Assembly: GCA_013415695.1 (NCBI GenBank) | Contig: JAAEEP010000002.1 | Coordinates: 1-64,000 of the forward strand | DNA length: 64,000 bases | DNA from: Methanomassiliicoccales archaeon | Lineage (GTDB): Archaea > Thermoplasmatota > Thermoplasmata > Methanomassiliicoccales > JAAEEP01 | Direction of reading: 5' to 3' | Shown: positions 1-64,000 of the stretch, in pieces | Layout of the letters: each line of letters opens with the position of its first letter | How positions within the stretch are numbered: position 1 is the stretch's first letter | Notes under the pieces: generated by a model | What the model was told of the DNA's origin: nothing | Database searches by the model: none | What the model saw: the letters and a program-made list of their open reading frames with translations, nothing else | Position numbers and translations under genes: made by a program

Positions 1-158
1 TCGTATCCTGAATAGTCTCTTTGGATCGGCTGGGAGTAGTCTGGCTGCGATGCCGTGTAGTCGGTCTGTGCTTGCTGCTGCGACAGGTTGGATCCGCAAG
101 TGGGACAGTAATTCTCACCAACGCCAACATTCTTGCCGCAGTTTGGACAATATGGCAA
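1..158 (-). CDS. Zinc-ribbon protein, 3' part outside window
   Basis: The gene runs off the left edge. Reading from a TTG codon at 158, the first 25 or so residues carry two CxxC knuckles (CPNC at residues 4-7, CPTC about 15 residues later), the pattern of a short zinc ribbon. A Gln/Tyr/Ser-rich low-complexity stretch follows up to the edge. The TTG start is supported by a GGAGG ribosome binding site at 166-170. An AT-rich TATA-like element lies around 192-203. Proteins of this build are often membrane-anchored or scaffolding proteins in archaea, but the informative C-terminal part is missing, so no function is assigned. Confidence 0.7.
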   Translation of the reverse strand, partial: MPYCPNCGKNVGVGENYCPTCGSNLSQQQAQTDYTASQPDYSQPIQRDYSGY

Positions 159-241
159 GTTCGTTCCTCCCTTTGGAGTTACATCTCACTTTCCATATTA
201 AAATGTGTCATATGATTACCAGAAGGTGAATTTGTACTGAA

Positions 242-1033
242 TTACCTAGGATAGGGCCCCTTGTTGCCAAAGAACTTGAAAGCCACATATCCAGCCATCG
301 CGCAGAACAACCTTAAAAGGGCCCAGGCGTTCATCTTCTGCCTGAACATTTTAAGAGGATCGTATGAACCCCAAAGTCGACCGTGCTTCAAAGTCAGCTG
401 TTTCCTCCCGACACCATTCCAGAAAGCCTGCTTGAAGAATCCGTAGACCGTACCCCTGGCCCGATGATAGATGATCGAGTTTGGGTTGTAGATGAGCGAG
501 TATCCAGCATCCACTGACCTGAAGTTGAGGTCGATATCCTCCGCCGTTATGAACCATGGATCGAAGAAGCCAACCTCCTCCAGCACATCCCTGCGGAAAG
601 CCATGTTGCAGCTTGGAAATGAAATATCGAACCCCTTGTGGAAGAGTTCAACTCTTTCAAGGTCCTCCCATGCACTCAAACCTATGTTGATGACCTTGCC
701 TGCAGCCATGTCCGCCCCTTCCATTATCGTCCTTCTGATCTCCTTGATCCAGAAAGGGTTGGCGATGCAGTCTCCACCCACGAAGGCAATGATATCTCCT
801 TGAGCCATTGAGATGCCGAAGTTGGTGCTCTCACCTCTCGTTCCCGGTTTGATATACAACTTGATGAAATCGTGTTTATCCGCATACTCTTGGACGATCT
901 CTCTGGTGCGGTCCTTGCTCTTGGCGTCGACCACCACCACCTCCAGAGGCTGTTCTTGGACGATCAGGCTGTCGAGGAGGTCCGCAATGTTGCGCTCCTC
1001 GTTCATGACATTGAGCACTACACTGACCTTCAT
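242..1033 (-). CDS. Glycosyltransferase family 2
   Basis: A 263-residue GT-A fold glycosyltransferase, expected to move a sugar from a nucleotide- or lipid-linked donor onto a surface glycan at the cytoplasmic face of the membrane. The N-terminus (MKVSVVLNVMNEERNIADLL) is the classic GT2 start. VVVDAKSKDRT at about 34-44 is the nucleotide-binding strand, and FVGGDC near 89 sits where the metal-binding DxD normally lies, so the motif is modified. Middle residues (FFDPWFITAEDIDLNFR) match the acceptor-side ED motif. The C-terminus has a hydrophobic stretch that may bind membrane. The ATG at 1033 has a GAGGG upstream. It is divergent from the UDP-sugar genes that begin near 1277. Donor and acceptor cannot be read from sequence. 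Confidence 0.85.
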   Translation of the reverse strand: MKVSVVLNVMNEERNIADLLDSLIVQEQPLEVVVVDAKSKDRTREIVQEYADKHDFIKLYIKPGTRGESTNFGISMAQGDIIAFVGGDCIANPFWIKEIRRTIMEGADMAAGKVINIGLSAWEDLERVELFHKGFDISFPSCNMAFRRDVLEEVGFFDPWFITAEDIDLNFRSVDAGYSLIYNPNSIIYHRARGTVYGFFKQAFWNGVGRKQLTLKHGRLWGSYDPLKMFRQKMNAWALLRLFCAMAGYVAFKFFGNKGPYPR

Positions 1034-1276
1034 GTTGACTTGCCCTCATGGTCTGGGCCGCTTATCTCAGTTTCGGAATAGGATTTCCCTTCGGAATAGA
1101 TACTTACGATATTCCTAAATAGTAACATGAATAGGCTCGTCAAAGCTCCGGATGTAAATGAAGGGAACACATCTGCCATTCATTTTCTCCACGGGCAGAT
1201 ATTAACAATGGATTTCGAGACCTTTGGCCATGAAGGACAACTTATTAAGTTAGGGAAATCATTCAATGGCACTGAC

Positions 1277-1735
1277 ATGAAGCTCATGGGCAAGTTCTAC
1301 CAGATCGAGGACTGCAAGATCGGCGAGGGGACCGTTGTTTGGGATTTCGTCAACCTCTTTGGATGCACGATAGGGAAGGGATGTAGGATTGGATCCTACG
1401 CAGAGATCGGAAGAGGCGTCATCATAGGCGATCGTTGCAAGGTGGAGCCGTATGCTTTCATTCCCCCTGGTGTCATCATAGAGGACGAAGTATTCATCGG
1501 CCCTCATGTCTGCTTCACCAACGATTACTACCCAAGGGCGGTTGGGGATTGGGAAATTGTGCCAACCACCGTCGAGAAGGGGGCGTCAATAGGAGCGAAC
1601 AGCACCATACTATGCGGGATCACGGTCGGAGAAGGGGCCATGGTCGCAGCGGGTTCAGTCGTAACTAAGAATGTCCCTCCAAGGACATTGGTTGCCGGAA
1701 ATCCAGCGGTTGAGAAGGGGATGGTCAGAAAATGA
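1277..1735 (+). CDS. Left-handed beta-helix N-acetyltransferase (WbpD/WlbB-like)
   Basis: About 152 residues built almost entirely of hexapeptide repeats (such as KIGEGTVVWDFV, RIGSYAEIGRGVIIGD, GEGAMVAAGSVVTKNVPP), the mark of a trimeric left-handed beta-helix acyltransferase. Its resemblance to WbpD/WlbB and the two following genes (aminotransferase, dehydrogenase) points to acetylation of a 3-amino sugar nucleotide, such as UDP-GlcNAc3NA to UDP-GlcNAc3NAcA, for N-glycan or surface polysaccharide. An in-frame ATG at 1127 would add 50 residues with no helix repeats. I prefer 1277 because family members begin at this point and TTATTAAG at about 1240 sits at the right distance for a leaderless transcript. 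It overlaps the next gene by four bases (ATGA). Confidence 0.85.
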   Translation: MKLMGKFYQIEDCKIGEGTVVWDFVNLFGCTIGKGCRIGSYAEIGRGVIIGDRCKVEPYAFIPPGVIIEDEVFIGPHVCFTNDYYPRAVGDWEIVPTTVEKGASIGANSTILCGITVGEGAMVAAGSVVTKNVPPRTLVAGNPAVEKGMVRK

Positions 1736-2832
1736 GAATAGGCCTTTGCAAACCGGTCGTCACGGAGGAGATGATAGAAGCCGCAACCGACGCTCTGAGG
1801 AACGAGAGATTCGTTCTGGGTGAGAGCGTTTTCAAGTTCGAGGAGGCTTTTGCCGACTACGTAGGAACGGAGCACGCCGTCTCCGTCTCGTCAGGAACCG
1901 CAGCCCTTACTCTCACGTTGATCGCTATGGGCATCAAAGGGAATGAGATACTCACTACCCCATTGTCTTTTGTGGCCACCGCCACCAGCATCGTGCATGC
2001 CGGTGGGACGCCCCGTTTTACAGACGTCCAGGAGGACGATTTCCTCATTGACCCCACGGACATTGTTACCAGGTTGACTGAACGGACAAAGGGCGTGGTA
2101 CCAGTTCACCTCTTCGGGCACCCTTGTGAAATGGATGCAATATTGGAGATTGCCTCTGAAAGGGGATTGGCGGTCGTCGAGGACGCTGCTCAGGCGCACG
2201 GGGCCAAATACAAGAACAGGAGGACGGGGTCTCTGGGCGACGCCGGATGCTTCTCCTTCTACTCCACCAAGAACATGACAGTGGGTGGCGATGGAGGTAT
2301 GGTTACCACAGATGATGAACGACTGGCCGAGGACATTCGGAAGTTGAGGCACTGTGGCAGGGTCTCCCAATATATTCATGATGTATTCGGTTTCACCTCG
2401 AGGCTGAATAGCGCTAATGCCGCCTTTGGGTTAGTTCAATTGAAGTACTTGGACGAATGGAATGAGCGGAGGAGGGCGATAGCATCACGCTATACTGAAC
2501 GCCTCCGGTATTTGGAGGGAATAACGACTCCACCCATGCCTTCCAGGTATCGCACACCTGTTTTTCATTTGTATGCGATCCGAGCAGAGAACAGGGACGG
2601 GTTGGCCAATCACCTGAACACCCAGGGGATTGAGTGTGGTATCCATTATCCAGTTCCAATTCACCTGCAACCCGTTTACAGGGAGGTGTACGGTTACAAG
2701 GAAGGGGAATTTCCTGTGAGCGAGTCGTTGACCGGTAGGCTACTCTCTCTGCCAATGTTTCCGGAGATGACCGACGAAGAGGTCGACTACGTCTGCGAGT
2801 GCATAGAAGATTATTACGGAGGGCTTGAATGA
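1732..2832 (+). CDS. DegT/DnrJ/EryC1/StrS sugar aminotransferase (WbpE-like)
   Basis: A 366-residue PLP-dependent aminotransferase of the DegT/DnrJ family, which aminates a keto sugar nucleotide using glutamate. Visible features are VSSGTAAL in the PLP phosphate-binding region, VVEDAAQAHGA holding the pyridine-binding aspartate, and FSFYSTKNMTVGGDGG holding the PLP-binding lysine. The late part has the family's HLYAIR and GIHYPVPIHLQPVY segments. Within the cluster it should supply the 3-amino group that the upstream acetyltransferase acetylates. It is translationally coupled on both sides through ATGA overlaps. Exact substrate is inferred from neighbours. Confidence 0.9.
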   Translation: MRIGLCKPVVTEEMIEAATDALRNERFVLGESVFKFEEAFADYVGTEHAVSVSSGTAALTLTLIAMGIKGNEILTTPLSFVATATSIVHAGGTPRFTDVQEDDFLIDPTDIVTRLTERTKGVVPVHLFGHPCEMDAILEIASERGLAVVEDAAQAHGAKYKNRRTGSLGDAGCFSFYSTKNMTVGGDGGMVTTDDERLAEDIRKLRHCGRVSQYIHDVFGFTSRLNSANAAFGLVQLKYLDEWNERRRAIASRYTERLRYLEGITTPPMPSRYRTPVFHLYAIRAENRDGLANHLNTQGIECGIHYPVPIHLQPVYREVYGYKEGEFPVSESLTGRLLSLPMFPEMTDEEVDYVCECIEDYYGGLE

Positions 2833-3782
2833 GGAACATCAATGTTGCTGTTCTAGGTACGGGCTACTGGGGAAGGAAAATAGTTGATGAGTACTGCAAT
2901 ATACCGAGTGTTAAGCTCAAGGCCGTTGCCGACATCTCGGATGAGAATCTGGAATTCTGCCGGGACAGGTACGGGGTTGAGAACCTCTACAAGGATTATC
3001 GGGAAGTCATAGAGGACGACTCCATCACTGCTGTGAATGTATGCCTCCCCAACAACCTTCATTATAAAGTGTGCCGGGAGGCCCTTGAATCAGGGAAGCA
3101 TGTCCTGGTCGAAAAGCCGATGACTCTTACATCTGAAGAGGGTTGGGAGTTGGTCAACCTGGCTCAGGAAGACAACCTCACTCTGTCCGTAGGGCATATA
3201 TATCGTTTCAACAACGCCATGTTGGAGATCAAGCGACTGATCGATCAGAAATTCTTCGGAAGGGTGTTTCTCATGAACTTCGAGTGGAAGAATTTGGAGA
3301 GGCCTTTCCAGGACAGGGACGTCATAGTGGACCTAGCACCTCATTACTTCGATATTATGAACTTCCTCCTGGGGGACTGGCCCTCTAGGATCACATGTAT
3401 CGGACGTCCCTATCGTAGGGGCGAGCTGGAGGAAGCGGCCTACATCATATCCGAGCTCAAATCGGGCACCTTGGCACACGCTGACATCAACTGGCTTTCA
3501 CCCAAGAAGGTAAGGCAGATCGAGATTGTTGGAGAGAACCGATCTGTCATCATCGACGCTGTCGCCCAGGAAGCCACGGTGCACGAGAGCGGTTACACAT
3601 ATCGTTTGGGCATTGAACGCAACAACACAATAAGGACAGAATTGGTACACTTCCTTCAGTCGATCGGCGATCCGCTCACCGAGACCAGGAACAGCGGCAT
3701 CATCGGTGTCAAGACAGTGGAGATGATCGAGCAGGCGAAGCGTTCCCTTGTCGAGGGAAAGACCGCAACCCTTCCCTATTAG
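2829..3782 (+). CDS. Gfo/Idh/MocA family sugar dehydrogenase (WbpB-like)
   Basis: A 317-residue NAD(P)-dependent oxidoreductase. The N-terminal Rossmann fold shows VAVLGTGYWGRKIVDEY (GxGxxG type) and the family motif EKPMTL near residue 97, where Lys helps bind cofactor and substrate. The C-terminal half is the Gfo/Idh alpha/beta substrate domain (DLAPHYFDIMNFLLGDWP). In WbpB/WlbA-type pathways this enzyme oxidises the 3-hydroxyl of a UDP-N-acetylglucosaminuronate before amination, which matches its position next to the aminotransferase. The UDP-GlcNAc 6-dehydrogenase that would feed this route is not in the window. Confidence 0.88.
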   Translation: MRNINVAVLGTGYWGRKIVDEYCNIPSVKLKAVADISDENLEFCRDRYGVENLYKDYREVIEDDSITAVNVCLPNNLHYKVCREALESGKHVLVEKPMTLTSEEGWELVNLAQEDNLTLSVGHIYRFNNAMLEIKRLIDQKFFGRVFLMNFEWKNLERPFQDRDVIVDLAPHYFDIMNFLLGDWPSRITCIGRPYRRGELEEAAYIISELKSGTLAHADINWLSPKKVRQIEIVGENRSVIIDAVAQEATVHESGYTYRLGIERNNTIRTELVHFLQSIGDPLTETRNSGIIGVKTVEMIEQAKRSLVEGKTATLPY

Positions 3783-3793
3783 GAGGTGATCCG

Positions 3794-4909
3794 GTGGGGC
3801 GCAGGATTCTCATGCTCCTTGCCGATGAGTACCGTCCCGATCCGAGAGTTCGAAAGGAGGCTCTTGCGCTGGTCGAGGATGGTATCAATGTTACCATTCT
3901 CTCATGGGACAGGGGACACCACCATGAATCAAGATCGGAAAAAGAGGGCTTGAAGATCGAGTGCGTCCGTACTGGAAAGGTGTACGGGCTATTGAAGCTG
4001 GGTTTGAATTATCCACGTTTCTTCCTCAAAGCCTTTGGAATCAGCCGCAGAATGGACTTCGATTCAGTGCATGCCCATGACCTCGATACCCTTCTTCTTG
4101 GGGTGGCAATAACCCGTCTGAAAGGCGTACCATTGGTCTACGACGCCCATGAGCACTACGCTGCCATGGTCGCAGGTGATGTTCCCCCATTCTTTGCTAG
4201 AGTTTTCGACCGTTTGGAGGCTTGGGCACTACGATATGTTGATCTACTGGTGACGGCGAACAGTAAAATCGAGGAATATCTTCTTCCTCATCTCCGTTCT
4301 CCAAGAGTGAATTCCGTGGTAGTGATGAACTGCATCGATTATGTGGACCAAACTCCAACCCACAGGGATCATGATGGTATCATTGTATTTTACAGCGGCT
4401 CGCTTGAGTCAACAAGGTACGTCGAAGATATCGCTCTTGCCACCCTTGATATTGAAGATTGCACATTCAAGGTTGCTGGAGACGGTCCACTTCGCCAGAG
4501 GATCGAGCAACTATCGAAGACCCAGGATCGCATTATATTTATGGGGTATGTTCCGCATCAGGAGCTTCTCGAATCGATGATCGACATCGACCTCGTTGCT
4601 TGTTTGATGGACCCTTCGAACGAGAACAATAAGATTGGGACACCGAACAAGCTGTTCGAGTCGATGGTCCTCGGAGTTCCAGTCCTGGTGTCTGAGGGAA
4701 CACTCAGTGCTGAGATCGCATTGGAGGAGGGGTGTGGAATCGCGATCAATTGGAGCGAAGGTGATTTCAAGGAAGCAGTTGAAACGATAAGAGATTCCCG
4801 GATGAGAAGGGAGATGGGTGACAATGGTCGAAGGGCGGCCAGGGAAAAGTACAATTGGGGCATCATGAAGAAGAGGCTGGTGGATGCCTACCGTTCCCTT
4901 TCCCCATGA
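3794..4909 (+). CDS. Glycosyltransferase family 4 (GT-B fold)
   Basis: A 371-residue GT-B glycosyltransferase. The N-terminal domain contains RPDPRVRKEALALVEDG and VHAHDLDTLLLG, both usual in GT4 acceptor domains. The C-terminal donor domain has VAGDGPLRQRIEQL, IIFMGYVPHQEL and the E-x7-E type segment GTPNKLFESMVLGVPVL that holds the nucleotide sugar. Start is GTG at 3794 behind an almost perfect AGGAGGTGAT (3781-3790). It closes the + strand glycan operon. Its TGA directly abuts the TGA of the convergent flippase, the two forming the six-base palindrome TGATCA at 4907-4912, so no terminator separates them. Confidence 0.88.
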   Translation: MGRRILMLLADEYRPDPRVRKEALALVEDGINVTILSWDRGHHHESRSEKEGLKIECVRTGKVYGLLKLGLNYPRFFLKAFGISRRMDFDSVHAHDLDTLLLGVAITRLKGVPLVYDAHEHYAAMVAGDVPPFFARVFDRLEAWALRYVDLLVTANSKIEEYLLPHLRSPRVNSVVVMNCIDYVDQTPTHRDHDGIIVFYSGSLESTRYVEDIALATLDIEDCTFKVAGDGPLRQRIEQLSKTQDRIIFMGYVPHQELLESMIDIDLVACLMDPSNENNKIGTPNKLFESMVLGVPVLVSEGTLSAEIALEEGCGIAINWSEGDFKEAVETIRDSRMRREMGDNGRRAAREKYNWGIMKKRLVDAYRSLSP

Positions 4910-6418
4910 TCACTTTCTCTTCATCTCGGAGACGATGTAGTCTTTCATTTCCTTGGGATTGACCACGTTCAAGAAATAGTCAATATCCTCGCGTTTGAGC
5001 TCACCGAACAGCGCGAGTAAGCCACCGAATATAGCCAGTGTCACTGCCATGTATCCGAAAAGGTCCCACCACCGCTCCATCGGCCATATCATGGAGAGGC
5101 CTACAAGCGCCAGTCCGGTAATGGCTGCTGCCGGTATCATGAGGAGTAGTCGTGGATTCATGGTGGTCTTGGTCAACTTCCACACGATGAACCTGGTCGT
5201 AACAAGAAGTGTGGCGAAGGAGAACACCCTGGCCAGCGCCGCCCCTTCACCAGCAAGTCCCGGGAGCTCAAACCCGATGAGGCTTGGAGGAACCAACAGA
5301 AGGAGGAAGGCGATGTTGACCGAGAGGCTTACAGCCCATAACTTTGCACTCAGATCTGGCCTATTCACAGCGTTAATCTGGGAGAAATATATCTCATTCA
5401 GAAGGATTATGAGAGTAGAGACTGAGAGTAGTCTTAGAATGTCTCCCGCGATCTTGAATTCCTCTCCGCCAAGGATGATCATGCAGACTTCCGGTCCAAA
5501 GACCCATATAAGCGTCACGGCCGGGAAAGCTATCATGGAGATGTAACGTTCTGCCTTCCTTGTTTTGTCCCGTACTTCATCCAGATTCCCCTCAGAATGC
5601 ATCTTGGAGAAAGCCGGGAATGTGAGTGTTGATACTGCCAGACCTATCATTAGCAAGAGCTCAAGGATGCGAGATGCACCTGTGTAATATCCAACATCAG
5701 TACTTGACCAAAAGAATCCTATGGTGACCTTATCGATGTTACCCATCAACGCGCTCATGATAGATATGGTGGCGATGGGGATCGCGAATACCATGTAGCT
5801 CTTGAAGAGTACGGGTTTCCGAATTCTAAGGTGCTTCTGAGACAGTATGAACAGCCCGGTAATGGCCATTGCCAGTCCACCCAAGACATATGCGTACGAT
5901 AGCGTCAGGTCGTCCAGCCTGTTCAATGAGATGAAAATAACGAGGGGAACCCTGATCAGGGGATCCATTAAGAGGGTGATCTGGGTCTTGGCTGACTCTA
6001 GCTTGGCGTCAAATGTGTATGTTGCTAGATGGGCTACATCATAGAATACATGGTAAAGAATGAACATGAAAATTATGTTCATGGAAGAGTCTGTCAGCTT
6101 GAAACCCAGCAGCTCAGTCCAAACGAATAGGCTAGAGAGGACTATCACCACCATTGTGCAGGTAAGCAACAGCTTGACGATCAGATAGGTGCTTACGCAA
6201 TCTGAAGGGTCCTTTCCTTCAGAGAGTCTTTTCAGGTGGGCCGCATTGAAACCAAGATCGGCGATGCAATTGAAGGTCGCCACAAGGGCCAAGGACCAAG
6301 AGATGGTGCCGTAAGTATCAGCACCCAAGTATCGGAAGATGAACATTAGTCCTATGAATCCCAATCCGGCCGATACGGCCCTTGAGGTCATTATAAGAAC
6401 AGACCTTCTTCCGATCAA
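4910..6418 (-). CDS. Polysaccharide/lipid-linked oligosaccharide flippase (Wzx-like, MOP superfamily)
   Basis: A 502-residue integral membrane protein with about 14 hydrophobic segments spread over its length and charged loops between them, the build of Wzx/RfbX flippases. It would move a lipid-linked glycan across the cytoplasmic membrane. The N-terminus (GLGFIGLMFIFRYLGADTYGTISWSLALV) and LIEL-like mid segments (GYYTGASRILELLLMIGLAVSTLTFPAFSKMHSEG is the best match region) are typical. A TTG at 6418 is taken as start; TTAAATAC at 6446-6453 is a suitable TATA box for a leaderless message, and an ATG at 6391 is the alternative. It sits beside the glycosyltransferases whose product it probably exports. 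Confidence 0.85.
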   Translation of the reverse strand: MIGRRSVLIMTSRAVSAGLGFIGLMFIFRYLGADTYGTISWSLALVATFNCIADLGFNAAHLKRLSEGKDPSDCVSTYLIVKLLLTCTMVVIVLSSLFVWTELLGFKLTDSSMNIIFMFILYHVFYDVAHLATYTFDAKLESAKTQITLLMDPLIRVPLVIFISLNRLDDLTLSYAYVLGGLAMAITGLFILSQKHLRIRKPVLFKSYMVFAIPIATISIMSALMGNIDKVTIGFFWSSTDVGYYTGASRILELLLMIGLAVSTLTFPAFSKMHSEGNLDEVRDKTRKAERYISMIAFPAVTLIWVFGPEVCMIILGGEEFKIAGDILRLLSVSTLIILLNEIYFSQINAVNRPDLSAKLWAVSLSVNIAFLLLLVPPSLIGFELPGLAGEGAALARVFSFATLLVTTRFIVWKLTKTTMNPRLLLMIPAAAITGLALVGLSMIWPMERWWDLFGYMAVTLAIFGGLLALFGELKREDIDYFLNVVNPKEMKDYIVSEMKRK

Positions 6419-6471
6419 GGTATCAATGGTCGATATCCAGAAGTGTATTTAATTCTGTTCAAAGGAGGAAT

Positions 6472-6478
6472 GTCCGAC
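6472..6478. promoter_or_regulatory. Copy of GTCCGAC half-site in the flippase-smc intergenic region
   Basis: GTCCGAC occurs here and again as the left arm of the inverted repeat at 6605-6622, in the same 278-base divergent intergenic region. Two copies of a 7-mer in so short a space suggest a binding site for one regulator, but this is inference from repetition alone. Confidence 0.3.
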
Positions 6479-6590
6479 AAATGCTCTCGAATTCCCTCAG
6501 ATTGTAAGGGCTGGCCTTAAGGGATTTGATTTCTGTTATCGAGATGGGATTTGAGTGTATGGATAAGCCAAATATTATATACCCAGTATC

Positions 6591-6622
6591 CTATATAATC
6601 TACCGTCCGACAGTCGTCGGAC
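6591..6622 (+). promoter_or_regulatory. smc promoter: TATA box followed by perfect inverted repeat
   Basis: CTATATAATC at 6591-6600 is a strong archaeal TATA box for the + strand. Directly downstream, GTCCGAC (6605-6611) and GTCGGAC (6616-6622) form a perfect 7-base inverted repeat around AGTC. It lies between the TATA box and the expected transcription start about 25 bases downstream, the usual place for a repressor operator in archaea. It could also fold as a hairpin if transcription began earlier. A second AT-rich element, AATATTATATACC, sits at 6571-6583. Confidence 0.5.
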
Positions 6623-6677
6623 CAATGATGGGATGCGAGTAAGGGCCTTGCAGAGATCGAGGACTCGATTTTCGCTT

Positions 6678-6693
6678 CCCCCTTAGGGGGAGG
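6678..6693 (+). promoter_or_regulatory. smc ribosome binding site overlapped by a CCCCC-TTA-GGGGG stem
   Basis: The smc Shine-Dalgarno GGGGGAGG (6686-6693) is three bases from the ATG at 6697. Its first five G residues can pair with CCCCC at 6678-6682 across a three-base loop. If this hairpin forms it would partly hide the ribosome binding site. The pairing is seen directly; a control function is inference. Confidence 0.45.
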
Positions 6694-6696
6694 AAC

Positions 6697-9600
6697 ATGC
6701 ACCTCAAGCAGATCGAACTTGAGAACTTCAAGTCCTTTGGGCAGAAGCTTACTATTCCCCTGCTCGAGGGATACACGGCCGTCACTGGGCCTAACGGGTC
6801 GGGAAAGTCGAACATATCAGATGCCATACTGTTCGTCCTGGGACCAAAGAGCTCAAGGGCTATTCGGGCGGGCAAACTAACCGACCTGATATTCAATGGT
6901 GGAAAGTCCAAGAAACCTTCGACCTTCACCAAGGTATCACTGTTGTTTGACAACCAGGACCGAATGATCCCATTGAACAGTGACATTGTGAAGCTGACAC
7001 GTTTGGTAAAGCTGTCTCAGGTTGGAGAGGGCTACAATTCATATTTCTACGTGAACGGACGCAAGTCCACACTCACCGAGTTCGACTCCCTCCTGTCGAA
7101 CTCGAGGATCTCTGCTGATGGTTACAACCTCGTGCAGCAGGGTGACGTGACAAACATTGTGGAGATGACAGATCTCGAGAGAAGGCGGATACTGGACGAT
7201 ATCTCGGGGATCTCTCATTTCGACAATGATATCGCCAAGGCCGAGGAGCAGAGGAGGGAAGCCGAGCAGAACATAGAGCGTATCTCAATAATACTCACAG
7301 AGCTGGAGCGGCAGATTGATCAATTGGAGAAGGACAGGCAGACCGCCACCAAGTACCTCGCAATTCAGGATAGACTCACCCTCTCTAGAGCTCAAATGGC
7401 CCATAAGAGGAAGGAGTCTACTGTCATCGAGATACAGTCCATCGGTTCTCAGATCGAGGACCATGATCGTGAGATTGAGGGCCTCAAAGCCCGACGTCAG
7501 GAGATCATTACAAAGACCCTGGAGATCGACGGTCTCATGAGCGATGTGGAGAGGGAGATCGACGAGAGGGGCGGTGAAGAGTTCCGCGAATTGAAGGAAA
7601 GGATCGATCAGGTCAGGATCGATCTGGCCCGCACAAAGGACGCGATGGAGCGTGCCCTTGATGATGTCCAAGAGATTAAGGACCAGCAGGAAGAGAGGAA
7701 GGAGGAGTTCGAGGCATTAGACCAGGAAATAGGTTCCTTGGAGAATGAGTTTGGAGAGATCATTTCCAGCATAGATCATGATTCTAAGGTTCTGCAGAAA
7801 GGACGTGATGAGGTCGCAGATCTCGAGGGAAGTATGAGAGAGTGCGATTCGGAATTGGACAGTCTGGAGAAAGAGGTAGTTGACCTAGATGGAGTTGTCC
7901 GCTCCAGTGAGGAGGAACTTCATGCCAAGAGGCTGGAGAAGGACAGATCCGCGGATCGCATGGAGAGGCTCAGGGCAGAGGTCGCGAACATTGAGGAGGA
8001 GATAAAGAACCTCGAATTCGAGGTCAGCGACATCGACTGGAACCTGAAGGAGATCCGGACAGAGGACAAGGATTCATCAAAGAAGCTAAAGAAGGCGGAG
8101 GAGGATTTCCACACCAAGAAGCGTTTGGAGGAGAAGCTTGGCCGCGAGGCCGAGGATCTCGAACGGGCGATACACCGATTGACCCGTGAATACAATCATT
8201 TAAAGGCAGAGGCGGAGGCCGCTGAGAGTGTGGCCCGTGGTTACACCCGGGCAGTGAGCGCAATACTGGAAGCGAGGGATAGGGGCCAGATCAAAGGGAT
8301 CCATGGTACCATAGCAGAACTGGCCAAGGTTGACGATAAGTACGAGACGGCCCTCAACATAGCCGCGGGGGCGAGGATGCAATCTATTGTAGTAGACGAC
8401 GACGAGGTCGCATCCAACGCAATCCAGTTCCTGAAGAAGGGCAACCTGGGAAGGGCCACATTCCTTCCATTGAGCAAGATGAGGGAGTACCGACCGAAAG
8501 GAAGGTCCCTGATGATAGTCAAGGAGACCTTGGGTTTCGCCATCGACCTCATCGACTTCGATGAGAGCTACCGGTCCGCGTTCAGCTACGTCTTCGGGGA
8601 AACCTTGGTTGTCGAAACGCTCGCAAAGGCAAGGAAGCTGATGGGCGGTGTCCGGTTGGTCACATTGGAAGGGGAGCTGATCGAATCCTCCGGAGCTATG
8701 GTCGGAGGAACCATTCAGAGTTCAAAGCTCAAGTTCGGAGTCTCATCCAGGGGTAAATTAGAGGAGATCGGCAGGGAGCTTCAGGCCACCACCACACATT
8801 CCGAGCAGGTCGCTTCTGAGCTAAGGCAGGTTCGAGCTGATCTGATCGAAATCGAGCGTATGATCCGCGAGATCAATGGTTCGTTCGATCTCAAGGGGGA
8901 CAGGGTCAAAGCCCTTGAGACGAAGAAGCAGTCCATTCTTGTGAGGCTTAAGGAAACCAGGTCCCAGCGAGCTGAGAGGATCGAGGAGAAGGAGAACCTT
9001 GAGGGCCAATTAAAATCCCTTATCGAGGAAATCGAGACATTGGTATTGGAGCTTGACAAGCTGAAGGGAGAGCGAGAGGAAAAGCGGAAGAATATCCTGG
9101 AACTTGCCCCCAAAGACCTGTCCCAAAGACTGAAGGATCTGCACTCTCACATCAATCAGATTACATCCAATCTTTCCGAGCTGAAAGGCAGGAAGGAGGG
9201 TCTTGAGACCAAGATCCGCCTTCTCAGGGAGAGGAGGGAAGAACTCGCTTCATTGGACAAAGAGCAATGCGAGAAGATATCCTCGCTCGAGACCGAAGCC
9301 ATCGCATCGGGAGAGATGCTCAACGGACTCAACGCTGAGTTGAAAGCCCTGCGCAAGATCGAGGAGTCAATGGGCGAGGAGATGGAATCGCTCAGGCGCA
9401 GGAAGGAGGATCTGTTCAAGGAGAAGACCCGGCTGGAGGCAGAGAGGGATACCATTGATAGTAAGATCGAGACCTCCTCTGATTTCTCCATAGGCCTCAG
9501 AACCAAGTTGACAATAGCTGATGAGAAGCTGAAGGAGATAGAGGACGAGATCAAGCAGTACAATGTGGAGGTCGAGCTTCCGCTTCCCACCCTTGAGCGC

Positions 9601-10290
9601 TTGAAGGAGACCATCAGGGAATGCGAAACATCGCTGGCAGGGATCGGACCTGTGAATCTCAGATCCATCGACGATTACGAAGAGAAGAAGAAGCGACACG
9701 AGAACCTCAATCTTGAGGTTGAACGTCTGGAGACCCAAAGAACCGATCTCCTGGGATTGATGAAGGATCTCAATGAGAAGAAGAAGGGATCGTTCCTCCA
9801 GGTATTCGAATCGGTGGGAGAGAACTTCAGGCGAGTCTACGCAGAGCTTTCCGGTGGAGGTGAGGCAGAGCTCGCTTTGGCGAATCCCAAGGAACCCTTT
9901 GAAGAAGGGCTCATCATCCGTGCCAGGCCTAGGACCGGGAAGACACTGAGGCTGCAGGCGCTAAGCGGAGGGGAGAAGAGCCTTACCGCCCTTTCATTCA
10001 TATTCGCCATTCAGGAGTACCAACCCTCGCCATTCTACCTCCTTGATGAGGTGGACATGTTCCTGGATGCGGTCAACGCGGATATGGTCGCAAGGCGCAT
10101 ACAGAATGCCTCAAGGAGCGCCCAGTTCGTGCAGATCACCCTTCGAAAGGTGACCATGGACAAGGCTGATCATATCCTGGGTGTCACCATGCAGGAGGCC
10201 GGTATCAGCAAGGTGATAATGCGCCCCAACATGAACGAGGAGATCTTCACTGAACCAAAGAACGAGGTGGCAACGGAGGGAACGACATGA
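6697..10290 (+). CDS. smc: Chromosome segregation ATPase SMC
   Basis: At 1197 residues this is full length for SMC, the ATPase core of condensin, which organises and separates chromosomes. Walker A is GPNGSGKS at residues 31-38. A first coiled coil follows, then the globular hinge at about 525-660 (GIHGTIAELAKVDDKYETA through GGTIQSS), then the return coiled coil rich in Glu, Lys, Arg and Leu. The C-terminal head holds the ABC signature LSGGEKSL near 1088 and Walker B FYLLDEVDMFLD near 1113. The start ATG follows GGGGGAGG. It is coupled by ATGA to scpA and followed by scpB, so the complete condensin is in one operon driven from the promoter at 6591. Confidence 0.97.
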   Translation: MHLKQIELENFKSFGQKLTIPLLEGYTAVTGPNGSGKSNISDAILFVLGPKSSRAIRAGKLTDLIFNGGKSKKPSTFTKVSLLFDNQDRMIPLNSDIVKLTRLVKLSQVGEGYNSYFYVNGRKSTLTEFDSLLSNSRISADGYNLVQQGDVTNIVEMTDLERRRILDDISGISHFDNDIAKAEEQRREAEQNIERISIILTELERQIDQLEKDRQTATKYLAIQDRLTLSRAQMAHKRKESTVIEIQSIGSQIEDHDREIEGLKARRQEIITKTLEIDGLMSDVEREIDERGGEEFRELKERIDQVRIDLARTKDAMERALDDVQEIKDQQEERKEEFEALDQEIGSLENEFGEIISSIDHDSKVLQKGRDEVADLEGSMRECDSELDSLEKEVVDLDGVVRSSEEELHAKRLEKDRSADRMERLRAEVANIEEEIKNLEFEVSDIDWNLKEIRTEDKDSSKKLKKAEEDFHTKKRLEEKLGREAEDLERAIHRLTREYNHLKAEAEAAESVARGYTRAVSAILEARDRGQIKGIHGTIAELAKVDDKYETALNIAAGARMQSIVVDDDEVASNAIQFLKKGNLGRATFLPLSKMREYRPKGRSLMIVKETLGFAIDLIDFDESYRSAFSYVFGETLVVETLAKARKLMGGVRLVTLEGELIESSGAMVGGTIQSSKLKFGVSSRGKLEEIGRELQATTTHSEQVASELRQVRADLIEIERMIREINGSFDLKGDRVKALETKKQSILVRLKETRSQRAERIEEKENLEGQLKSLIEEIETLVLELDKLKGEREEKRKNILELAPKDLSQRLKDLHSHINQITSNLSELKGRKEGLETKIRLLRERREELASLDKEQCEKISSLETEAIASGEMLNGLNAELKALRKIEESMGEEMESLRRRKEDLFKEKTRLEAERDTIDSKIETSSDFSIGLRTKLTIADEKLKEIEDEIKQYNVEVELPLPTLERLKETIRECETSLAGIGPVNLRSIDDYEEKKKRHENLNLEVERLETQRTDLLGLMKDLNEKKKGSFLQVFESVGENFRRVYAELSGGGEAELALANPKEPFEEGLIIRARPRTGKTLRLQALSGGEKSLTALSFIFAIQEYQPSPFYLLDEVDMFLDAVNADMVARRIQNASRSAQFVQITLRKVTMDKADHILGVTMQEAGISKVIMRPNMNEEIFTEPKNEVATEGTT

Positions 10291-11198
10291 TCTCCCGCGA
10301 CAGGCTTGAGAGGGTTCTGGATCATCTGATGTTCCACAAGGCGATCATCTACGAGGAGGACCGAGCCCGCAAGATCGACCAGTACTTGGATGTTCTGAAC
10401 AAGTCAGAGGAGAACGATTACTTCTCCTCCGCTGACGATACTGACCGCTCCTTCGAGGTGGTTTTTGAACTAGTGATATGCAATGACCTCGATCCCTGGG
10501 ACATAGATCTCATGGAGTTCGCCCGCCTCTATGCGCGGCGGATCGAGAACAAGGAGGTCGACTTCATAGTTGCGGGTAAGTTGCTGCTGCTGGCCTGGAC
10601 GATCCTTAGGAGGCAGAGCGAGGAAGTCCTCAACTTTCAGGAAAGGGTGGATCAGGACGAGCTCTTCTGTGTCGAGTGGGACACGGATTCCCTGGATCTG
10701 TTCATCGAGCACCAGGAACCCAACTACTTCGATGATTTCGATCCGGAAAGCGTGGAACTCTGCGAGGTGATTCGCCACAAGGAGCGGAGGCCGGTCATGC
10801 TCGTCGAACTTCTGGATGCCTTCGAGGAGGCACGTAAAGAGGCAAAGATCAAGCTCGAGCGCGCCTTAATGAGAGCTCAGGTCCAGGAGGAGATATTCGA
10901 TGAGAATGCTCATCAGGAAGAGCTTGAGAAAGACGTCGAGGAGGTGTGGGAACGCATCCTCCGCTGCGGAAGTGGTCCTATAAGCATTGACGACATCAGC
11001 AATGGCGTCAAGGAGGATCTGATCATGGTTCTGGTGTCTCTTCTGTTCCTGACCAGGATGGGCAAGATTTCAATATGGCAGGAGGACCTGCCCCACGGGA
11101 AGATATTCTTTGAGGTGAAGATGCCATGGGACATCGGCACTCTGGAGGATGTCTCCGAGGCAAAGGTCGAAGTGGTCGATGACAAGGCGGTGATATGA
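10287..11198 (+). CDS. scpA: Segregation and condensation protein A (kleisin)
   Basis: A 303-residue acidic, helical protein in the place of the kleisin that bridges the two SMC heads. FELVICNDLDPWDIDLMEFARLYARRIE at about 60-90 matches the ScpA N-terminal pattern (in which a DPWDIDL-like motif is highly conserved), followed by DFIVAGKLLLLAWTILRRQSE. The C-terminal 80 residues (VWERILRCGSGPISIDDISN to FLTRMGKISIWQEDLPHGKIFFE) form the winged helix that docks on the SMC head. The ATG overlaps the smc stop as ATGA. The central acidic linker is longer than in many bacterial ScpA proteins. Confidence 0.92.
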   Translation: MISRDRLERVLDHLMFHKAIIYEEDRARKIDQYLDVLNKSEENDYFSSADDTDRSFEVVFELVICNDLDPWDIDLMEFARLYARRIENKEVDFIVAGKLLLLAWTILRRQSEEVLNFQERVDQDELFCVEWDTDSLDLFIEHQEPNYFDDFDPESVELCEVIRHKERRPVMLVELLDAFEEARKEAKIKLERALMRAQVQEEIFDENAHQEELEKDVEEVWERILRCGSGPISIDDISNGVKEDLIMVLVSLLFLTRMGKISIWQEDLPHGKIFFEVKMPWDIGTLEDVSEAKVEVVDDKAVI

Positions 11199-11199
11199 T

Positions 11200-11697
11200 T
11201 TGGACCCCATCAGAATCGTTGAGGCCGTGCTTTTCTCCACGTCCCGACCCTTGAGGGTGGCAGACATTGCTAGGGAAACGGGTTTGCCACAGACCACCAT
11301 TAGGAAGGCGATCAAGGATCTCGCTTCCGAATATGATGAAAGGGGGTCGGCAATCGAGATCGCAAAGATAGGTCCCTCTTTCTCCATGCAGCTCAGGGAC
11401 GACATGGCAGTTGCGGCGACACCATTCGCCGAGAAAGAGGTCCCTGAGGAGGCGCTGAAGACCGCCGCTATGATAGGATATCATCAACCAATCCTGCAGA
11501 GCGATCTTACCAGGATGTTGGGAAGCGGTGTGTACGATCATGTGCGAGCTCTTCGTTCATTGGGTCTGATAAAAGCGAGAAAGGTAGGACATACCCTGGA
11601 ACTGACTACCACCAAGCGATTCTCTGAATACTTCGGCATCTCGAACACTGACCGAGAGGGGATCAAAGAGTGGTTTGAGTCAAAGATAAAGGAATGA
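11200..11697 (+). CDS. scpB: Segregation and condensation protein B
   Basis: A 165-residue protein with two winged-helix units, the composition of ScpB, which binds the kleisin in the SMC-ScpAB complex. The opening IRIVEAVLFSTSRPLRVADIARETGLPQTTIRKAIKDLASEYDERG is the ScpB signature region, and KTAAMIGYHQPILQSDLTRMLGSGVYDHVRALRSLGLI is the second winged helix. It starts at TTG 11200, one base after the scpA stop, behind GGCGGTGAT. It ends exactly where the convergent DUF389 gene ends. Confidence 0.92.
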   Translation: MDPIRIVEAVLFSTSRPLRVADIARETGLPQTTIRKAIKDLASEYDERGSAIEIAKIGPSFSMQLRDDMAVAATPFAEKEVPEEALKTAAMIGYHQPILQSDLTRMLGSGVYDHVRALRSLGLIKARKVGHTLELTTTKRFSEYFGISNTDREGIKEWFESKIKE

Positions 11698-12714
11698 TCA
11701 TATTGCTCCCTGCGAGAACAGGATGGCCAGAATCAACAACAACAGCAGGGCTGTCCACAGCATTATTGAATTCCTAATCGATTTCTTGGCCTTCTCGGCT
11801 TCCCACCATTTTCGGGGGGTTATCCCCTTCGCCAAGAAGACCATCACTCCCGAGAGGTTGATACAGATGAGGTTGATCAGGAAGAGTATGCCCGCTCCTG
11901 CCGCCAGATCCCAGTAGCCTCCGGCAAGTAGTAGTCCAAATGTCACCAGTGGAGGAACCAGGGCTACCGCAACCATCACGCCCACCAATGCAGTGGCAAC
12001 CCCCACAGTTATAGAAAGTACCCCAGCAGTTCCCGAGGCAAGGGCGAGCAGCACATCGGGTAAACCCGCAGACGTCCTCGATGCGATCTCGAATGTCGTT
12101 GGGTCCACCTTGAAGATCAGCCCCATGATCACGGCGAACAGCACCGCCATCGATATGCCGATCAAGTTGGCTTTCTGGGATTTGAAGGCCAGTTCCCTGT
12201 CGCCCAAGGTGGTGGCCATTGAGAAGGCGACGTTCGGACCGAGCATGGGGGCTATAACCATTGCGCCTATTATCACCGCCACGTTGTTGGTGTAGAGTCC
12301 TATGGCCGCTACCACGGCGGAGATCACAATCAGGCTGAGAAAGGTGGTGTTGATATCCGTCATATCGGTTATGTCGTTGTAGAGTTCTTCGCGGCTGATC
12401 CTGAGCGGCACCCTCTTCTTCACGGGTTCCTTACCTTCCCCCCCTTCCTTTGTCTCCTCTGGTTCTTTGGGTCGAGGAAGGGAGGCCTCCACCGGAAGCA
12501 GGATCACCCTAAAACCCTCTGCCCACGCAAGCTGACTCTCCAGGTCGTCCAGGATCGGCTCGGCATCCTCAGCCTTCACCAGTATGATGAAGATGGTCCT
12601 TTCATCGGGAAGGCTTTCCTCCCACATGTCGAGTTTCTCATGTTCTTTCATGATGTCAGGAATCCTGTGACCCCTGCCCTTTGGAACGATTACCTCGATC
12701 AATCTCTGAGCCAT
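11698..12714 (-). CDS. DUF389 family membrane protein
   Basis: A 338-residue protein with an N-terminal cytoplasmic domain of about 105 residues (RLIEVIVPKGRGHRIPDIM), a charged Glu/Lys/Pro linker, and six or so membrane helices. TFLSLIVISAVVAAIGLYTNNVAVIIGAMVIAPMLGP spans the highly conserved DUF389 core (NNxAVIIGAMxIAPMxGP pattern). DUF389 proteins are widespread and without an established role. ATG at 12714 is chosen over an upstream ATG at 12819 because it follows AAGGAGAAAGGG and starts at the conserved domain. TTAAATATTT at about 12748-12757 is its likely TATA box. It is divergent from the LSm gene. Confidence 0.85.
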   Translation of the reverse strand: MAQRLIEVIVPKGRGHRIPDIMKEHEKLDMWEESLPDERTIFIILVKAEDAEPILDDLESQLAWAEGFRVILLPVEASLPRPKEPEETKEGGEGKEPVKKRVPLRISREELYNDITDMTDINTTFLSLIVISAVVAAIGLYTNNVAVIIGAMVIAPMLGPNVAFSMATTLGDRELAFKSQKANLIGISMAVLFAVIMGLIFKVDPTTFEIASRTSAGLPDVLLALASGTAGVLSITVGVATALVGVMVAVALVPPLVTFGLLLAGGYWDLAAGAGILFLINLICINLSGVMVFLAKGITPRKWWEAEKAKKSIRNSIMLWTALLLLLILAILFSQGAI

Positions 12715-12874
12715 TCCCTTTCTCCTTAGATCGAATGAATTGACAAAGAAATATTTAATTCCCAGATAATAGACCTTCCTACTCTGCGGTATAATGGATG
12801 AATAGTCGCTCTCTTCCATTCATTGATAAGGAAAGGTTTAAATGCGGTACCCACAATCTCAGGGAAGTGATATC

Positions 12875-13090
12875 ATGGTGATGCCACTGGCGTTACTCGA
12901 GAAATCGTTGGATAAGAAGATATCTCTCCTCCTGAAGGACAACAGGATATTAGAGGGCAAGCTGATTGGATATGATGACTACATGAACATGGTCCTTGAG
13001 GACACTGAGGAGAGGACTTCTGAGCAGACGCGCCGACTCGGCATCGTAGTTCTCAGGGGAAACAATGTGGTGAGCATTTCACCGATGTGA
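12875..13090 (+). CDS. Sm-like RNA-binding protein (Lsm/SmAP)
   Basis: A 71-residue Sm-fold protein that should form a homo-heptameric ring binding U-rich RNA. Sm1 motif is visible (ISLLLKDNRILEGKLIGYDDYMNMVLEDTEE, with G and D-x-x-M-N conserved) and Sm2 as LGIVVLRGNNVVSI (the RG residues of the RNA pocket). Start ATG 12875 follows GGGAAGTGAT. GGTTTAAATG at 12832-12841 is the TATA element. The archaeal partner gene eL37 often found next to lsm is not here. Confidence 0.92.
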   Translation: MVMPLALLEKSLDKKISLLLKDNRILEGKLIGYDDYMNMVLEDTEERTSEQTRRLGIVVLRGNNVVSISPM

Positions 13091-13140
13091 AGCTCCATAT
13101 CTAGGATCCCCGATCCATTTCAGTTTTTCCGGTGTAGGAG

Positions 13141-14103
13141 ATGAAGGCTGCAATACTAGCGGGTGGGTTCGGAACAAGGTTGCGTCCTCTCACTCTTCAT
13201 ACGCCCAAGCCTTTGATCCCCTTGTTGGGAAAACCACTTGTCATGCATATAATCGATGCCCTGCCCAGTCAGGTTAACCAGGTGGTTCTGGCAGTCAACT
13301 ACATGAGGGAGCATATCGAGGAATACTTCCAGACCCACGATGTGGGAAGAGAGGTCATCTTGGTGGAGGAGAAGGAACCTCTGGGTACCGGCGGTGCGAT
13401 CAAGAACCTGAGCACCTACCTGGATGAGAGGTTCATCGCCTTCAACGGAGACATCGTATCCTCCGTCGACCTTGACAGCCTGGTCAGCTATCACGAGAGG
13501 TGCGGGGGAATTGGAACGCTCTCCCTATGGAGGGTGGATGATCCCACCGCCTTTGGAGTGGTTGCCCTGGAAGGAGATGGGAGGATCACCCAGTTCCAGG
13601 AGAAACCGTCCCCGGAGGAGGCTTGTTCTGACCTGATCAACGCCGGTGTATACATCTTCGAACCCGAGATCCTGGATAGGATAGGTGAGGGAAAGGTCTC
13701 CATCGAGAGAGAGGTGTTCCCAAAAATACTCGATGAAGGGCTGTACGGATTCAAATTCCACGGTTATTGGGTCGACTGTGGCACGGGTGAGAACTTCCTG
13801 CTAGCACAGCGCATCCTGCTCGAACTAAACGGGGATAGCACTTGGGACTGCGAGATCAATGGCGGGGTGGAGATTGTCCAGCCCAATCATATGACTGGAA
13901 CCGTGATGTCAAATTGCAGGATCGGGCCCTTCGTCTACTCTGAGGAAGGAGTGAGCGTTGGAAGAGGGAGTGAGGTGAGGTCAAGCATCCTGCTTCAAGG
14001 CACCAAGGTTGGCCAAGATGCCCTCGTCGTCAACTCCATACTTGGTCCTGGTACCCAAGTCGAAGATGGCATGAGGGTCGTGGACACTATTCTAATGAAG
14101 TGA
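13141..14103 (+). CDS. Sugar-1-phosphate nucleotidyltransferase (GDP-mannose pyrophosphorylase-like)
   Basis: A 320-residue enzyme joining a sugar-1-phosphate to an NTP to give a nucleotide sugar. The N-terminus MKAAILAGGFGTRLRPLT holds the GGxGTRLxPLT nucleotide-binding signature, followed by PKPLIPLLGKPL. FNGDIVSS near 103 carries the metal-binding aspartate, and FQEKPS and YWVDCGTGENFL are conserved sugar-pocket regions. The last 80 residues contain a short beta-helix (SSILLQGTKVGQDALVVNSIL). GGTGTAGGAG precedes the ATG. Specificity (mannose or glucose) cannot be decided here. It is one of two such enzymes in the window, the other being at 45597. Confidence 0.85.
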   Translation: MKAAILAGGFGTRLRPLTLHTPKPLIPLLGKPLVMHIIDALPSQVNQVVLAVNYMREHIEEYFQTHDVGREVILVEEKEPLGTGGAIKNLSTYLDERFIAFNGDIVSSVDLDSLVSYHERCGGIGTLSLWRVDDPTAFGVVALEGDGRITQFQEKPSPEEACSDLINAGVYIFEPEILDRIGEGKVSIEREVFPKILDEGLYGFKFHGYWVDCGTGENFLLAQRILLELNGDSTWDCEINGGVEIVQPNHMTGTVMSNCRIGPFVYSEEGVSVGRGSEVRSSILLQGTKVGQDALVVNSILGPGTQVEDGMRVVDTILMK

Positions 14104-14202
14104 GCCCCGATAGTATCATCCTTTTAGCAACAGGAATGCAGAAAATCGGAACCGTTTTATTCGAGGATACTTTACCCAAGTCTTGCAGGGGCGACATTCA
14201 CG

Positions 14203-15852
14203 ATGGGCTTGTCAGACTCGATCTTAGGGTTAGTGTCTGGTAGGGCTTTCCGTAAAGGTTGGAAAGTCTTCATCATCGTCTTTTTCCTCATCTTCGTTAT
14301 CATTCCCACCATCTATGTTCTCACCTACGTATTCACTGGATGGGGGGATATTCAGGAATATGTTCTAAGCGACAAGGAAACAATGGACATCATCGTCAAT
14401 GCCATATTGGTTTCCTTCGAGATCGCTACCATCGTCACCATCGTGGACTTCATCGTGGGGCTTCCAATGGCCTGGCTCATGGTCCGGAAACAGTTCAGGG
14501 GAAAGAAGTACCTCGACACCCTGATCGATATGCCATTGGCGGTTCCCACCGCTGCTCTGGGGTTCTCAAGTGCCATCTTCTGGGCCGTCACTCCCGAGTC
14601 CGTTGAGGCCCCATGGTTCGCTGTTGGCACCATAACTTCTCCCATGCTCCTGATAATCCTCCTCCATATTGTCTTCTCCTATCCTTACATGGTGAGGTCC
14701 CTTTCCGCGATACTGGAGACCATTGATGAGAACTATGAGATCGCTGGGCAAACCCTGGGTGCGAGCAAGCTGACCGCGGTCAGAACCATAACACTGCCGC
14801 TATTCCGGGCAGGCCTGGTCACAGGTGTGATATTGTGCTTTGCTAGGAGCCTGAGCGAGACAGGTGGTACCATGATCGCGATTTCCACTATGGTCGGCGC
14901 CAAGGGTTTCTACACCGGACCAACCTTGATCGGAACCTGGAAGAAGATGTCCGAGACGAATCCAGAGCTTGTTCCAGCGCTTGCTTTTGTGAGCATATTA
15001 CTCATCATCCTTGCATTGATTCTGCTGGTGGTTCTCAAGCTCGTCATCATGAAGGTGAAGCTTCCCATGAGGAGGGTGTTCCCTGGTCCTGAGAAGCTGT
15101 TCAGCAGGGGTTTGATTCCCCGCCTGAAGGACTCTGGAGCCCTGGTCTTCCTTGTGATATTCGTTCTCATCCCCTCTTTCTTCATATTCACTTATGTGTT
15201 CATCGCCTCCCCTGCTGGGGGTGACTGGTCACTGTTCTTTGAAAGTCTTGGATACTCCTTCGTCGTAGCCGGAATAGTCACCGTGATAGACCTGGCTCTG
15301 GGGGTCCCCCTCGCCATATACATCGCCAGGAACGGGACGAAACGCCTCGCAAACGCCTTGGACGTTCTGGTCAACGTTCCACTTATCGTTCCCACCGCTG
15401 CTCTGGGCTTCTCCCTTGGACTATTTTGGTCTGATCAGGGGGCCATCCCGGCTTTCCCCTTGCTGCTGGTGATCTTGGCCCATGTTGCCTTCACATATCC
15501 CCTAGTGGTCAGGAATGTGGCAGGTGCGGTTGAGGAGATAGATGTATCCTATGAGGAAACGGCTAGAACCCTGGGAGCCAAACCATTCCAGGCCTTCAGA
15601 AAGATACTCTATCCGTTGGTCAAGAGCTCCATCCTGGCCGGATCGATAATGGCATTCACCAGAAGTCTTGGTGAAACTGGAGCCACTCTTGCAGTCGTCA
15701 GCGATGCCAAGACTGTCCCCGTTTACATCGTAAACCTTGTCACGGAAGGCTCTTACTATCAGGCCGCCCTGGCCTGCATCGTTCTCATATTCGTTTCATA
15801 CCTGGCAATGCTCCTTCTCAGATACGTCACAGTAAAAAGGAGGGCTGCCTGA
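14203..15852 (+). CDS. ABC transporter permease, two fused permease units (anion type)
   Basis: A 549-residue membrane protein made of two homologous six-helix permease units (about 1-280 and 300-549). Each carries an EAA coupling loop: YEIAGQTLGASKLTAVRTITLPLF in the first and YEETARTLGAKPFQAFRKILYPLV in the second. The segments after the loops (FARSLSETGGTMI and FTRSLGETGATLAVVSD) resemble those of sulfate, molybdate, tungstate and phosphate permeases. PTAALGFS appears in both halves, showing internal duplication. The gene follows a TATA-like CGTTTTATTC at about 14153 and overlaps the first ATPase gene by one base. No periplasmic-type binding protein gene lies in the operon. Substrate is unresolved. 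Confidence 0.82.
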   Translation: MGLSDSILGLVSGRAFRKGWKVFIIVFFLIFVIIPTIYVLTYVFTGWGDIQEYVLSDKETMDIIVNAILVSFEIATIVTIVDFIVGLPMAWLMVRKQFRGKKYLDTLIDMPLAVPTAALGFSSAIFWAVTPESVEAPWFAVGTITSPMLLIILLHIVFSYPYMVRSLSAILETIDENYEIAGQTLGASKLTAVRTITLPLFRAGLVTGVILCFARSLSETGGTMIAISTMVGAKGFYTGPTLIGTWKKMSETNPELVPALAFVSILLIILALILLVVLKLVIMKVKLPMRRVFPGPEKLFSRGLIPRLKDSGALVFLVIFVLIPSFFIFTYVFIASPAGGDWSLFFESLGYSFVVAGIVTVIDLALGVPLAIYIARNGTKRLANALDVLVNVPLIVPTAALGFSLGLFWSDQGAIPAFPLLLVILAHVAFTYPLVVRNVAGAVEEIDVSYEETARTLGAKPFQAFRKILYPLVKSSILAGSIMAFTRSLGETGATLAVVSDAKTVPVYIVNLVTEGSYYQAALACIVLIFVSYLAMLLLRYVTVKRRAA

Positions 15853-16943
15853 TGCCTGAGATCATCTTGGAGGATATTACTGTCACATATGGTAAGATAC
15901 AGGCAATGAAGGAGCTCAATATCGAGGTAAAGGACGGTGAGTACCTATGTCTCCTTGGACCCACCGGAGCGGGAAAGACCACCACCCTTCGGGTGATCTG
16001 CGGACTAACGACTCCTTCATCAGGCCGGGTACTTTTCGATGGAAAGGATATCACCGACACGGATCCTGAGGAGCGTAGAGCGACCATGCTGTCCCAGACA
16101 TATTCTCTGTTTCCGCACATGACGGTGGAGAAGAACATCGCATTCGGACCGGAGATCCGCAACTGGGACGAGAACGTGAGGAAGGAGGCGGTGTCCAGCA
16201 TGCTGGACTTGGTGAGGCTCACCAAGAGAGCGGACGCATATCCCAAAGAGCTTTCGGGCGGAATGCAGCAGAGGAATGCTCTGGCAAGAGCCCTTGCCTC
16301 GGGAGCACAGGTCCTCCTATTGGACGAGCCCCTGAGAGCACTAGATGCCAGGTTGAGGCTGGATCTTCGTCAGGAGCTTCGATCACTCGCAAAATCCTTG
16401 AACATCACAACGGTGCATGTGACGCATGACCAGGACGAGGCCTTGGTCATGGCCGACAGGATCGCCGTCATCCGGGAAGGGGGAATAATCCAGGTGGGAG
16501 CGCCTCGTGAGGTCTTTGAGAATCCAAGGTCTCCATTCGTGGCCAACTTCATAGGTCAATCCAACTTCATCACGGGGGTCGTGAAGCAGACCGGAGAGAC
16601 CACGGTTCTCGAGGACCGGGCAGGGAGATCTCTGCCTGGAATGCAAAGCGTTCTTGATCTGGAGGAGAAGGCCGTTATCAGCATGAAAATAGGCCAGACT
16701 TCCATATCCAAGACCGAGCCTGGATTCCTGGAGGGAGAGATTGAGCGACTAATATTCGAGGGACGCTTTGTGCATGTTGACATGCAGGTCGATGATATTG
16801 GCAGATTCAGCTGTAAGATCCCTCCAAGAAAGATGGACGAATTCCAGAGCGGAGACATTGTCCAGATTTCCTGGGAACCAAGCAAGGCGACCATATTCCC
16901 CTATCCCAAAGATGGATTGGAGAACGAGCTGAGGGTGGAATAG
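15852..16943 (+). CDS. ABC transporter ATPase (first of two), CysA/WtpC-like
   Basis: A 363-residue ATP-binding subunit. Walker A GPTGAGKTTT at about 37-46, Q-loop SQTYSLFPHMTV, signature LSGGMQQRNALARAL, Walker B VLLLDEPL and H-loop VTHDQDEAL are all present, so it should hydrolyse ATP. The D-loop reads LRALDA rather than the usual LSALDA. The C-terminal 120 residues after FVANFIGQSN are a TOBE-like domain, the kind that binds ligand or regulates anion importers of the CysA/ModC/WtpC group. It is directly followed by a second, different ATPase, so the two probably form a heterodimer on the fused permease. Confidence 0.88.
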   Translation: MPEIILEDITVTYGKIQAMKELNIEVKDGEYLCLLGPTGAGKTTTLRVICGLTTPSSGRVLFDGKDITDTDPEERRATMLSQTYSLFPHMTVEKNIAFGPEIRNWDENVRKEAVSSMLDLVRLTKRADAYPKELSGGMQQRNALARALASGAQVLLLDEPLRALDARLRLDLRQELRSLAKSLNITTVHVTHDQDEALVMADRIAVIREGGIIQVGAPREVFENPRSPFVANFIGQSNFITGVVKQTGETTVLEDRAGRSLPGMQSVLDLEEKAVISMKIGQTSISKTEPGFLEGEIERLIFEGRFVHVDMQVDDIGRFSCKIPPRKMDEFQSGDIVQISWEPSKATIFPYPKDGLENELRVE

Positions 16944-18026
16944 ATGCCGGAGGTCAGATTGATTGATATTGAAAAGCGGTTCGGACCAGTGGTAGCCGTC
17001 ACTGATGTGAATCTGACCATTGAGGACAGGGAGTACGTCACAATACTCGGACCATCAGGATGTGGCAAGACAACTCTAATCAAGATGATCGCTGGAATCT
17101 GGGAACCCACTCAAGGAAGAATCACCATTGACGGCAAGGATATGGAGGGAGTCCCGATGGAGGAGAGGGGCCTTGGTTACGTTTTCCAGAACATAGCGCT
17201 TTTCCCTCATCTGAGCGTTCTCGACAATGTCTCATATGGCCCCAGGGTCAGGGTCCTGGGCAAGGAATATATTGAAGAGGTGCCTAGGCGCTACCTTGGA
17301 ATGGTCAATCTTCTGGATAAGATGGGGATGTTCCCCTCAGAGCTTGCTGGTGGCGAGCAGCAGAAGGTATCTTTGGCCAGAGCTCTCTCTTCTGGCGCCA
17401 AGCTTCTGCTTCTCGACGAGCCGCTCTCGGCTCTTGACGCAAGGGTGAGAATGGACCTAAGGTATGAGTTGAGAAGACTTGCCAAGGATCTGGGCCTCAC
17501 CGTGATACATGTGACGCATGACCAAGAGGAAGCGATGTCAGTTTCCGACAGGATCGTGCTCATGAGGAACGGCAAGATAGTCGAGATCAACTCCCCAGAA
17601 TTGCTCTACAAGGAACCGAGAACAATCTTCTCAGCGAACTTCGTGGGGGAGACAAACCTCATCGAAGGCAGGGTGGTCGGAACGGGGAAGATCACAGAGG
17701 TGGGGCTGAGGGATGGGACGATCATCGGGCTGGAAAGGGGAGGTTTCTCCAAAGGGGAGGCCGTAGTGATCTCTGCAAGGCCTGAGAACCTGTATCCCTC
17801 GGACACTGGCTTGTTCGCAAGGGTAAAAGGCTCGGTGTTCATGGGTACCTATCTTCGGGTGACCGCTCAAACAGAGGGGGATGATATCTTGGAATTCGAT
17901 GTACCTGTCTCAGAGGACAAAGTTTTTAGTGAAGGTGACAACGTATGGCTTCAGGTGAATGGAAGGATGGCCATTCTTTTCAGTAGACCTGAGGAAGGAA
18001 TCGAGGAGGCGGTGAAACTTGAGTGA
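16944..18026 (+). CDS. ABC transporter ATPase (second of two)
   Basis: A 360-residue ATP-binding subunit starting at the base after the upstream stop. Walker A is GPSGCGKTT, Q-loop FQNIALFPHLSV, Walker B LLLLDEPLSALDA and H-loop VTHDQEEAM. The signature reads LAGGEQQKVSLARAL, with Ala in place of Ser of LSGGQ, a mild departure seen in some working ATPases. A TOBE domain fills the C-terminus (ANFVGETNLIEGRVVGTG onward). Pairing of two diverged ATPases with a two-unit fused permease suggests an asymmetric transporter. The stop overlaps the start of the PhoU-like gene. Confidence 0.88.
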   Translation: MPEVRLIDIEKRFGPVVAVTDVNLTIEDREYVTILGPSGCGKTTLIKMIAGIWEPTQGRITIDGKDMEGVPMEERGLGYVFQNIALFPHLSVLDNVSYGPRVRVLGKEYIEEVPRRYLGMVNLLDKMGMFPSELAGGEQQKVSLARALSSGAKLLLLDEPLSALDARVRMDLRYELRRLAKDLGLTVIHVTHDQEEAMSVSDRIVLMRNGKIVEINSPELLYKEPRTIFSANFVGETNLIEGRVVGTGKITEVGLRDGTIIGLERGGFSKGEAVVISARPENLYPSDTGLFARVKGSVFMGTYLRVTAQTEGDDILEFDVPVSEDKVFSEGDNVWLQVNGRMAILFSRPEEGIEEAVKLE

Positions 18027-18702
18027 TGCCAAATCTTTAATGGACTGGTTCGGAAAGAGACGGGAATCGCTCGTCATGAAGCAGCTGAGGAGCCATGCAC
18101 TGAAGGTTTACGACACCATATCGGAGCTCAACATCGCCATTGAATCAGTATCAAACGAGGATCCCAACAAGGCTCTGGGTGCCATCAAGAGAGTGCTGCT
18201 CTCCGAGAAGGCAGCGGACAACCTCGAGGAGTCGATTAGTGAGGAACTCAGCAAGGGAGATCTATCATCCAGACAGAGAGAGGATCTGCTCCACATGGTT
18301 CGAAGGATGGACTATGGTGCAGACTGGGCCAAGGAAGCGGCCATGAACCTCAACCTTATCGTCGAGGCGGAGGTCAAGGTTCCCAGGTCTCTTTGGATTC
18401 ATTACTTGGACATGACGGGAATGCTCAAGGAAGCCGCTTATCACCTCAAGGAGGCCGTGGAATGCCTAGGAAAGGACGAGAGAGGCGTCCTCAACCATTG
18501 GCGCCATGTGGAGGAGATCGAGCATGACCTAGATGATAAGTATTTCCAGACAAAGAAGGAGATACTTGTCGCAGACATGGATGTAAGAGCCATCTTCCTA
18601 ATGCGCGACATTCTCCACGGCATGGAGAACTCCGCCGACAGTTGCAAGGATGCAGCCGATACGATACATATTTTTGTCACCGCCGAGATGTACCAGCGGT
18701 AG
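18019..18702 (+). CDS. PhoU-like DUF47 family protein
   Basis: A 227-residue all-helical protein with no membrane segment. The pattern MDWFGKRRESLVMKQLRSHALKV at the N-terminus, the EEIEHDLDD segment near 175 and IFLMRDILHGMENSADSCKDAADTI at the end are the DUF47/PhoU-like metal-binding helix pattern (E/DxxxD repeats). Such proteins usually regulate or accompany phosphate transporters. Its TTG start (18019) lies behind GGAGGCGGTGA and overlaps the ATPase gene by eight bases, so it belongs to this transport operon. That favours phosphate or another oxyanion as the substrate, by context only. Confidence 0.8.
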   Translation: MSDAKSLMDWFGKRRESLVMKQLRSHALKVYDTISELNIAIESVSNEDPNKALGAIKRVLLSEKAADNLEESISEELSKGDLSSRQREDLLHMVRRMDYGADWAKEAAMNLNLIVEAEVKVPRSLWIHYLDMTGMLKEAAYHLKEAVECLGKDERGVLNHWRHVEEIEHDLDDKYFQTKKEILVADMDVRAIFLMRDILHGMENSADSCKDAADTIHIFVTAEMYQR

Positions 18703-18710
18703 GTGCATTG

Positions 18711-20066
18711 ATGAACGGGAGACTCTTTGGCACCAATGGAGTCCGCGGCGTGGTCAACGAGGACATGAACATATGTCTGGCCATGGAGCTAGGACAGGCG
18801 ATCGGCGAATTCATGGGAGGAGAGGTGGCCATCGGGACAGATACCAGGACCTCGGCCCAAATGATCAAGAGCGCCGTTTCCTCAGGGCTCATGGCCGCCG
18901 GAGCCGATGTTGTTGACCTGGGGGTAGTCCCGACCCCAGCCCTTCAGTATTTCATCAAGACCTCGGAAGCCCATGGAGGGGTCATGATAACCGCCTCACA
19001 CAACCCTCCTGAGTTCAACGGGATAAAGTGTGTGGATGCCGACGGTACCGAGATGCCAAGGGAAAAGGAGGAGCTGATAGAGGCTCTATATTTCGAGAAG
19101 AGGTTTCACCACAGGGGTTGGAGGGAGGTCGGTTCGATCATTCCTTCGGCTGATGCCATCAGGCAGTATTCCAATGCCATACTGTCTCTAGTGGATGTGG
19201 ATGCCATCAGAAAAGCGAATCTATCGGTAGTCCTGGACTGTGCAAACGGAGCGGGATCCCTGTGTGCACCGAATCTCCTGGAGGCGATGGGTGTAAGGGC
19301 TGTCACCCTCAACTGCAATCCACAGGGCACGTTCCCGGGCCACCCAAGCGAGCCCACCCCCGATCACCTCGGAGATCTCATCTCTCTTGTGAGAGAGACA
19401 GATGCGGACCTAGGGATCGCGCAGGATGGCGACGCGGACCGAGCGATCTTCGTCGACGAGAAGGGAAACTACCTGTACGGAGACAAGAGCCTGTCCATCT
19501 TGGCGATGACCGCGGTCCGGGAGAAGGGGGGTACTGTCGTCACACCTGTCTCGTCTTCCTCTTGCGTGGAGGACGTTGTCAGGAGGGAAGGGGGTGAAGT
19601 GGTCTATACCAAGGTAGGTGCGCCCATAGTCGCTCGGAAGATGATCGAGATCGGGGCGACCTTTGGTGGGGAAGAGAATGGCGGTCTCATATTCCCAGAG
19701 CACCAGTATTGCCGGGACGCGGCAATGACCACTGCGAAGATGCTTGAGATCTTATCGACCCAGGGGACGCTCTCCGAGCTTGTCAAACAGGTGCCAGTAT
19801 ATCATCTTGACAAGAGAAAGGTCAAATGTCCCAATGAGCTGAAGCAGCAGGTTCTAGGGACCATAGCCAGCATGGAATCTGACCGTAGGGTAGACCAGAC
19901 CGACGGTTTGAAGATCTACTTTGATGATGGATGGACACTTGTGAGACTTTCTGGAACAGAACCGATCGTAAGAATATACTCAGAAGGCATAACTAGAGAA
20001 TCGGCGAGAGATCGTGGAGAGAATTACGAAAGATTGGTGCGCGATCTCATCTCAAAAGGTCTATGA
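18711..20066 (+). CDS. glmM: Phosphohexomutase (phosphoglucosamine mutase / PMM-PGM family)
   Basis: A 451-residue alpha-D-phosphohexomutase that shifts phosphate between the C6 and C1 of a hexose. The start FGTNGVRG is the family opening. The catalytic phosphoserine lies in TASHNPPEFNG near 100, the Mg-binding loop is DGDADRA near 240, the sugar loop is GEENGG near 325, and the phosphate-binding loop is RLSGTEPIVRIY near the C-terminus. ATG 18711 has GGTAGGTG just upstream and is preferred to a start inside the PhoU-like gene. A second mutase is encoded at 46820-48121, so the GlmM name is tentative here. Confidence 0.85.
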   Translation: MNGRLFGTNGVRGVVNEDMNICLAMELGQAIGEFMGGEVAIGTDTRTSAQMIKSAVSSGLMAAGADVVDLGVVPTPALQYFIKTSEAHGGVMITASHNPPEFNGIKCVDADGTEMPREKEELIEALYFEKRFHHRGWREVGSIIPSADAIRQYSNAILSLVDVDAIRKANLSVVLDCANGAGSLCAPNLLEAMGVRAVTLNCNPQGTFPGHPSEPTPDHLGDLISLVRETDADLGIAQDGDADRAIFVDEKGNYLYGDKSLSILAMTAVREKGGTVVTPVSSSSCVEDVVRREGGEVVYTKVGAPIVARKMIEIGATFGGEENGGLIFPEHQYCRDAAMTTAKMLEILSTQGTLSELVKQVPVYHLDKRKVKCPNELKQQVLGTIASMESDRRVDQTDGLKIYFDDGWTLVRLSGTEPIVRIYSEGITRESARDRGENYERLVRDLISKGL

Positions 20067-20633
20067 TATAAGTGCCTGGACCATGAAGATCAATCCGAAG
20101 AGGATGAATATTGCTCCACTGCCCAGCCTGATATATCTCTCCGGCACTCTCCTTCCGATCTGATCCCCGAGCAGTACCATGATCGTGGTGATTATCGCAA
20201 ATGCCAGCATGGTTCCTATGAACACCATCCCGGCTGCTCCAGATTCGGCGGAAAGAGCGATAACGGACAGCTGACTCTTATCACCCAGCTCCATCAAAGC
20301 TACCATTCCGAAGGTGGCGATCCCGCCTCCCCATTTCTGGAATCTCATTTCCTCCCCGTTGCCGTTCTCATGCGTGACAAGGGTGTAAATCCCAAATATG
20401 AGGAAAAGAGCGGCCGCGCCTATCTGCAGCCAGAACTGAGGTACTAGCTGGAAGATAACCTCACCAATGAGTACACCGACTGCGGTTACGAGGGCCAGCG
20501 CCGCGAGGGCGCCCAACAGGACAGTGAACCTGGAATACCTGGATGATAAGGTTATCACAGCGAACATGGTCTTATCGCCAAGTTCTGTCACCAGAATCAG
20601 AACGAAGGCCGAGATCAATGGGCCCAAGTCCAT
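20061..20633 (-). CDS. GDT1/TMEM165 (UPF0016) family cation transporter
   Basis: A 190-residue membrane protein with two repeats of three helices. Each repeat carries the family motif E-x-G-D-[KR]-[TS]: ELGDKTMFAVITLSSRY near residue 17 and ELGDKSQLSVIALSAE near 115. Family members transport Mn2+ or Ca2+ across membranes, in microbes probably exporting or balancing Mn2+. Six bases of its 3' end overlap the convergent phosphohexomutase gene. It lies three bases downstream of agmatinase, an Mn-dependent enzyme; whether that link means anything is open. Confidence 0.88.
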   Translation of the reverse strand: MDLGPLISAFVLILVTELGDKTMFAVITLSSRYSRFTVLLGALAALALVTAVGVLIGEVIFQLVPQFWLQIGAAALFLIFGIYTLVTHENGNGEEMRFQKWGGGIATFGMVALMELGDKSQLSVIALSAESGAAGMVFIGTMLAFAIITTIMVLLGDQIGRRVPERYIRLGSGAIFILFGLIFMVQALIS

Positions 20634-20636
20634 GTC

Positions 20637-21491
20637 TCACACTCTTTCCGCTTTCCAGGTGGTCGCTATCACTTCTCTTATCAGCCTGGCAGCAAGCGCT
20701 GCGGTATTTCCGTTGTCGTACGGCGGGCAAACCTCGACCACATCGAAGCCCACGAGCCTATGCGCTAAAAGACCGATGCATTTCTTGACATCCAGATCAG
20801 ATATTCCAAAGGGCTCCGGGGTCCCGGTACCAGGGGCGCAGGAGGGGTCTATCCCGTCGATATCAAGGGTCAGGTAGATCCTCTCCTGGTGGATCATACT
20901 CAAGGCTTTCTTCACCGCCCAATCAATGCCCTTCTCCCTTATGGTGAAAGCATCTATGAACTCGGGAACATCGCCCTGAAATTCCTCACTCGACATAGAC
21001 CTGACGCCCAATAAAACAACATTTTCGAGGCCGACATGCTCGGTCAACCTGCGAGTGACGCAGGCGTGACTGTATCTTCCACCCAGATATTCCTGGCGGA
21101 AGTCGAGGTGAGCGTCGATGGATATCACACCAATCTCATCGTAGCTCTCGACAGCAGGCATGGTTATGCTGTGCTCACCACCAATGATTATGGGGAATTT
21201 CCCTCCTGAAACCAAGGATGAGATACTTGACCTAGCGTTCTCCACCATCTCATCCACAGTCCCGAACTCTTCCATGTTGCCCTTATCATGTATCGCAATG
21301 TCCATAAGATCGACATCATGTTCGAAAAGGTATGTCTCAAAATTGTAGGACGCCTCCCTTATCGCATTCGGTGCAAACCTCGCTCCAGAACGGAAAGAGG
21401 CTGTCCTATCAAAAGGTATCCCAATGATGATATAACTCGCGTCCTCGATAGACGCGTTGGCATCTGCGAATGAAACGCCTGGAACTACCAT
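20637..21491 (-). CDS. speB: Agmatinase (ureohydrolase family)
   Basis: A 284-residue Mn-dependent ureohydrolase. All metal ligands are visible: GGEHSI near 106, SIDAHLDFR near 124 (DxHxD) and LDIDGIDPSCAPGTGTPEPFG near 200 (DxDxxDP). The length and GTGTPEPFG fit agmatinase, converting agmatine to putrescine and urea, better than formiminoglutamase. It lies three bases after the aIF5A gene, a common archaeal pair. The link is sensible because aIF5A needs polyamine-derived (deoxy)hypusine. Confidence 0.9.
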   Translation of the reverse strand: MVVPGVSFADANASIEDASYIIIGIPFDRTASFRSGARFAPNAIREASYNFETYLFEHDVDLMDIAIHDKGNMEEFGTVDEMVENARSSISSLVSGGKFPIIIGGEHSITMPAVESYDEIGVISIDAHLDFRQEYLGGRYSHACVTRRLTEHVGLENVVLLGVRSMSSEEFQGDVPEFIDAFTIREKGIDWAVKKALSMIHQERIYLTLDIDGIDPSCAPGTGTPEPFGISDLDVKKCIGLLAHRLVGFDVVEVCPPYDNGNTAALAARLIREVIATTWKAERV

Positions 21492-21494
21492 AAC

Positions 21495-21881
21495 CTATAC
21501 CCTTGTGATCATTCGTCTTCCCATTGCTTCTAAGTACATGATCTCCTGACCGGCCTCGATCTGGCCCTTGTACTCGTTTTGCATGGGAAGATTGAATGTC
21601 TCATAGGTGTCCAGGTCCATGATCTGGATCTCCTCGCCCATTATCGAGAGGACCTGGCCCTTGCGCTTGTCAATCATAGGGACCTGCACCTTATGCTTCA
21701 CGGGGTGCACGATGCTTCTCTTCTGGCCGTCGAATATCCCGACCGCCTCGATCCTGGCCTTGGCCTCACCGTGCTTTCCGGGCTTGGACGTTGAAATAGA
21801 TACAATCTTGCAGGGCTCATCATCGATCAGTACGTACCGGTTAACCTTGAGCTCTCTCACCTCAGCTTGGGTCCAAGACAT
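21495..21881 (-). CDS. Translation initiation/elongation factor aIF5A
   Basis: A 128-residue factor with the N-terminal SH3-like and C-terminal OB domains of IF5A. It assists the ribosome at difficult peptide bonds. The hypusination loop is [19 protein letters not shown], where the Lys of GKHG is the modified residue. ATG 21881 is preferred to a TTG three codons upstream: the conserved [11 protein letters not shown] begins here, and ACTTTTATCC at about 21909 is placed for a leaderless transcript. Agmatinase follows in the same operon. Confidence 0.93.
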
Positions 21882-21923
21882 GGCTATCAATCAGGGATAT
21901 GGCATCATGGATAAAAGTTTTGT

Positions 21924-22961
21924 TCATTTCCTCCGCTTCGACTTCTTTCTCTTAGGAGGGTTTGGATACTTCTTCTTGATTTCCTCCGCTCTAGCATCCA
22001 GCTCCTCCTTTAAGCGGTCTGCTATGAACTCACCGCCCCACTCATCTACCTTGGCGGCGATAGAAATCTTACCCGCGAGCGTGCGGGCCATCTTTCCCCT
22101 CTGCCATGGTGCCGCCCTGTGCACCAGTGGGTGCTGGTATATCACCCCATGCTTTGGTGGACGCTTGCCGTTCTTCAGGTGAAGGAACATGGCCTTCTCA
22201 GCGCCGAGAAGCTGGACGGTGCTCGAAGGAAGCTGTGAAAGGCGCTTCAATCCACCAGCCAGGGAGATCAACCTCGCGCCAAGATTGGCCGTCAGCAAAT
22301 GCGTGAGGTTTGGTGCCACTTCCTCCATGCTCTCCGCCAGGTAAGTCTCCAATTCAGATTTTCTCTTATAGAGCTGGATTAGCTGGGCTGCAAGATCTCT
22401 TACGGGGGCGATGTCCCTCTCCTCCATCTCGTGTCCCACCGATTCAAGGTCAAGTTCTAGCTCCTTGATGACCGCGTCCCGATCTCCCAAATCCAGGATG
22501 AGCAAGGGGTACCTTTCGTCCCGGGCATAGTCAGAAAGCTCGGGGAAGTACAGTCCGTACCACTCGTGGAGCCGCTCGCTCATCAGGTTGATGGTCTCAA
22601 TAAGGTCATCTATCGCCCTTATCGCCTGGAGAATGCACCTATCCCTGCTCACAGGTTCTCTTGTCCGAAGCTTGGCAAGGTTTACCATTACCTCATGCAT
22701 GAGGTCTCTACCCAGGCCATAATTCTCTGGTTTTATGAAGGAGGAGTCGAAGAACACTGGCTTGCCTAACTTGGAAAGGCGAGGGTCCGAGACCCTGACA
22801 CCCTTACCAGCGAGTTCCTCCTCCTCGAGGAGTATCTCCCCTCGCTGAACCGCGGCCATCCTTTCGGCCATGAGCTGGGGATCTTTTCCGAATAGGATGT
22901 GTTTTTTCACCTTATCCCCGTCGCATAGGAACACGCCGAACCACTTGGTGACCAGGATCAT
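21924..22961 (-). CDS. Nop5 (Nop56/58) C/D box RNP protein
   Basis: A 345-residue scaffold of the archaeal C/D box sRNP, which guides 2'-O-methylation of rRNA and tRNA together with fibrillarin and L7Ae. The middle is a coiled coil. The NOP domain is at about 215-320 (PNLTHLLTANLGARLISLAGGLKRLSQLPSSTVQLLGAEKA, with GAEKAMFLHL typical). The tail is a Lys/Arg-rich NPPKRKKSKRRK. Fibrillarin, often the next gene, is instead 14 kb away at 37160. Confidence 0.95.
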   Translation of the reverse strand: MILVTKWFGVFLCDGDKVKKHILFGKDPQLMAERMAAVQRGEILLEEEELAGKGVRVSDPRLSKLGKPVFFDSSFIKPENYGLGRDLMHEVMVNLAKLRTREPVSRDRCILQAIRAIDDLIETINLMSERLHEWYGLYFPELSDYARDERYPLLILDLGDRDAVIKELELDLESVGHEMEERDIAPVRDLAAQLIQLYKRKSELETYLAESMEEVAPNLTHLLTANLGARLISLAGGLKRLSQLPSSTVQLLGAEKAMFLHLKNGKRPPKHGVIYQHPLVHRAAPWQRGKMARTLAGKISIAAKVDEWGGEFIADRLKEELDARAEEIKKKYPNPPKRKKSKRRK

Positions 22962-23126
22962 GCTACGTGAATGGGAGACCGGTTAATTCTTTTTATCGCA
23001 TTCCCCAGAGGGATTTCCCCCGGGAGCTGCAATCCACAGTAAGTTTGAAATACGCAGAAATTGAATTGACCCCCGGATTAAGGGATACCTTTGAATCTCA
23101 ATAGCTTAGCCCAGGAACGGGAATAG

Positions 23127-23771
23127 ATGGGTAGTGTACTTTTTCTTCTGAATCAGGAATTGAATCAAGAAATGCTTGGACTACGCGAGAGTGAACAGCT
23201 TTGGTTCAATCTCCATGGTGATTACACATACATGACCGAAGGCTACTACCTATCTCTTGACGCAGAGGTCGCAGGGAGGAAGGTATACCCCTCCACTCGG
23301 GAGATCATGGATGCATACACTGCTCCTCTTGCCGCAGAGAAGGCAAAGCTTGGAGGCATCCCTGTCCTCGAGGGGCGCATAATAAACTTCCCCCATGATG
23401 TCAAGCCACCTCTGATTGCCTACCCCGTGAACCCATTCTCCACCGGTTACGAGATCATTGAGAACAAGGAGGAGGTGGAGACCAAGGTGAAGCGCATAAC
23501 GATGTCCGGTAAGTTCGCGGCTCACGTTCAGCAGCTCCCTTCGAATTTCAGGATCGATACCGTCCGGTGCATTATGGGAAGGACGCTGGTGAAGGAATAC
23601 AGGGACTTCGTGAAGCGGGCGTTTGAGGTGTTCCATCTTCCACTGATGAAAATCAAGACCGTGGTCACGCCTGCTAGCTATCTGCTATCCTCCATTGAGC
23701 CGCTGCTTCAAGAGGACCTGACCCTGAACGAGAAGAGGATTCTGGAGGGGATGGGCGTATGGCGAGAATAG
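23127..23771 (+). CDS. RLAN-like domain protein (RimK-like ATP-grasp N-terminal domain as separate gene)
   Basis: A 214-residue soluble protein. It resembles the alpha+beta RLAN domain that is normally fused to the N-terminus of RimK-like ATP-grasp enzymes: YYLSLDAEVAGRKVYPSTREIMDAY early on, then RIINFPHDVKPP, and KEYRDFVKRAFEVFHLPLMKIK, where lineage members contact the ATP-grasp part. Here it is a free-standing gene overlapping the ATP-grasp gene by 13 bases, so the two probably act as a complex. I recall the family as proposed in peptide or metabolite ligation; no member's substrate is certain. The assignment rests on pattern memory and gene order, not on a search. Confidence 0.6.
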   Translation: MGSVLFLLNQELNQEMLGLRESEQLWFNLHGDYTYMTEGYYLSLDAEVAGRKVYPSTREIMDAYTAPLAAEKAKLGGIPVLEGRIINFPHDVKPPLIAYPVNPFSTGYEIIENKEEVETKVKRITMSGKFAAHVQQLPSNFRIDTVRCIMGRTLVKEYRDFVKRAFEVFHLPLMKIKTVVTPASYLLSSIEPLLQEDLTLNEKRILEGMGVWRE

Positions 23772-24652
23772 CGATATTCACAGAGAGATACACCATAAGC
23801 AGGTCCCCAGAGCTCACATCCCTGTCTAACTTCAGGCTTGCCGCCTTTCAAATGGGGCATCAGCTTGATTTCGTCTTCAGGAATGATATCCAGCTGCTTG
23901 AGAACTACGATGCTGTCTTCATTAGGGCGTTAACAGATCCAATGAATGTCACCTATGTGGTCTCCAGGATGGCGGAGATGAAGGGAAAACGGGTCCTGGA
24001 TGACTCGGAAAGCATCCGGATATGCTGCGACAAGGTCTACATGTACAAGCGGTTGATGCGGGACAACGTATCCCTACCGGACACCGTCTTCCTGGATTCC
24101 GATGAGGTGATCGAGGAGAATGCCCACGAGCTCTTTGAGACACTGGGCGTTCCCTTGGTCCTTAAGGCTCCTGAGTCCAGCTTCTCTGCCAAGGTGGAGA
24201 AGGTAAGCGACCCCCAGGAGTTCGTCAGGATCGGGAAGAGATTCCTTCGCAGAACCGATCGGATCATTGCCCAGCAGTTCATTCCAAGCGATTTTGATTG
24301 GAGAGTGGTCACCCTTGCTGGAAAGGCCTTGGCCGTCGTCAAGTACGTCATGCCCAAGAATGGCTGGAGGATCTATGACCGAAGGGAAGATGGCAAGACC
24401 TCTGTCTGCACTGTTCAATGTCCCCCGATGAGTGAAGTCAGCAAGGGCCTGATAGATGTTGCCCTCAGCGCATCCAGAGCAGTTGGCAATGGCCTTTATG
24501 GGGTGGATATCAAGGAGGTCAATGGTGAGTTCTTTGTCATAGAGGTCAATGACAACCCCAACATTGACGCAGGTTTCGAGGATGAGGCTAATCCGGAGAT
24601 CTATTCCAGCATCGTGAAGTATCTGGTCGGTGAGGATTTTGAAGGAATTTGA
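23759..24652 (+). CDS. RimK-like ATP-grasp ligase
   Basis: A 297-residue ATP-grasp enzyme, expected to form an amide bond between a carboxylate and an amine through an acyl-phosphate. ATP-grasp features include KMYMYKRL-like opening (DKVYMYKRLMRDNVSLPDTVFL), the phosphate-binding strand PLVLKAPESSFSAKVEKV, the base-specificity strand RIIAQQFIPSDFDWRVVTL, and the metal-binding end FFVIEVNDNPNIDAG with the N-x-N pair. It is followed with overlap by an acetyltransferase gene. The three genes form one unit. Substrate unknown. Confidence 0.85.
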   Translation: MARIAIFTERYTISRSPELTSLSNFRLAAFQMGHQLDFVFRNDIQLLENYDAVFIRALTDPMNVTYVVSRMAEMKGKRVLDDSESIRICCDKVYMYKRLMRDNVSLPDTVFLDSDEVIEENAHELFETLGVPLVLKAPESSFSAKVEKVSDPQEFVRIGKRFLRRTDRIIAQQFIPSDFDWRVVTLAGKALAVVKYVMPKNGWRIYDRREDGKTSVCTVQCPPMSEVSKGLIDVALSASRAVGNGLYGVDIKEVNGEFFVIEVNDNPNIDAGFEDEANPEIYSSIVKYLVGEDFEGI

Positions 24653-25109
24653 GGGTCAAAAGATCTCCTTCAGACCAGCCGAAAAAGCAGATGTCTCCAT
24701 GCTCGTCGATATGGAGAGCATGTCTTTCCACGAGGCGGACAAGTTCTCTAGGCGAAAGATAGGCCGCTACATTCACAATCCCTCTCGCTCGATCATTGTG
24801 GACGTGATCGAAACCGGGAGCAGACCGGTAGGTTACTCGGTCTATCTGACCAGAAGTAATTCTAGGACGATATCGCTTCACTCGGTCTGTATTATCCCAG
24901 AGATGCGTGGTAAGGGCATAATCAGAGCCTATCTTGATAAGAGACTGACAGGCTTTAGGGATGTGTACAACAAGATCGTTCTAAGGGTAAGAACAAGCAA
25001 CACCGCGGCAAGAGACCTGTATCGTTCTCTTGAGTTCTCCGTTGACGGCGTGGAGGCAGGATATTATCCAGATGGAGAGGACGCCATCAGGATGACCAAG
25101 AGTCTTTGA
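24630..25109 (+). CDS. GNAT family N-acetyltransferase
   Basis: A 159-residue GNAT enzyme. The acetyl-CoA-binding motif A is VCIIPEMRGKGIIRAYLDKRL (the RGKG variant of Q/RxxGxG/A) and NTAARDLYRSLEFSVDG is the usual motif B end. The start overlaps the ATP-grasp gene by 23 bases: GTG at 24630 or TTG at 24639, the latter with GGTGAGG just upstream. Co-translation with RLAN and ATP-grasp genes suggests it acylates the ligation product or a precursor amine. It might also be an amidoligase, a role proposed for some GNAT proteins in such clusters. Confidence 0.8.
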   Translation: MRILKEFEGQKISFRPAEKADVSMLVDMESMSFHEADKFSRRKIGRYIHNPSRSIIVDVIETGSRPVGYSVYLTRSNSRTISLHSVCIIPEMRGKGIIRAYLDKRLTGFRDVYNKIVLRVRTSNTAARDLYRSLEFSVDGVEAGYYPDGEDAIRMTKSL

Positions 25110-25160
25110 CCCCTCTCCGGAAATACGGTCAAGGAACTTATACCAACCAATTCCAACATA

Positions 25161-25349
25161 TTATGGTTTGAAAATATCCTCTATGCTCAGTTGGAAGTAA
25201 CCTGCGATCTTGAATGCTAGGTCGAGTGAGGGGTCGTACTTTCCCTTCTCTATGGCAATAATTGTCTGCCTGGTAACCCCAACTCTGCTGGCTAACTCCT
25301 CTTGGGTGAGGTCATGCATTGCCCTGAGAACCTTGATCTTATTCTGCAT
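25161..25349 (-). CDS. Small XRE-type HTH regulator
   Basis: A 62-residue protein that is one helix-turn-helix domain. [49 protein letters not shown] is the near-canonical Cro/CI pattern of the YozG-like group. It starts at ATG 25349, inside the 3' end of the DUF2178 gene (11-base overlap). This two-gene arrangement of membrane protein plus small HTH is common in archaea, and the HTH probably represses the pair through the palindrome at 25753-25772. Confidence 0.9.
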
Positions 25350-25740
25350 CAGTGAACTCCCCAAGCTTCCTCCTATAATATCCATAGAACCCAATATAGC
25401 AGAATATGAGGAAGGAGGCCATGAATCCCATGGCATATCCGGGTAAGGAGACACCCGCGTACCCCATCTCTCCTAGAGTAACCATCACTCCGCCTCCTAT
25501 TCCTGTAACGACTCCAACGAACTGGACAGTCCTTCTGGAAGCGAGCTCACTTATTCGGTAGGTCCTTTCATCGATTATCGATCCATCAACTCGACGTCTC
25601 AGACCAAGTAGGCATAGAATAGCCACTGGAACAACAATCAAGGGCAGAGCATAGATTTCTAGGAATGTGGAGAGCACAACAATCAGGGCTACAATGATCA
25701 AACCCAATCTTGAGTAGAACCTGTATCTCATAGGATTCAT
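25339..25740 (-). CDS. DUF2178-like small membrane protein
   Basis: A 133-residue protein with four hydrophobic segments (about 12-27, 31-46, 75-92 and 100-122). Between the second and third is [23 protein letters not shown], matching the conserved DERxxxIxxxAsxxT cytoplasmic loop of DUF2178 proteins. Function unknown; such proteins usually pair with a small HTH regulator, as here. It is the first gene of the pair and lies just downstream of the palindromic operator. Confidence 0.8.
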
Positions 25741-25752
25741 TTCATCACCTGA

Positions 25753-25772
25753 ATGTAAAATATATATTACAT
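25753..25772. promoter_or_regulatory. Palindromic operator upstream of DUF2178-HTH pair
   Basis: ATGTAA and TTACAT form a 20-base near-perfect dyad with an AT-only centre, 12 bases upstream of the DUF2178 start. A related sequence, TTGTAAATATATATA, lies at 25795-25809 and also looks like the TATA box for the minus-strand transcript. The dyad would then sit close to the transcription start, the place for repression by the co-encoded HTH protein. The dyad is seen directly; the binding protein is inferred. Confidence 0.6.
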
Positions 25773-25907
25773 TATGTTATATTAACTTTACTTATTGTAA
25801 ATATATATAGACTTATCACCACTAACTCCTGCCGACGAGAAGCACCATAAGGATTATCACGAGAATGAATGATAGCCCGGTCTGCCTATCTTACTTGGAG
25901 GTCTTTC

Positions 25908-26525
25908 ATGGCCTGGCGAAGGATATACATACTCAGGCATGGAGAAACCGACTGGAACAGGAAAAAGCTGTTCAGAGGACGTTCTGACATCGAACTCAGT
26001 CAAAGAGGGAGAGATCAGGCGAGAGCAGCTGCGGAAACCTTTCGCAGAAAGCAGATATCGTCCATGTACACCAGCCCCGTGCTGAGATCTGTGGAGACTG
26101 CTGAGATAGTATCAGAGATTATTGGAATTCCATTCACTGAAGCACTGGAACTCTCTGACCCAGATTGTGGAAGATGGACCGGAATGGATTTGGAAAAGGT
26201 TCGAATTATCTACCCTCAAGAGCACGAATTAATGGAAAATCACCCCTCCCAGCTACGATTCCCCGGGGGAGAGAGCGTTTTTGAGGTCTATGAAAGGGTG
26301 TCCCGTTTCATTCTTCAGGATCTCTGGGACCTTGAGGATGGAAACATCCTTCTGGTGACTCACAACTTCATCTTTCAGGTGTTCTCTATGGCCGTCCTAG
26401 GGTGCCACCTAGACAGCTTATACAATTTGGAGATGGACAACGGTGCCATCTCAGAGTATGTGAGAAAAGGAGACAGGGTGATCCTGGTCAAGGTGAATGA
26501 TAACAATCATCTCGAGGGGATCTGA
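25908..26525 (+). CDS. Histidine phosphatase (phosphoglycerate mutase-like)
   Basis: A 205-residue enzyme of the histidine phosphatase superfamily. The phosphoryl-accepting His is in YILRHGETDWN (RHG motif). Downstream are LFRGRSDIELSQRGRDQA, SPVLRSVETAEIV and the second catalytic His in LLVTHNFIFQVFSM. RFPGGESVFEVYERV is typical of CobC/PhpB-like phosphatases, so cobamide phosphatase is possible but unproven. ATG 25908 follows GGAGGTC. Confidence 0.85.
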   Translation: MAWRRIYILRHGETDWNRKKLFRGRSDIELSQRGRDQARAAAETFRRKQISSMYTSPVLRSVETAEIVSEIIGIPFTEALELSDPDCGRWTGMDLEKVRIIYPQEHELMENHPSQLRFPGGESVFEVYERVSRFILQDLWDLEDGNILLVTHNFIFQVFSMAVLGCHLDSLYNLEMDNGAISEYVRKGDRVILVKVNDNNHLEGI

Positions 26526-26548
26526 GAGATCCTTCGAATCATAAAGGA

Positions 26549-27169
26549 TCATATGCGGAGGATCTTCACTATCTCCTGATCAGGGAGCTCCTCTGCTCCG
26601 CCAAGCATTTCTGCCCGAACCTGGATGCTGGCTATGAACTCCATTTCCTCCAGCCGATTGAAGGCTTCATTAAGATCGGTTCCTACTGCAAGTGCACCGT
26701 GTTTCTCCATGAGGTATCCTTTGCCATCTCCCTTTGCTGACTGGAGTGATGAAGCGAGATCGGCCGAGCCCGGCGTCCTGTAAGGTACCAGTGGGACCTT
26801 ACCCAGCACCACGACCCCCTCCGGAATCAGAGCGGTCTTGAGAGGTATACACTTCACGGCAAGTATCGTGCAGAAGGGAGGATGACCGTGGAGGACGGCG
26901 TTTACATCATTCCTCTTGTAGAAGGCTGTGTGTAGCGGTGTCTCGATCGAAGGCTTCTTTCGGCCCTTGAAGCTGTTGTCCCTCAGGTTAAGAACGATGA
27001 GGTCGTCTCCCCTCATCTCACCTTTCCTCACACCGGAGGGGGTTATGAGGATGGTCTCCTCATCCAATCTTGCGCTTATGTTACCTCCGGTTGCGAAGGT
27101 GAGGTTCCTTTCCGCCATGAGTTTCCCGAACCTCACGATCTCCATCCGGAGACTGCTCTCAGAGGACAT
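26549..27169 (-). CDS. Class II aldolase (fuculose-1-phosphate aldolase-like)
   Basis: A 206-residue zinc aldolase of the class II aldolase/adducin family. TGGNISARL and the catalytic glutamate in PSIETPLHTAFYKR are present. The Zn ligands lie in VLHGHPPFCTILAV (two His) and MEKHGALAVG (third His). It is encoded right after an MtnA-type isomerase with an 11-base overlap. That pair carries out the last steps of the 5'-deoxyadenosine / methylthioadenosine salvage known as the DHAP shunt: a 5-substituted ribulose-1-phosphate is split to dihydroxyacetone phosphate and an aldehyde. ATG 27169 is chosen over a GTG at 27178 because AGGGGTG precedes it. Confidence 0.85.
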   Translation of the reverse strand: MSSESSLRMEIVRFGKLMAERNLTFATGGNISARLDEETILITPSGVRKGEMRGDDLIVLNLRDNSFKGRKKPSIETPLHTAFYKRNDVNAVLHGHPPFCTILAVKCIPLKTALIPEGVVVLGKVPLVPYRTPGSADLASSLQSAKGDGKGYLMEKHGALAVGTDLNEAFNRLEEMEFIASIQVRAEMLGGAEELPDQEIVKILRI

Positions 27170-28172
27170 CGTTCTCACCCCTAATCTTGTGAATGTCCTC
27201 CACTTTCAATACACCGATTTCCGTGATGAAGGCGGTCACCAGCTCTGCCGGAGTCACATCAAAGGCCGGATTGAAGGCCGGCGAACCTAGGGGAGCGATC
27301 CTCGTACCATTTATCATCGTCACTTCATCCTCCGATCGGTGTTCGATCGGTATTTTCTCACCGTTACTGATAGAGAAATCAAAGGTTGAGAACGGCGCCG
27401 CGACATAGAACGGAATGCCAAGCTGCTTTGCAATCACCGCTTTCTCATAGGTGCCTATCTTGTTGGCGAAATCACCATTGGATGCTATTCTGTCCGCTCC
27501 GGTGATGACCATGTCAACTCCCTGTTTCATGTAATGACCGGAGGCTCCATCTGGGATGATGGCATGGGGAATCCCCTCGTTCAGCAGCTCCCACGCCGTG
27601 AGTCGCATCCCCTGCAATCTAGGTCGAGTCTCTGAAACGTACACGAATAGTTGCTTTCCTTTGGTCCAAGCCTCTCGGATGGAGGCAAGGGCAGTGCCGA
27701 TGTCAACGGCAGCAAGTGCTCCAGCGTTGCAGTGGGTCATAATCTTGGCCCCATCTTCTATGAGAGAGGATCCATACTCCCCGATACGCCTGCACCTATC
27801 CACGATGGTATCTGCGTACTTCTCCGCAGCCTGCAGGGCATCCGCTCCGGACCGGATGGAATTCAACATGTGATCCACCGCGTAGAAGAGATCGTTGGCA
27901 GTGGGTCTAGATCCCTTGAGGGTTGCTTCCGCCTCTGCGATGTCCTGCCCCCTGATAGCGGCCAATGCCATTCCATAAGCAGCGGCCGCGCCGATCGAGG
28001 GGGCACCCCTTATTGTCATGTTGGCAATGGCCTCTGCCACCTTCCGATGGTCATCGAAATCGACTATGATAAAACGCTGGGGAAGAGTCCTCTGATCGAT
28101 CATTCTAACTCTTCCGTTCTCGAACCAGACCGATCTGATATCGCTCTCCCCGTTGCCTATAACCACCTTCAA
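27159..28172 (-). CDS. mtnA: 5-methylthioribose-1-phosphate isomerase family (MtnA-like)
   Basis: A 337-residue aldose-ketose isomerase of the eIF2B-related MtnA family. Hallmarks are MTIRGAPSIGAAAAYGMALA near 51, HCNAGALAAVDIGTAL near 145, ETRPRLQGMRLTAWEL and VITGADRIASNGDFANKIGTYEKAVIA near 220 (with the catalytic Asp), and FYVAAPFSTFD. The full N-terminal domain favours MtnA over the shorter ribose-1,5-bisphosphate isomerase of archaeal AMP salvage. The start is TTG 28172 with GGTGA upstream. Converts 5-methylthio- or 5-deoxyribose-1-phosphate to the ribulose form used by the adjoining aldolase. Confidence 0.88.
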   Translation of the reverse strand: MKVVIGNGESDIRSVWFENGRVRMIDQRTLPQRFIIVDFDDHRKVAEAIANMTIRGAPSIGAAAAYGMALAAIRGQDIAEAEATLKGSRPTANDLFYAVDHMLNSIRSGADALQAAEKYADTIVDRCRRIGEYGSSLIEDGAKIMTHCNAGALAAVDIGTALASIREAWTKGKQLFVYVSETRPRLQGMRLTAWELLNEGIPHAIIPDGASGHYMKQGVDMVITGADRIASNGDFANKIGTYEKAVIAKQLGIPFYVAAPFSTFDFSISNGEKIPIEHRSEDEVTMINGTRIAPLGSPAFNPAFDVTPAELVTAFITEIGVLKVEDIHKIRGENDVL

Positions 28173-28311
28173 TTGTTCACCACTCGTAAATGGATATTAG
28201 GAATAGAAAGGTATCGTTCTCTAGGGATCCCTGACTATTTGGATTGGCTCAAACTGGGTTCGTAAAGAAACTCATAAATCTTAGATATCGATATAATATT
28301 CTGGAGGGAGC

Positions 28312-29406
28312 ATGAACACCACTAAAAGGCTGAGCCGGGAAATGAACAAGCTCTTTAGGACCTCCTCCAAGGGGAGAGGACTTCCCCCGGGTGCCTTGGT
28401 GTTTGTGGGTGAGGAGAGGGAGGAAGAGCCCAAGATACGTGTCATCGACTACGACATGACCGAAATCCAGGAATGGAAGGAAGCCACTGTACAGGAATGC
28501 GTTCGCCTCAAAGAGACCTCCACGATTTCATGGATCAATGTCGATGGCCTGTCTAATATCGATTTGATCAAGGAGCTTGGCGAAGCGTTCGGCCTCCATC
28601 CTCTTGTACTTGAGGACATACCGCACACTGGTCAGAGGCCAAAGATTGAGGATTATGAAGATTACATTTTCATTACTGTGAAGATGCTATCCTTCGACGA
28701 AAAGGAGAATCTGGTGGACTCCGAGCAGGTATCGATAGTCTTGGGTGACAATTACGTGATCTCCTTCCAGGAGAAGGAGGGAGATTGCTTCGAACGGGTA
28801 CGTGACAGGATAAGGAACAGCAAGGGGAGGATAAGGAAGATGGGGCCAGATTATCTGGCCTATTCGCTTTTGGATTCCATAATTGACAATTACTTCGAGG
28901 TGATGGAGGGCATCGGCAACTGGATTGAGAGCATCGACTTGGAGATATCCTCTGGTTTCATGAAAGACGCTCCAAGGGTCATCAACTCCATGAAGAAGCA
29001 GTTACTCATAGTCCGAAGATCTCTATGGCCTTTAAGAGAGCTCATCAACACCATGGCTAGATCAGAGAACACACTGATCACTGACGCGGTAGCCATATTC
29101 ATAAGGGATATCTACGACCACACTGTGGAGTTGATTGAGACCATGGAGTCATTTAGAGACGTACTTTCAGGTCTCCTTGACATTCACATGTCATCGGTGA
29201 GCAATAGGATGAACGAGGTCATGAAGACGCTCACCATAATAGCCACGATCTTCATTCCACTGACATTCATTGCCGGTATCTATGGGATGAACTTCGCCAA
29301 CATGCCGGAACTGAACTGGGACTGGGGGTACTATATGGTCTGGGCAGTGATGATCTCCCTCGCCCTTCTCCTTGTCCTCTATTTCAAGCGAAAGCATTGG
29401 ATTTGA
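28312..29406 (+). CDS. corA: CorA family magnesium/cobalt transporter
   Basis: A 364-residue CorA protein, forming a pentameric Mg2+ channel. A large cytoplasmic domain (about 1-295) is followed by two C-terminal membrane helices. The selectivity motif YGMNF is at the end of the first helix (FIPLTFIAGIYGMNFANMPEL) and the chain ends with basic KRKHWI. ATG 28312 follows GGAGGGAG, and GATATAATA near 28290 is the TATA element. Confidence 0.93.
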   Translation: MNTTKRLSREMNKLFRTSSKGRGLPPGALVFVGEEREEEPKIRVIDYDMTEIQEWKEATVQECVRLKETSTISWINVDGLSNIDLIKELGEAFGLHPLVLEDIPHTGQRPKIEDYEDYIFITVKMLSFDEKENLVDSEQVSIVLGDNYVISFQEKEGDCFERVRDRIRNSKGRIRKMGPDYLAYSLLDSIIDNYFEVMEGIGNWIESIDLEISSGFMKDAPRVINSMKKQLLIVRRSLWPLRELINTMARSENTLITDAVAIFIRDIYDHTVELIETMESFRDVLSGLLDIHMSSVSNRMNEVMKTLTIIATIFIPLTFIAGIYGMNFANMPELNWDWGYYMVWAVMISLALLLVLYFKRKHWI

Positions 29407-29500
29407 ACCAAGAATTTCAGGTCGGTCGCCTCCTGTTCGGATGAATCTGCAGTCTTCACACATCTTAAATATTATTTCTTGCATTGGTGGATGGACTCTT

Positions 29501-30247
29501 ATGGACAAGAAGTCGGCCTTTGACGTCTACTCTACAAGTTCCGGACTGAAACAGGTGTCTAATCCGGTCCGACAGAAAATTCTTAGCGAGCTTCAGAGAA
29601 AGGACCTTAGCTTGAGTGAGATCGCTTCACTTACTAGTAAAGCCCAATCCACCTTGTCCGTCCATCTTGACAAGATGGTTAAGGAGGGATTGGTCGCCTC
29701 AAGAGATGACCCTACGGACAACCGTCGCAAGATATTCTACCTGATTTCAAGACCCGTCGGAAGCTCGGTCGTCCCCAGGGAGGACCTGAGGAAAGCCGTG
29801 GGAGAAACCATCCAGAGCTCGATCGGTACCCCCAGCTCGTTCCTTAAGGGGATGATCAGGAGCATAATCCTGGGAGTTGAAGCCATTGGGTTCAACATGG
29901 ACCCCGTCCTCAAAGACATTGGAAGGCAAATAGGGTCCGAGCTATCCAAGTCCATGAAATCCACCTCCATCGAGGAGCTGATGGAAGAAGTCCAGGAGTT
30001 CTACGAGATTCACGAAATGGGTGAGGTGTGCGTCTACACTTTCCTTCCCTTGACCTTGATCATCAGGGACGATTATGATTGCAAGGAACTTCCTGAAGCA
30101 AGCAAGACCCTCTGCCTTTTAAATGAGGGTATAATAGAGGCCATCTTGGAGACAAGATCGGGAGTACCTCTGAAGGTCACGGACACCGAGTGTTTCGGAA
30201 CTGGAATGAACTACTGCAAATATGTGATAGAACCCTCAGTTTACTGA
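29501..30247 (+). CDS. ArsR-like winged-helix regulator with V4R sensor domain
   Basis: A 248-residue one-component regulator. Residues 15-90 are an ArsR-type winged helix (VSNPVRQKILSELQRKDLSLSEIASLTSKAQSTLSVHLDKMVKEGLVASR). The C-terminal 160 residues look like a V4R (4-vinyl reductase) domain, a small-molecule-binding fold, ending in VTDTECFGTGMNYCKYVIEP with paired cysteines that could bind metal or ligand. TTAAATATTA at about 29465 stands upstream of ATG 29501, which fits a leaderless message. A longer reading from 29372 is rejected since it runs into the corA end and lacks domain sequence. Target genes are unknown. Confidence 0.82.
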   Translation: MDKKSAFDVYSTSSGLKQVSNPVRQKILSELQRKDLSLSEIASLTSKAQSTLSVHLDKMVKEGLVASRDDPTDNRRKIFYLISRPVGSSVVPREDLRKAVGETIQSSIGTPSSFLKGMIRSIILGVEAIGFNMDPVLKDIGRQIGSELSKSMKSTSIEELMEEVQEFYEIHEMGEVCVYTFLPLTLIIRDDYDCKELPEASKTLCLLNEGIIEAILETRSGVPLKVTDTECFGTGMNYCKYVIEPSVY

Positions 30248-30341
30248 GGATCTACCCATTTTTTCGTACTTTGAAATGGCGCAATAATCACAGAAAAAAG
30301 GTGCGATAGGGAGGGGGTCCTCCCCGATAGGTTTTCGAACC

Positions 30342-31808
30342 TCATGGAGTGTACTTGAAAGGATGCCTGACTGATCTCTTCTGATAGAAGATCTCCTCCA
30401 TTGTTGGCCTTCCCTCGATCGCCTTCCTTATGGCATGTCTGGCAGCCTTGTAGTTGTTCACCATGACCCTGCGCTTGTTGGCCGCTGCAGGGTGGACGAA
30501 AACGTTGGCAAGTAGCACGATATCATCTAGAATCTCCTCTGGAAGGAATCCATCCTTGATCGAGGCCTCTATGCCCCATTTGAGCCCATCGGCCGCATGA
30601 ACATAGAGCAGCTCCTCCTGTGAAGCCGTCCTGGTTGAGATTGTGGGCACTAGTAATGTTCTGGGGCGGTCAAGTACGATGCGCATCTTAACCTGGTCCA
30701 CATCCACTTCAAGGGCGCGATCTATGGCTTTATCGACAGGCCCTCCCTTGACTCCAATCAGCAGGTCAGTGTGGGCAGTCTCCTGCACGGGCGGTCCCGC
30801 GAATCCTTCCCCTACAAGTAGCCCGAAGTTTCTTACCACCGAAGGTGTCTGGGGAGTTGCGAACACATCGGTTCTAACAGTCTTATTTCCAAGATCGTAC
30901 TCGATCTCCCTTTTGGATATCTTGCCCACATTTTCCAATTCTATCCTGAGTTCTTCAAGATCCTCGTGCTGGAAGGCGTCTCCGGGCATGGTAGGCCTTC
31001 TGGCTTTTCCAGGATCAACCCCCATCATCCATAGGCCCGCCTTGCATGATTGGGGTCCGCTTGTCCTGGTCACTATTCTAACAAGCTTCTGTATCTTCTG
31101 CTGGAGTTGCCTGGCCTCCTCAATCTCTCCATTGATGATATGGCGTCGGATATCCTGCCATATGTTTGGGATCAGATTGGCACTTGCCAGGATCACTCCA
31201 TCAGCTCCCTCGGCCATAGCCGCCATAGCGATCTCATCGTGACCACACAGGATGCTGATCTTACCCCTGAACTTCTCGAAGAGGGCGGCCATGTATGGCA
31301 TGTCCCCGCTGGAGTCCTTAATTCCGATGACGTTATCGAGGTAAGCCAGACCTTCTGAAGTCCACCACTTCTGATGGACTGTAGTGCACTGGGGTATGTT
31401 GTAAAGAATGATCGGTAATCCAACTGAGTTGACCTCATCGAAGTGTTCGTATATCTCCTTCCATGAAGGGTTGAAATAGTACGGCGTGACCACCAGGGCA
31501 GCGTCTGCGCCAAGGTCCATGGCGTCTTTTGTGAGCTGGACGGTAATCTTGGTACCGCTGGAACCTGTTCCCGCGATCACTGGTTTCCTCCCGTCCACTT
31601 GGTCCACCACGACCTCAATGGCACGGTTCCTCTCCTCCTCAGACATGTAAACGAATTCCCCGGTGGTTCCGTTGACCACGAATCCATCCACATCTGGCAT
31701 CAGGTGCTCGACTAGATTCCTCAGCTTCTCCTCGTCCATGCTCTCGTCGCTCTTGAAGGGGGTAACGAGAGCGGGGTACACTCCCTTGAGCCATTCTGCC
31801 TTCAGCAT
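30342..31808 (-). CDS. Fusion: DapA/NanA-type pyruvate aldolase + formaldehyde-activating enzyme (Fae), copy with active-site His
   Basis: A 488-residue two-domain protein. Residues 1-290 are a class I pyruvate aldolase of the dihydrodipicolinate synthase/N-acetylneuraminate lyase family: NGTTGEF near 46-52, catalytic Tyr136 in ILYNIP, and Schiff-base Lys164 in GIKDSSGD. The arginine that marks true DapA after YNVP is absent, so lysine synthesis is unlikely. Residues 328-488 match Fae, which joins formaldehyde to tetrahydromethanopterin: LLVGEGFAG, AHTDLLIG with His346 at the catalytic histidine position, VFVHPAAANKRRV, and a tail QKRSVRHPF very like the end of Fae proteins. Other Fae motifs (GPAQxG, HGF, KPxTL) are lost. 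It follows a sister gene by three bases. Role inferred: release of pyruvate plus aldehyde, with formaldehyde captured on the fused domain. Confidence 0.85.
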   Translation of the reverse strand: MLKAEWLKGVYPALVTPFKSDESMDEEKLRNLVEHLMPDVDGFVVNGTTGEFVYMSEEERNRAIEVVVDQVDGRKPVIAGTGSSGTKITVQLTKDAMDLGADAALVVTPYYFNPSWKEIYEHFDEVNSVGLPIILYNIPQCTTVHQKWWTSEGLAYLDNVIGIKDSSGDMPYMAALFEKFRGKISILCGHDEIAMAAMAEGADGVILASANLIPNIWQDIRRHIINGEIEEARQLQQKIQKLVRIVTRTSGPQSCKAGLWMMGVDPGKARRPTMPGDAFQHEDLEELRIELENVGKISKREIEYDLGNKTVRTDVFATPQTPSVVRNFGLLVGEGFAGPPVQETAHTDLLIGVKGGPVDKAIDRALEVDVDQVKMRIVLDRPRTLLVPTISTRTASQEELLYVHAADGLKWGIEASIKDGFLPEEILDDIVLLANVFVHPAAANKRRVMVNNYKAARHAIRKAIEGRPTMEEIFYQKRSVRHPFKYTP

Positions 31809-31811
31809 CTA

Positions 31812-33236
31812 TCACACCCCCTTCCCGAAGGCCTTGTCAATGGCCTGTGAGGTTGCGGCGTAGAAATTGTTGAACAGTATGTCTCTCTCCAGTGCGTTAG
31901 GATGGACGAATGCCTTAGTCAGCATCACGTGCGAATCGACGATCTCCATTGGTATGATACAATCCTCCACCTTGTCCGATATGGCCCTGGCTATGCCACC
32001 CTGTGCTGGGCCGTAGTAGATGTTTGCCTGTCTGAGGTTCTTCAGCTCCACCTTTGGAACGATCAGCGTTGAGGGTTTGGCCGAGAGATTGGGTTCCAGT
32101 ACACTCGGGAGCGCCTCGAATCCATGTCTCAGGTATACTATCTGCGAGGCGAAACTATCCCCGACCGGCCCGGCCTTTGGCCCAGCAACGAGATCGATTG
32201 ACACCTTGTTGATGCCTTCACCAGCGTTCCCGTCCCCTACTAGGATTCCGACCTCACTTGTTTGTTCAGCGGTGATTCCGATATCTTCAAAGCGCTTCTC
32301 CAATGGAAGTTCAGGAAGATCCATTTTCACCTCCGAGGGAGGGACCTTTCCGATCTTCTCCAGCTCAAGGCGTATCTCTTCTCTGTCCTCGTGGAGGATA
32401 ACACCTCCTACTTTGAGCGGTTTCCGAGGAGTCCCCATCTTGATCCCCATCGCGCCAAGAGCCGCCTTGATTGGGACAAAGCCACCATACCTGGTGAAGA
32501 TCCTCGAGAGCTTCTGGACCTGCAGCTGCTCCCTGCGTGCCGATTCGAGATCCCCTTCCTTCACTGCCCTATACACCTTCTGCCAGATGTCTGGATAGAC
32601 CTGAGCACTGGCGAGTATCATTCCAGTGCAGCCTCCAGCTAGGGCAGGGAGAACGACTTCATCATGGCCCACAACGACATTGATCTTGCCTTTGACCTTC
32701 TCGATGATCTCCATGGTGTAGGTGAGGTCTCCCGAGGAGTCCTTCAGGCCCACTACATTATCGATCTCAGCGAGATCCTCCACGACCCTCCTTGGGAGCA
32801 CGCGCCCAACGCATTGGGGTATGTTGTACAGAATTATCGAAAGTTCTGTTGAATTGGCCACCTGCCAGAAGTGTTCGTAAATACCCTTATCAGACGGATG
32901 CAAGAAGTACGGCGTCACCACCAAACAGGCATCGGCACCCGCGTCCTCCGCATACCTAGTGAGCTCCATTACCTGCCTGGTGCCAGGGGCACCAGTTCCG
33001 GCGATTACCGGACGCTTTCCGTTCACCTGATCGATGCAGATGTCGAAGACCCTCTTCCTCTCCTCAGTTGTCATGTAGTCGAACTCGCCCGTGGTACCAC
33101 AGGGAACGAATCCGTCAACATGTTCAAGGACCGTATCTATGAGGAGTCTGAAAGCCTCCTCGTTGATCTCCTTCTGCTTGTCGAACGGTGTCACGAGAGC
33201 CGGAAAGACCCCTTCTAATCGAAAGTCACTCGACAT
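31812..33236 (-). CDS. Fusion: DapA/NanA-type pyruvate aldolase + Fae domain, copy lacking active-site His
   Basis: A 474-residue sister of the downstream gene. The aldolase domain is intact: CGTTGEF near 46-52, Tyr137 in ILYNIP, Schiff-base Lys165 in GLKDSSGD. The Fae domain (about 329-474) keeps most Fae motifs: LVGDGNAG, AGPKAGPV, RHGFEALPSVLEPNL, KPSTLIVPKV, YYGPAQGGIARAI and AFVHPNALERD. The catalytic His is replaced by Ser346 (NKVSIDLV), and the basic Fae tail is missing. So each sister keeps what the other lacks. ATG 33236 is chosen; an upstream extension to 33293 would run through the promoter, where TATATAATATATT lies at 33268-33280. It is the first gene of the two-gene operon. Confidence 0.85.
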   Translation of the reverse strand: MSSDFRLEGVFPALVTPFDKQKEINEEAFRLLIDTVLEHVDGFVPCGTTGEFDYMTTEERKRVFDICIDQVNGKRPVIAGTGAPGTRQVMELTRYAEDAGADACLVVTPYFLHPSDKGIYEHFWQVANSTELSIILYNIPQCVGRVLPRRVVEDLAEIDNVVGLKDSSGDLTYTMEIIEKVKGKINVVVGHDEVVLPALAGGCTGMILASAQVYPDIWQKVYRAVKEGDLESARREQLQVQKLSRIFTRYGGFVPIKAALGAMGIKMGTPRKPLKVGGVILHEDREEIRLELEKIGKVPPSEVKMDLPELPLEKRFEDIGITAEQTSEVGILVGDGNAGEGINKVSIDLVAGPKAGPVGDSFASQIVYLRHGFEALPSVLEPNLSAKPSTLIVPKVELKNLRQANIYYGPAQGGIARAISDKVEDCIIPMEIVDSHVMLTKAFVHPNALERDILFNNFYAATSQAIDKAFGKGV

Positions 33237-33266
33237 GACACTCAACCCAATTGTGAATATAGAAGG

Positions 33267-33281
33267 GTATATAATATATTC
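33267..33281 (-). promoter_or_regulatory. TATA box of the aldolase-Fae operon
   Basis: An uninterrupted AT stretch (minus strand GAATATATTATATAC) lies 31-45 bases upstream of the ATG at 33236. It is the only strong promoter-like element before the two fusion genes and gives a short leader. Confidence 0.6.
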
Positions 33282-33444
33282 ATATGCAAACAAGCAATTC
33301 GCTAGCCTTTAAGAGCATAGGATACGATAAATTGTAATAATTCCTCGAAAGACATTGAAATGATGCCATAATATGTCGCCAAAATGATGATTTCTATAGA
33401 AATTTTAAGTCGATATCAAATGATCCCTGAGGAAAACCAAGAAG

Positions 33445-33517
33445 TGGGCTCACCCGGATTTGAACCGGGGACCTCCGCCATGTCAAGGCGACGTCATAAC
33501 CACTAGACCATGAGCCC
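33445..33517 (-). tRNA. tRNA-Val (GAC anticodon)
   Basis: A 73-base cloverleaf on the minus strand. The acceptor stem GGGCTCA pairs with TGAGCCC. The anticodon stem TCGCC/GGCGG encloses the loop TTGACAT, giving anticodon GAC (bases 33482-33484), which reads GUC/GUU valine codons. The T arm is CCCGG-TTCAAAT-CCGGG. The discriminator base is A and CCA is not encoded. No intron is seen. Confidence 0.95.
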
Positions 33518-33686
33518 CTGTGGGGAGCAGCATATGCCTTTCCTATCTAAATGCTTTTCGCTCGCCCCTCTGGCCAACCCTAGAAGAGCCCTGGTTGTAT
33601 CCCTCTTCTCGGTGATTATATCTATAGATTCGAGGTCTCTCCGCAAGATATTAATCGACCCCCTATGATAGAGGGTTGGAATTAAG

Positions 33687-33929
33687 ATGTCTGAGATATT
33701 GTTATTCACCAAACCAGACTGTCAGAAATGTGATTATGTGAAGGAGAGGATACCAACTGGAATGGAGATCCAGCTCGTAGACGCCTCTACCCCTGACGGA
33801 ATGGCCGAGGCCGCCTTCTACGAACTCCTTGATAAGCCAACCCCGATACTCGTTGTTGATGAAGAACCCATTACCGGTGCGATAAACATCTTGAACAAAC
33901 TGAATTCGCTCTCCGGTGGGAGCGCGTAG
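33687..33929 (+). CDS. Glutaredoxin/NrdH-like thioredoxin-fold protein
   Basis: An 80-residue single thioredoxin-fold domain. The redox motif is CQKC in [17 protein letters not shown] and the cis-proline region is [15 protein letters not shown]. It probably reduces disulfides of a partner enzyme. GATATTAATC at about 33645 is a TATA-like element. The stop lies 13 bases before the kae1 start, so the two may be co-transcribed. Confidence 0.85.
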
Positions 33930-33942
33930 AGGTATCGCTGTC

Positions 33943-34923
33943 ATGATCTCCCTGGGTATCGAGGGAACTGCCCATACCGTGGGTGTCGGCATCGTCGATG
34001 ACAATGCTGACATACTTGCCAATGAGCTTAGGATGTACAGACCGGAGAAGGGAGGCATCCATCCCAGGGAGGCGGCGAATCACCATGCTGAGAATGTAGT
34101 TCCTCTGGTTGAGAAAGCCCTTGAGAAATCAGGTCTGGAATTCGATGACATAGACATCGTCTCCTTTTCCCAGGGGCCCGGACTGGGCCCTTGCCTGAGA
34201 ACGGTGGCCACCGCGGCAAGGGCACTCTCACTGTCCCTTGATATTCCCATTATAGGCGTGAACCATTGCATTGCGCACCTGGAGATAGGGGTGGCTAAGA
34301 CCGGTGCATCTGACCCCGTGCTCCTCTATGCCTCGGGAGGGAATACTCAGGTAATTGCCTTTGCCAACGGAAGATACCGAATCTTTGGCGAGACCCTCGA
34401 TATTGGCATAGGCAACATGCTGGACAAGCTTGGTAGGGAGATTGGACTTGGGTACTATGCTGGGCCTATCATCGAGAAAATGGCTTTGGAGGGAGAGAAC
34501 CTACTAGATCTCCCATACTCAGTGAAGGGAATGGATATGGCCTTCTCTGGAATTCTGACTGCGGCTCTCCAGCAATACAAGAAGGGGGAGAGACTGGAGG
34601 ATGTTTGCTTCTCTGTGCAGGAGACCTGTTTCGCCATGCTCACCGAGGTCACGGAAAGGGCCATGGCACATGTTGAGAAGGAAGAGGTCTTGCTTGGCGG
34701 GGGAGTGGTCCAGAACAAGAGATTCAGGGGCATGGTGCAGGAGATGGTCTATCAGCGGAATGCCGAGATGTTCGTTCCCGATGCCAAGCTCTGTGTGGAT
34801 AACGGTGCTATGATAGCCTGGACGGGACTCGTCATGCATGAAGCTGGCTTCAAAATGACAGTTGATGAGACGGCCGTCAACCAGAGATTCAGGACAGACG
34901 AGGTCGAGGTCACCTGGAGATAG
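33943..34923 (+). CDS. kae1: tRNA threonylcarbamoyladenosine biosynthesis protein Kae1
   Basis: A 326-residue ASKHA-fold protein, the catalytic subunit of KEOPS, which makes t6A37 in tRNAs reading ANN codons. Conserved features are [13 protein letters not shown] at the start, metal-binding [26 protein letters not shown] with the second His, [11 protein letters not shown], and [11 protein letters not shown]. Many euryarchaea fuse Kae1 to the kinase Bud32; here the protein stops at the end of Kae1 and no Bud32 gene follows. ATG 33943 follows GAGGT. Confidence 0.94.
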
Positions 34924-34924
34924 C

Positions 34925-36271
34925 TCACTTCGTTTTCAAGACCTTCTGCTCGCCCACGATAGAGTTCACAGCCTCTAGGAACTCCTTCTCCCTTTCGAAT
35001 GGGACTGTAGCACCACTGGCGATTGCATGTCCCCCTCCCAATCCTCCCGCGCGCTCTGCACCTCGTTTGAGTGCTTCTGATAGATCCACGCCCCTCTCGA
35101 GCAAGGAGAACGTTGCACGGGAAGAGACCCTGAGCTTACCTGCCTTCTCGGCCAGGGCAAGTGTTGGCTTGCTCTTGTCCGCAATGTATTGCATGGCGAT
35201 GCCACAAACAACCCCGGAGAGGCTTGGGTTCTGATTGTGGAAGAACTGGATGTTTTCCATCTGTTCGATTCTGTCCTCAATTCCGGTTAGCGCAGTCAGA
35301 ACCTCGGAGTCGTAGTCTGCCTTCAGCGCTCTTGCTTTTTCAAGAGCTTGGGGATCTCCCAATGTGAGAGACAATCCTACTCCATCCATGCCCATTCTTC
35401 CGCAGGCGTTTAGAAGGGACGACAGCTCTCCTGCCTCCATTTCCCAGGATGGAAAGTAATAGGTTTCCCCAGTGAGCTCATCAAGCGTTGAAGGTTCGAC
35501 GCCTTGCTCCAGCAGGATCAGTGTAATCAGTGAGGCCAGTTTCCTTCTTTTCATCTCATCGATGGAATCCCCCTGCTCCTCGGAAGTGAGTCCAGCCTGC
35601 CCTAGAATCGATGCCGTCCCCTCCTTCGAACCACTGATGCCTGATAGGTAGGGCTCGAACCTTCTTTCGATCTCACCCAGAGGCCCTCTGGGGAATAGAG
35701 ATCTTCTTCCAACCTCGACCAGGTTCCTTGATTTGCCCCCTTTCAGCAACCAGGCGTTTATACCGGTCAATCCTCGAATGTCCTGCCTGTCGCCGGCGAT
35801 CCCTGCGAAAGCCACGGGCAGTAGAGGCCAATTGCCCTCGTTCATTTCGATCGCAAAAAGCATGCATATCGCGCTTGCCGATGACCCGGTCATCCCATCT
35901 ATTCCCCATAGGTGGGGATTGACGTGGATAACATCTTCTGAATCTCCCTGAGGACGGTGATGGTCAAGTACCACAACCCTGCCATTCAGTGAGCCCAGTT
36001 CTTTCAGCATGCCACTGCCCATATCTGAGAATACGATGCAATCATGTCCCTCAGATGACAATTTCTCTATCATCTCTTCATCGAGCGATTTTGCTAGAGT
36101 TACATGAATGCCAATACCTGCTTTGAGAATAGAATTGGAAAGAACTCCCGCCGATGAGATACCATCGGCGTCGTAATGGGAAATCAAGCGGACCTGGGAA
36201 AACTCGCGGACCGAATCGACCGCCATTGAAACCCTCTGGAGGAGTCCCTCGGGGAGCTCGTCCGCGGTCAT
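34925..36271 (-). CDS. RecJ-like DHH phosphoesterase
   Basis: A 448-residue DHH-DHHA1 protein. The catalytic motifs are HYDADGISSAG (DxD) near 33, FSDMGSG near 82, and VLDHHRPQG near 100 (DHH), with a C-terminal DHHA1 nucleic-acid domain (ERAGGLGGGHAIASGATVPF, with the GGGH motif). Archaeal homologues include GAN, a GINS-associated 5' exonuclease, and other RecJ-like nucleases. It sits six bases after the uS15 gene, a frequent archaeal arrangement. Whether it serves replication or RNA turnover is not shown by sequence. Confidence 0.88.
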   Translation of the reverse strand: MTADELPEGLLQRVSMAVDSVREFSQVRLISHYDADGISSAGVLSNSILKAGIGIHVTLAKSLDEEMIEKLSSEGHDCIVFSDMGSGMLKELGSLNGRVVVLDHHRPQGDSEDVIHVNPHLWGIDGMTGSSASAICMLFAIEMNEGNWPLLPVAFAGIAGDRQDIRGLTGINAWLLKGGKSRNLVEVGRRSLFPRGPLGEIERRFEPYLSGISGSKEGTASILGQAGLTSEEQGDSIDEMKRRKLASLITLILLEQGVEPSTLDELTGETYYFPSWEMEAGELSSLLNACGRMGMDGVGLSLTLGDPQALEKARALKADYDSEVLTALTGIEDRIEQMENIQFFHNQNPSLSGVVCGIAMQYIADKSKPTLALAEKAGKLRVSSRATFSLLERGVDLSEALKRGAERAGGLGGGHAIASGATVPFEREKEFLEAVNSIVGEQKVLKTK

Positions 36272-36277
36272 TTACCC

Positions 36278-36733
36278 TCACTGGATCTGGAGTTCTGCGG
36301 TCTTGATCGAGTACTTCCAATCCGCGGGAATGACCCCAGTCTTCTTGTAGTACTTGGTGAGGCGCCTGATCTTAGCTTCGATCAATTGCAGGCTCCTCTT
36401 ATTGCTGATGTCCTTATGGTTTTCGGTCATATGGGAGTTGAGATTGATCGCCTTCTTCATGAGGCTGACAAGATCCTCAGGAAGCTTGGGCACAAGATCA
36501 TTCTCCCTCATCACGTCGGTTATGCTCTTCCCTACGGAGAGCCTGACAGATGGAACACCATACTGATCCCTGAGGACCAAACCTATCCTTGAGGAGCTTA
36601 TTCCGTCCTTTGCCATTCTAACTATCTGCTCCTCGATCTCCTCGGATCCAAGCGGCACCCACTCTGGCTTCTCCGTCAATATCGGCCGGGTCGATCCCGA
36701 TCGTCCTCGTCTCCTGGCATGCATACGGGCCAT
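36278..36733 (-). CDS. rps15: 30S ribosomal protein uS15
   Basis: A 151-residue archaeal/eukaryotic-type uS15. The start MARMHARRRGRSGSTRPI is the near-universal archaeal opening. The core helices (NLNSHMTENHKDISNKRSLQLIEAKIRRLTKYYKKTG) contain the conserved HxxxHxxDxxxxRxL-like 16S rRNA contact. It is the first gene of a two-gene operon with the RecJ-like gene. Confidence 0.96.
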   Translation of the reverse strand: MARMHARRRGRSGSTRPILTEKPEWVPLGSEEIEEQIVRMAKDGISSSRIGLVLRDQYGVPSVRLSVGKSITDVMRENDLVPKLPEDLVSLMKKAINLNSHMTENHKDISNKRSLQLIEAKIRRLTKYYKKTGVIPADWKYSIKTAELQIQ

Positions 36734-36791
36734 CTACATCCTCCATAATAGTCTCAATGGATGAGGTACGAGCCAATGCGACTCTTACTAT

Positions 36792-37163
36792 TTAAGCCTT
36801 AGTTGTTCCTGCTATTTCTTCCTTCCCCTTGTCCAGGCTTTCACGGGCCCAGGCGATGATATTCTCATACTCGACCTCAGGGAAGGCAAGTCTGTCGGGA
36901 AGCCGGTCGAAGAGAGCCCAATCCATCTCTCCAATCCCTTCTCTCCGTATGGTGCCGGAGAAAACTGCGGCTTTCCCCATGTCCATTCTGGCCATTGGAA
37001 AGAAGAGGTGACCGGATTCCTCCAAGTACTCTCGCTTGATCGCCTTCTCTGGCAACTCATCCACTTCCATGTGACCTCCAGGCATTTCCCATCCATCTCT
37101 TCGGGGGTTGTAGACCATCAAGAACAGATCATCAATGAATCCTACGGCGTAGACAAACCTCAT
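36792..37163 (-). CDS. Nudix hydrolase
   Basis: A 123-residue Nudix protein that cleaves a nucleoside diphosphate linked to another moiety. The Nudix box is complete: G-x5-E-x7-REYLEESGH beginning at GHMEVDE near residue 30. Substrate is not predictable. The start overlaps the fibrillarin stop as ATGA, giving translational coupling. Confidence 0.9.
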   Translation of the reverse strand: MRFVYAVGFIDDLFLMVYNPRRDGWEMPGGHMEVDELPEKAIKREYLEESGHLFFPMARMDMGKAAVFSGTIRREGIGEMDWALFDRLPDRLAFPEVEYENIIAWARESLDKGKEEIAGTTKA

Positions 37164-37831
37164 CTGCGCTTCACCACCATCATGGCGTGATCTTTCTCGT
37201 AAGGGTCAAGGGGAACCATATCCACCATTTTCAGACCAACCCCAAGGAGTTCTGACCTGGCCTCATTGAATATCTCAGCTGGCCTTCGTGAGACATCTTC
37301 CGATCTGGATTTCAGGGCAAGCATCCCTGTACTGGCCCCGAAATGTTCCATGTTCCGTATCAGTATGGAAGCCTGCCCCCTCTGGGCCACATCCTGGTAA
37401 ACCACATCTACATTTCCCACCGCGAAGTCAAAGCTAGACGGCTGCGTCGCATCCGCAAGCAGGGGAACCATGTTGCCCCTGGCATCGCTGACCATCACCA
37501 GGTCCCTGAATGAACGAGGCGAGATCTCAACACAATATAGCGTGCCTGAGACCAGAATATCTGAAAGATGGGATGCCGTGGTACCGCTCGCCGCTCCCAG
37601 ATACAGCACCTGGGTATCCTCTTTGAACGGGAAGAAACTGCCCCCAAGTTTCAAATAGGCTGCCAATTTACTTCTGGAGTGCATCCACTCCCTGTACTCC
37701 TCACCTCCCCAACTGACCAGCTTTTCTCCGTAAACTCTCACCCCAGGAACAAGGTTCATAGTGTACAACCTTCCATTGTCCATGTGGACGCCAAAGAACC
37801 TCGTCGCCTTCATTTTGGTTTTTGAATCCAT
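37160..37831 (-). CDS. flpA: Fibrillarin-like rRNA/tRNA 2'-O-methyltransferase
   Basis: A 223-residue SAM-dependent methyltransferase, the enzyme of C/D box sRNPs. The SAM-binding motif is VLYLGAASGTTASHLSDIL, followed by VEISPRSFRDLVMVSDARGNMVPLLADA and VDVVYQDVAQRGQASIL, all diagnostic. ATG 37831 is preferred to an upstream ATG at 37873: it fits the family start and TTAATAAG at about 37857-37864 lies at leaderless distance. Its partner Nop5 is at 21924. Confidence 0.94.
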   Translation of the reverse strand: MDSKTKMKATRFFGVHMDNGRLYTMNLVPGVRVYGEKLVSWGGEEYREWMHSRSKLAAYLKLGGSFFPFKEDTQVLYLGAASGTTASHLSDILVSGTLYCVEISPRSFRDLVMVSDARGNMVPLLADATQPSSFDFAVGNVDVVYQDVAQRGQASILIRNMEHFGASTGMLALKSRSEDVSRRPAEIFNEARSELLGVGLKMVDMVPLDPYEKDHAMMVVKRR

Positions 37832-37854
37832 CCATTCCAGGTAACCGTGTGGCC

Positions 37855-37866
37855 AACTTATTAATC
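37855..37866. promoter_or_regulatory. Shared AT-rich element between flpA and the divergent winged-helix gene
   Basis: CTTATTAATCC works as a TATA box in both directions: about 26 bases before flpA ATG 37831 on the minus strand and about 26-30 before GTG 37890 on the plus strand. Both genes would then be nearly leaderless. Confidence 0.45.
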
Positions 37867-37889
37867 CTATCATGCATGTTTAAACAACA

Positions 37890-38357
37890 GTGTCCGATGA
37901 AGATCCGGAGGCTCCAAAGCAGGAAGAGATAGAGGACCTATCGAAGAGGATTGGGCAGCTCGAGGAATCACTAAGGGACGTTGCCCGACCCTACGCGGAG
38001 CTTTCGGATCACATATCTCGTTTCCAGGACATCGTAGGTCGATACTTCCGCCTGCTGAATCTCTATCAAAAGCACGGCTCGATATCGATTGACGTAATTC
38101 TCCCTGAGGTTAAGGACCCCATCTCCAAGGAGATAATGAGAATCCTGCTGGACAAGCCAGGTCTGAACATATCCCAGATCACTGAGGAACTGAGATCCCG
38201 TTCAGGTTCGGCCTCCCGGCGTATAGTCAGGGGGAGGCTGCAGGTGCTGCTGGAGAATGGTCTGCTAGTGGAGAGCGCTGGAAAGAAGCAGAAGACCTAT
38301 GAGATATCCGAGTCCGTGGTCAGGAAGTGGTCACAAGTGCTCGGATTGTCCAAGTAA
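37890..38357 (+). CDS. Coiled-coil and winged-helix protein, function unknown
   Basis: A 155-residue protein. Residues 10-60 are a likely coiled coil (EEIEDLSKRIGQLEESLRDV). Residues 75-150 are a winged helix: DPISKEIMRILLDKPGLNISQITEELRSRSGSASRRIVRGRLQVLLENGLLVESAGKKQKTYEIS. This looks like a dimeric transcription factor. It begins with GTG 37890. Three small genes follow on the same strand and may be controlled by it. I do not recognise the family. Confidence 0.75.
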   Translation: MSDEDPEAPKQEEIEDLSKRIGQLEESLRDVARPYAELSDHISRFQDIVGRYFRLLNLYQKHGSISIDVILPEVKDPISKEIMRILLDKPGLNISQITEELRSRSGSASRRIVRGRLQVLLENGLLVESAGKKQKTYEISESVVRKWSQVLGLSK

Positions 38358-38380
38358 AGTGACCAACATATGAATGAAAC

Positions 38381-38473
38381 ATGAAGCTGAGATACCCTCG
38401 GACATTGAAGGAAGAGATCAGAGGGAAGGAGCACATTCCCAAGGAACTGTACTCGTCCCTCATGATTAGGTAA
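38381..38473 (+). CDS. Possible 30-residue small protein
   Basis: An ATG-initiated frame of 30 codons with charged, plausible composition (MKLRYPRTLKEEIRGKEHIP at the start). It fills the gap between the winged-helix gene and the next gene, and its stop is part of TAAGGAGGTGA, the ribosome binding site of the following gene. No own Shine-Dalgarno is clear. It may be a real small gene or a chance frame. Confidence 0.35.
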   Translation: MKLRYPRTLKEEIRGKEHIPKELYSSLMIR

Positions 38474-38486
38474 GGAGGTGAACAAA

Positions 38487-38840
38487 ATGGGAGACGACAT
38501 GAAGGACGCCAAGGAGTTGAAGGAGATCATGGAGGTAATCTCCGAGACAGTGCCCGAACTCCTTGATAAGATAACCAAGGTGCTCTACGATGCCCAGGAG
38601 GGGGAGAAGATGGGGCAGGCAGTGGCCGCCTTCTACAAAGCCCTCGTAGATAGCGGGATGAGTAACGAGCAAGCCTATGCTCTAACCAAGGAGTACATGT
38701 CCTCCATGAGCCTTGGGGGAATGATCTCCGGCTTAGCCAAGCAGGAGATCCACACTCACACTACGCCCAACCATGATATCGAGGACTCGATCAAGGAGAA
38801 GATCAAGAAAGAGATCATCAGCGAGTTGGAAAAAGAGTGA
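38487..38840 (+). CDS. Small helical protein, unknown function (first of a related pair)
   Basis: A 117-residue mostly helical soluble protein. It starts at ATG 38487 behind GGAGGTGA (38474-38481). The centre, AVAAFYKALVDSGMSNEQAYALTKEYMSSM, resembles CFYKELLKNGIPPREARKLADDYTSVV in the next gene, so the two share a domain. The C-terminus is a charged helix (IKEKIKKEIISELEKE). A His/Thr stretch (EIHTHTTPNH) lies before it. No known family recognised. Confidence 0.75.
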   Translation: MGDDMKDAKELKEIMEVISETVPELLDKITKVLYDAQEGEKMGQAVAAFYKALVDSGMSNEQAYALTKEYMSSMSLGGMISGLAKQEIHTHTTPNHDIEDSIKEKIKKEIISELEKE

Positions 38841-38841
38841 C

Positions 38842-39117
38842 ATGTCCCGAGACGAAGATATGGAATCGGTTCTGACGGTGGCAGCCTACGCACCGGCCGT
38901 CATCATCCGAGTAGGGATTTCCTTCCTCAAGCTCAAGAGGAGGGCGAATAAGGCCGCTAAATGCTTCTACAAGGAGCTCCTGAAGAATGGGATCCCCCCA
39001 CGTGAGGCAAGGAAGCTGGCGGATGATTACACCTCAGTAGTGAGCGTCCGATATTGGGCCAAGAATCTGGGTGGCTTCACCAATTTTGGGGAGATTTTCC
39101 GTTCGGCCAAGCCCTAG
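38842..39117 (+). CDS. Small helical protein, unknown function (second of a related pair)
   Basis: A 91-residue basic protein. It begins at ATG 38842 one base after the upstream stop. The motif CFYKELLKNGIPPREARKLADDY aligns with the preceding protein. The N-terminal segment VAAYAPAVIIRVGISFL is moderately hydrophobic and could lie on a membrane. The pair is probably an operon of paralogues or subunits. Family not recognised. Confidence 0.72.
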   Translation: MSRDEDMESVLTVAAYAPAVIIRVGISFLKLKRRANKAAKCFYKELLKNGIPPREARKLADDYTSVVSVRYWAKNLGGFTNFGEIFRSAKP

Positions 39118-39214
39118 CTATTTCAATTCTTCATTTAGCACCTTCCGGTATTTTCACCCAGGTCTCAGAAAGTGATTTCTATCATATTTTCCGTAACTTT
39201 GAAAGGAGATCTAA

Positions 39215-39904
39215 TTGAGCTGCGAGAAGCTGATTCTCAGGCTCGAGTCCATGGCGTCTCCCACAGGATCCGAGGGAATGGCAAGGTACGGCATCAGGTC
39301 GGAGAAGGTACTCGGGCTCTCGATGGGGGAATTGCGTGAAATGGCGAAGGAGCTGGGAAAGGATCACCAACTCGCTCTATGCCTTTGGGCGGCCGGATTC
39401 CACGAATCTAGGATTCTGGCTGCATTGATTGACGATCCCTCGCGTGTCACAGAAGAACAGATCGAGTCATGGGCGATGGATTTTGACAACTGGGCGGTCT
39501 GCGATAGCGTATGCGCTAGTCTCTTTCGGCGTACCCAATTCGCTCGCTCCAAATGCTTGGAGTGGCCCTCAAGGGAAGAGGAGTATGTCAAGAGAGCGGG
39601 TTTCACTCTCATGGCAGCATTGGCGGTCCATGAGAAGAAGGAAGGAGATGGACTCTTCGAATCGTTCTTCGAGATCATCGAGAGGGAATCCATGGACGAC
39701 AGGGAATATGTCAAGAAAGGCGTGAACTGGGCCCTGAGGCAGATCGGAAAAAGGAATTCGTCCCTCAACAAAAAGGCGATCCAGGTTGCCGAAAGGATAT
39801 CCAACCTGGACTCGAAAGCAGCCCGTTGGATAGCCTCCGACGCGCTGAGGGAGTTGAAGAGCGAAAAGGTGCAGGAGCGGATTATGAGGAGAGTAAGTCG
39901 CTGA
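39215..39904 (+). CDS. DNA alkylation repair protein AlkD-like (HEAT-repeat glycosylase)
   Basis: A 229-residue all-helical protein of HEAT-like repeats. The segments YGIRSEKVLGLSMGELREMAKELGKDHQLALCLWAAG, IESWAMDFDNWAVCDSVCASLF and WPSREEEYVKRAGFTLMAALAVHEK match AlkD, which removes N3- and N7-alkylated purines without base flipping. The DNWAVCD motif carries the catalytic Asp region (WDxxD area). The start is TTG 39215 behind AAAGGAGAT. Confidence 0.88.
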   Translation: MSCEKLILRLESMASPTGSEGMARYGIRSEKVLGLSMGELREMAKELGKDHQLALCLWAAGFHESRILAALIDDPSRVTEEQIESWAMDFDNWAVCDSVCASLFRRTQFARSKCLEWPSREEEYVKRAGFTLMAALAVHEKKEGDGLFESFFEIIERESMDDREYVKKGVNWALRQIGKRNSSLNKKAIQVAERISNLDSKAARWIASDALRELKSEKVQERIMRRVSR

Positions 39905-39910
39905 TCTAAA

Positions 39911-40861
39911 TCAGGGGTTTCCCACTATCCTCATGATGTCTGGTCTCTCCCTTATCAGGTACTCCGCTATGCCGTAACCCACCTTATCGCCCATCCTGTA
40001 CTCGGCAAGCGTCTCGTGCATCAGTGAGATCCCATGTCCCTCTGGATTGGGAAACTCCATTATCGCCTTCTTCACTATGTTCGCGGTCACGTGATGGTTG
40101 CTCCCCTCCTTGTCGTTCAGGACCATCTCGAACGATTCCGGGGCTCCAGCATCACCGTAAACAGTGTCGATCTTCGCTTCCATAATGGGTATGTTCCTTC
40201 CATCCAGATGAATAAAACCAGCATCCACTACTCCCTGATCCACTACGAGTTTTGTGACATTCAAGGCGCAATCCTCTGAAAACTGACATGTGAGCCAGAT
40301 CCACATTCTGGGAGCGGTCCAATCCCTTACCCCCCAGGAGTGATCCCTCTCCCCTAGTCCATTGATTTCGTACTGTTTCCCACCGATCTCGAGGAGTCCC
40401 TTCACCCTCCCGAACTGCTCGAGATGCTCGGAGGCAACCTTCTTAGAGATAAGCTCCTTCTCGGGGGAGACACAATCCCTGTAATTGAAGACGTCGTTCA
40501 AGCCTTCCCAGTCGAGCATGAATGACACCCTTTTCAGAGGCCGCCCCTCCTCGAAAAGGGAGTAAAGACCGCCGTTGAACATGAGCGTCCATCTCTTTTC
40601 GGGCACTATCTTCTGGAATACTAGCCCTCCGGCGTTGAGCTCCGTGTCCTTGAATGGGACGTCCCTCTTGATGCCGATGATATTTCCGTCTGGCATCATA
40701 AGGAAGCAGAACATGTTCTTCTGCAGGCGGTTCGGCTTGAGGCCAATCCTCATGAACGCGCAGATGTCGTTTTCCTTGTCATAGAAACTGAAATAAAAGC
40801 TCTCATTCCAGTCCAGATCCCTTCCGAATCTATGAATGACGTCAGTGTCCGCCATGTTCAA
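39911..40861 (-). CDS. CrtC/AttH-like beta-barrel protein (DUF7064/7065-like)
   Basis: A 316-residue soluble protein, probably two lipocalin-like barrels as in the hydroxyneurosporene synthase (CrtC)/AttH group. The strongest mark is GLGERDHSWGVRDWTAPRMW near 175, the RDHSWGxRD motif of this group. The N-terminal half has the usual FMRIGLKPN and WTLMFNGG strands. There are no carotenoid genes nearby. It overlaps the upstream phosphotransferase gene by four bases (ATGA), so it may bind, isomerise or hydrate the same small molecule. Function is unknown. Confidence 0.65.
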   Translation of the reverse strand: MNMADTDVIHRFGRDLDWNESFYFSFYDKENDICAFMRIGLKPNRLQKNMFCFLMMPDGNIIGIKRDVPFKDTELNAGGLVFQKIVPEKRWTLMFNGGLYSLFEEGRPLKRVSFMLDWEGLNDVFNYRDCVSPEKELISKKVASEHLEQFGRVKGLLEIGGKQYEINGLGERDHSWGVRDWTAPRMWIWLTCQFSEDCALNVTKLVVDQGVVDAGFIHLDGRNIPIMEAKIDTVYGDAGAPESFEMVLNDKEGSNHHVTANIVKKAIMEFPNPEGHGISLMHETLAEYRMGDKVGYGIAEYLIRERPDIMRIVGNP

Positions 40862-43575
40862 TCACCTTTCACATAGATCATTCCATCATTGCCGTCCAGC
40901 ACGAGCTCCTGCCCAGTGCTGAATATCTTGGTGGCATTCTTGACAGCGGTAACCGCTGGTATTCCGTACTCCCTGGAAACGACCGCTCCATGGGATAGGA
41001 TCCCACCTGTCTCTGTGATCAGCCCTCCAAGCTTGGAAAAGACCGCTGTCCAACCGGGGTCAGTGTTGGAGGTTATCAGTATCTCTCCTTCCATGACCTC
41101 GGAAAGATGCTCGATGGAGTCAACCACCCTAGCCCTTCCCTTTGCCACTCCAGGACTGGCTGATGTGCCAGTTATCTTGAGGGAGTCCCCGTCCCTTACC
41201 TGGGTATCATCGAACTCCACCTTCCCCTTGAGGAATTTGGGTGGAAGGACCCCCTTGTACCTATCGAAGTCCGCCCTCCTTCTCCTGATATCGTCCTTTG
41301 ATGTCAGAACTCCACCCTTTGCGATATCGAATATCTCCTCCTTGGAAAGGAAGAAAATGTCATCCAGATCATCTACTATGCCCTTCTCGAGATACCTTCT
41401 ACCGTACTCTAGGAACAGGCGTCTCCATCTGTAGATTATATGGTCTAGATAGAAACGCTGGTTCTCCCTGAATTGAAGATAGATCTGGGCGTTCTTCAGC
41501 ACGATACGGAAGATCCCTCTCCTGAAATACCCCATTTTCAACCTGGATATCTGGTCCAGAATTTCCACCTCGGCCCTGGCTCTCTCCTCCTGCTTTCTCC
41601 TCTCCACCTCGTCAAGATCCAGGACTGGAGACCTTACGAGGGCTTTGAGGACATCAACAACGAGGGTTGGATCGTCACCCCATCTTGGAAAATAGACCTC
41701 CCTTGTATGGGAGCGGTGACCATATTCCTGCAGGAAGATTTCAAACTCCTTCCTGAATGATTTGAGTCCAGGCTCATGATCCAGGCTCTTGAGGAATCTC
41801 CCAGATTCCTCTTCCTCCATTCTTCGGAGGACTTCTGGATCGTCCATGGCAACCTTGGCAAGTCTAGCTATGGCAATGTTGGTCTTGATAGTCTTGTTGT
41901 CGGGGAGACCGGAGATGAGCTTGGAGTAAAGTGCCCCCGATCGGTCATCAAGCCAGTCGATCAGCCATCTCTTCACCATCAGATTGGTTCCGATGCTGTG
42001 AGTCACCATCCCGTACCTGATCAGCCTGTAGTGCTTGATATAGCTGCTCTCCATGTCCTTGAACTCGTGGTAGAGGGCCTCATCCTTGATCTTGGTCAGG
42101 TCCTTGGCGTCGAACTGGGCCGCCTTCTGCATGAAACCTTCAGCCCATTTTCTGTATGCCTTGTCCGTGCGGAGGATCATCCCGTCGGGGTCTAGGACCG
42201 CTATCCGTACCTCTGCCAAGAGCCTCTTGGCTACCTTGGTCCTCGCATTTGCGATGCGTTCCTGGTCCTTCTCCGGGAAGTAGTTGAGAAGCTCCTTTGT
42301 GCGGGAGAACTTGGGATTGTATGTGAAGACCGATTCCAATACCTCGGAGTTGAAGTAGATGTGTCCCTTGTGAAGTCTCAGGAGTTCTTTGTCGGTTAGT
42401 TCTCTGTAGCCCATGATCTTCGAGCCCTCATGATTGACATACTTGATCAGGTACTCACCTAGCAGGGAGAAGAACAGTGGGGAGGTCACATCTGCCCAGT
42501 ACTCATCACCGTACGCCCTGGTCCAGAGTGTCTGATCCTCCTCGTCAAGAGTGGTTATTGGCCTCGATTGAAGGATGAATATGTCCCCTCTACTAATGGA
42601 CCACTCGATATCCTGAGGGACCCCAAAGAACGCCTCAATGCTCTGACCAACTTGAGCCAATCGTTTGACATCACTATCGGTGAGCGATGGCTGTAGCCTC
42701 TTCTCCTTTCCCACTTCCACAAGTGACTTCCCCCCTTCGTTGAGGAGAATAGCCTTGTGTTTCTTGCTGATCTCCTGATCCAATATTCTTTGCCCTGTCC
42801 TTTCCACCATGAAACGGTCGGGGCTTACCAGACCAGAGACGATAGCTTCCCCCAATCCCCAGCTTGATTCTATTATGATGTCCCCTTGGGTTGGGTTCAA
42901 AGGATCGGTGGTGAACATTATACCAGAAGACTCAGATGCCACCATCCTCTGGACCACCACGGCGATGCCCCCCTCCATATGATCGATGGCCACGTCATGT
43001 CTATACCTCAGGGCACGAACATTCCAGTATGATGCCCAGCACCGCTTGACATGATCAGCGACCTCCGCGGAAGAGACACAGAGGAAAGTGTCCTGCTGAC
43101 CCGCGAATGAAGCATCAGGAAGGTCCTCAGCGGCAGCCGATGATCTTACAGCCCAGAGTTCTCCTCCACACTGCTCAAGGGCGATATCAATGGCGCTCAA
43201 CAGTTCAGGTCCGATCTCACCACCGAGAACCTTTTCCCTCACGCGTCTTGAGCAGGCCTCGACTTCTGATTCGACATTGAAATCGGTTGAATTAAGGCAG
43301 TCCAGTATCTCAACAATGATTTCGTTGGACTCGACGAATTCCTCATATGCCGCAACCGTGACAACGAAACCTGGAGGTACTGGGAAGCCTTCGGAAAACA
43401 TCACTGCCAAGTTCTTGGCCTTGCCACCCACCTCAGATATATCCTGGTCTGGTGAATCGAAGAAACGGATGTCAGAGGAATCGTCCCCACGCTCACCGAA
43501 TGCCGGAAGTCCTCCTGCCCCCTCCGTCATAACGGCGACATTATCTTTTCTGGCAATATAATTGTATGCCATCAT
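40858..43575 (-). CDS. PEP-synthase-like dikinase with rifampicin-phosphotransferase architecture
   Basis: A 905-residue enzyme. Residues 35-350 are the PPDK/PpsA ATP-binding domain (VGGKAKNLAVMFSEGFPVPPGFVVT, AVRSSAAAEDLPDASFAGQQDTFL, ESSWGLGEAIVSGLVSPDRF). About 360-790 is a long helical region unlike the PEP/pyruvate barrel. The swivelling phosphohistidine domain is last, with the His in GGILSHGAVVSREYGIPAV near 875. That order (ATP domain, acceptor domain, His domain) is that of rifampicin phosphotransferase, not of PEP synthase, where the His domain is central. It should phosphorylate an unknown acceptor from ATP, releasing AMP and Pi. It is coupled to the CrtC-like gene. Confidence 0.78.
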   Translation of the reverse strand: MMAYNYIARKDNVAVMTEGAGGLPAFGERGDDSSDIRFFDSPDQDISEVGGKAKNLAVMFSEGFPVPPGFVVTVAAYEEFVESNEIIVEILDCLNSTDFNVESEVEACSRRVREKVLGGEIGPELLSAIDIALEQCGGELWAVRSSAAAEDLPDASFAGQQDTFLCVSSAEVADHVKRCWASYWNVRALRYRHDVAIDHMEGGIAVVVQRMVASESSGIMFTTDPLNPTQGDIIIESSWGLGEAIVSGLVSPDRFMVERTGQRILDQEISKKHKAILLNEGGKSLVEVGKEKRLQPSLTDSDVKRLAQVGQSIEAFFGVPQDIEWSISRGDIFILQSRPITTLDEEDQTLWTRAYGDEYWADVTSPLFFSLLGEYLIKYVNHEGSKIMGYRELTDKELLRLHKGHIYFNSEVLESVFTYNPKFSRTKELLNYFPEKDQERIANARTKVAKRLLAEVRIAVLDPDGMILRTDKAYRKWAEGFMQKAAQFDAKDLTKIKDEALYHEFKDMESSYIKHYRLIRYGMVTHSIGTNLMVKRWLIDWLDDRSGALYSKLISGLPDNKTIKTNIAIARLAKVAMDDPEVLRRMEEEESGRFLKSLDHEPGLKSFRKEFEIFLQEYGHRSHTREVYFPRWGDDPTLVVDVLKALVRSPVLDLDEVERRKQEERARAEVEILDQISRLKMGYFRRGIFRIVLKNAQIYLQFRENQRFYLDHIIYRWRRLFLEYGRRYLEKGIVDDLDDIFFLSKEEIFDIAKGGVLTSKDDIRRRRADFDRYKGVLPPKFLKGKVEFDDTQVRDGDSLKITGTSASPGVAKGRARVVDSIEHLSEVMEGEILITSNTDPGWTAVFSKLGGLITETGGILSHGAVVSREYGIPAVTAVKNATKIFSTGQELVLDGNDGMIYVKGD

Positions 43576-43646
43576 CTATTCGCACTCTGATCAAGATAGG
43601 GTGCCAGTGCAGAACATAAATACTGCTTACCCTCATTCTACCGGCG

Positions 43647-44426
43647 ATGAGACACGAATTGGAGCGAATGGCTCAGCATGTGAAAGACAGGATCGACAAT
43701 CTTCCTGCAATGTTCGAAAGAGGAGAGGAGATCATGGAGGGGGCTGATGGCACCCCCACCACCGGTATCGACAAGGTTGCCGAGGACGTCATTGTAAGCT
43801 ATGTGGAGGAGAAGGATCTCCCCTTTAATATCCTCAGCGAGGAGATAGGCTACGTGGACAGGGATGCGGAAGAGACCCTCGTGGTGGATCCCATCGATGG
43901 TACCAACAACGCGGTGATGGGGCTCCCGTTCTTCAGCGTCTCACTGGCAATAGGAACTCGGTCCCTGATGGACGTTAGAATGGGCCTGGTCAGGAACCTT
44001 GTGACCGGAACCTCCTACTTCTCGGAGCGGGGGAAAGGCGCTTTCAAGGACGGGTTCCAAATTCATTCTCGGGATTTCCAACAGGAGAGCTCTCTATTCC
44101 TCATATACATGGGCAAGTACGCTAGCTATGAGACTATGAGGGTGGCTAAGAGTGTTGAGAGGGGCCGCTCGATCGGGTGCGCTTCTCTTGAGATGTGCCT
44201 GGTCGCTGAGGGCATGGTCGACGGTTATTATATGAACTGCGAGAAGTATGATAAGTCGATAAGGGTGGTCGACATCGCTGCCAGCGCCTTGATACTGAGG
44301 GAAGCTGGAGGCGAACTGCTGGATCTAAACGGTAGACCGCTGGACATGCCATTCAACCTTGAGGCAAGAAGCAACTTTGCTGCCATAGGTGATCTCAAGG
44401 CTGCGGAGGTGATCATATCAGAATAG
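43647..44426 (+). CDS. Inositol monophosphatase / fructose-1,6-bisphosphatase family phosphatase
   Basis: A 259-residue Mg-dependent phosphatase. The metal site is VVDPIDGTNNAVMGLPFFSVSLA near 80 (DPIDGT motif), with the first Glu in ILSEEIGY near 64, and VVDIAASALILREAGGELLDL as the second motif (D-x-A-x-x-x-x-x-R-E-A-G-G). Archaeal members act on inositol-1-phosphate, FBP or NADP. It lies directly before, and overlapping, an NAD kinase gene; in Methanocaldococcus jannaschii the two are one protein acting as NADP phosphatase/NAD kinase. CATAAATAC at about 43614 fits a leaderless start at ATG 43647. Confidence 0.9.
   Translation: MRHELERMAQHVKDRIDNLPAMFERGEEIMEGADGTPTTGIDKVAEDVIVSYVEEKDLPFNILSEEIGYVDRDAEETLVVDPIDGTNNAVMGLPFFSVSLAIGTRSLMDVRMGLVRNLVTGTSYFSERGKGAFKDGFQIHSRDFQQESSLFLIYMGKYASYETMRVAKSVERGRSIGCASLEMCLVAEGMVDGYYMNCEKYDKSIRVVDIAASALILREAGGELLDLNGRPLDMPFNLEARSNFAAIGDLKAAEVIISE
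44405..44413 (+). promoter_or_regulatory. Strong Shine-Dalgarno before NAD kinase that has no AUG/GUG/UUG start
   Basis: GGAGGTGAT, a near-ideal 16S rRNA match, lies within the end of the phosphatase gene. Three bases on is ATC at 44417 in the NAD kinase frame, and ATA at 44423. No AUG, GUG or UUG exists in that frame between the stop at 44390 and 44540. The site therefore argues for initiation at a non-standard codon. Confidence 0.65.
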
Positions 44427-45223
44427 GAATAACGGCCAACATCCATGTTCCAGACGCACTTGCCATAAGCAAGGAAATCGTCAGGAATCTGAAAGACCAA
44501 GATATTCAGGTAGAGGATACAATCGCTCCTCACCTGGAAATGGAAGGGATGAGCGTGGAAGACATGGATGTGGATGTCCTGATCACCGTTGGAGGGGACG
44601 GTACCATACTCCGTTCCCTTCAACTCAACGACGCTCCCATTTTGGGAATCAACGCTGGTGTTCTTGGGTTCCTGACAGAGATACCCAAAGAGGGAATCGC
44701 CGATGGTATGAAGAGATTGATCAACGGCCATTACATCCTTGAGGAGAGGATGAGGCTGAAGACCATGGTCGGTTCTGAGCGCCTCCCTGATGCTCTCAAC
44801 GAGGGAGTCATCCACACCGCGCACGTGGCTAAGATCCGCCAATTTGAGGTATATGTCGACGAAGAGCTGGTGGTCGATACAAGGGCCGACGGAATCATCG
44901 TTGCGACCCCAACGGGATCCACCTGCTACGCTATGAGCGTGGGAGCTCCCATCGTCGATCCGAGGGTCAATGCACTGGTCATTGCTCCTATGGCCCCATT
45001 CAAATTCTCGGCTAGACCGTTCGTGGTACCCTCCACGAGCTGCATAAGGATAGAGCTTGTAAGGAGGAGACCATGCGTGCTGGTTCTGGATGGTCAGGAT
45101 GAACTGCCCTTGAACAACGGCGAGGAGATCAAATTCACCCGCTCAGAGAATCCCGCCAAGTTCGTCAATCTGGGAAGCAGTTTCTACTCCCGGACCAGGG
45201 AGAAGCTCATTGGTTACACATGA
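44417..45223 (+). CDS. nadK: NAD kinase, probable non-standard start codon
   Basis: About 268 residues. NAD kinase makes NADP from NAD and ATP. Motifs: VGGDGTILRSL (GGDG), GVLGFLTEIP, DGIIVATPTGSTCYAMSVGAPIV and ALVIAPMAPFKFSARPFVVP. The first ATG in frame is 44540, but 41 codons upstream of it read RIGITANIHVPDALAISKEI, the expected NAD kinase N-terminus (compare the usual MKIGIvarp start). So the gene should begin at ATC 44417, placed correctly behind GGAGGTGAT. It overlaps the phosphatase stop by 10 bases. A split or frameshifted NADP phosphatase/NAD kinase fusion is the alternative. Confidence 0.85.
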   Translation: MRIGITANIHVPDALAISKEIVRNLKDQDIQVEDTIAPHLEMEGMSVEDMDVDVLITVGGDGTILRSLQLNDAPILGINAGVLGFLTEIPKEGIADGMKRLINGHYILEERMRLKTMVGSERLPDALNEGVIHTAHVAKIRQFEVYVDEELVVDTRADGIIVATPTGSTCYAMSVGAPIVDPRVNALVIAPMAPFKFSARPFVVPSTSCIRIELVRRRPCVLVLDGQDELPLNNGEEIKFTRSENPAKFVNLGSSFYSRTREKLIGYT

Positions 45224-45600
45224 CTCCAAAAAGAAGGGTCTGGGGGATAGAGAGGGAGGTTCTTGAGATGGTCAACGAATCTGCCAAGGACACCTTTCCC
45301 AATGAATTCGTGGCCACACTTCGCGCGGAGGAAGGCGTCGTCACCGAGGTACTTCTTCTCCCAGGCACTATACAGGGTTCACGTTCTGGGGTGCTGCTCC
45401 TGCATATGCTCCCGATCGACTTCAGCGTGGTGGGTACCGTGCACTCCCACCCATCATACAGCAACCACCCCTCAGAGGCGGACCTTTCACTCTTCGGCAG
45501 GTTTGGTAACACGCATATCATAACCTGTCTACCTTTTGATCTCAACTCCTGGCAGGCATACGACTACAACGGGAGAGAGGTAGAGTTGGAGGTCGTTTAG
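45220..45600 (+). CDS. JAMM/MPN metalloprotease domain protein
   Basis: A 126-residue JAB1/MPN protein. The zinc motif is complete: GTVHSHPSYSNHPSEADL gives H-x-H-P-x7-S-x2-D, and Glu45-like residues precede it. Archaeal relatives (HvJAMM1 type) remove ubiquitin-like SAMP proteins from targets or process MoaD/ThiS-like sulfur carriers. It starts by ATGA overlap with nadK. Its 3' end overlaps the convergent GlmU-like gene by four bases. Confidence 0.88.
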   Translation: MTPKRRVWGIEREVLEMVNESAKDTFPNEFVATLRAEEGVVTEVLLLPGTIQGSRSGVLLLHMLPIDFSVVGTVHSHPSYSNHPSEADLSLFGRFGNTHIITCLPFDLNSWQAYDYNGREVELEVV

Positions 45601-46832
45601 AAAACCATGCTTCCTGGCGCTATCCTGCCCTTGGCAAGTGCACCAGGACCAATTCGGGAATTCTCAAAGATAATGGTCCCCACATCTATCACACTGTTGA
45701 TGCCCGTCTTGACGTCATCGCCCATGATCACGCCAAGTTTCCTCCTACCAGAGTCGACCATCCCCTTCTCGGTGGAGACCATCACATTCCTGTCATCGAA
45801 GCGGAGGTTGGCCACCTTTGTTCCACAGCCAAAATTGCATCTCTCCCCTATGATGCTGTCTCCCACATAGTTATGGTGAGGTATCTTGCTTCCGCTCATG
45901 ATTATGGAATTCTTTATCTCTACAGCCGCTCCCACCCTGCAGTTCGGGCCGAGGCAGGTGTTGGATCTGACGTAGCAGTTGGGACCGACGTCACATCCCG
46001 TGGATATGAAAACGGGGCCTTCGATGTAACTACCTGATCGCACCCTTGCTCCGATCTCCACGATGACCTCTCCTTTGATCACTGCTCCTTCTTCGATATC
46101 TCCTTCCAAGCTCCTGGAGATCTTGGACATCAGGACCTCGTTAGCATTGAGAAGATCCCATGGATGCGCCACATCTATCCAATCCCCCTTGAGCTCATGG
46201 ATCGTGATGTCGGTCTTTCTTGAAAATGAGTTCAGAGTATCGGTGATTTCGTACTCTCCTCTGGGCGACCTTTTCGTGTTCCTTATCTCTGGGAACACCT
46301 CAGGGGTCAATATCATTACACCTGCACTCACCAGATTGCTTGGTGGAACATCTGGTTTCTCAATGATCCTTTCCATCTTGCCATTTGTGGTCTCTATGAC
46401 CCCGAAACGCCTGGGGTTTTCGACAGTGACCGCCCCCAGTACTGGCCCGCCCGTTTTCTTGTGAAGGGAGATCATGTCACCGAGGTCCTTTCTCTCGATT
46501 ACCAGGTCACCATTCACACAGATGAATGGGCCATTCATGATCTCTTCTGCCATTCCGATGGCATGGGCCGTACCAAGCCTCTGTTTTTGTTCAAGGAATT
46601 CGATCTCCAGGTCATCACCGAAGGTCTCCAGGAGGAACTCCTTGACCCTGTTGCTCTTCCATCCCACTAGCACCTGGAACTCCGTAATACCAAGGGAGGC
46701 CAGGGCATATATCTGGTGACAGAGAAATGGTTTACCCGCGACCATCACCATGGGCTTGGGCACGTTTGATGTGAGCGGCCGGAGTCGGGTCCCCTCGCCT
46801 GCAGCAAGTACGAGCGCTTTCATTCTAGACAC
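45597..46832 (-). CDS. Bifunctional sugar-1-phosphate nucleotidylyltransferase/acetyltransferase (GlmU-like)
   Basis: A 411-residue two-domain enzyme. The N-terminal 230 residues are the nucleotidyltransferase (KALVLAAGEGTRLRPLT, PKPMVMVAGKPF, FICVNGDLVIE). The C-terminal 180 residues are a left-handed beta-helix (GARVRSGSYIEGPVFIS, GVGAAVEIKNSIIMSGSKI region, VGDSIIGERCNFGCGTKVANLR). This is the archaeal GlmU-like build that acetylates glucosamine-1-phosphate and makes UDP-GlcNAc. It overlaps the upstream phosphohexomutase by 13 bases, so the two consecutive steps are co-encoded. The likely start is ATG 46823 or 46832. Confidence 0.88.
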   Translation of the reverse strand: MSRMKALVLAAGEGTRLRPLTSNVPKPMVMVAGKPFLCHQIYALASLGITEFQVLVGWKSNRVKEFLLETFGDDLEIEFLEQKQRLGTAHAIGMAEEIMNGPFICVNGDLVIERKDLGDMISLHKKTGGPVLGAVTVENPRRFGVIETTNGKMERIIEKPDVPPSNLVSAGVMILTPEVFPEIRNTKRSPRGEYEITDTLNSFSRKTDITIHELKGDWIDVAHPWDLLNANEVLMSKISRSLEGDIEEGAVIKGEVIVEIGARVRSGSYIEGPVFISTGCDVGPNCYVRSNTCLGPNCRVGAAVEIKNSIIMSGSKIPHHNYVGDSIIGERCNFGCGTKVANLRFDDRNVMVSTEKGMVDSGRRKLGVIMGDDVKTGINSVIDVGTIIFENSRIGPGALAKGRIAPGSMVF

Positions 46833-48121
46833 CTCCTGACGACATATGAGGCCTTTTCCATCAATTGACTGAGCGTTTCATCATCTCTGGCTTCGGCGGT
46901 GATTCTTATCTTGGGTTCAGTACCAGAGAGCCTGATCAGGAACCAGCCTTCCTCGAAATCCGCCCTGAAGCCATCCAGGGTAAGGAGGCGATCACATTCC
47001 ATCACCCGCATCATCGACGAAAGGCTATCGGCTACCTTCCTCCTTGCATCAAGCTGGAATTTAAAAGACATTCTTGAGACCGGGTATGAGGGGAGTTCGT
47101 CCACCATCTCCGACAAGGGCCGTTCGACCACCATACTCGCCAGCAGGGCCGCGGCATACACGCCATCGGGACAGTAGGTCTGGTCTGAGAATATGAACGT
47201 ACCAGAAGGCTCTCCGCCGAATTCGAGTCCACCTTGCTTAAGTGCTTGCGATACGAAGACGTCCCCAACTCGAGTCCTCACCACATTGTCTCCCACTATC
47301 TCGTCCAGTATCATGGATGCATTGATCGGTACCACTATACCGCCTTTGAATCGGGAAGCGAAGAGGGCCAGGAGGCGGTCACCATCGACGAACCTGCCTT
47401 TCTCGTCAACCGCCACCATCCTGTCACCATCACCATCATGAGCAATTCCAAGATCTGCTCCCTTTGCCCTTACCATGTTCAAGAGGTCTGTGAGATGCTC
47501 CTCTGTGGGTTCCGATAGCCTGCCTGGGAAATATCCGTCGGGCTGGCAGTTGATTGTTACCACCTGGCATCCAAGTTTCCTAAGAAGAATGGGAGTGATG
47601 TTGCAGGTAGCACCGCATCCGCAGTCAATGACGATTTTAAGGTCAACATCATCGATCGATTCCATTATGGAACTGATGTGTTCATCCACCGCTCCGACAT
47701 GATTACGGCAAGTTCCCACTCTATCCCAACCAACCGAATTATCCATTCCCGCCTCTATCCTGGATTCCACAGACCTCATCTGCTCATCGTTAAATGCCGA
47801 ACCATCTGGATTCCACATTTTCACTCCATTGTATTCAGGCGGGTTATGTGAAGCGGTAATCATGAGCCCGCATTCGTAACTCTTGGAAGCCCTAGCTAAT
47901 GTTGGGGTGGACACCAACCCGGTCAAGGCCACATCGGCCCCCACCGAGGTTGCGCCTGATACCAGGGCTTCCCTCACAAGATCCGTGCTGGTCCGTGTAT
48001 CATTGCCAATAATTATGCTCCCATATTCACTTCCCACGGCGGCTCCTATTCTGGCTACCAGATCGATGGTGATTTCACTCCCTACCTGGCCACGTATCCC
48101 CGATGATCCGAAAAGTGACAT
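46820..48121 (-). CDS. Phosphohexomutase (second copy, probable phosphoglucosamine mutase)
   Basis: A 433-residue phosphohexomutase. It opens with MSLFGSSGIRG, has the catalytic phosphoserine in ITASHNPPEYNG near 94, the Mg loop DGDGDRM near 230, the sugar loop GGEPSG near 305 and RLSGTEPKIRITAEA at the end. Overlap with the GlmU-like gene suggests it provides glucosamine-1-phosphate for it, in which case the mutase at 18711 may act on mannose or another sugar. The specificities could also be the other way round. Confidence 0.88.
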   Translation of the reverse strand: MSLFGSSGIRGQVGSEITIDLVARIGAAVGSEYGSIIIGNDTRTSTDLVREALVSGATSVGADVALTGLVSTPTLARASKSYECGLMITASHNPPEYNGVKMWNPDGSAFNDEQMRSVESRIEAGMDNSVGWDRVGTCRNHVGAVDEHISSIMESIDDVDLKIVIDCGCGATCNITPILLRKLGCQVVTINCQPDGYFPGRLSEPTEEHLTDLLNMVRAKGADLGIAHDGDGDRMVAVDEKGRFVDGDRLLALFASRFKGGIVVPINASMILDEIVGDNVVRTRVGDVFVSQALKQGGLEFGGEPSGTFIFSDQTYCPDGVYAAALLASMVVERPLSEMVDELPSYPVSRMSFKFQLDARRKVADSLSSMMRVMECDRLLTLDGFRADFEEGWFLIRLSGTEPKIRITAEARDDETLSQLMEKASYVVRRCLE

Positions 48122-48294
48122 GGTTATCGGCTCTGAGCAGTGTAGAAGGCTGTTTACAGATAAACTTTGCTAACTCCAAATCCTTGAAAATACTGGCTTG
48201 CAGATCTTTGAATTACTGGATAGATGCCAGACATATTGAAATCGACCGAATCATTTTTAAATGAAAACGATACTGGATAGTTGTCATTATAAGA

Positions 48295-48307
48295 AAAATT
48301 TTATATA
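48295..48307 (+). promoter_or_regulatory. TATA box upstream of the 48389 small gene
   Basis: ATTTTATATATGA is a strong TATA-like element. The expected transcription start would be about 48330, just where the repeat cluster at 48328-48364 begins. Confidence 0.5.
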
Positions 48308-48327
48308 TGAGTCATATCAATTACATT

Positions 48328-48364
48328 CTGGCCATTCTAGCCAGTCATAGCCAGTAGAGTGGCC
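48328..48364. repeat. Cluster of CTGGC/TGGCCA inverted and TAGCCAGT direct repeats
   Basis: Within 37 bases: CTGGCCA at 48328-48334, TAGCCAGT at 48339-48345 region and again at 48349-48355, and TGGCCA at 48359-48364. CTGGC and GCCAG can pair over a short loop, and the two TGGCCA copies are each palindromic. The block lies at the expected transcription start of the downstream small gene. It may be an operator or an mRNA leader structure; neither is proven. Confidence 0.5.
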
Positions 48365-48388
48365 AACACCTAATGGGAGGAACTAAAG

Positions 48389-48607
48389 TTGGTGATGGAG
48401 AAGATTACAACGGCGAAGGCTAAAGATATTGCAAAGAAAAAGGGTCTTAAGCCGGGTCGCGTGAAAGGGACGGAAGGCATCCAATTCACCAAGGGGGACA
48501 ACGCTCGCCTGGAGATTATCTCATGGGATGAGTTTGAGAAGACCCTTAAGAATCGGAAGCTCGCTGTCTACGAGAGCGGCGGTTGGATGAAGATCATGAA
48601 GAAGTAA
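48389..48607 (+). CDS. Small conserved-looking protein, function unknown
   Basis: A 72-residue basic protein (AKAKDIAKKKGLKPGRVKGT, then IISWDEFEKTLKNRKLAVYESGGWMKIMKK). The ending predicts a small alpha+beta fold. Codon use and composition look like a real gene, it has its own TATA box and a GGGAGG at 48375-48380. TTG 48389 fits the spacing best; GTG 48392 and ATG 48395 are alternatives. I do not recognise a family. A nucleic-acid-binding role would fit the charge but is speculation. Confidence 0.75.
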   Translation: MVMEKITTAKAKDIAKKKGLKPGRVKGTEGIQFTKGDNARLEIISWDEFEKTLKNRKLAVYESGGWMKIMKK

Positions 48608-48689
48608 GCTTGCTTCTTTGTTCTTGATCCGGATGGCCCAAGAAAAGGGGCTACCTTTCAGGGATGCCCCCATGCGACTTTTCAGGATG

Positions 48690-49250
48690 TTATTGTATTT
48701 TTTCTTCTCTATCTCCATTCTTGGTAACCTCTCCTTTCTCTTCGAGCCCGGGATGGTCTTCTTGGACCTCCAGAGTCCTTGACCGCTCCGTACTCGATCC
48801 TGATAATTTCATGATCAGCCAGTTCTTCTTTTCCTTTTCCCTCCCGCCGAACCTGATCAGGGCAAATTTTCCTTTCAATTTCTTCCCTTCTAGGGAAATG
48901 ACGATCTTCCCTTCTTCCTTCTCAAGAAGGTTGTACTCTCCCTTGTCCCAGATCTCCACTTTCCCTGCGCCGTACCTACCCTCAGGGATCTCACCTTCGA
49001 AATCTGCGTATTCTATTGGGTGATCTTCAGTTTCGACTGCCAGGTGCTTGACCCCGACATCATCTGGAATACCCTTGGGCACCGCCCAGCTTCTGAGAAT
49101 GCCGTTCAAGGAGAGCCGGAAGTCCCAATGAAGATGAGAGGCATGATGCTCCTGGACGACAAAAATACTGACATCATGGTTCCCCCTGGCTCCCATAGGC
49201 TCGGGGGTTGCATCGAAGTCCCTCTTTCTCATATATTCTTCAAGACGCAT
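48690..49250 (-). CDS. Stand-alone LigD-type 3'-phosphoesterase domain
   Basis: A 186-residue protein equal to the phosphoesterase (PE) domain of bacterial DNA ligase D, which trims 3' ends at breaks. Key elements: FVVQEHHASHLHWDFRLSL with catalytic histidines near 30-42, SWAVPKGIP, VETEDHPIEYADFEGEIPEGRYGAG and the KGKFALIRF strand. The polymerase and ligase domains of LigD are absent here, and no Ku gene is in view. The C-terminal tail is Glu/Lys rich. Archaeal stand-alone PE proteins are known. Confidence 0.92.
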   Translation of the reverse strand: MRLEEYMRKRDFDATPEPMGARGNHDVSIFVVQEHHASHLHWDFRLSLNGILRSWAVPKGIPDDVGVKHLAVETEDHPIEYADFEGEIPEGRYGAGKVEIWDKGEYNLLEKEEGKIVISLEGKKLKGKFALIRFGGREKEKKNWLIMKLSGSSTERSRTLEVQEDHPGLEEKGEVTKNGDREEKIQ

Positions 49251-49391
49251 ATTGACAATTATTTCTAATGATTGGCAGTAATGAAATAGCTTTCCCAGTA
49301 TCAGCTGTCTCTGAATTCGCTAGGAGTTCAGAAACGGGTAGTTGGGACTGATCCAAGTTTACCATATTATTGCGCTATTCAATTATGATTG

Positions 49392-49419
49392 GATTCATCC
49401 ATTTCCAATTGGATGAATC
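49392..49419. repeat. Perfect 10-base inverted repeat between ligD-PE and tRNA-Leu
   Basis: GATTCATCCA (49392-49401) and TGGATGAATC (49410-49419) are exact inverted repeats with an 8-base spacer TTTCCAAT. They are about 70 bases before the tRNA and 140 bases before the PE gene on the other strand. No T-run follows, so a terminator is not obvious; a regulator site is possible. Confidence 0.5.
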
Positions 49420-49487
49420 ATGTCAATTATTATCTTGGTCAGGGCAATCTTTTAGTACCTCCTTGTGATTGAACCTACTCTATATAA

Positions 49488-49572
49488 GCAGGGATAACCA
49501 AGCCTGGCCAACGGTGCTAGATTCAGGGTCTAGTCGCGAAGGCGTTCGGGGGTTCGAATCCTCCTCCCTGCA
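49488..49572 (+). tRNA. tRNA-Leu (CAG anticodon)
   Basis: An 85-base class II tRNA. GCAGGGA pairs with TCCCTGC. The anticodon stem CTAGA/TCTAG encloses TTCAGGG, giving anticodon CAG, which reads CUG. A long variable arm (TCGCGAAGGCG) confirms the leucine type. The T arm loop is GGTTCGAATCC. The discriminator is A, and CCA is not encoded. Confidence 0.94.
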
Positions 49573-49579
49573 CTTTTTC
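49573..49579 (+). terminator. T-run after tRNA-Leu
   Basis: CTTTTTC directly after the tRNA 3' end is the usual oligo-T archaeal termination signal. Confidence 0.5.
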
Positions 49580-49721
49580 ATGCTTTACTCTAGGTTTCAT
49601 CATTCTTCGAAGCTGTCCGTCTTCATTGCGAATGAGAATACTGATTACTTGGATTCAGAATCGTTCAAAAAACCCCGAAAACTAGATATTTTTGATATCG
49701 GATTGTCAACATAGGGCGCAC

Positions 49722-50174
49722 ATGACGGCAATTATTCTTTACGATAGCAAATTTGGGAACACAGAGCAGATCGCCAAGGCCATATGCAGCGGAATGAAGG
49801 AAGTGGGATTCGACGACGTCTCAGCCAAGAGTGGTGGCACCACAACCCCTGACGAACTGCGAATAGCCGAAGTCTGGATCTTTGGATGTCCAACACAGAA
49901 GGGTGGAACCAGTGGAAGGTACAAGAAGCTCTTCAAGTGGATGAGGAAGAACATGGTACCTGATAAAATTGGGTTTGCCTTCGAGACGAGACTTGAGGGT
50001 TCTGAGGGAGGGGCTGCCGCAGTGATTGAAGCGGTTATGCAAGAGTGCGGTGTTGAAATCATCCACGAGCCCGAATCGTTCGTGGTCGAGGGGAAGACAG
50101 GGCCCCTGGTCTACGGGGAGATCGATAGGGCTATCACTCTTGGAAGGAAGATCGCAGGAGAACTGCGTGATTGA
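49722..50174 (+). CDS. Flavodoxin family protein
   Basis: A 150-residue flavodoxin. ILYDSKFGNTEQIAKAI holds the FMN phosphate loop, and WIFGCPTQKGGTSGRYKKL and FAFETRLEGSEGGAA are the following flavin-binding loops. It should carry electrons via FMN. ATG 49722 starts the conserved domain. It ends four bases before the convergent MFS gene's stop. Confidence 0.88.
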   Translation: MTAIILYDSKFGNTEQIAKAICSGMKEVGFDDVSAKSGGTTTPDELRIAEVWIFGCPTQKGGTSGRYKKLFKWMRKNMVPDKIGFAFETRLEGSEGGAAAVIEAVMQECGVEIIHEPESFVVEGKTGPLVYGEIDRAITLGRKIAGELRD

Positions 50175-50177
50175 GCC

Positions 50178-51500
50178 CTAGGTCGTTCTGGCCTTTGGAC
50201 CCTCTGCGTCTGATACGGGAGTGTCAACGTCGATTCTTCTCAATGTGAGCACGGCTAGGAGCAGGAACCCGGAGGCTACAATGAACGTGGGCAGGAATCC
50301 GAATAACTGGGCTATGAATCCTCCAATCACGGAACCAGCGATCGACGCGAGACCTTGAGTGGCGTTGTACATTCCCATCCCTTCAGCCCTGAACTCCTTG
50401 TAGGAAAGGTTGGAAACAAGTGCATTTCCTGCCACAGACAAACCTGCCCAGCAAAGTCCCACCAGGGCATGTAGAAGGACGAAAACGATCACGACGGTCC
50501 ACTCAGCCATAGGGAAAAGGGTGACCAAGAAGAAGCTTGGAAAGAGTATTATCCTGCCACTGGCCGCAAGCCACTGCACCTTCTTTCCTCCGATCTCCGC
50601 CACCAGCCTTCCTGCCAACCTGTAAGTCAGGGCAGCCATCAAGGATGAGCCGACATAGATCACGAACACCAACGAGCTGGGGAGCCCAACATAGGACTTG
50701 AGAAAAATGGGGAGCGCCACGTAGAAACACAATCCTCCAGTGAAAAGGAAGAAGACCACCATATAATATCTCCTGAGGGGCTTGGGGAAGTTGCTGTAGC
50801 TCAGGTTGCTGGCACCCACGCTTACGACATGGACTACCCGGTTGGGGAGATAGCGGGCTTTCTCGAATAAGAGGATTGGAAAATCCAGGACCTTGAGGTC
50901 GACGGATCTCCTATCAAGCTTATGCTCGGGTTCCGGAATCCATTTCACCGCTAGCAGTATGGATAGAGCGGAGATGCTTGCGGCAAGTATGAAAAGAGCC
51001 CTCATCGGAGTGACCTGATCGGGGCCAGTCATCACCATCAACCATACTGAACCCAGAACTAGTCCTATCACCCATCCGATACCACCAACTCGGCTAAAAT
51101 CTCCCAGCCGTTTAGCCCATTCTTCTCTTTTGAAGACCTCTAGGATCAATACCGTTCCAATGGGCGCCGCCGCTGTGGAAAGAAGGCCCAACATGAAGTT
51201 CGCGAAGAAATAGCTGGCTAGGTCGGTAGAGACTCCCATCATGAAAAGGGCCAAAGCGAGACCGCCGAATCCGATGAGTACGAATATCTTCCTGCGCTTC
51301 AGGGTGTCAGAGAGGTTTCCCCAGAGTATGTTGGAAGGAACCGATGCCGCGGAAGAGAGGGCGCTTGCCATACCCACGTCCCCGAGTGTTCCACCAAGGG
51401 CCTCTGTTATGAATAGGGGGATAAGAGGTGATGTACTCCCACCAGAAACGTTGAATGGAAGGAAAGAGTAGTACCATTTATCATCGGATTTTTCGGACAT
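50178..51500 (-). CDS. Major facilitator superfamily transporter
   Basis: A 440-residue protein with 12 hydrophobic segments in two bundles and a charged central loop (about 195-240). NILWGNLSDTLKRRK after helix 2 is the MFS motif A region (GxLSDxxxRR). There is no clear substrate clue, and drug or sugar export are both possible. ATG 51500 is preferred to an upstream start at 51518 because GAGGGATAGG precedes it. Confidence 0.85.
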   Translation of the reverse strand: MSEKSDDKWYYSFLPFNVSGGSTSPLIPLFITEALGGTLGDVGMASALSSAASVPSNILWGNLSDTLKRRKIFVLIGFGGLALALFMMGVSTDLASYFFANFMLGLLSTAAAPIGTVLILEVFKREEWAKRLGDFSRVGGIGWVIGLVLGSVWLMVMTGPDQVTPMRALFILAASISALSILLAVKWIPEPEHKLDRRSVDLKVLDFPILLFEKARYLPNRVVHVVSVGASNLSYSNFPKPLRRYYMVVFFLFTGGLCFYVALPIFLKSYVGLPSSLVFVIYVGSSLMAALTYRLAGRLVAEIGGKKVQWLAASGRIILFPSFFLVTLFPMAEWTVVIVFVLLHALVGLCWAGLSVAGNALVSNLSYKEFRAEGMGMYNATQGLASIAGSVIGGFIAQLFGFLPTFIVASGFLLLAVLTLRRIDVDTPVSDAEGPKARTT

Positions 51501-51571
51501 CCTATCCCTCTGATGCAATTAATCGGTGCGAGTCATGAATCTTTCGGGCCATTTTGATATGCCTGCATAGG

Positions 51572-51907
51572 TTATCCGCCCACAACAATGGCAATTCCCA
51601 CCACTACCAAGACCATGACCGCCACCAGAACGAATCGGGCTTCCTTGTTTATTGTAAATATCACAAGTGCTGCTATCACCCGGGTGAGCGGCGTAGCAAT
51701 GAGTAGGAGTATCCCAAGATCGATGACCGCGATTGGGTTTCCCTGCAATATCCCTTCAAATATCTGAGTCAGTGAGAGTGGTATGGCCTCCCATGTTCCT
51801 TCAGAAAAGGCGAACATGATAAGCCCAATTATCATCACCGTGACGCTGAGGAACATGCCCACTGATAGGACAGTGCGGATGTACCAGTTAACATTCGTGT
51901 ATTCCAT
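51572..51907 (-). CDS. DUF1634 membrane protein
   Basis: A 111-residue protein with three membrane segments, ending VMVLVVVGIAIVVGG. The opening YIRTVLSVGMFLSVTVMIIGL and the PIAVIDLGILLLIATPLTRV segment are the DUF1634 pattern. DUF1634 proteins are usually the partner gene of TauE/SafE permeases, as here. ATG 51907 follows GAGGTGAT; GTG 51916 and ATG 51913 are in frame upstream. Confidence 0.85.
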   Translation of the reverse strand: MEYTNVNWYIRTVLSVGMFLSVTVMIIGLIMFAFSEGTWEAIPLSLTQIFEGILQGNPIAVIDLGILLLIATPLTRVIAALVIFTINKEARFVLVAVMVLVVVGIAIVVGG

Positions 51908-51917
51908 GGCCATCACC

Positions 51918-52757
51918 TCACAATGCGGAAATCACCCCCGCCGCATACAAGATCATCAGAATCGCGATTACCATCAGGACCAGTGCGAATGTCGTTCTGA
52001 GATATTCGGACCTGGCCAGGTGAGCGACCCTGGACCCGACCAAGGCACCGAAGAACACTCCCACTGCCACGTTCGCGCTCACCACTGGGGACAGAGATCC
52101 AGAGGCATAGTATACCAATGCTCCCGCTAGTGCGGTTACTCCAATCATAAAGTTGCTGGTGGCCGCCGCCGCCTTGAGAGGAACACCCATCCAGATGTTC
52201 ATAACGGGGACCTTGATGGTACCCCCGCCCACTCCTAAAAGGCCTGACATGTTGCCCGCGAAGAAGCTGGCAATAAGCCCCCGGGGAATGTGTCTGACGC
52301 AGTAGCTAACTTCCTCACCAGTATTCTTATCAAGGTAACTTGCAGAAAGCTCCGGGAAGCCAGGAGCTTTCTCGTCAAAGGTAGCCAGCCTTTCAGGTCG
52401 GCGGATCATGTGAATGGCGCTGTAGACCAAGAGTGCAGCGAAAGCCACCGCCAGCAGTGATTGGTCAGTGTAGATTGCCAGCAATGCGCCAACCGCCGAT
52501 CCAAGGGTGGTGGCCGTCTCCAGGACCATCCCCAATCTGATATTGCTGATCCCCTCCCGTACATAGTAGGTTGCGGCCCCAGTGGAGGTCGCAATGACCG
52601 CCACTAGTGATGCCCCTATGGCCTCCTGGATGGGAAGTCCGAAGATGAGTACCAGCCCGGGTATGATTATCACTCCCCCTCCCAGGCCAAGCAGGGAACC
52701 TAGGATGCCAGCCAGAAGTGCCATTATCAGGATGCCCGCGAATATGATGATGTCCAT
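51918..52757 (-). CDS. TauE/SafE (TSUP) family permease
   Basis: A 279-residue permease with eight or so membrane helices. GILGSLLGLGGGVIIIPGLVLIFGLPIQEAIGASL and FAGNMSGLLGVGGGTIKVPVMNIWMGVPLKAAAATSNFMIG are the two copies of the conserved TSUP repeat. Members move sulfite, sulfonates or similar organosulfur anions. A soluble loop (about 118-160) lies between the halves. Encoded with DUF1634. The start ATG 52757 follows GGTGAG; a TTG at 52781 is possible. Confidence 0.88.
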   Translation of the reverse strand: MDIIIFAGILIMALLAGILGSLLGLGGGVIIIPGLVLIFGLPIQEAIGASLVAVIATSTGAATYYVREGISNIRLGMVLETATTLGSAVGALLAIYTDQSLLAVAFAALLVYSAIHMIRRPERLATFDEKAPGFPELSASYLDKNTGEEVSYCVRHIPRGLIASFFAGNMSGLLGVGGGTIKVPVMNIWMGVPLKAAAATSNFMIGVTALAGALVYYASGSLSPVVSANVAVGVFFGALVGSRVAHLARSEYLRTTFALVLMVIAILMILYAAGVISAL

Positions 52758-52833
52758 GGGCCACTCACCGAACGAGGGCAATTCATGAAGCTAGCGGTAG
52801 ATATGGTTTCCGACACAGCAAAAATGTATTATT

Positions 52834-53709
52834 GTGAGGGGCAATCATACCCTCGTGGACCTTATCATCGTTCGCTACGCCGAGATGGGCCTTAAAAGCC
52901 GTCCTGTCCGACAGAGATTCGAGAGAATACTGATCGACAACATGATGGGCGCTCTAGCGTCAGCGGCGGTGGAAGGACTCATCTCCACCGAGTCCGGAAG
53001 GATATACGTGAGATCGGACGATGAGGAGGGTGCCATGAAAGCGATATCCATGGTATTTGGCGTGGCCTCTCTCAGCCCGGCCCTTCAGTGCAAGGGGACC
53101 ATGCAAGATATCAGGAGAAGGGCCGCCGAACTCTCCATCACCTTGATGGGTGAAGGACAGAGCTTCGCAGTGAGGGCAAGACGGGAAGGGGTCCATGATT
53201 TCACCTCCATGGATATCAATCGTGAGGTCGGATCAGCTGTATGGACTGCAAATCAGGACAAGGGTGTCAGTGTCGACCTCCAGGAACCCGATGTCGAAAT
53301 TTTCGTGGAGGTCAGGGGTGCTAAAGCCTTCATCTTCCACAGGTCCATCTCGGGACCAGGAGGGCTCCCTCTAGGAAGTCAAGGTAAGGTGGTGGCCTTC
53401 GCCAGCCAAGAAAGGGACCTGCTGGCTGCATGGCTCATGATGAAGCGTGGCTGCAGGGTGGCAGTGTTGACTGAGGAAGAGGATTTGGTATTCAACCTCA
53501 GGAAGTGGGACCCCAACCTCAGAGTAGAGCATCCGTCAAGTCAGGATTATATGCTGGATAGGTGGGGAGCCCTGGCTACCGTATATGGATACACGTTCCA
53601 TGAGATGGAGACGATTACCGCAATTCATTCTCGATTACCATCATTCTTTCCACTGGTAGGAATGGATGATCGGGAGATCGATGAAAGGCTGAAGGCCATC
53701 CAGGCCTGA
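52834..53709 (+). CDS. ThiI-like THUMP protein with degenerate PP-loop
   Basis: A 291-residue homologue of tRNA 4-thiouridine synthase ThiI. The N-terminal ferredoxin-like domain (IIVRYAEMGLKSRPVRQRFERIL) and the THUMP domain (MQDIRRRAAELSITLMGEGQSFAVRARR) are well kept. The sequence GGLPLGSQGKVVAFASQERDLLAAWLMMKRGC aligns with GGxPxGTxGkxlxLlSGGIDSPVAAyxMMKRG, but the ATP-binding SGGxDS is replaced by SQERDL. The rest of the PP-loop domain is shortened and lacks its Cys and TGE motifs, yet FFPLVGMDDREID echoes the usual ending. It may still bind tRNA but should not activate ATP. Start could be GTG 52834 or GTG 52855. Confidence 0.8.
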   Translation: MRGNHTLVDLIIVRYAEMGLKSRPVRQRFERILIDNMMGALASAAVEGLISTESGRIYVRSDDEEGAMKAISMVFGVASLSPALQCKGTMQDIRRRAAELSITLMGEGQSFAVRARREGVHDFTSMDINREVGSAVWTANQDKGVSVDLQEPDVEIFVEVRGAKAFIFHRSISGPGGLPLGSQGKVVAFASQERDLLAAWLMMKRGCRVAVLTEEEDLVFNLRKWDPNLRVEHPSSQDYMLDRWGALATVYGYTFHEMETITAIHSRLPSFFPLVGMDDREIDERLKAIQA

Positions 53710-54357
53710 TCACTTGCCCTTTCTGTCATGTGCCCCGATCGAGGGTCGTATCTTTTCGGCTCCCTTGCCTTTGTAGCCGAGGCCTCGACCCCTCTTTCCA
53801 GCGGAGGTAAGGCCGCGATATGCCCTTCCCTTATGTTTTCCAGTGCAGATCCAGTTGATCTTTGGATCGCTCTTGATCACTGGATGATGGGGATCGATCA
53901 TTATGATCTCGAACCACTCGTACTTACCATCCTTATCGACCCAGTATGAGTTAAGCACCTCGAGGTTTGGATACCTCTTGCAGGCTCTCTCCTCCGCGAT
54001 CCTCTGGAGGTTCTTGCCCACAGTGATCTTGTTGATGCCCTTTCTCTTGGGTCCTCTACCACCCTTAATCTGCCTCTTCCTCAACGACCCTTTTCGAACC
54101 CTACCTCTTACAAGCACATATCCCTGCTTGGCCTTGTAGCCGAGCCGCCTTGCCCTGTCCAATCTGGTAGGTCGCTCTATACGCAGGAAGTTCTCTTCCT
54201 TCCTCCACTCGATACGTCTCTCCCACTGCAGATTCTTAACATAGGAGTTCTTGGGATCGTTCCAGGCGTCCGCAATGTAACCGTAAAAACTCTTCCCGGA
54301 GGGAGCTGACTGGCCCTCCGACTCTTCGTTGGTCTTGTCAACCATCTCTTTGGCCAT
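53710..54357 (-). CDS. rpl15e: 50S ribosomal protein eL15
   Basis: A 215-residue eL15, longer at the N-terminus than most archaeal versions by about 20 residues (a Glu/Ser-rich [15 protein letters not shown] section). [14 protein letters not shown] is the conserved opening of the family, followed by the [26 protein letters not shown] core and [21 protein letters not shown] at the end. Its ATG follows GGCAGGTGAT. The leader upstream contains two hairpins (see 54366-54430). Confidence 0.95.
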
Positions 54358-54365
54358 AGTATCAC

Positions 54366-54430
54366 CTGCCGCCTGCGCGGCGTTTATGGATTCACCCTTT
54401 CGGGCACATCTCCAACGGGATTTCTCCCGT
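54366..54430 (-). promoter_or_regulatory. Structured 5' leader of the eL15 mRNA
   Basis: Two perfect stems lie between the probable TATA box (minus strand TTTAAGTA near 54468-54475) and the ATG at 54357. One is ACGGGA-GAAA-TCCCGT at 54415-54430, a 6-base stem closed by a GNRA-type tetraloop. The other is GCCGC-GCAG-GCGGC at 54368-54381, ending directly before the ribosome binding site. Such a leader could bind a ribosomal protein for feedback control. The stems are seen directly; the role is inferred. Confidence 0.5.
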
Positions 54431-54531
54431 CACTTGGAACCTGCAGTCTTCTAAGCATTACTTAAACGTTGCGTATTAGCTGGGCGTTTCATTGCCATTC
54501 TTCGCCTTTGAATAGGCGCAGTTCGACCTCT

Positions 54532-54740
54532 TCACCATAGCATGTCGTCCCTGAAAGTTCTCTCGCCCAGGGCCAACAGTATGAGCTCTCCCAAATTCAT
54601 GACCTTCATATCGTTGTGGTTACCCTTTTCGATCAGGTTCTGTCCCATCTCACGCAGTCGGTGATTATCAAGTCAACATGATAGCATTCAACGCGCTTGA
54701 TCTCCTTCCCAAGCGTTGTTAAGAGAAAGTGAAGGACAGT
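54532..54740 (-). pseudogene. Probable frameshifted gene remnant, family not recognised
   Basis: In the 464-base gap between eL15 and polB the minus strand has two adjacent coding-like frames. From 54740 one frame reads LHFLLTTLGKEIKRVECYHV then DLIITDC, ending at a stop at 54633. The other frame, from about 54650 to a stop at 54532, reads MGQNLIEKGNHNDMKVMNLG then ELILLALGERTFRDDMLW. Joining them near 54645-54660 with one frameshift gives about 68 residues of alternating hydrophobic and charged sequence without stops. No complete start is seen. It could be a decayed gene, a sequencing error in a small gene, or chance. Confidence 0.4.
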
Positions 54741-54821
54741 TCATCCTCGCCCCCGGTTCCATGCTCCATGAATCACTTATCGGAGTCAAATATTACGTAG
54801 CAATCTCAAGACACGTCCCTT

Positions 54822-57260
54822 TCAGAAGAAATCTTCGAGCGTCTTGGAATTGGATGTGGTCTTTGGTTTGGTCTCGACCTTCTTCCTATGCTTTCGATCG
54901 TTGCCGAATGTCTGATTGAATAGGGTGAACTGCTGCGAACCCATCATCAGGCTTTTCTCGTCCCAGCCGAAGACCTCCGTGGCACGGGCGACGGTCTGTG
55001 CCAATCTCTCAGCGTAATACTTGTAATCGGGCGATGACTCGAATTCCCTGCCCGAGATGTAGGGTTCAACCTCCTGAGGCGTCTTCTTGCTGTTGATTAC
55101 AACCCAGGATACCTTCATCCCAGGAATGAACTCGTACCCCATGTCCATGAGCTTCTTCGCAGCCTGGACGTTGACCTGGGTGTCGGGATCCTTGTAGTAC
55201 GAGAATTGCTTCACGGTGCGAGATATGACCAGCTTCTCCACTGGTATCTTGCCATCCATGGTATCCTTCACCCGCTGTCTCGCCAGGCTGACAGCCTCCT
55301 CGGTCTCCTCCCCCAGAATCTTCCTGAACACCTCCATGAGCACCTCGCTCTGGAGGTCGAAAGAGTCCGTTCTCCTGACCTCGTAGCCTCGGATCAGAAG
55401 CTGCTCCTCTGGCCAGACCACCTTCCCCACATATCTCTTCTTCTTTCCATGTGAGAACAGGGGTTCAAGGACCCTCTCGAACTCAAGGAGGGCGCCTTCT
55501 TTAGAGAACCGTGAGGCCATGCTGCTCCCGAACTCCACCGTTTGATCAAGATCCTCATGTGGAGATTGAAGGAATAGAGAGTCGGTGTCGGAATATATGA
55601 CCGTATGATCCTCGGCCTCCAGTCCCCTGATGATGCTCTTCACGGTCTCCCTCGCAAAGGCGGTGATGGAGGAACCGATGTTCTTGTCGGTGAAACGGTA
55701 GAAGGAAGAGGCGAATACCCCGTATACGGCGTTCATCAAGATCTTGATGGCCTGTTGCAGACCATCGTAGTACTTGTACTCCTCCGGCGTATTCGCAGAT
55801 CTCATCCTCGCTTTCGTGTCATCCCTTTCGTTCATGAGCCTCTCCAGGATGCGAGGAAGAAGACCTTCCCTCTGATCTCTGCTGAGGTACCTCACGCCGT
55901 TGGGGGCGACGATCTCCCCCCTTGGGTTCAGAGTGGTGAAGCAGATGTTCTTGGCGATTATCAATGAGGGGTACATTGATTTGAAGTCAAGAACGCAAAC
56001 CCAGTGGTAGAGCCCAGGTTCTATGGTGTGAACATAGCCTCCTTCGATGGCGTTTGTGCGCTCGTATTTACCTGTTAGCGGTACAGCTATGTGCTCTCGG
56101 TCAGCCTCCCTGATAAGGATCGAGTCTATCAGCGTGGAAGAGCCGCTGCTGAGAACGTCCTCCACCGGTAGTTTGGATACCGATGCCAGATCCATGTTCT
56201 TTCGCAGGATGTCCACATGCTCTAGAATACGTAGCGAGAGTTCAGCGTCCTTGATGCAGTACCTCATCACCTTCTCACGGTCCAGCTGCCACTCCTGATC
56301 CATCTGCTTTGGATCCACGTCAAGCTTTTCCTCCCCAAGGACAAGCTTCGCCACGTGATTGAGTGTCTCCTGCTTTGGTCTCAGCTCCATCTTGGCCGCC
56401 CACCAAGCGTCCGCCACCAATCGGCCGTTGAGCCTCCAGAATCTTCCCATTATGTGCTTGGGGCCAGTCCTGTCGCGACCCCAGTCTATCTCCTCGATGC
56501 CATTCTCCTTGGCTCTCTCCATGACCGTGGGGATGTCATAGTTGTCAATATTGTACCCAGTGATGACGTCAGGATCCTCTTCCGCAATGACCTCTCCAAA
56601 GGATTCGATGATCTCCCTTTCGGTTCCCTGGATCGGTTTCCCAGATCTAAGCTCCCCATCATCCCTGATGACGTAGCAAATGGTGTAGATGTTTCCCTCC
56701 CTGATGCTGGTCTCTATGTCGAAGGCAAGTATCTTCAGCTTGGGGTTGAAAGGTTCGATATTCTTGAAATTGGGCCTCTTCGATGGCTTACCAGGATCTC
56801 CTGTCACTTCCTCAAGAACATCCATATCCACGACAAGGTCCGTGGTGTAGGGTCCTTCAGACATCCTTCCGAACACCCGGATGCAGGATCCCATATCCAT
56901 ATCGTAGACGAACCGGTGATGGAAAGGGATGTCAGCCGCAAGAACCGTGAAGCGATCCTTGTACCTCTTCCTGAAGTCTGGAACAAGCCAAGGGAAGGTG
57001 ACTACCACCTTCGCCGAATCCTTCCACTCACCCTGGTGGAAGAGCTTGATCGCTTCCACCCTCCTCACATTGGGATCGGACTCCAACTCCTTGATGGCAG
57101 CCTCGTTCGGCGACACCAGGTGGAAGTACGGCTCAAACCCCACGTACCTCACGGTGATAGACTCGCCCTCAGAGGTCTTGCCGAACATCTCGATCGTGAG
57201 ATCGTTCCCGTTCTTCCTCCGGTACGATGCGGACAACAATCTGACATCCCAATGATCCAT
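54822..57260 (-). CDS. polB: Replicative DNA polymerase family B
   Basis: An 812-residue PolB with proofreading and polymerase domains, all motifs intact: Exo I in LAFDIETS near 180, Exo II YNIDNYDIP near 235, Exo III YCIKDAELS near 331, Pol A DFKSMYPSLI near 428, the KxxxNxxYG helix (KILMNAVYGVF) near 510, and Pol C YSDTDSLF near 556. The C-terminus ends SKTLEDFF, a PIP-box-like PCNA-binding tail. ATG 57260 is chosen because its GGTGAG overlaps the stop of the upstream GTPase gene. An ATG upstream at 57311 would overlap that gene by 47 bases. Confidence 0.96.
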   Translation of the reverse strand: MDHWDVRLLSASYRRKNGNDLTIEMFGKTSEGESITVRYVGFEPYFHLVSPNEAAIKELESDPNVRRVEAIKLFHQGEWKDSAKVVVTFPWLVPDFRKRYKDRFTVLAADIPFHHRFVYDMDMGSCIRVFGRMSEGPYTTDLVVDMDVLEEVTGDPGKPSKRPNFKNIEPFNPKLKILAFDIETSIREGNIYTICYVIRDDGELRSGKPIQGTEREIIESFGEVIAEEDPDVITGYNIDNYDIPTVMERAKENGIEEIDWGRDRTGPKHIMGRFWRLNGRLVADAWWAAKMELRPKQETLNHVAKLVLGEEKLDVDPKQMDQEWQLDREKVMRYCIKDAELSLRILEHVDILRKNMDLASVSKLPVEDVLSSGSSTLIDSILIREADREHIAVPLTGKYERTNAIEGGYVHTIEPGLYHWVCVLDFKSMYPSLIIAKNICFTTLNPRGEIVAPNGVRYLSRDQREGLLPRILERLMNERDDTKARMRSANTPEEYKYYDGLQQAIKILMNAVYGVFASSFYRFTDKNIGSSITAFARETVKSIIRGLEAEDHTVIYSDTDSLFLQSPHEDLDQTVEFGSSMASRFSKEGALLEFERVLEPLFSHGKKKRYVGKVVWPEEQLLIRGYEVRRTDSFDLQSEVLMEVFRKILGEETEEAVSLARQRVKDTMDGKIPVEKLVISRTVKQFSYYKDPDTQVNVQAAKKLMDMGYEFIPGMKVSWVVINSKKTPQEVEPYISGREFESSPDYKYYAERLAQTVARATEVFGWDEKSLMMGSQQFTLFNQTFGNDRKHRKKVETKPKTTSNSKTLEDFF

Positions 57261-57264
57261 CGGC

Positions 57265-58455
57265 TCACCGTCTGGACACGATCGTGAGGATGTCTCCATC
57301 TTCGAGGACATAATCGTGTCCTACCGCTCTCTGTGTCCTAACATTGATGGCCCTGATGAAGTTTTCCCCAAGGTCTGTGTGGACCCGGTAGGCCAATTCC
57401 TTGGCTGTCGTCCCTTTCTTCACTAGGAAAGCGTCAGGCAGCACGTTCCCGTCGTGGTCCGTAAGCCTATGCTCGTCCTCCACAGGGTAAACCACTATAA
57501 GATCCAGGAGTTCAAAGGCTGCTCTCTCAAGACAGGTCTGGACCCCGGTTCCACCGCACTTCTCTATCGCCCTTCTGATGAAGTCTAGGGCCTTGATCTG
57601 GTTGTCGTTCAGGGAAGCTTCATCGGAAATCTTGAAACTATGGTCCCCTGGAATGTAGTCAATCAGCTTGGCCTTGCTCGCTTTCTTAAGGGCGAGTTCC
57701 GACTCTGAACAGGTGGGAATGGTGATGTATCCATCGACCCCATCTAGCTTCTTCAGCAAGTCATCGCTTGCAACATCGGCCTTGTTCAAGGCTATTATCA
57801 TGGGCTTGCTGATCTTCCTAATGGTGTGTGCCATGGAGAGCATTTCTTCATCGTTCCAGTCCATGGGACTTTCAGGCAGAGACATGTTCCTCATTGCAGT
57901 TGCCACCTCATGCTCGCTCACACCAAGGCCGGTCAGGCGATCGTGGACCACCTTCTCCATCTTCGTCCCTTCCATGTGGGCTTGTCTGGCCATCTTGGTG
58001 AAACCCTTCTGGAGGATGCCTCTTATCCAGTAATCGATCTCTCTTTCCAGGAAGGCAATGTCTCCCAAGGGATCATGTGAGCCGAGACCGACGGGATTCC
58101 CCTCAATGTCCGTGCTCCCTGAGGCATCGACAACATGGATAAGGGCATCAGCCTGACGCAGATCATCCAGGAACTGGTTCCCAAGTCCTTTTCCCTGCCA
58201 AGCATCGGGAACAAGTCCAGCAACATCCAGCAGTTCTATGGGAATGAGTCTGGTACCTTTCTCGCAGATGGAATTCTTTGGATTGCACTGCACTCCGAAC
58301 TCCTCGTGAGGACACTTCGCCCTTACGTATGCCACTCCCTTGTTTGCCTTGATGGTTGTGAATGGATACTGAGCTATCTCTGCGCTAGCCAGGGTTGCTG
58401 CGGAGAAAAAGGTCGATTTCCCAACATTGGGTTTCCCCACTATCCCTATCTGCAT
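57265..58455 (-). CDS. OBG/YchF-type GTPase with TGS domain
   Basis: A 396-residue GTPase. G1 is GIVGKPNVGKSTFF, G3 is LLDVAGLVPDAWQGKGLGNQFLDDLRQADALIHVVDASG (DxxG), G4 is NKAD in MIIALNKADVAS. The NKxD spells guanine specificity, unlike bacterial YchF, which is an ATPase. The C-terminal TGS domain (PDAFLVKKGTTAKELAYRVHTDLGENFI ... VLEDGDILTI) is complete. Related archaeal proteins (MJ1332 type) have unknown, probably ribosome-linked, roles. It is co-transcribed with polB. Confidence 0.9.
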   Translation of the reverse strand: MQIGIVGKPNVGKSTFFSAATLASAEIAQYPFTTIKANKGVAYVRAKCPHEEFGVQCNPKNSICEKGTRLIPIELLDVAGLVPDAWQGKGLGNQFLDDLRQADALIHVVDASGSTDIEGNPVGLGSHDPLGDIAFLEREIDYWIRGILQKGFTKMARQAHMEGTKMEKVVHDRLTGLGVSEHEVATAMRNMSLPESPMDWNDEEMLSMAHTIRKISKPMIIALNKADVASDDLLKKLDGVDGYITIPTCSESELALKKASKAKLIDYIPGDHSFKISDEASLNDNQIKALDFIRRAIEKCGGTGVQTCLERAAFELLDLIVVYPVEDEHRLTDHDGNVLPDAFLVKKGTTAKELAYRVHTDLGENFIRAINVRTQRAVGHDYVLEDGDILTIVSRR

Positions 58456-58565
58456 GCTCCTCATTACCTATATTGGGCTGAGTCTAGAAAACCTTGCCTA
58501 CCAGCTGACTGAGGATATCACGCCCCGATCTCAGCAACCTTTTTCATTGAAAACCGCATGGCCCT

Positions 58566-59657
58566 ATGGGTCATCGGATGCAGGAAGCCATTATCCTTTG
58601 TGAGGGCAAACTCGGGGAACCGACAGGGAAAACTGCTAGGGGTCTGGTAAGATATTCCAGAAAGTACAGGATCGCGGGCGTGATCGACAGTACAAGGGCA
58701 GGATTGGATGCCGGAGAGGTGGTTGATGGTACTAAGCGCGATATCCCTGTCTTCGCCTCACTTGAAGAGGCGGTCAGCTCCTTGGAGTCTATTCCGGAAG
58801 TCCTCATTATCGGGGTTGCCACAATAGGTGGAAGACTTCCCGTTGAATTCAGAGAGTCCATAAAGAATGCTCTGAGGGGAGGAATGGATGTGGTCGCTGG
58901 GCTACACGAATTCTTGTCAGAGGATCCAGAGTTTTCAAACATCGCTGCAAATAATGGATCCTCCATTCTCGATATTAGGCGAGAGCCTCCACTGGAGAAG
59001 TTGCATGGGTTCAGGAACTTGGCTTCATCGATGGACGCGATCCGCATTCCCGTTCTTGGCACTGACAGTGCATGCGGGAAGCGTACCACAGCGATAGAAC
59101 TGACCGAGTCGCTCAATGGTATGGGGATCAAGACGATATTCGTGGCAACCGGCCAGACGGGCCTTCTTCAAGGTGCAAGGTACGGTGTGCCTCTTGATTC
59201 TATCCAGGGTGATTACATGGTGGGCGAGCTGGAGAACGCCATTTACCAAGCATACATCGACGAGGAGCCTGATGTCATAGTCATCGAGGGCCAGGGGAGT
59301 TTCACGCATCCGGCCTATGTGTGCGGCACGAGGGCGATAATATCTGCATCCAAGCCCAGTGCCATGATTCTTCAGCACGCGCCTGGGCGGAAGTACAGGA
59401 ACTACAACCCGTCCCTGAAGATCCCACTACCCGACCTTGAAGAGGAGATATCCCTGCTCGAGGAATTCACCAAATCCCAGGTGATCGCACTTGGGATCAG
59501 CCATGAGGATCTGAAACCAGAGGAGGTCGAGAAGATCAATCACAGTCTCGAACAGCAGTTCGGAATTCCAGCTGTTGACATCTATCTGGAAGGGGCCGAC
59601 AGGCTCGCCAAGACACTGATCAGCCACTTCCCACACCTCGTCGCTCACCTTGGCTAG
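58566..59657 (+). CDS. DUF1611 P-loop protein (DgcN-like)
   Basis: A 363-residue protein. The N-terminal Rossmann-like half (VIDSTRAGLDAGEVVDGTKRDIPVFASLEEAV) is followed by a P-loop domain with VLGTDSACGKRTTAIELTESL near 165 (a GxxSxxGKxT variant of Walker A) and VIVIEGQGSFTHPAYV. This is DUF1611, the family of the D-glutamate N-acetyltransferase DgcN, whose usual partner DgcA is not seen here. So function is uncertain. The start may be ATG 58566 or 58578. Confidence 0.78.
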   Translation: MGHRMQEAIILCEGKLGEPTGKTARGLVRYSRKYRIAGVIDSTRAGLDAGEVVDGTKRDIPVFASLEEAVSSLESIPEVLIIGVATIGGRLPVEFRESIKNALRGGMDVVAGLHEFLSEDPEFSNIAANNGSSILDIRREPPLEKLHGFRNLASSMDAIRIPVLGTDSACGKRTTAIELTESLNGMGIKTIFVATGQTGLLQGARYGVPLDSIQGDYMVGELENAIYQAYIDEEPDVIVIEGQGSFTHPAYVCGTRAIISASKPSAMILQHAPGRKYRNYNPSLKIPLPDLEEEISLLEEFTKSQVIALGISHEDLKPEEVEKINHSLEQQFGIPAVDIYLEGADRLAKTLISHFPHLVAHLG

Positions 59658-59659
59658 TT

Positions 59660-60424
59660 TCAATCAATTACATATCGATCGGATGGGAACGCCGTTTCGG
59701 GATGCTTCTTGATGAAGGATTGGTTTAGATCTCCTTCCATCCTGCAGGCCACATGTAACGGAATGGACAATGACATCATGTCGGGGGGGAGCCATAGGTT
59801 TCCCGTAGGGTCCGTTGGTCCTAGAATCACGGAATCGCAGGGAACGTTGGAGACCATCCCCGATGCATAGGTGACCAGAGAGGCGCAAACAGGCCCCCAG
59901 GGTGACAAGATGGATGTCAGTGCCTGCGTCGTTCCGAAGTGTTGGAGCGAGCATAGGTTCCTAATGTTCTCCGCTCTCCCGAAGAGTATGATGCAGAGGC
60001 CATCTTTCTCGGATGTCATTCCCTCGGTCCTCTGTATGATGATGTTCTCAGCCGGCATGGTGATCTTACCTATGGTCTGGACGCTTTCCTCCACCATTTC
60101 CGGGCAGCGTTTCAGGTATTCAGCCCGGCCCTCCATGAACTCTGGAGTCCCGGTCGAAACGAAGTACTTCAGCCTCTCTGGGAATGATGATAACCCCAAC
60201 CAGGCCTGTCCTCCAGGACAGCATCCAGCCTTGGCGGAGAGACTGATGTATCCCGGTGGCATCTCACGGACTGCCATGGTGTAGATTGCCTTTCCCACGC
60301 ATCGGTCCATTGCCGCCAGCGGCTCTGCCCCTTCAGGCGGGTCCTCGGATCCATATACGATAAGCGGAGCGGTTACAAGCCTTCCAGCTTCTGCAAGAGC
60401 CCTGCCAATTCCTTCTATGCTCAT
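59660..60424 (-). CDS. DUF169 family protein
   Basis: A 254-residue soluble protein of DUF169. The pattern KAIYTMAVREMPPGYISLSAKAGCCPGGQAWLGL near 50, with a CCPG motif, and VTYASGMVSNVPCDSVILGPTDPTGN are characteristic. Paired cysteines and Gly-rich loops suggest binding of a cofactor or metal. DUF169 has no assigned role. ATG 60424 follows GTCAGGTG. It is convergent with the DUF1611 gene, two bases apart. Confidence 0.8.
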   Translation of the reverse strand: MSIEGIGRALAEAGRLVTAPLIVYGSEDPPEGAEPLAAMDRCVGKAIYTMAVREMPPGYISLSAKAGCCPGGQAWLGLSSFPERLKYFVSTGTPEFMEGRAEYLKRCPEMVEESVQTIGKITMPAENIIIQRTEGMTSEKDGLCIILFGRAENIRNLCSLQHFGTTQALTSILSPWGPVCASLVTYASGMVSNVPCDSVILGPTDPTGNLWLPPDMMSLSIPLHVACRMEGDLNQSFIKKHPETAFPSDRYVID

Positions 60425-60472
60425 CTGGAACACCTGACCCCAACTAGGTAATCGGTGCAATATATGAGTTGC

Positions 60473-61261
60473 TCAAAGAGACAGTATCGCATCCGACAGC
60501 TCACCTATCTCCTCAGGAGAGAGGACCTCAACCCTCTCATCTAAGAAGGGAAGAGAACCCAGTCGATCCTTGTCTGCCAGCTTCTTCATCTTCAGGATGG
60601 TCCTGATCTTCTTACGTCGATGCTGGAATAGCGAATCCACTAGATTGAGGTAGAATTCCTCATTTATTACCTTGAAGGGCGGTCGTCTGGGCACTATGCC
60701 CACCACCGCAGAATCTACCTCGGGTTCGGGCCAGAACCTGGATTTGGGCACCTTCTCCAGTATCTCACAATCTGCTTTGTAGTACATATTCACCGAAAGT
60801 CTGGAATAGTCGCCGGTGCCGGGAGAAGCGACCATGCGGTCTGCGAATTCCCTCTGCACCATGACCACCGCCTTCCTGAATCGATGCTCAAGGAGCTTGA
60901 ATATCAGTGGGGAGGAGATGCTGTAGGGAAGGTTCGAGATGAAACGGTTGAAGCCTGGGAATGGTATCTTTAATGCGTCTCCCTCAATGAAAACAATCGA
61001 GTCTCCATACCTGTTCCTGTTGTACTCCGCCATTCCCTTGTCAAGCTCTATGGTTATGACCCTTCCAGCTCTCTCAAGTAGTATGTCTGTGAGAATACCC
61101 AGGCCCGGACCAACCTCGAGTATGGTGTCTCTGGGATCTGGATCGAGGTAATCGATCTCCCTTTCGGCCACACGCTCGTCTATCAGAAAGTTCTGTCCCT
61201 TGGCCTTGGTGGGAGTGACACCGTACTGCTCCAGGATCCCCTTTATCTCTGAGGGCAGCAT
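60473..61261 (-). CDS. ksgA: 16S rRNA dimethyladenosine transferase (KsgA/Dim1)
   Basis: A 262-residue SAM-dependent enzyme that dimethylates two adjacent adenosines near the 3' end of 16S rRNA. KAKGQNFLIDERVAEREIDYL, ILEVGPGLGILTDILLERAG (motif I), and FNRFISNLPYSISSPLIFKLLEH with the NLPY catalytic motif IV are seen, then a C-terminal RNA-binding helical domain. ATG 61261 is preferred over a longer reading from 61318 because it fits the family start. It is the last gene of the cluster that begins with pus10. Confidence 0.95.
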   Translation of the reverse strand: MLPSEIKGILEQYGVTPTKAKGQNFLIDERVAEREIDYLDPDPRDTILEVGPGLGILTDILLERAGRVITIELDKGMAEYNRNRYGDSIVFIEGDALKIPFPGFNRFISNLPYSISSPLIFKLLEHRFRKAVVMVQREFADRMVASPGTGDYSRLSVNMYYKADCEILEKVPKSRFWPEPEVDSAVVGIVPRRPPFKVINEEFYLNLVDSLFQHRRKKIRTILKMKKLADKDRLGSLPFLDERVEVLSPEEIGELSDAILSL

Positions 61262-61268
61262 AGTTACA

Positions 61269-61829
61269 TCATCTGGCAACGAATAGATGATACTTCTGGT
61301 GTGGATCGGACAACTCAATCTCGATCCTTTTCGCCACGAGCTTCTCCGGGTGCTTCACCGAAGGTACCCTATCCGACAGGTCCTTGAAGTTCTTGAAATT
61401 CCCTTTCTTCCGTTCCTCCAGAATTGCCCACATGGTCTTTTTCCCCAGACCAGGTAGCAGTTCGAGCATGTGGTATCTGGTGGTTATCGCTTGGGCGGAG
61501 TTGAAGAATTGAACGAACCGATTCTCGTTGTCCATGACCAAATCCTGGATGATGTAAGGAAGCTCGCTGTGGGAGGCACTTGTAAGCTCCTCGTATCCCA
61601 TACGACGCTTCACATGCTGGATCTTCTCACGCTTGTCCACATCCTTTCCGATGTAGACCTTCTCTCCTATCATGATGATCGCATCAGGCTTGGGAACCAG
61701 CTCGAAGAGCTTGAACTCACTCTCACCCAGGGCGTACGCTAGCGGCTCCCTCTTGAAGCTCCTCTCGCCCGGAAGCCCTTCCGGTAGATAGTCGAGAATG
61801 TATGCGTTGTCCTCCAAGGTCCCACCCAC
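61269..61829 (-). CDS. DUF655 RNA/DNA-binding-like protein
   Basis: A 186-residue DUF655 protein, always found in archaea beside rpb4, eL21 and ksgA. The N-terminal half is an OB-like barrel (ENAYILDYLPEG-type start, IIMIGEKVYIGKDV). The second half has a helix-hairpin-helix pair (RYHMLELLPGLGKKTMWAILEERKKGNFKNFKDLSDRVPSVKHPEKLVAKRI), suggesting nucleic acid binding. Function unestablished; its position implies a translation or transcription link. Start and stop abut neighbours with no gap to rpb4. Confidence 0.92.
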   Translation of the reverse strand: MGGTLEDNAYILDYLPEGLPGERSFKREPLAYALGESEFKLFELVPKPDAIIMIGEKVYIGKDVDKREKIQHVKRRMGYEELTSASHSELPYIIQDLVMDNENRFVQFFNSAQAITTRYHMLELLPGLGKKTMWAILEERKKGNFKNFKDLSDRVPSVKHPEKLVAKRIEIELSDPHQKYHLFVAR

Positions 61830-62156
61830 TCACTGATGCTCCTGAATGACCTCCAAGATCTGGTCAATATGGTCCTTCTCAAGGATTAATCTCTCCTTGG
61901 CGAAGAGAACTCTGATATCATCAGGATGGGAAGGAGTAATATCGACGATTTTGCAGGCCATCGCATCAGATACGAAGTCTAGCCTAGATAATGCTTCTTG
62001 AAGCTCTCTCGCTTTGGCGGTGGAAAGTCTCACCAACTTCTGCGAGTGATCCAAGGCTATCTTCTGGTCGGTATTGAGTTCCCTGCTCTCACTCTCCGCC
62101 TTGATCATATCAAGGACTTCTGCAAGAGGAACAAAACGATCGGGACTCATAGACAT
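61830..62156 (-). CDS. rpoF: RNA polymerase subunit Rpb4 (RpoF)
   Basis: A 108-residue helical HRDC-like protein, the Rpb4/F subunit forming the stalk of archaeal RNA polymerase with Rpb7/E. It matches by its conserved position between eL21 and DUF655 and by KARELQEALSRLDFVSDAMACKIVDITPSHPDDIRVLFAKE, the Rpb4 core ending in the ExPDDIR-like motif. Confidence 0.93.
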   Translation of the reverse strand: MSMSPDRFVPLAEVLDMIKAESESRELNTDQKIALDHSQKLVRLSTAKARELQEALSRLDFVSDAMACKIVDITPSHPDDIRVLFAKERLILEKDHIDQILEVIQEHQ

Positions 62157-62163
62157 CGCCTCC

Positions 62164-62454
62164 TTAGCCTGATCTCCTCAGATGCTCGGGTCTAGAAACT
62201 ACGGTCTTCAGTTTGTTTCCATCGCGGACCTTCACGACGAAGGCCCTGCCCTGGTTTCCCACTATAGTACCGGTCTTTCCGTGGAAGCGGGGATGGGGCA
62301 TCCCACGATGAATGCTGGAATCGAGGACGATGTTCACCCTTTCCCCGACCTCAAAATCTTGAAACTCGTGAGTGATGGGAGACAAACCTCTCTTTCTAGG
62401 GCTCTTGCTGAGAACCTTCCTGGTCCTTCGCCTCGGTCCTTTTGATGCCTTCAT
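62164..62454 (-). CDS. rpl21e: 50S ribosomal protein eL21
   Basis: A 96-residue eL21. The N-terminus is rich in Arg/Lys (GPRRRTRKVLSKSPRKRGLSPI), followed by FEVGERVNIVLDSSIHRGMPHPRFHGKTGTIVGNQGRAFVVKV, the SH3-like core with the HRGMPHxxFHGKTG signature. It overlaps pus10 by four bases (ATGA). Confidence 0.96.
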   Translation of the reverse strand: MKASKGPRRRTRKVLSKSPRKRGLSPITHEFQDFEVGERVNIVLDSSIHRGMPHPRFHGKTGTIVGNQGRAFVVKVRDGNKLKTVVSRPEHLRRSG

Positions 62455-63695
62455 GGATATACCTCATTAGCGTCATCGGCGATTGCGATCACGTCCAGGG
62501 AGATCACCTCGCAGGCGATCCCCAGTTCTTGGGAGAGATTGGGACGGGTCCTTCCCTGGTCCCCATGGACGAACTCCTTGACGTACGTCCCTGACTCTGT
62601 AGTCAGGACCAGGCTCATCATCTCGCCATCGAAGGACTCAACGAATGCGTCTTTTATCCTTCTCTCCCTGGCCTTGTCAGCCCGTCTGTGCGTGACCCTC
62701 AAAGGCGTCTGCTGGATAATCGCAGTTCCTTTTAATGAGCGCACAACCTCATTAAGTTTTTCCTTATCAACTTTTCCATTCAATCTGATCGTCACCCTAT
62801 AGCTCTTATCAGGTGATACCAGCTTGACCCGCCTGACCTCTTCACGAGATGAGGTACGGAGTCCTAGCACCTCGACCCTTCCTTTTGCCTCTAGATTGAT
62901 CCTATCATAAAGGGATTCTAGGTCAAGAGTCCTCTTCTTGGGCCCTCTCACCTCGAGGACAAAGGGTCTTCCTGTCCCCAGCATTAAAGCGTCGATGTCC
63001 TCCCTGCCCATGCCGTGGAATAGATGCTCATCACCCTCGACCTCCTCGAGTACTGGGTCCCCGATGATCTCCTGGACGGAGGTTTGGTACATCTTGCCGG
63101 TGAAATTGCACTTCTCGCAACCCTTGCCCCTGCATTTCTTGCAGGGCCACTTGGTCTGAGGTATCTCTCTACTGAGCTTGCGGTAACGCCCATAAAGGAA
63201 AATGGGAGTCACATCCAAGACCACGTGGTTGAATCTCGTGTCCACGATGGCCACCACATCAGGAGATGAGAACTCTACCTCTTTTCCTGTGAGGGGGCCC
63301 ACGACCTTGCCGATCTCCCGGTTCAGCTCTGCCTTTATCGGCTCTGCCTCATCACCGCCCAGCTCGGACCATAACCTTTCCTCCCTCTCTACGATCGCGG
63401 GATCTATCCGGGTTCCAATCAGGTAGTTGGAAAACTCGACCTCCAACAGCTTCTTGGCGGCGCTCTTTGCGTACCTATCCACGTTATCAAAGATATCCTC
63501 GCAAAGCCAGCACTCCATGTGAATGGGCGGCTCATCATCTCTAATGGATCGGATGAGTGCCACTGCTGACCTCAGATTCCTTCCACGAATCTCGTTGGTC
63601 AGCCCTGTTGAACGCAGAGCGAATAACCTTCCGAGACAGTGATCGCAGAGGTCTCGCTGTAGTGCGGCTTCCGCCTTGCTGATGAGGTCATTCAT
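62451..63695 (-). CDS. pus10: tRNA pseudouridine synthase Pus10
   Basis: A 414-residue archaeal Pus10, which makes pseudouridine at positions 54 and 55 of tRNA. The zinc-binding N-terminus has CDHCLGRLFAL and CWLCEDIF, the middle has CKKCRGKGCEKCNFTGK, and the catalytic domain has GREDIDALMLGTGRPFVLEVRGPKKR, which contains the active-site Asp region. TYVKEFVHGDQGRTRPNL is the late conserved motif. A TATA-like CTTATAAGAG at about 63717-63725 suits a leaderless start at ATG 63695. Confidence 0.93.
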   Translation of the reverse strand: MNDLISKAEAALQRDLCDHCLGRLFALRSTGLTNEIRGRNLRSAVALIRSIRDDEPPIHMECWLCEDIFDNVDRYAKSAAKKLLEVEFSNYLIGTRIDPAIVEREERLWSELGGDEAEPIKAELNREIGKVVGPLTGKEVEFSSPDVVAIVDTRFNHVVLDVTPIFLYGRYRKLSREIPQTKWPCKKCRGKGCEKCNFTGKMYQTSVQEIIGDPVLEEVEGDEHLFHGMGREDIDALMLGTGRPFVLEVRGPKKRTLDLESLYDRINLEAKGRVEVLGLRTSSREEVRRVKLVSPDKSYRVTIRLNGKVDKEKLNEVVRSLKGTAIIQQTPLRVTHRRADKARERRIKDAFVESFDGEMMSLVLTTESGTYVKEFVHGDQGRTRPNLSQELGIACEVISLDVIAIADDANEVYP

Positions 63696-63720
63696 CAGCC
63701 GGTGGATTGTACCCGCGCTC

Positions 63721-64000
63721 TTATAAGTTTCCTGGGATGCGGGGGCAAGATTGTCTTATGAATCTGCTCTCGCAGACATCTATTAGTGGGGTCAGATCGT
63801 CCCTGAGCAGTGATTCGTACCATGCTTTCACCGCGGGCTTGATCGCATTCCAAAGGTCGGCCAGGGTAGCCTTTTCCAAATTTGCCTCGTAGGCAACGAA
63901 GAACGCACACCTGCCTTCCTCCCCTATCTTCTCTGGGATGATGAAGCCCGTTCTCGTTCTGCTCTGACCCTTGACAATGACAAAATCAGAGAATATGGCA
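63721..64000 (-). CDS. C-terminal part of an unknown gene running off the right edge
   Basis: An open frame of at least 92 codons, ending at TAA 63723-63721, 25 bases before pus10. It reads IFSDFVIVKGQSRTRTGFII then PEKIGEEGRCAFFVAYEANL then EKATLADLWNAIKPAVKAWY. It has the composition of a real soluble protein. The start is outside the window. I do not recognise it. Confidence 0.65.
   Translation of the reverse strand, partial: AIFSDFVIVKGQSRTRTGFIIPEKIGEEGRCAFFVAYEANLEKATLADLWNAIKPAVKAWYESLLRDDLTPLIDVCESRFIRQSCPRIPGNL

Follow-up and report, generated by a model that had tools for sequence, protein, structure and literature searches.

The window, a stretch of 64,000 nucleotides from a Methanomassiliicoccales methanogen, carries two adjacent fusion genes on its minus strand, with the start codon (ATG) of the downstream gene 3 nt past the stop codon (TGA) of the upstream one. 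Gene A, the upstream fusion (31812..33236, minus strand), encodes 474 amino acids that comprise a class I aldolase domain of the DHDPS/NAL type (32412..33218), with the Schiff-base lysine K165, Y137 and a GTTGE motif, followed by a domain of the formaldehyde-activating enzyme (Fae) family (31824..32240), which retains HGF, EPNL, KPSTL and GPAQGG and has Ser at residue 346 instead of the Fae His, and no C-terminal tail. Gene B, the downstream fusion (30342..31808, minus strand), encodes 488 amino acids with the same domain order. Its class I aldolase domain (30957..31790) has K164, Y136 and GTTGE, and its Fae domain (30357..30815) keeps H346 (Fae His22), NNYKA and the RHPFKYTP tail, while the EPN loop and GPAQ are absent. 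A sequence-only reading of this DNA had described the tandem arrangement, the intact aldolase catalytic residues and the motifs kept by A, and all three were confirmed when coordinates, Pfam matches and alignments were checked. Its account of the losses stood only in part. In B, HGF and GPAQ are gone and the tail is kept, as it said, but KPxTL is changed to RPRTL (Lys to Arg, with TL retained) rather than lost; at residue 346, His in B and Ser in A are correct for this pair, but across the A family the Ser varies (Q, R, T or V, and His in 12%).

Profile searches placed both halves of each protein securely. In Pfam, A matched DHDPS with E=1.3e-71 and Fae with E=3.4e-37, and B matched the same families with E=1.1e-72 and E=2e-27, all far over the gathering cut-offs; for Fae (PF08714), the scores were 128 bits (A) and 97 bits (B) against a cut-off of 27. 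With the NCBIfam fae model (TIGR03126), A scored over the cut-off and B slightly under it (106 vs 118 bits). The predicted structure of the B Fae domain (mean pLDDT 89) matched Fae of M. extorquens (1Y5Y) with a TM score of 0.85 and an rmsd of 2.0 A. Identification of the C-terminal domains as Fae, as originally proposed, is therefore supported by profile for both proteins and by predicted fold for B, with the fold of A assigned by sequence alone. No Hps domain was detected in A or B using Pfam and NCBIfam profiles. The two proteins contain the sole Fae domains found by profile search in their own genome, which is 99.6% complete and includes McrA. In PDB entries 8ub7-8ube, the chain named Avd also includes a full Fae sequence, apparently as a fusion partner for structure work.

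The N-terminal domains share the Lys, Tyr and GTTGE of class I aldolases of the DHDPS/NAL family (PF00701: DapA, NanA, KDG aldolase), except in one lineage described below. Measured against the NCBIfam aldolase models, A and B did not reach the cut-offs for NanA and KDG aldolase, and exceeded that for dapA narrowly. Unlike DapA, the fusions have no Arg at the Arg138 position (aspartate-semialdehyde carboxylate), where C, V, T, A, S or similar residues are found, although this criterion is weak because the position varies also in DapA-like genes of Methanomassiliicoccales. A separate DapA-like gene is present in the same genome besides the fusions.

Fae matches were detected in 9 of 400 genomes of the class, and all nine were aldolase-Fae fusions. 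A scan of named genome contigs revealed 80 related loci, so the fusion is not confined to the genome in which it was noticed. The loci take three forms: a single fusion with canonical Fae residues (S), and the A and B forms, which occur together. Taking the taxon labels of metagenome-assembled genomes (MAGs) as given in the record titles, S was found in Bathyarchaeia, Asgard and Theionarchaea, mostly in genomes with a separate Fae-Hps gene elsewhere, and A with B was found in Methanomassiliicoccales, other Thermoplasmata, Chloroflexota, Baldrarchaeum, one Bathyarchaeon and one MAG labelled Proteobacteria; two A/B genomes additionally have Fae-Hps. Among named records, the nearest relatives of the window pair are three loci with Methanomassiliicoccales labels (L058, L059, L061). 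Both A and B were present in all 33 searched A/B genomes wherever contigs allow, including four that carry them on separate contigs (G406, G410, G419, G422), and no genome with adequate contigs among the 33 had one without the other; single or truncated matches were seen only at contig ends (G379, G402, G423). Since related pairs were never found apart, A and B probably function only jointly. Viral collections yielded no relatives. The aldolase-Fae fusion family is thus widespread, and a search of open-access papers found no prior description of it.

The sequence-only reading had noted complementary losses in the two Fae domains of this pair, and alignment of 33 A and 33 B sequences, numbered according to M. 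extorquens Fae, showed that the losses are nearly disjoint throughout the family. E11 was retained in 0.03 of A and 1.0 of B sequences, H22 in 0.12 and 1.0, N134 in 0.06 and 1.0, P150 in 0.03 and 1.0, and both H164 and P165 in 0 and 1.0; A21 is gone from most or all A and present in all B. The reverse pattern was obtained for P58, G85, P86 and Q88 (1.0 in A, 0 in B), and for N59, A92 and D97, which are lost in B and kept in A at 85-100%. Across archaea and bacteria, residues gone from one copy stay at 85-100% in the other. The exception is K63, altered in most A and B copies, so that the full invariant Fae set is found in neither polypeptide and is complete only in A and B jointly, save for K63 in most pairs. 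When the 29 positions that do not vary in canonical and S Fae were scored in 32 pairs, A kept 17.3, B kept 21.2 and their union 27.7 (minimum 27), and S single copies retained 28.4 of the same sites.

Statistical tests of this pattern were run at several cut-offs, and the ranges are quoted here. The overlap test for disjoint loss gave P=0.15-0.35 with the 29 sites and P=0.017 when 61 S-conserved sites were scored at the most permissive cut-off, retention tests gave P=0.03-0.09, and blocking of the losses into runs along the Fae sequence was not significant (P=0.29), all of these values being only descriptive because the sites are non-independent and one divergence lies behind the changes. The overlap and run tests on their own do not prove complementarity, and the disjoint-loss tests are marginal. 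The aldolase domains of the same proteins served as an internal contrast; there, 7 and 9 of 90 conserved sites were lost, with an overlap at or above expectation and no complementarity.

Among the aldolase domains, 30 of the 33 A and 30 of the 33 B sequences retain the catalytic Lys, Tyr and Thr-Thr. A single genus (G358, G361 and L089, at loci L025, L026 and L089) has lost the Schiff-base Lys and Thr-Thr from both aldolase domains, with Lys changed to Ala in A and to Leu in B, plus further losses; this lineage and truncated rows account for the B exceptions. Both proteins in this genus are under purifying selection, with dN/dS of about 0.05-0.12, and their Fae halves are still complementary. 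With catalytic residues gone and the Fae halves preserved, the aldolase reaction cannot be what is selected for in these cells. Coupling of the Fae domains to retro-aldol cleavage, which the sequence-only reading had proposed, is accordingly doubtful as a general rule.

Quick trees (SH-aLRT supports) were made for each domain. In the Fae-domain tree, A formed one clade (99), as did B with two fragments (99), and in the aldolase-domain tree, rooted on DapA, A (94) and B (99) were sisters (82). Judged from these trees, A and B are the products of one duplication. The distance matrices of A and B are also correlated (r=0.87, Mantel P=0.0002). In a Bathyarchaeota MAG (L086), the A-B pair is followed by a gene that, in other Bathyarchaeia, comes after the single fusion and that appears TrmI-like on reading its sequence; the A copy of this pair still has E11 and H22. 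This locus looks like an apparent intermediate, and its position in the genomic place of the S fusion suggests that a tandem duplication took place where the single fusion had been. From there, we infer, the pair reached Chloroflexota and Thermoplasmata by transfer.

The genes surrounding the pair were also considered. MsvR, mtnA and a class II aldolase accompany A/B in several genomes, and in the window an MsvR-type regulator (29519-30247; over the NCBIfam equivalog cut-off) lies tail-to-tail with gene B. The same block stands without A/B in G125, so it is evidence of location and not of function, and a functional role for these neighbors was rejected; MsvR and the class II aldolase also occur without the pair in G232, and nearly all members of the order have mtnA. 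At L204 and L205, tblastn detected no remnant of A/B. A TIM-barrel protein of about 313 aa, matched by neither Pfam nor NCBIfam (L018:6552-7490; homologues at L060, L066, L067, L070, L078, L081, L091, L112, L120 and L124), is often encoded directly upstream of the fusion in Chloroflexota, in two Thermoplasmata and in some S genomes. It is 61-94% identical across archaea and Chloroflexota, and its fold weakly resembles those of class II aldolases (TM 0.4-0.5, rmsd 6-13 A) and PrpB. As an essential third component in the organism studied here it was discarded, being absent from all searched Methanomassiliicoccales. Elsewhere in the window (39914-43575), a DUF7065/DUF7064 protein abuts a PPDK/PEP-synthase-like protein of 905 aa on the same strand.

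Fae active sites are said, from the work on 1Y5Y and 1Y60, to lie between subunits. The near-disjoint losses, and the fact that A and B were never found apart, support the mixed oligomers and composite sites that had been proposed earlier. We infer that a single aldolase-Fae fusion would have undergone tandem duplication to yield A and B as subunits of an obligate hetero-oligomer, each Fae domain having decayed on one side only. B would supply the N- and C-terminal half of the Fae site (E11, H22, F119, N134, P150 and H164-P165) and A the central half (P58-N59-L60 and G85-P86-x-Q88), such that a working site would require contact between an A domain and a B domain. There, formaldehyde would be joined to a pterin serving as C1 carrier, most likely tetrahydrofolate in this organism. 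The same assembly would receive formaldehyde from the class I pyruvate-aldolase domains, or supply it to them, the likeliest reaction being pyruvate + formaldehyde <-> 4-hydroxy-2-oxobutanoate. Fae is a homopentamer, and A and B could not strictly alternate in a ring of five, which counts against a hetero-oligomer. On balance we lean, by a little, towards the obligate hetero-oligomer with its folate and aldolase parts included; the composite site taken by itself seems somewhat more probable than the full proposal.

The choice of carrier separates this proposal from the original one, in which mixed Fae oligomers would pass formaldehyde from cleavage of 4-hydroxy-2-oxobutanoate to tetrahydromethanopterin (H4MPT) and into the methanopterin pathway of the organism. 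Fae is an H4MPT enzyme, and Mch was found in 17 of 18 S genomes and in two archaeal and five Chloroflexota A/B genomes. However, these make only 7 of 33 A/B genomes with Mch, against 29 of 33 with FolD (3 of 18 for S), a contrast that is confounded with taxonomy. Moreover, the genome studied here, at its 99.6% completeness, has no Mch and no RFAP-synthase match in searches that detected control methanogens, and neither was found in any other searched Thermoplasmata A/B genome, although absence of RFAP synthase is poorly diagnostic for H4MPT, since many Mch-bearing Bathyarchaeia are also without a match over the cut-off. FolD is present in this genome, as it is in Methanomassiliicoccales members without the pair. 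The literature describes a tetrahydrofolate pathway and no known role of tetrahydromethanopterin in Methanomassiliicoccales (PMC6147122), with no H4MPT branch in the order (PMC6147122; PMC11264602). Given the lack of Mch and of an RFAP-synthase match, and the presence of FolD, the proposed route of C1 units into a methanopterin pathway fails in this organism, and the original reading in full is highly improbable. Tetrahydrofolate appears the likelier carrier here, as judged from gene content. Folate is not a strict rule for A/B, because two A/B archaea (G408 and G424) have Mch and no FolD match over the cut-off.

Two further explanations keep the fusion and change its purpose. The Fae domains might be non-catalytic and serve an aldolase with a different substrate, either in assembly or in binding a ligand, with pterin or formaldehyde as the signal. 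This would fit the loss of the His and tail in A and of the central loop in B and the change of K63 in most copies, with aldolase residues intact in most proteins. Yet decay of this kind does not sit well with residues lost in one copy being held at 85-100% in the other, and the genus with dead aldolases and constrained Fae halves indicates that the aldolase is not the sole selected function; we regard this explanation as unlikely, though deserving to be kept in mind. The second explanation is assimilation, in which the aldolase domains would add formaldehyde from hexulose-phosphate synthase to pyruvate to give 4-hydroxy-2-oxobutanoate and then homoserine, with the composite Fae site holding or buffering formaldehyde on pterin. 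An HxlA-type match over the cut-off in the genome (G000:C35:3963-4577, within a 455-aa open frame) is a candidate formaldehyde source, and a similar suggestion was made for Fae-Hps in another methanogen, one that no longer has the H4MPT methyl branch (PMC9723798). The class I aldolase residues are intact, and a synthetic cycle uses the same aldolase chemistry followed by amination to homoserine (PMC8879981). However, HxlA matches occur across Methanomassiliicoccales whether or not the pair is present, neither an aminotransferase nor a homoserine gene is linked to the pair, the aldolases of one genus are dead, and 4-hydroxy-2-oxobutanoate (HOB) is termed a non-native metabolite in a review; assimilation seems to us less likely still. 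A broader version of the favored proposal, in which a folate-dependent Fae with its site split between paralogous fusions arose once, when a single fusion duplicated in archaea, and later reached archaea and bacteria that are mostly methanopterin-less, is offered tentatively, as a possibility short of probable.

Compared with known systems, the C-terminal domains of A/B share family and fold with Fae (PF08714/TIGR03126; 1Y5Y, 1Y60), but differ from it in being fused to an aldolase, in having the invariant residues divided over two proteins and in the absence of Mch from most A/B genomes. The Fae-Hps fusion (PRK13307), found beside the S fusion in S genomes, likewise joins Fae to a formaldehyde-releasing lyase; however, Hps is another enzyme, placed C-terminal to Fae, and one gene encodes that whole fusion, its Fae domain undivided. 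As a general principle, an ancestral homo-oligomer can give way to two complementary paralogues, duplicated subunits with a shared active site. The A/B pair resembles this arrangement, which we did not find reported for Fae in the open-access literature. If the composite site is real, the pair would be a clear natural example of a single active site split over two paralogues, and Fae-type formaldehyde capture would reach past the users of methanopterin. Pyruvate aldolase chemistry would also be tied to a C1 carrier in nature, a connection that to our knowledge has so far been seen only in synthetic formaldehyde pathways, and the pair would bear on how formaldehyde is handled in Methanomassiliicoccales and Anaerolineae.
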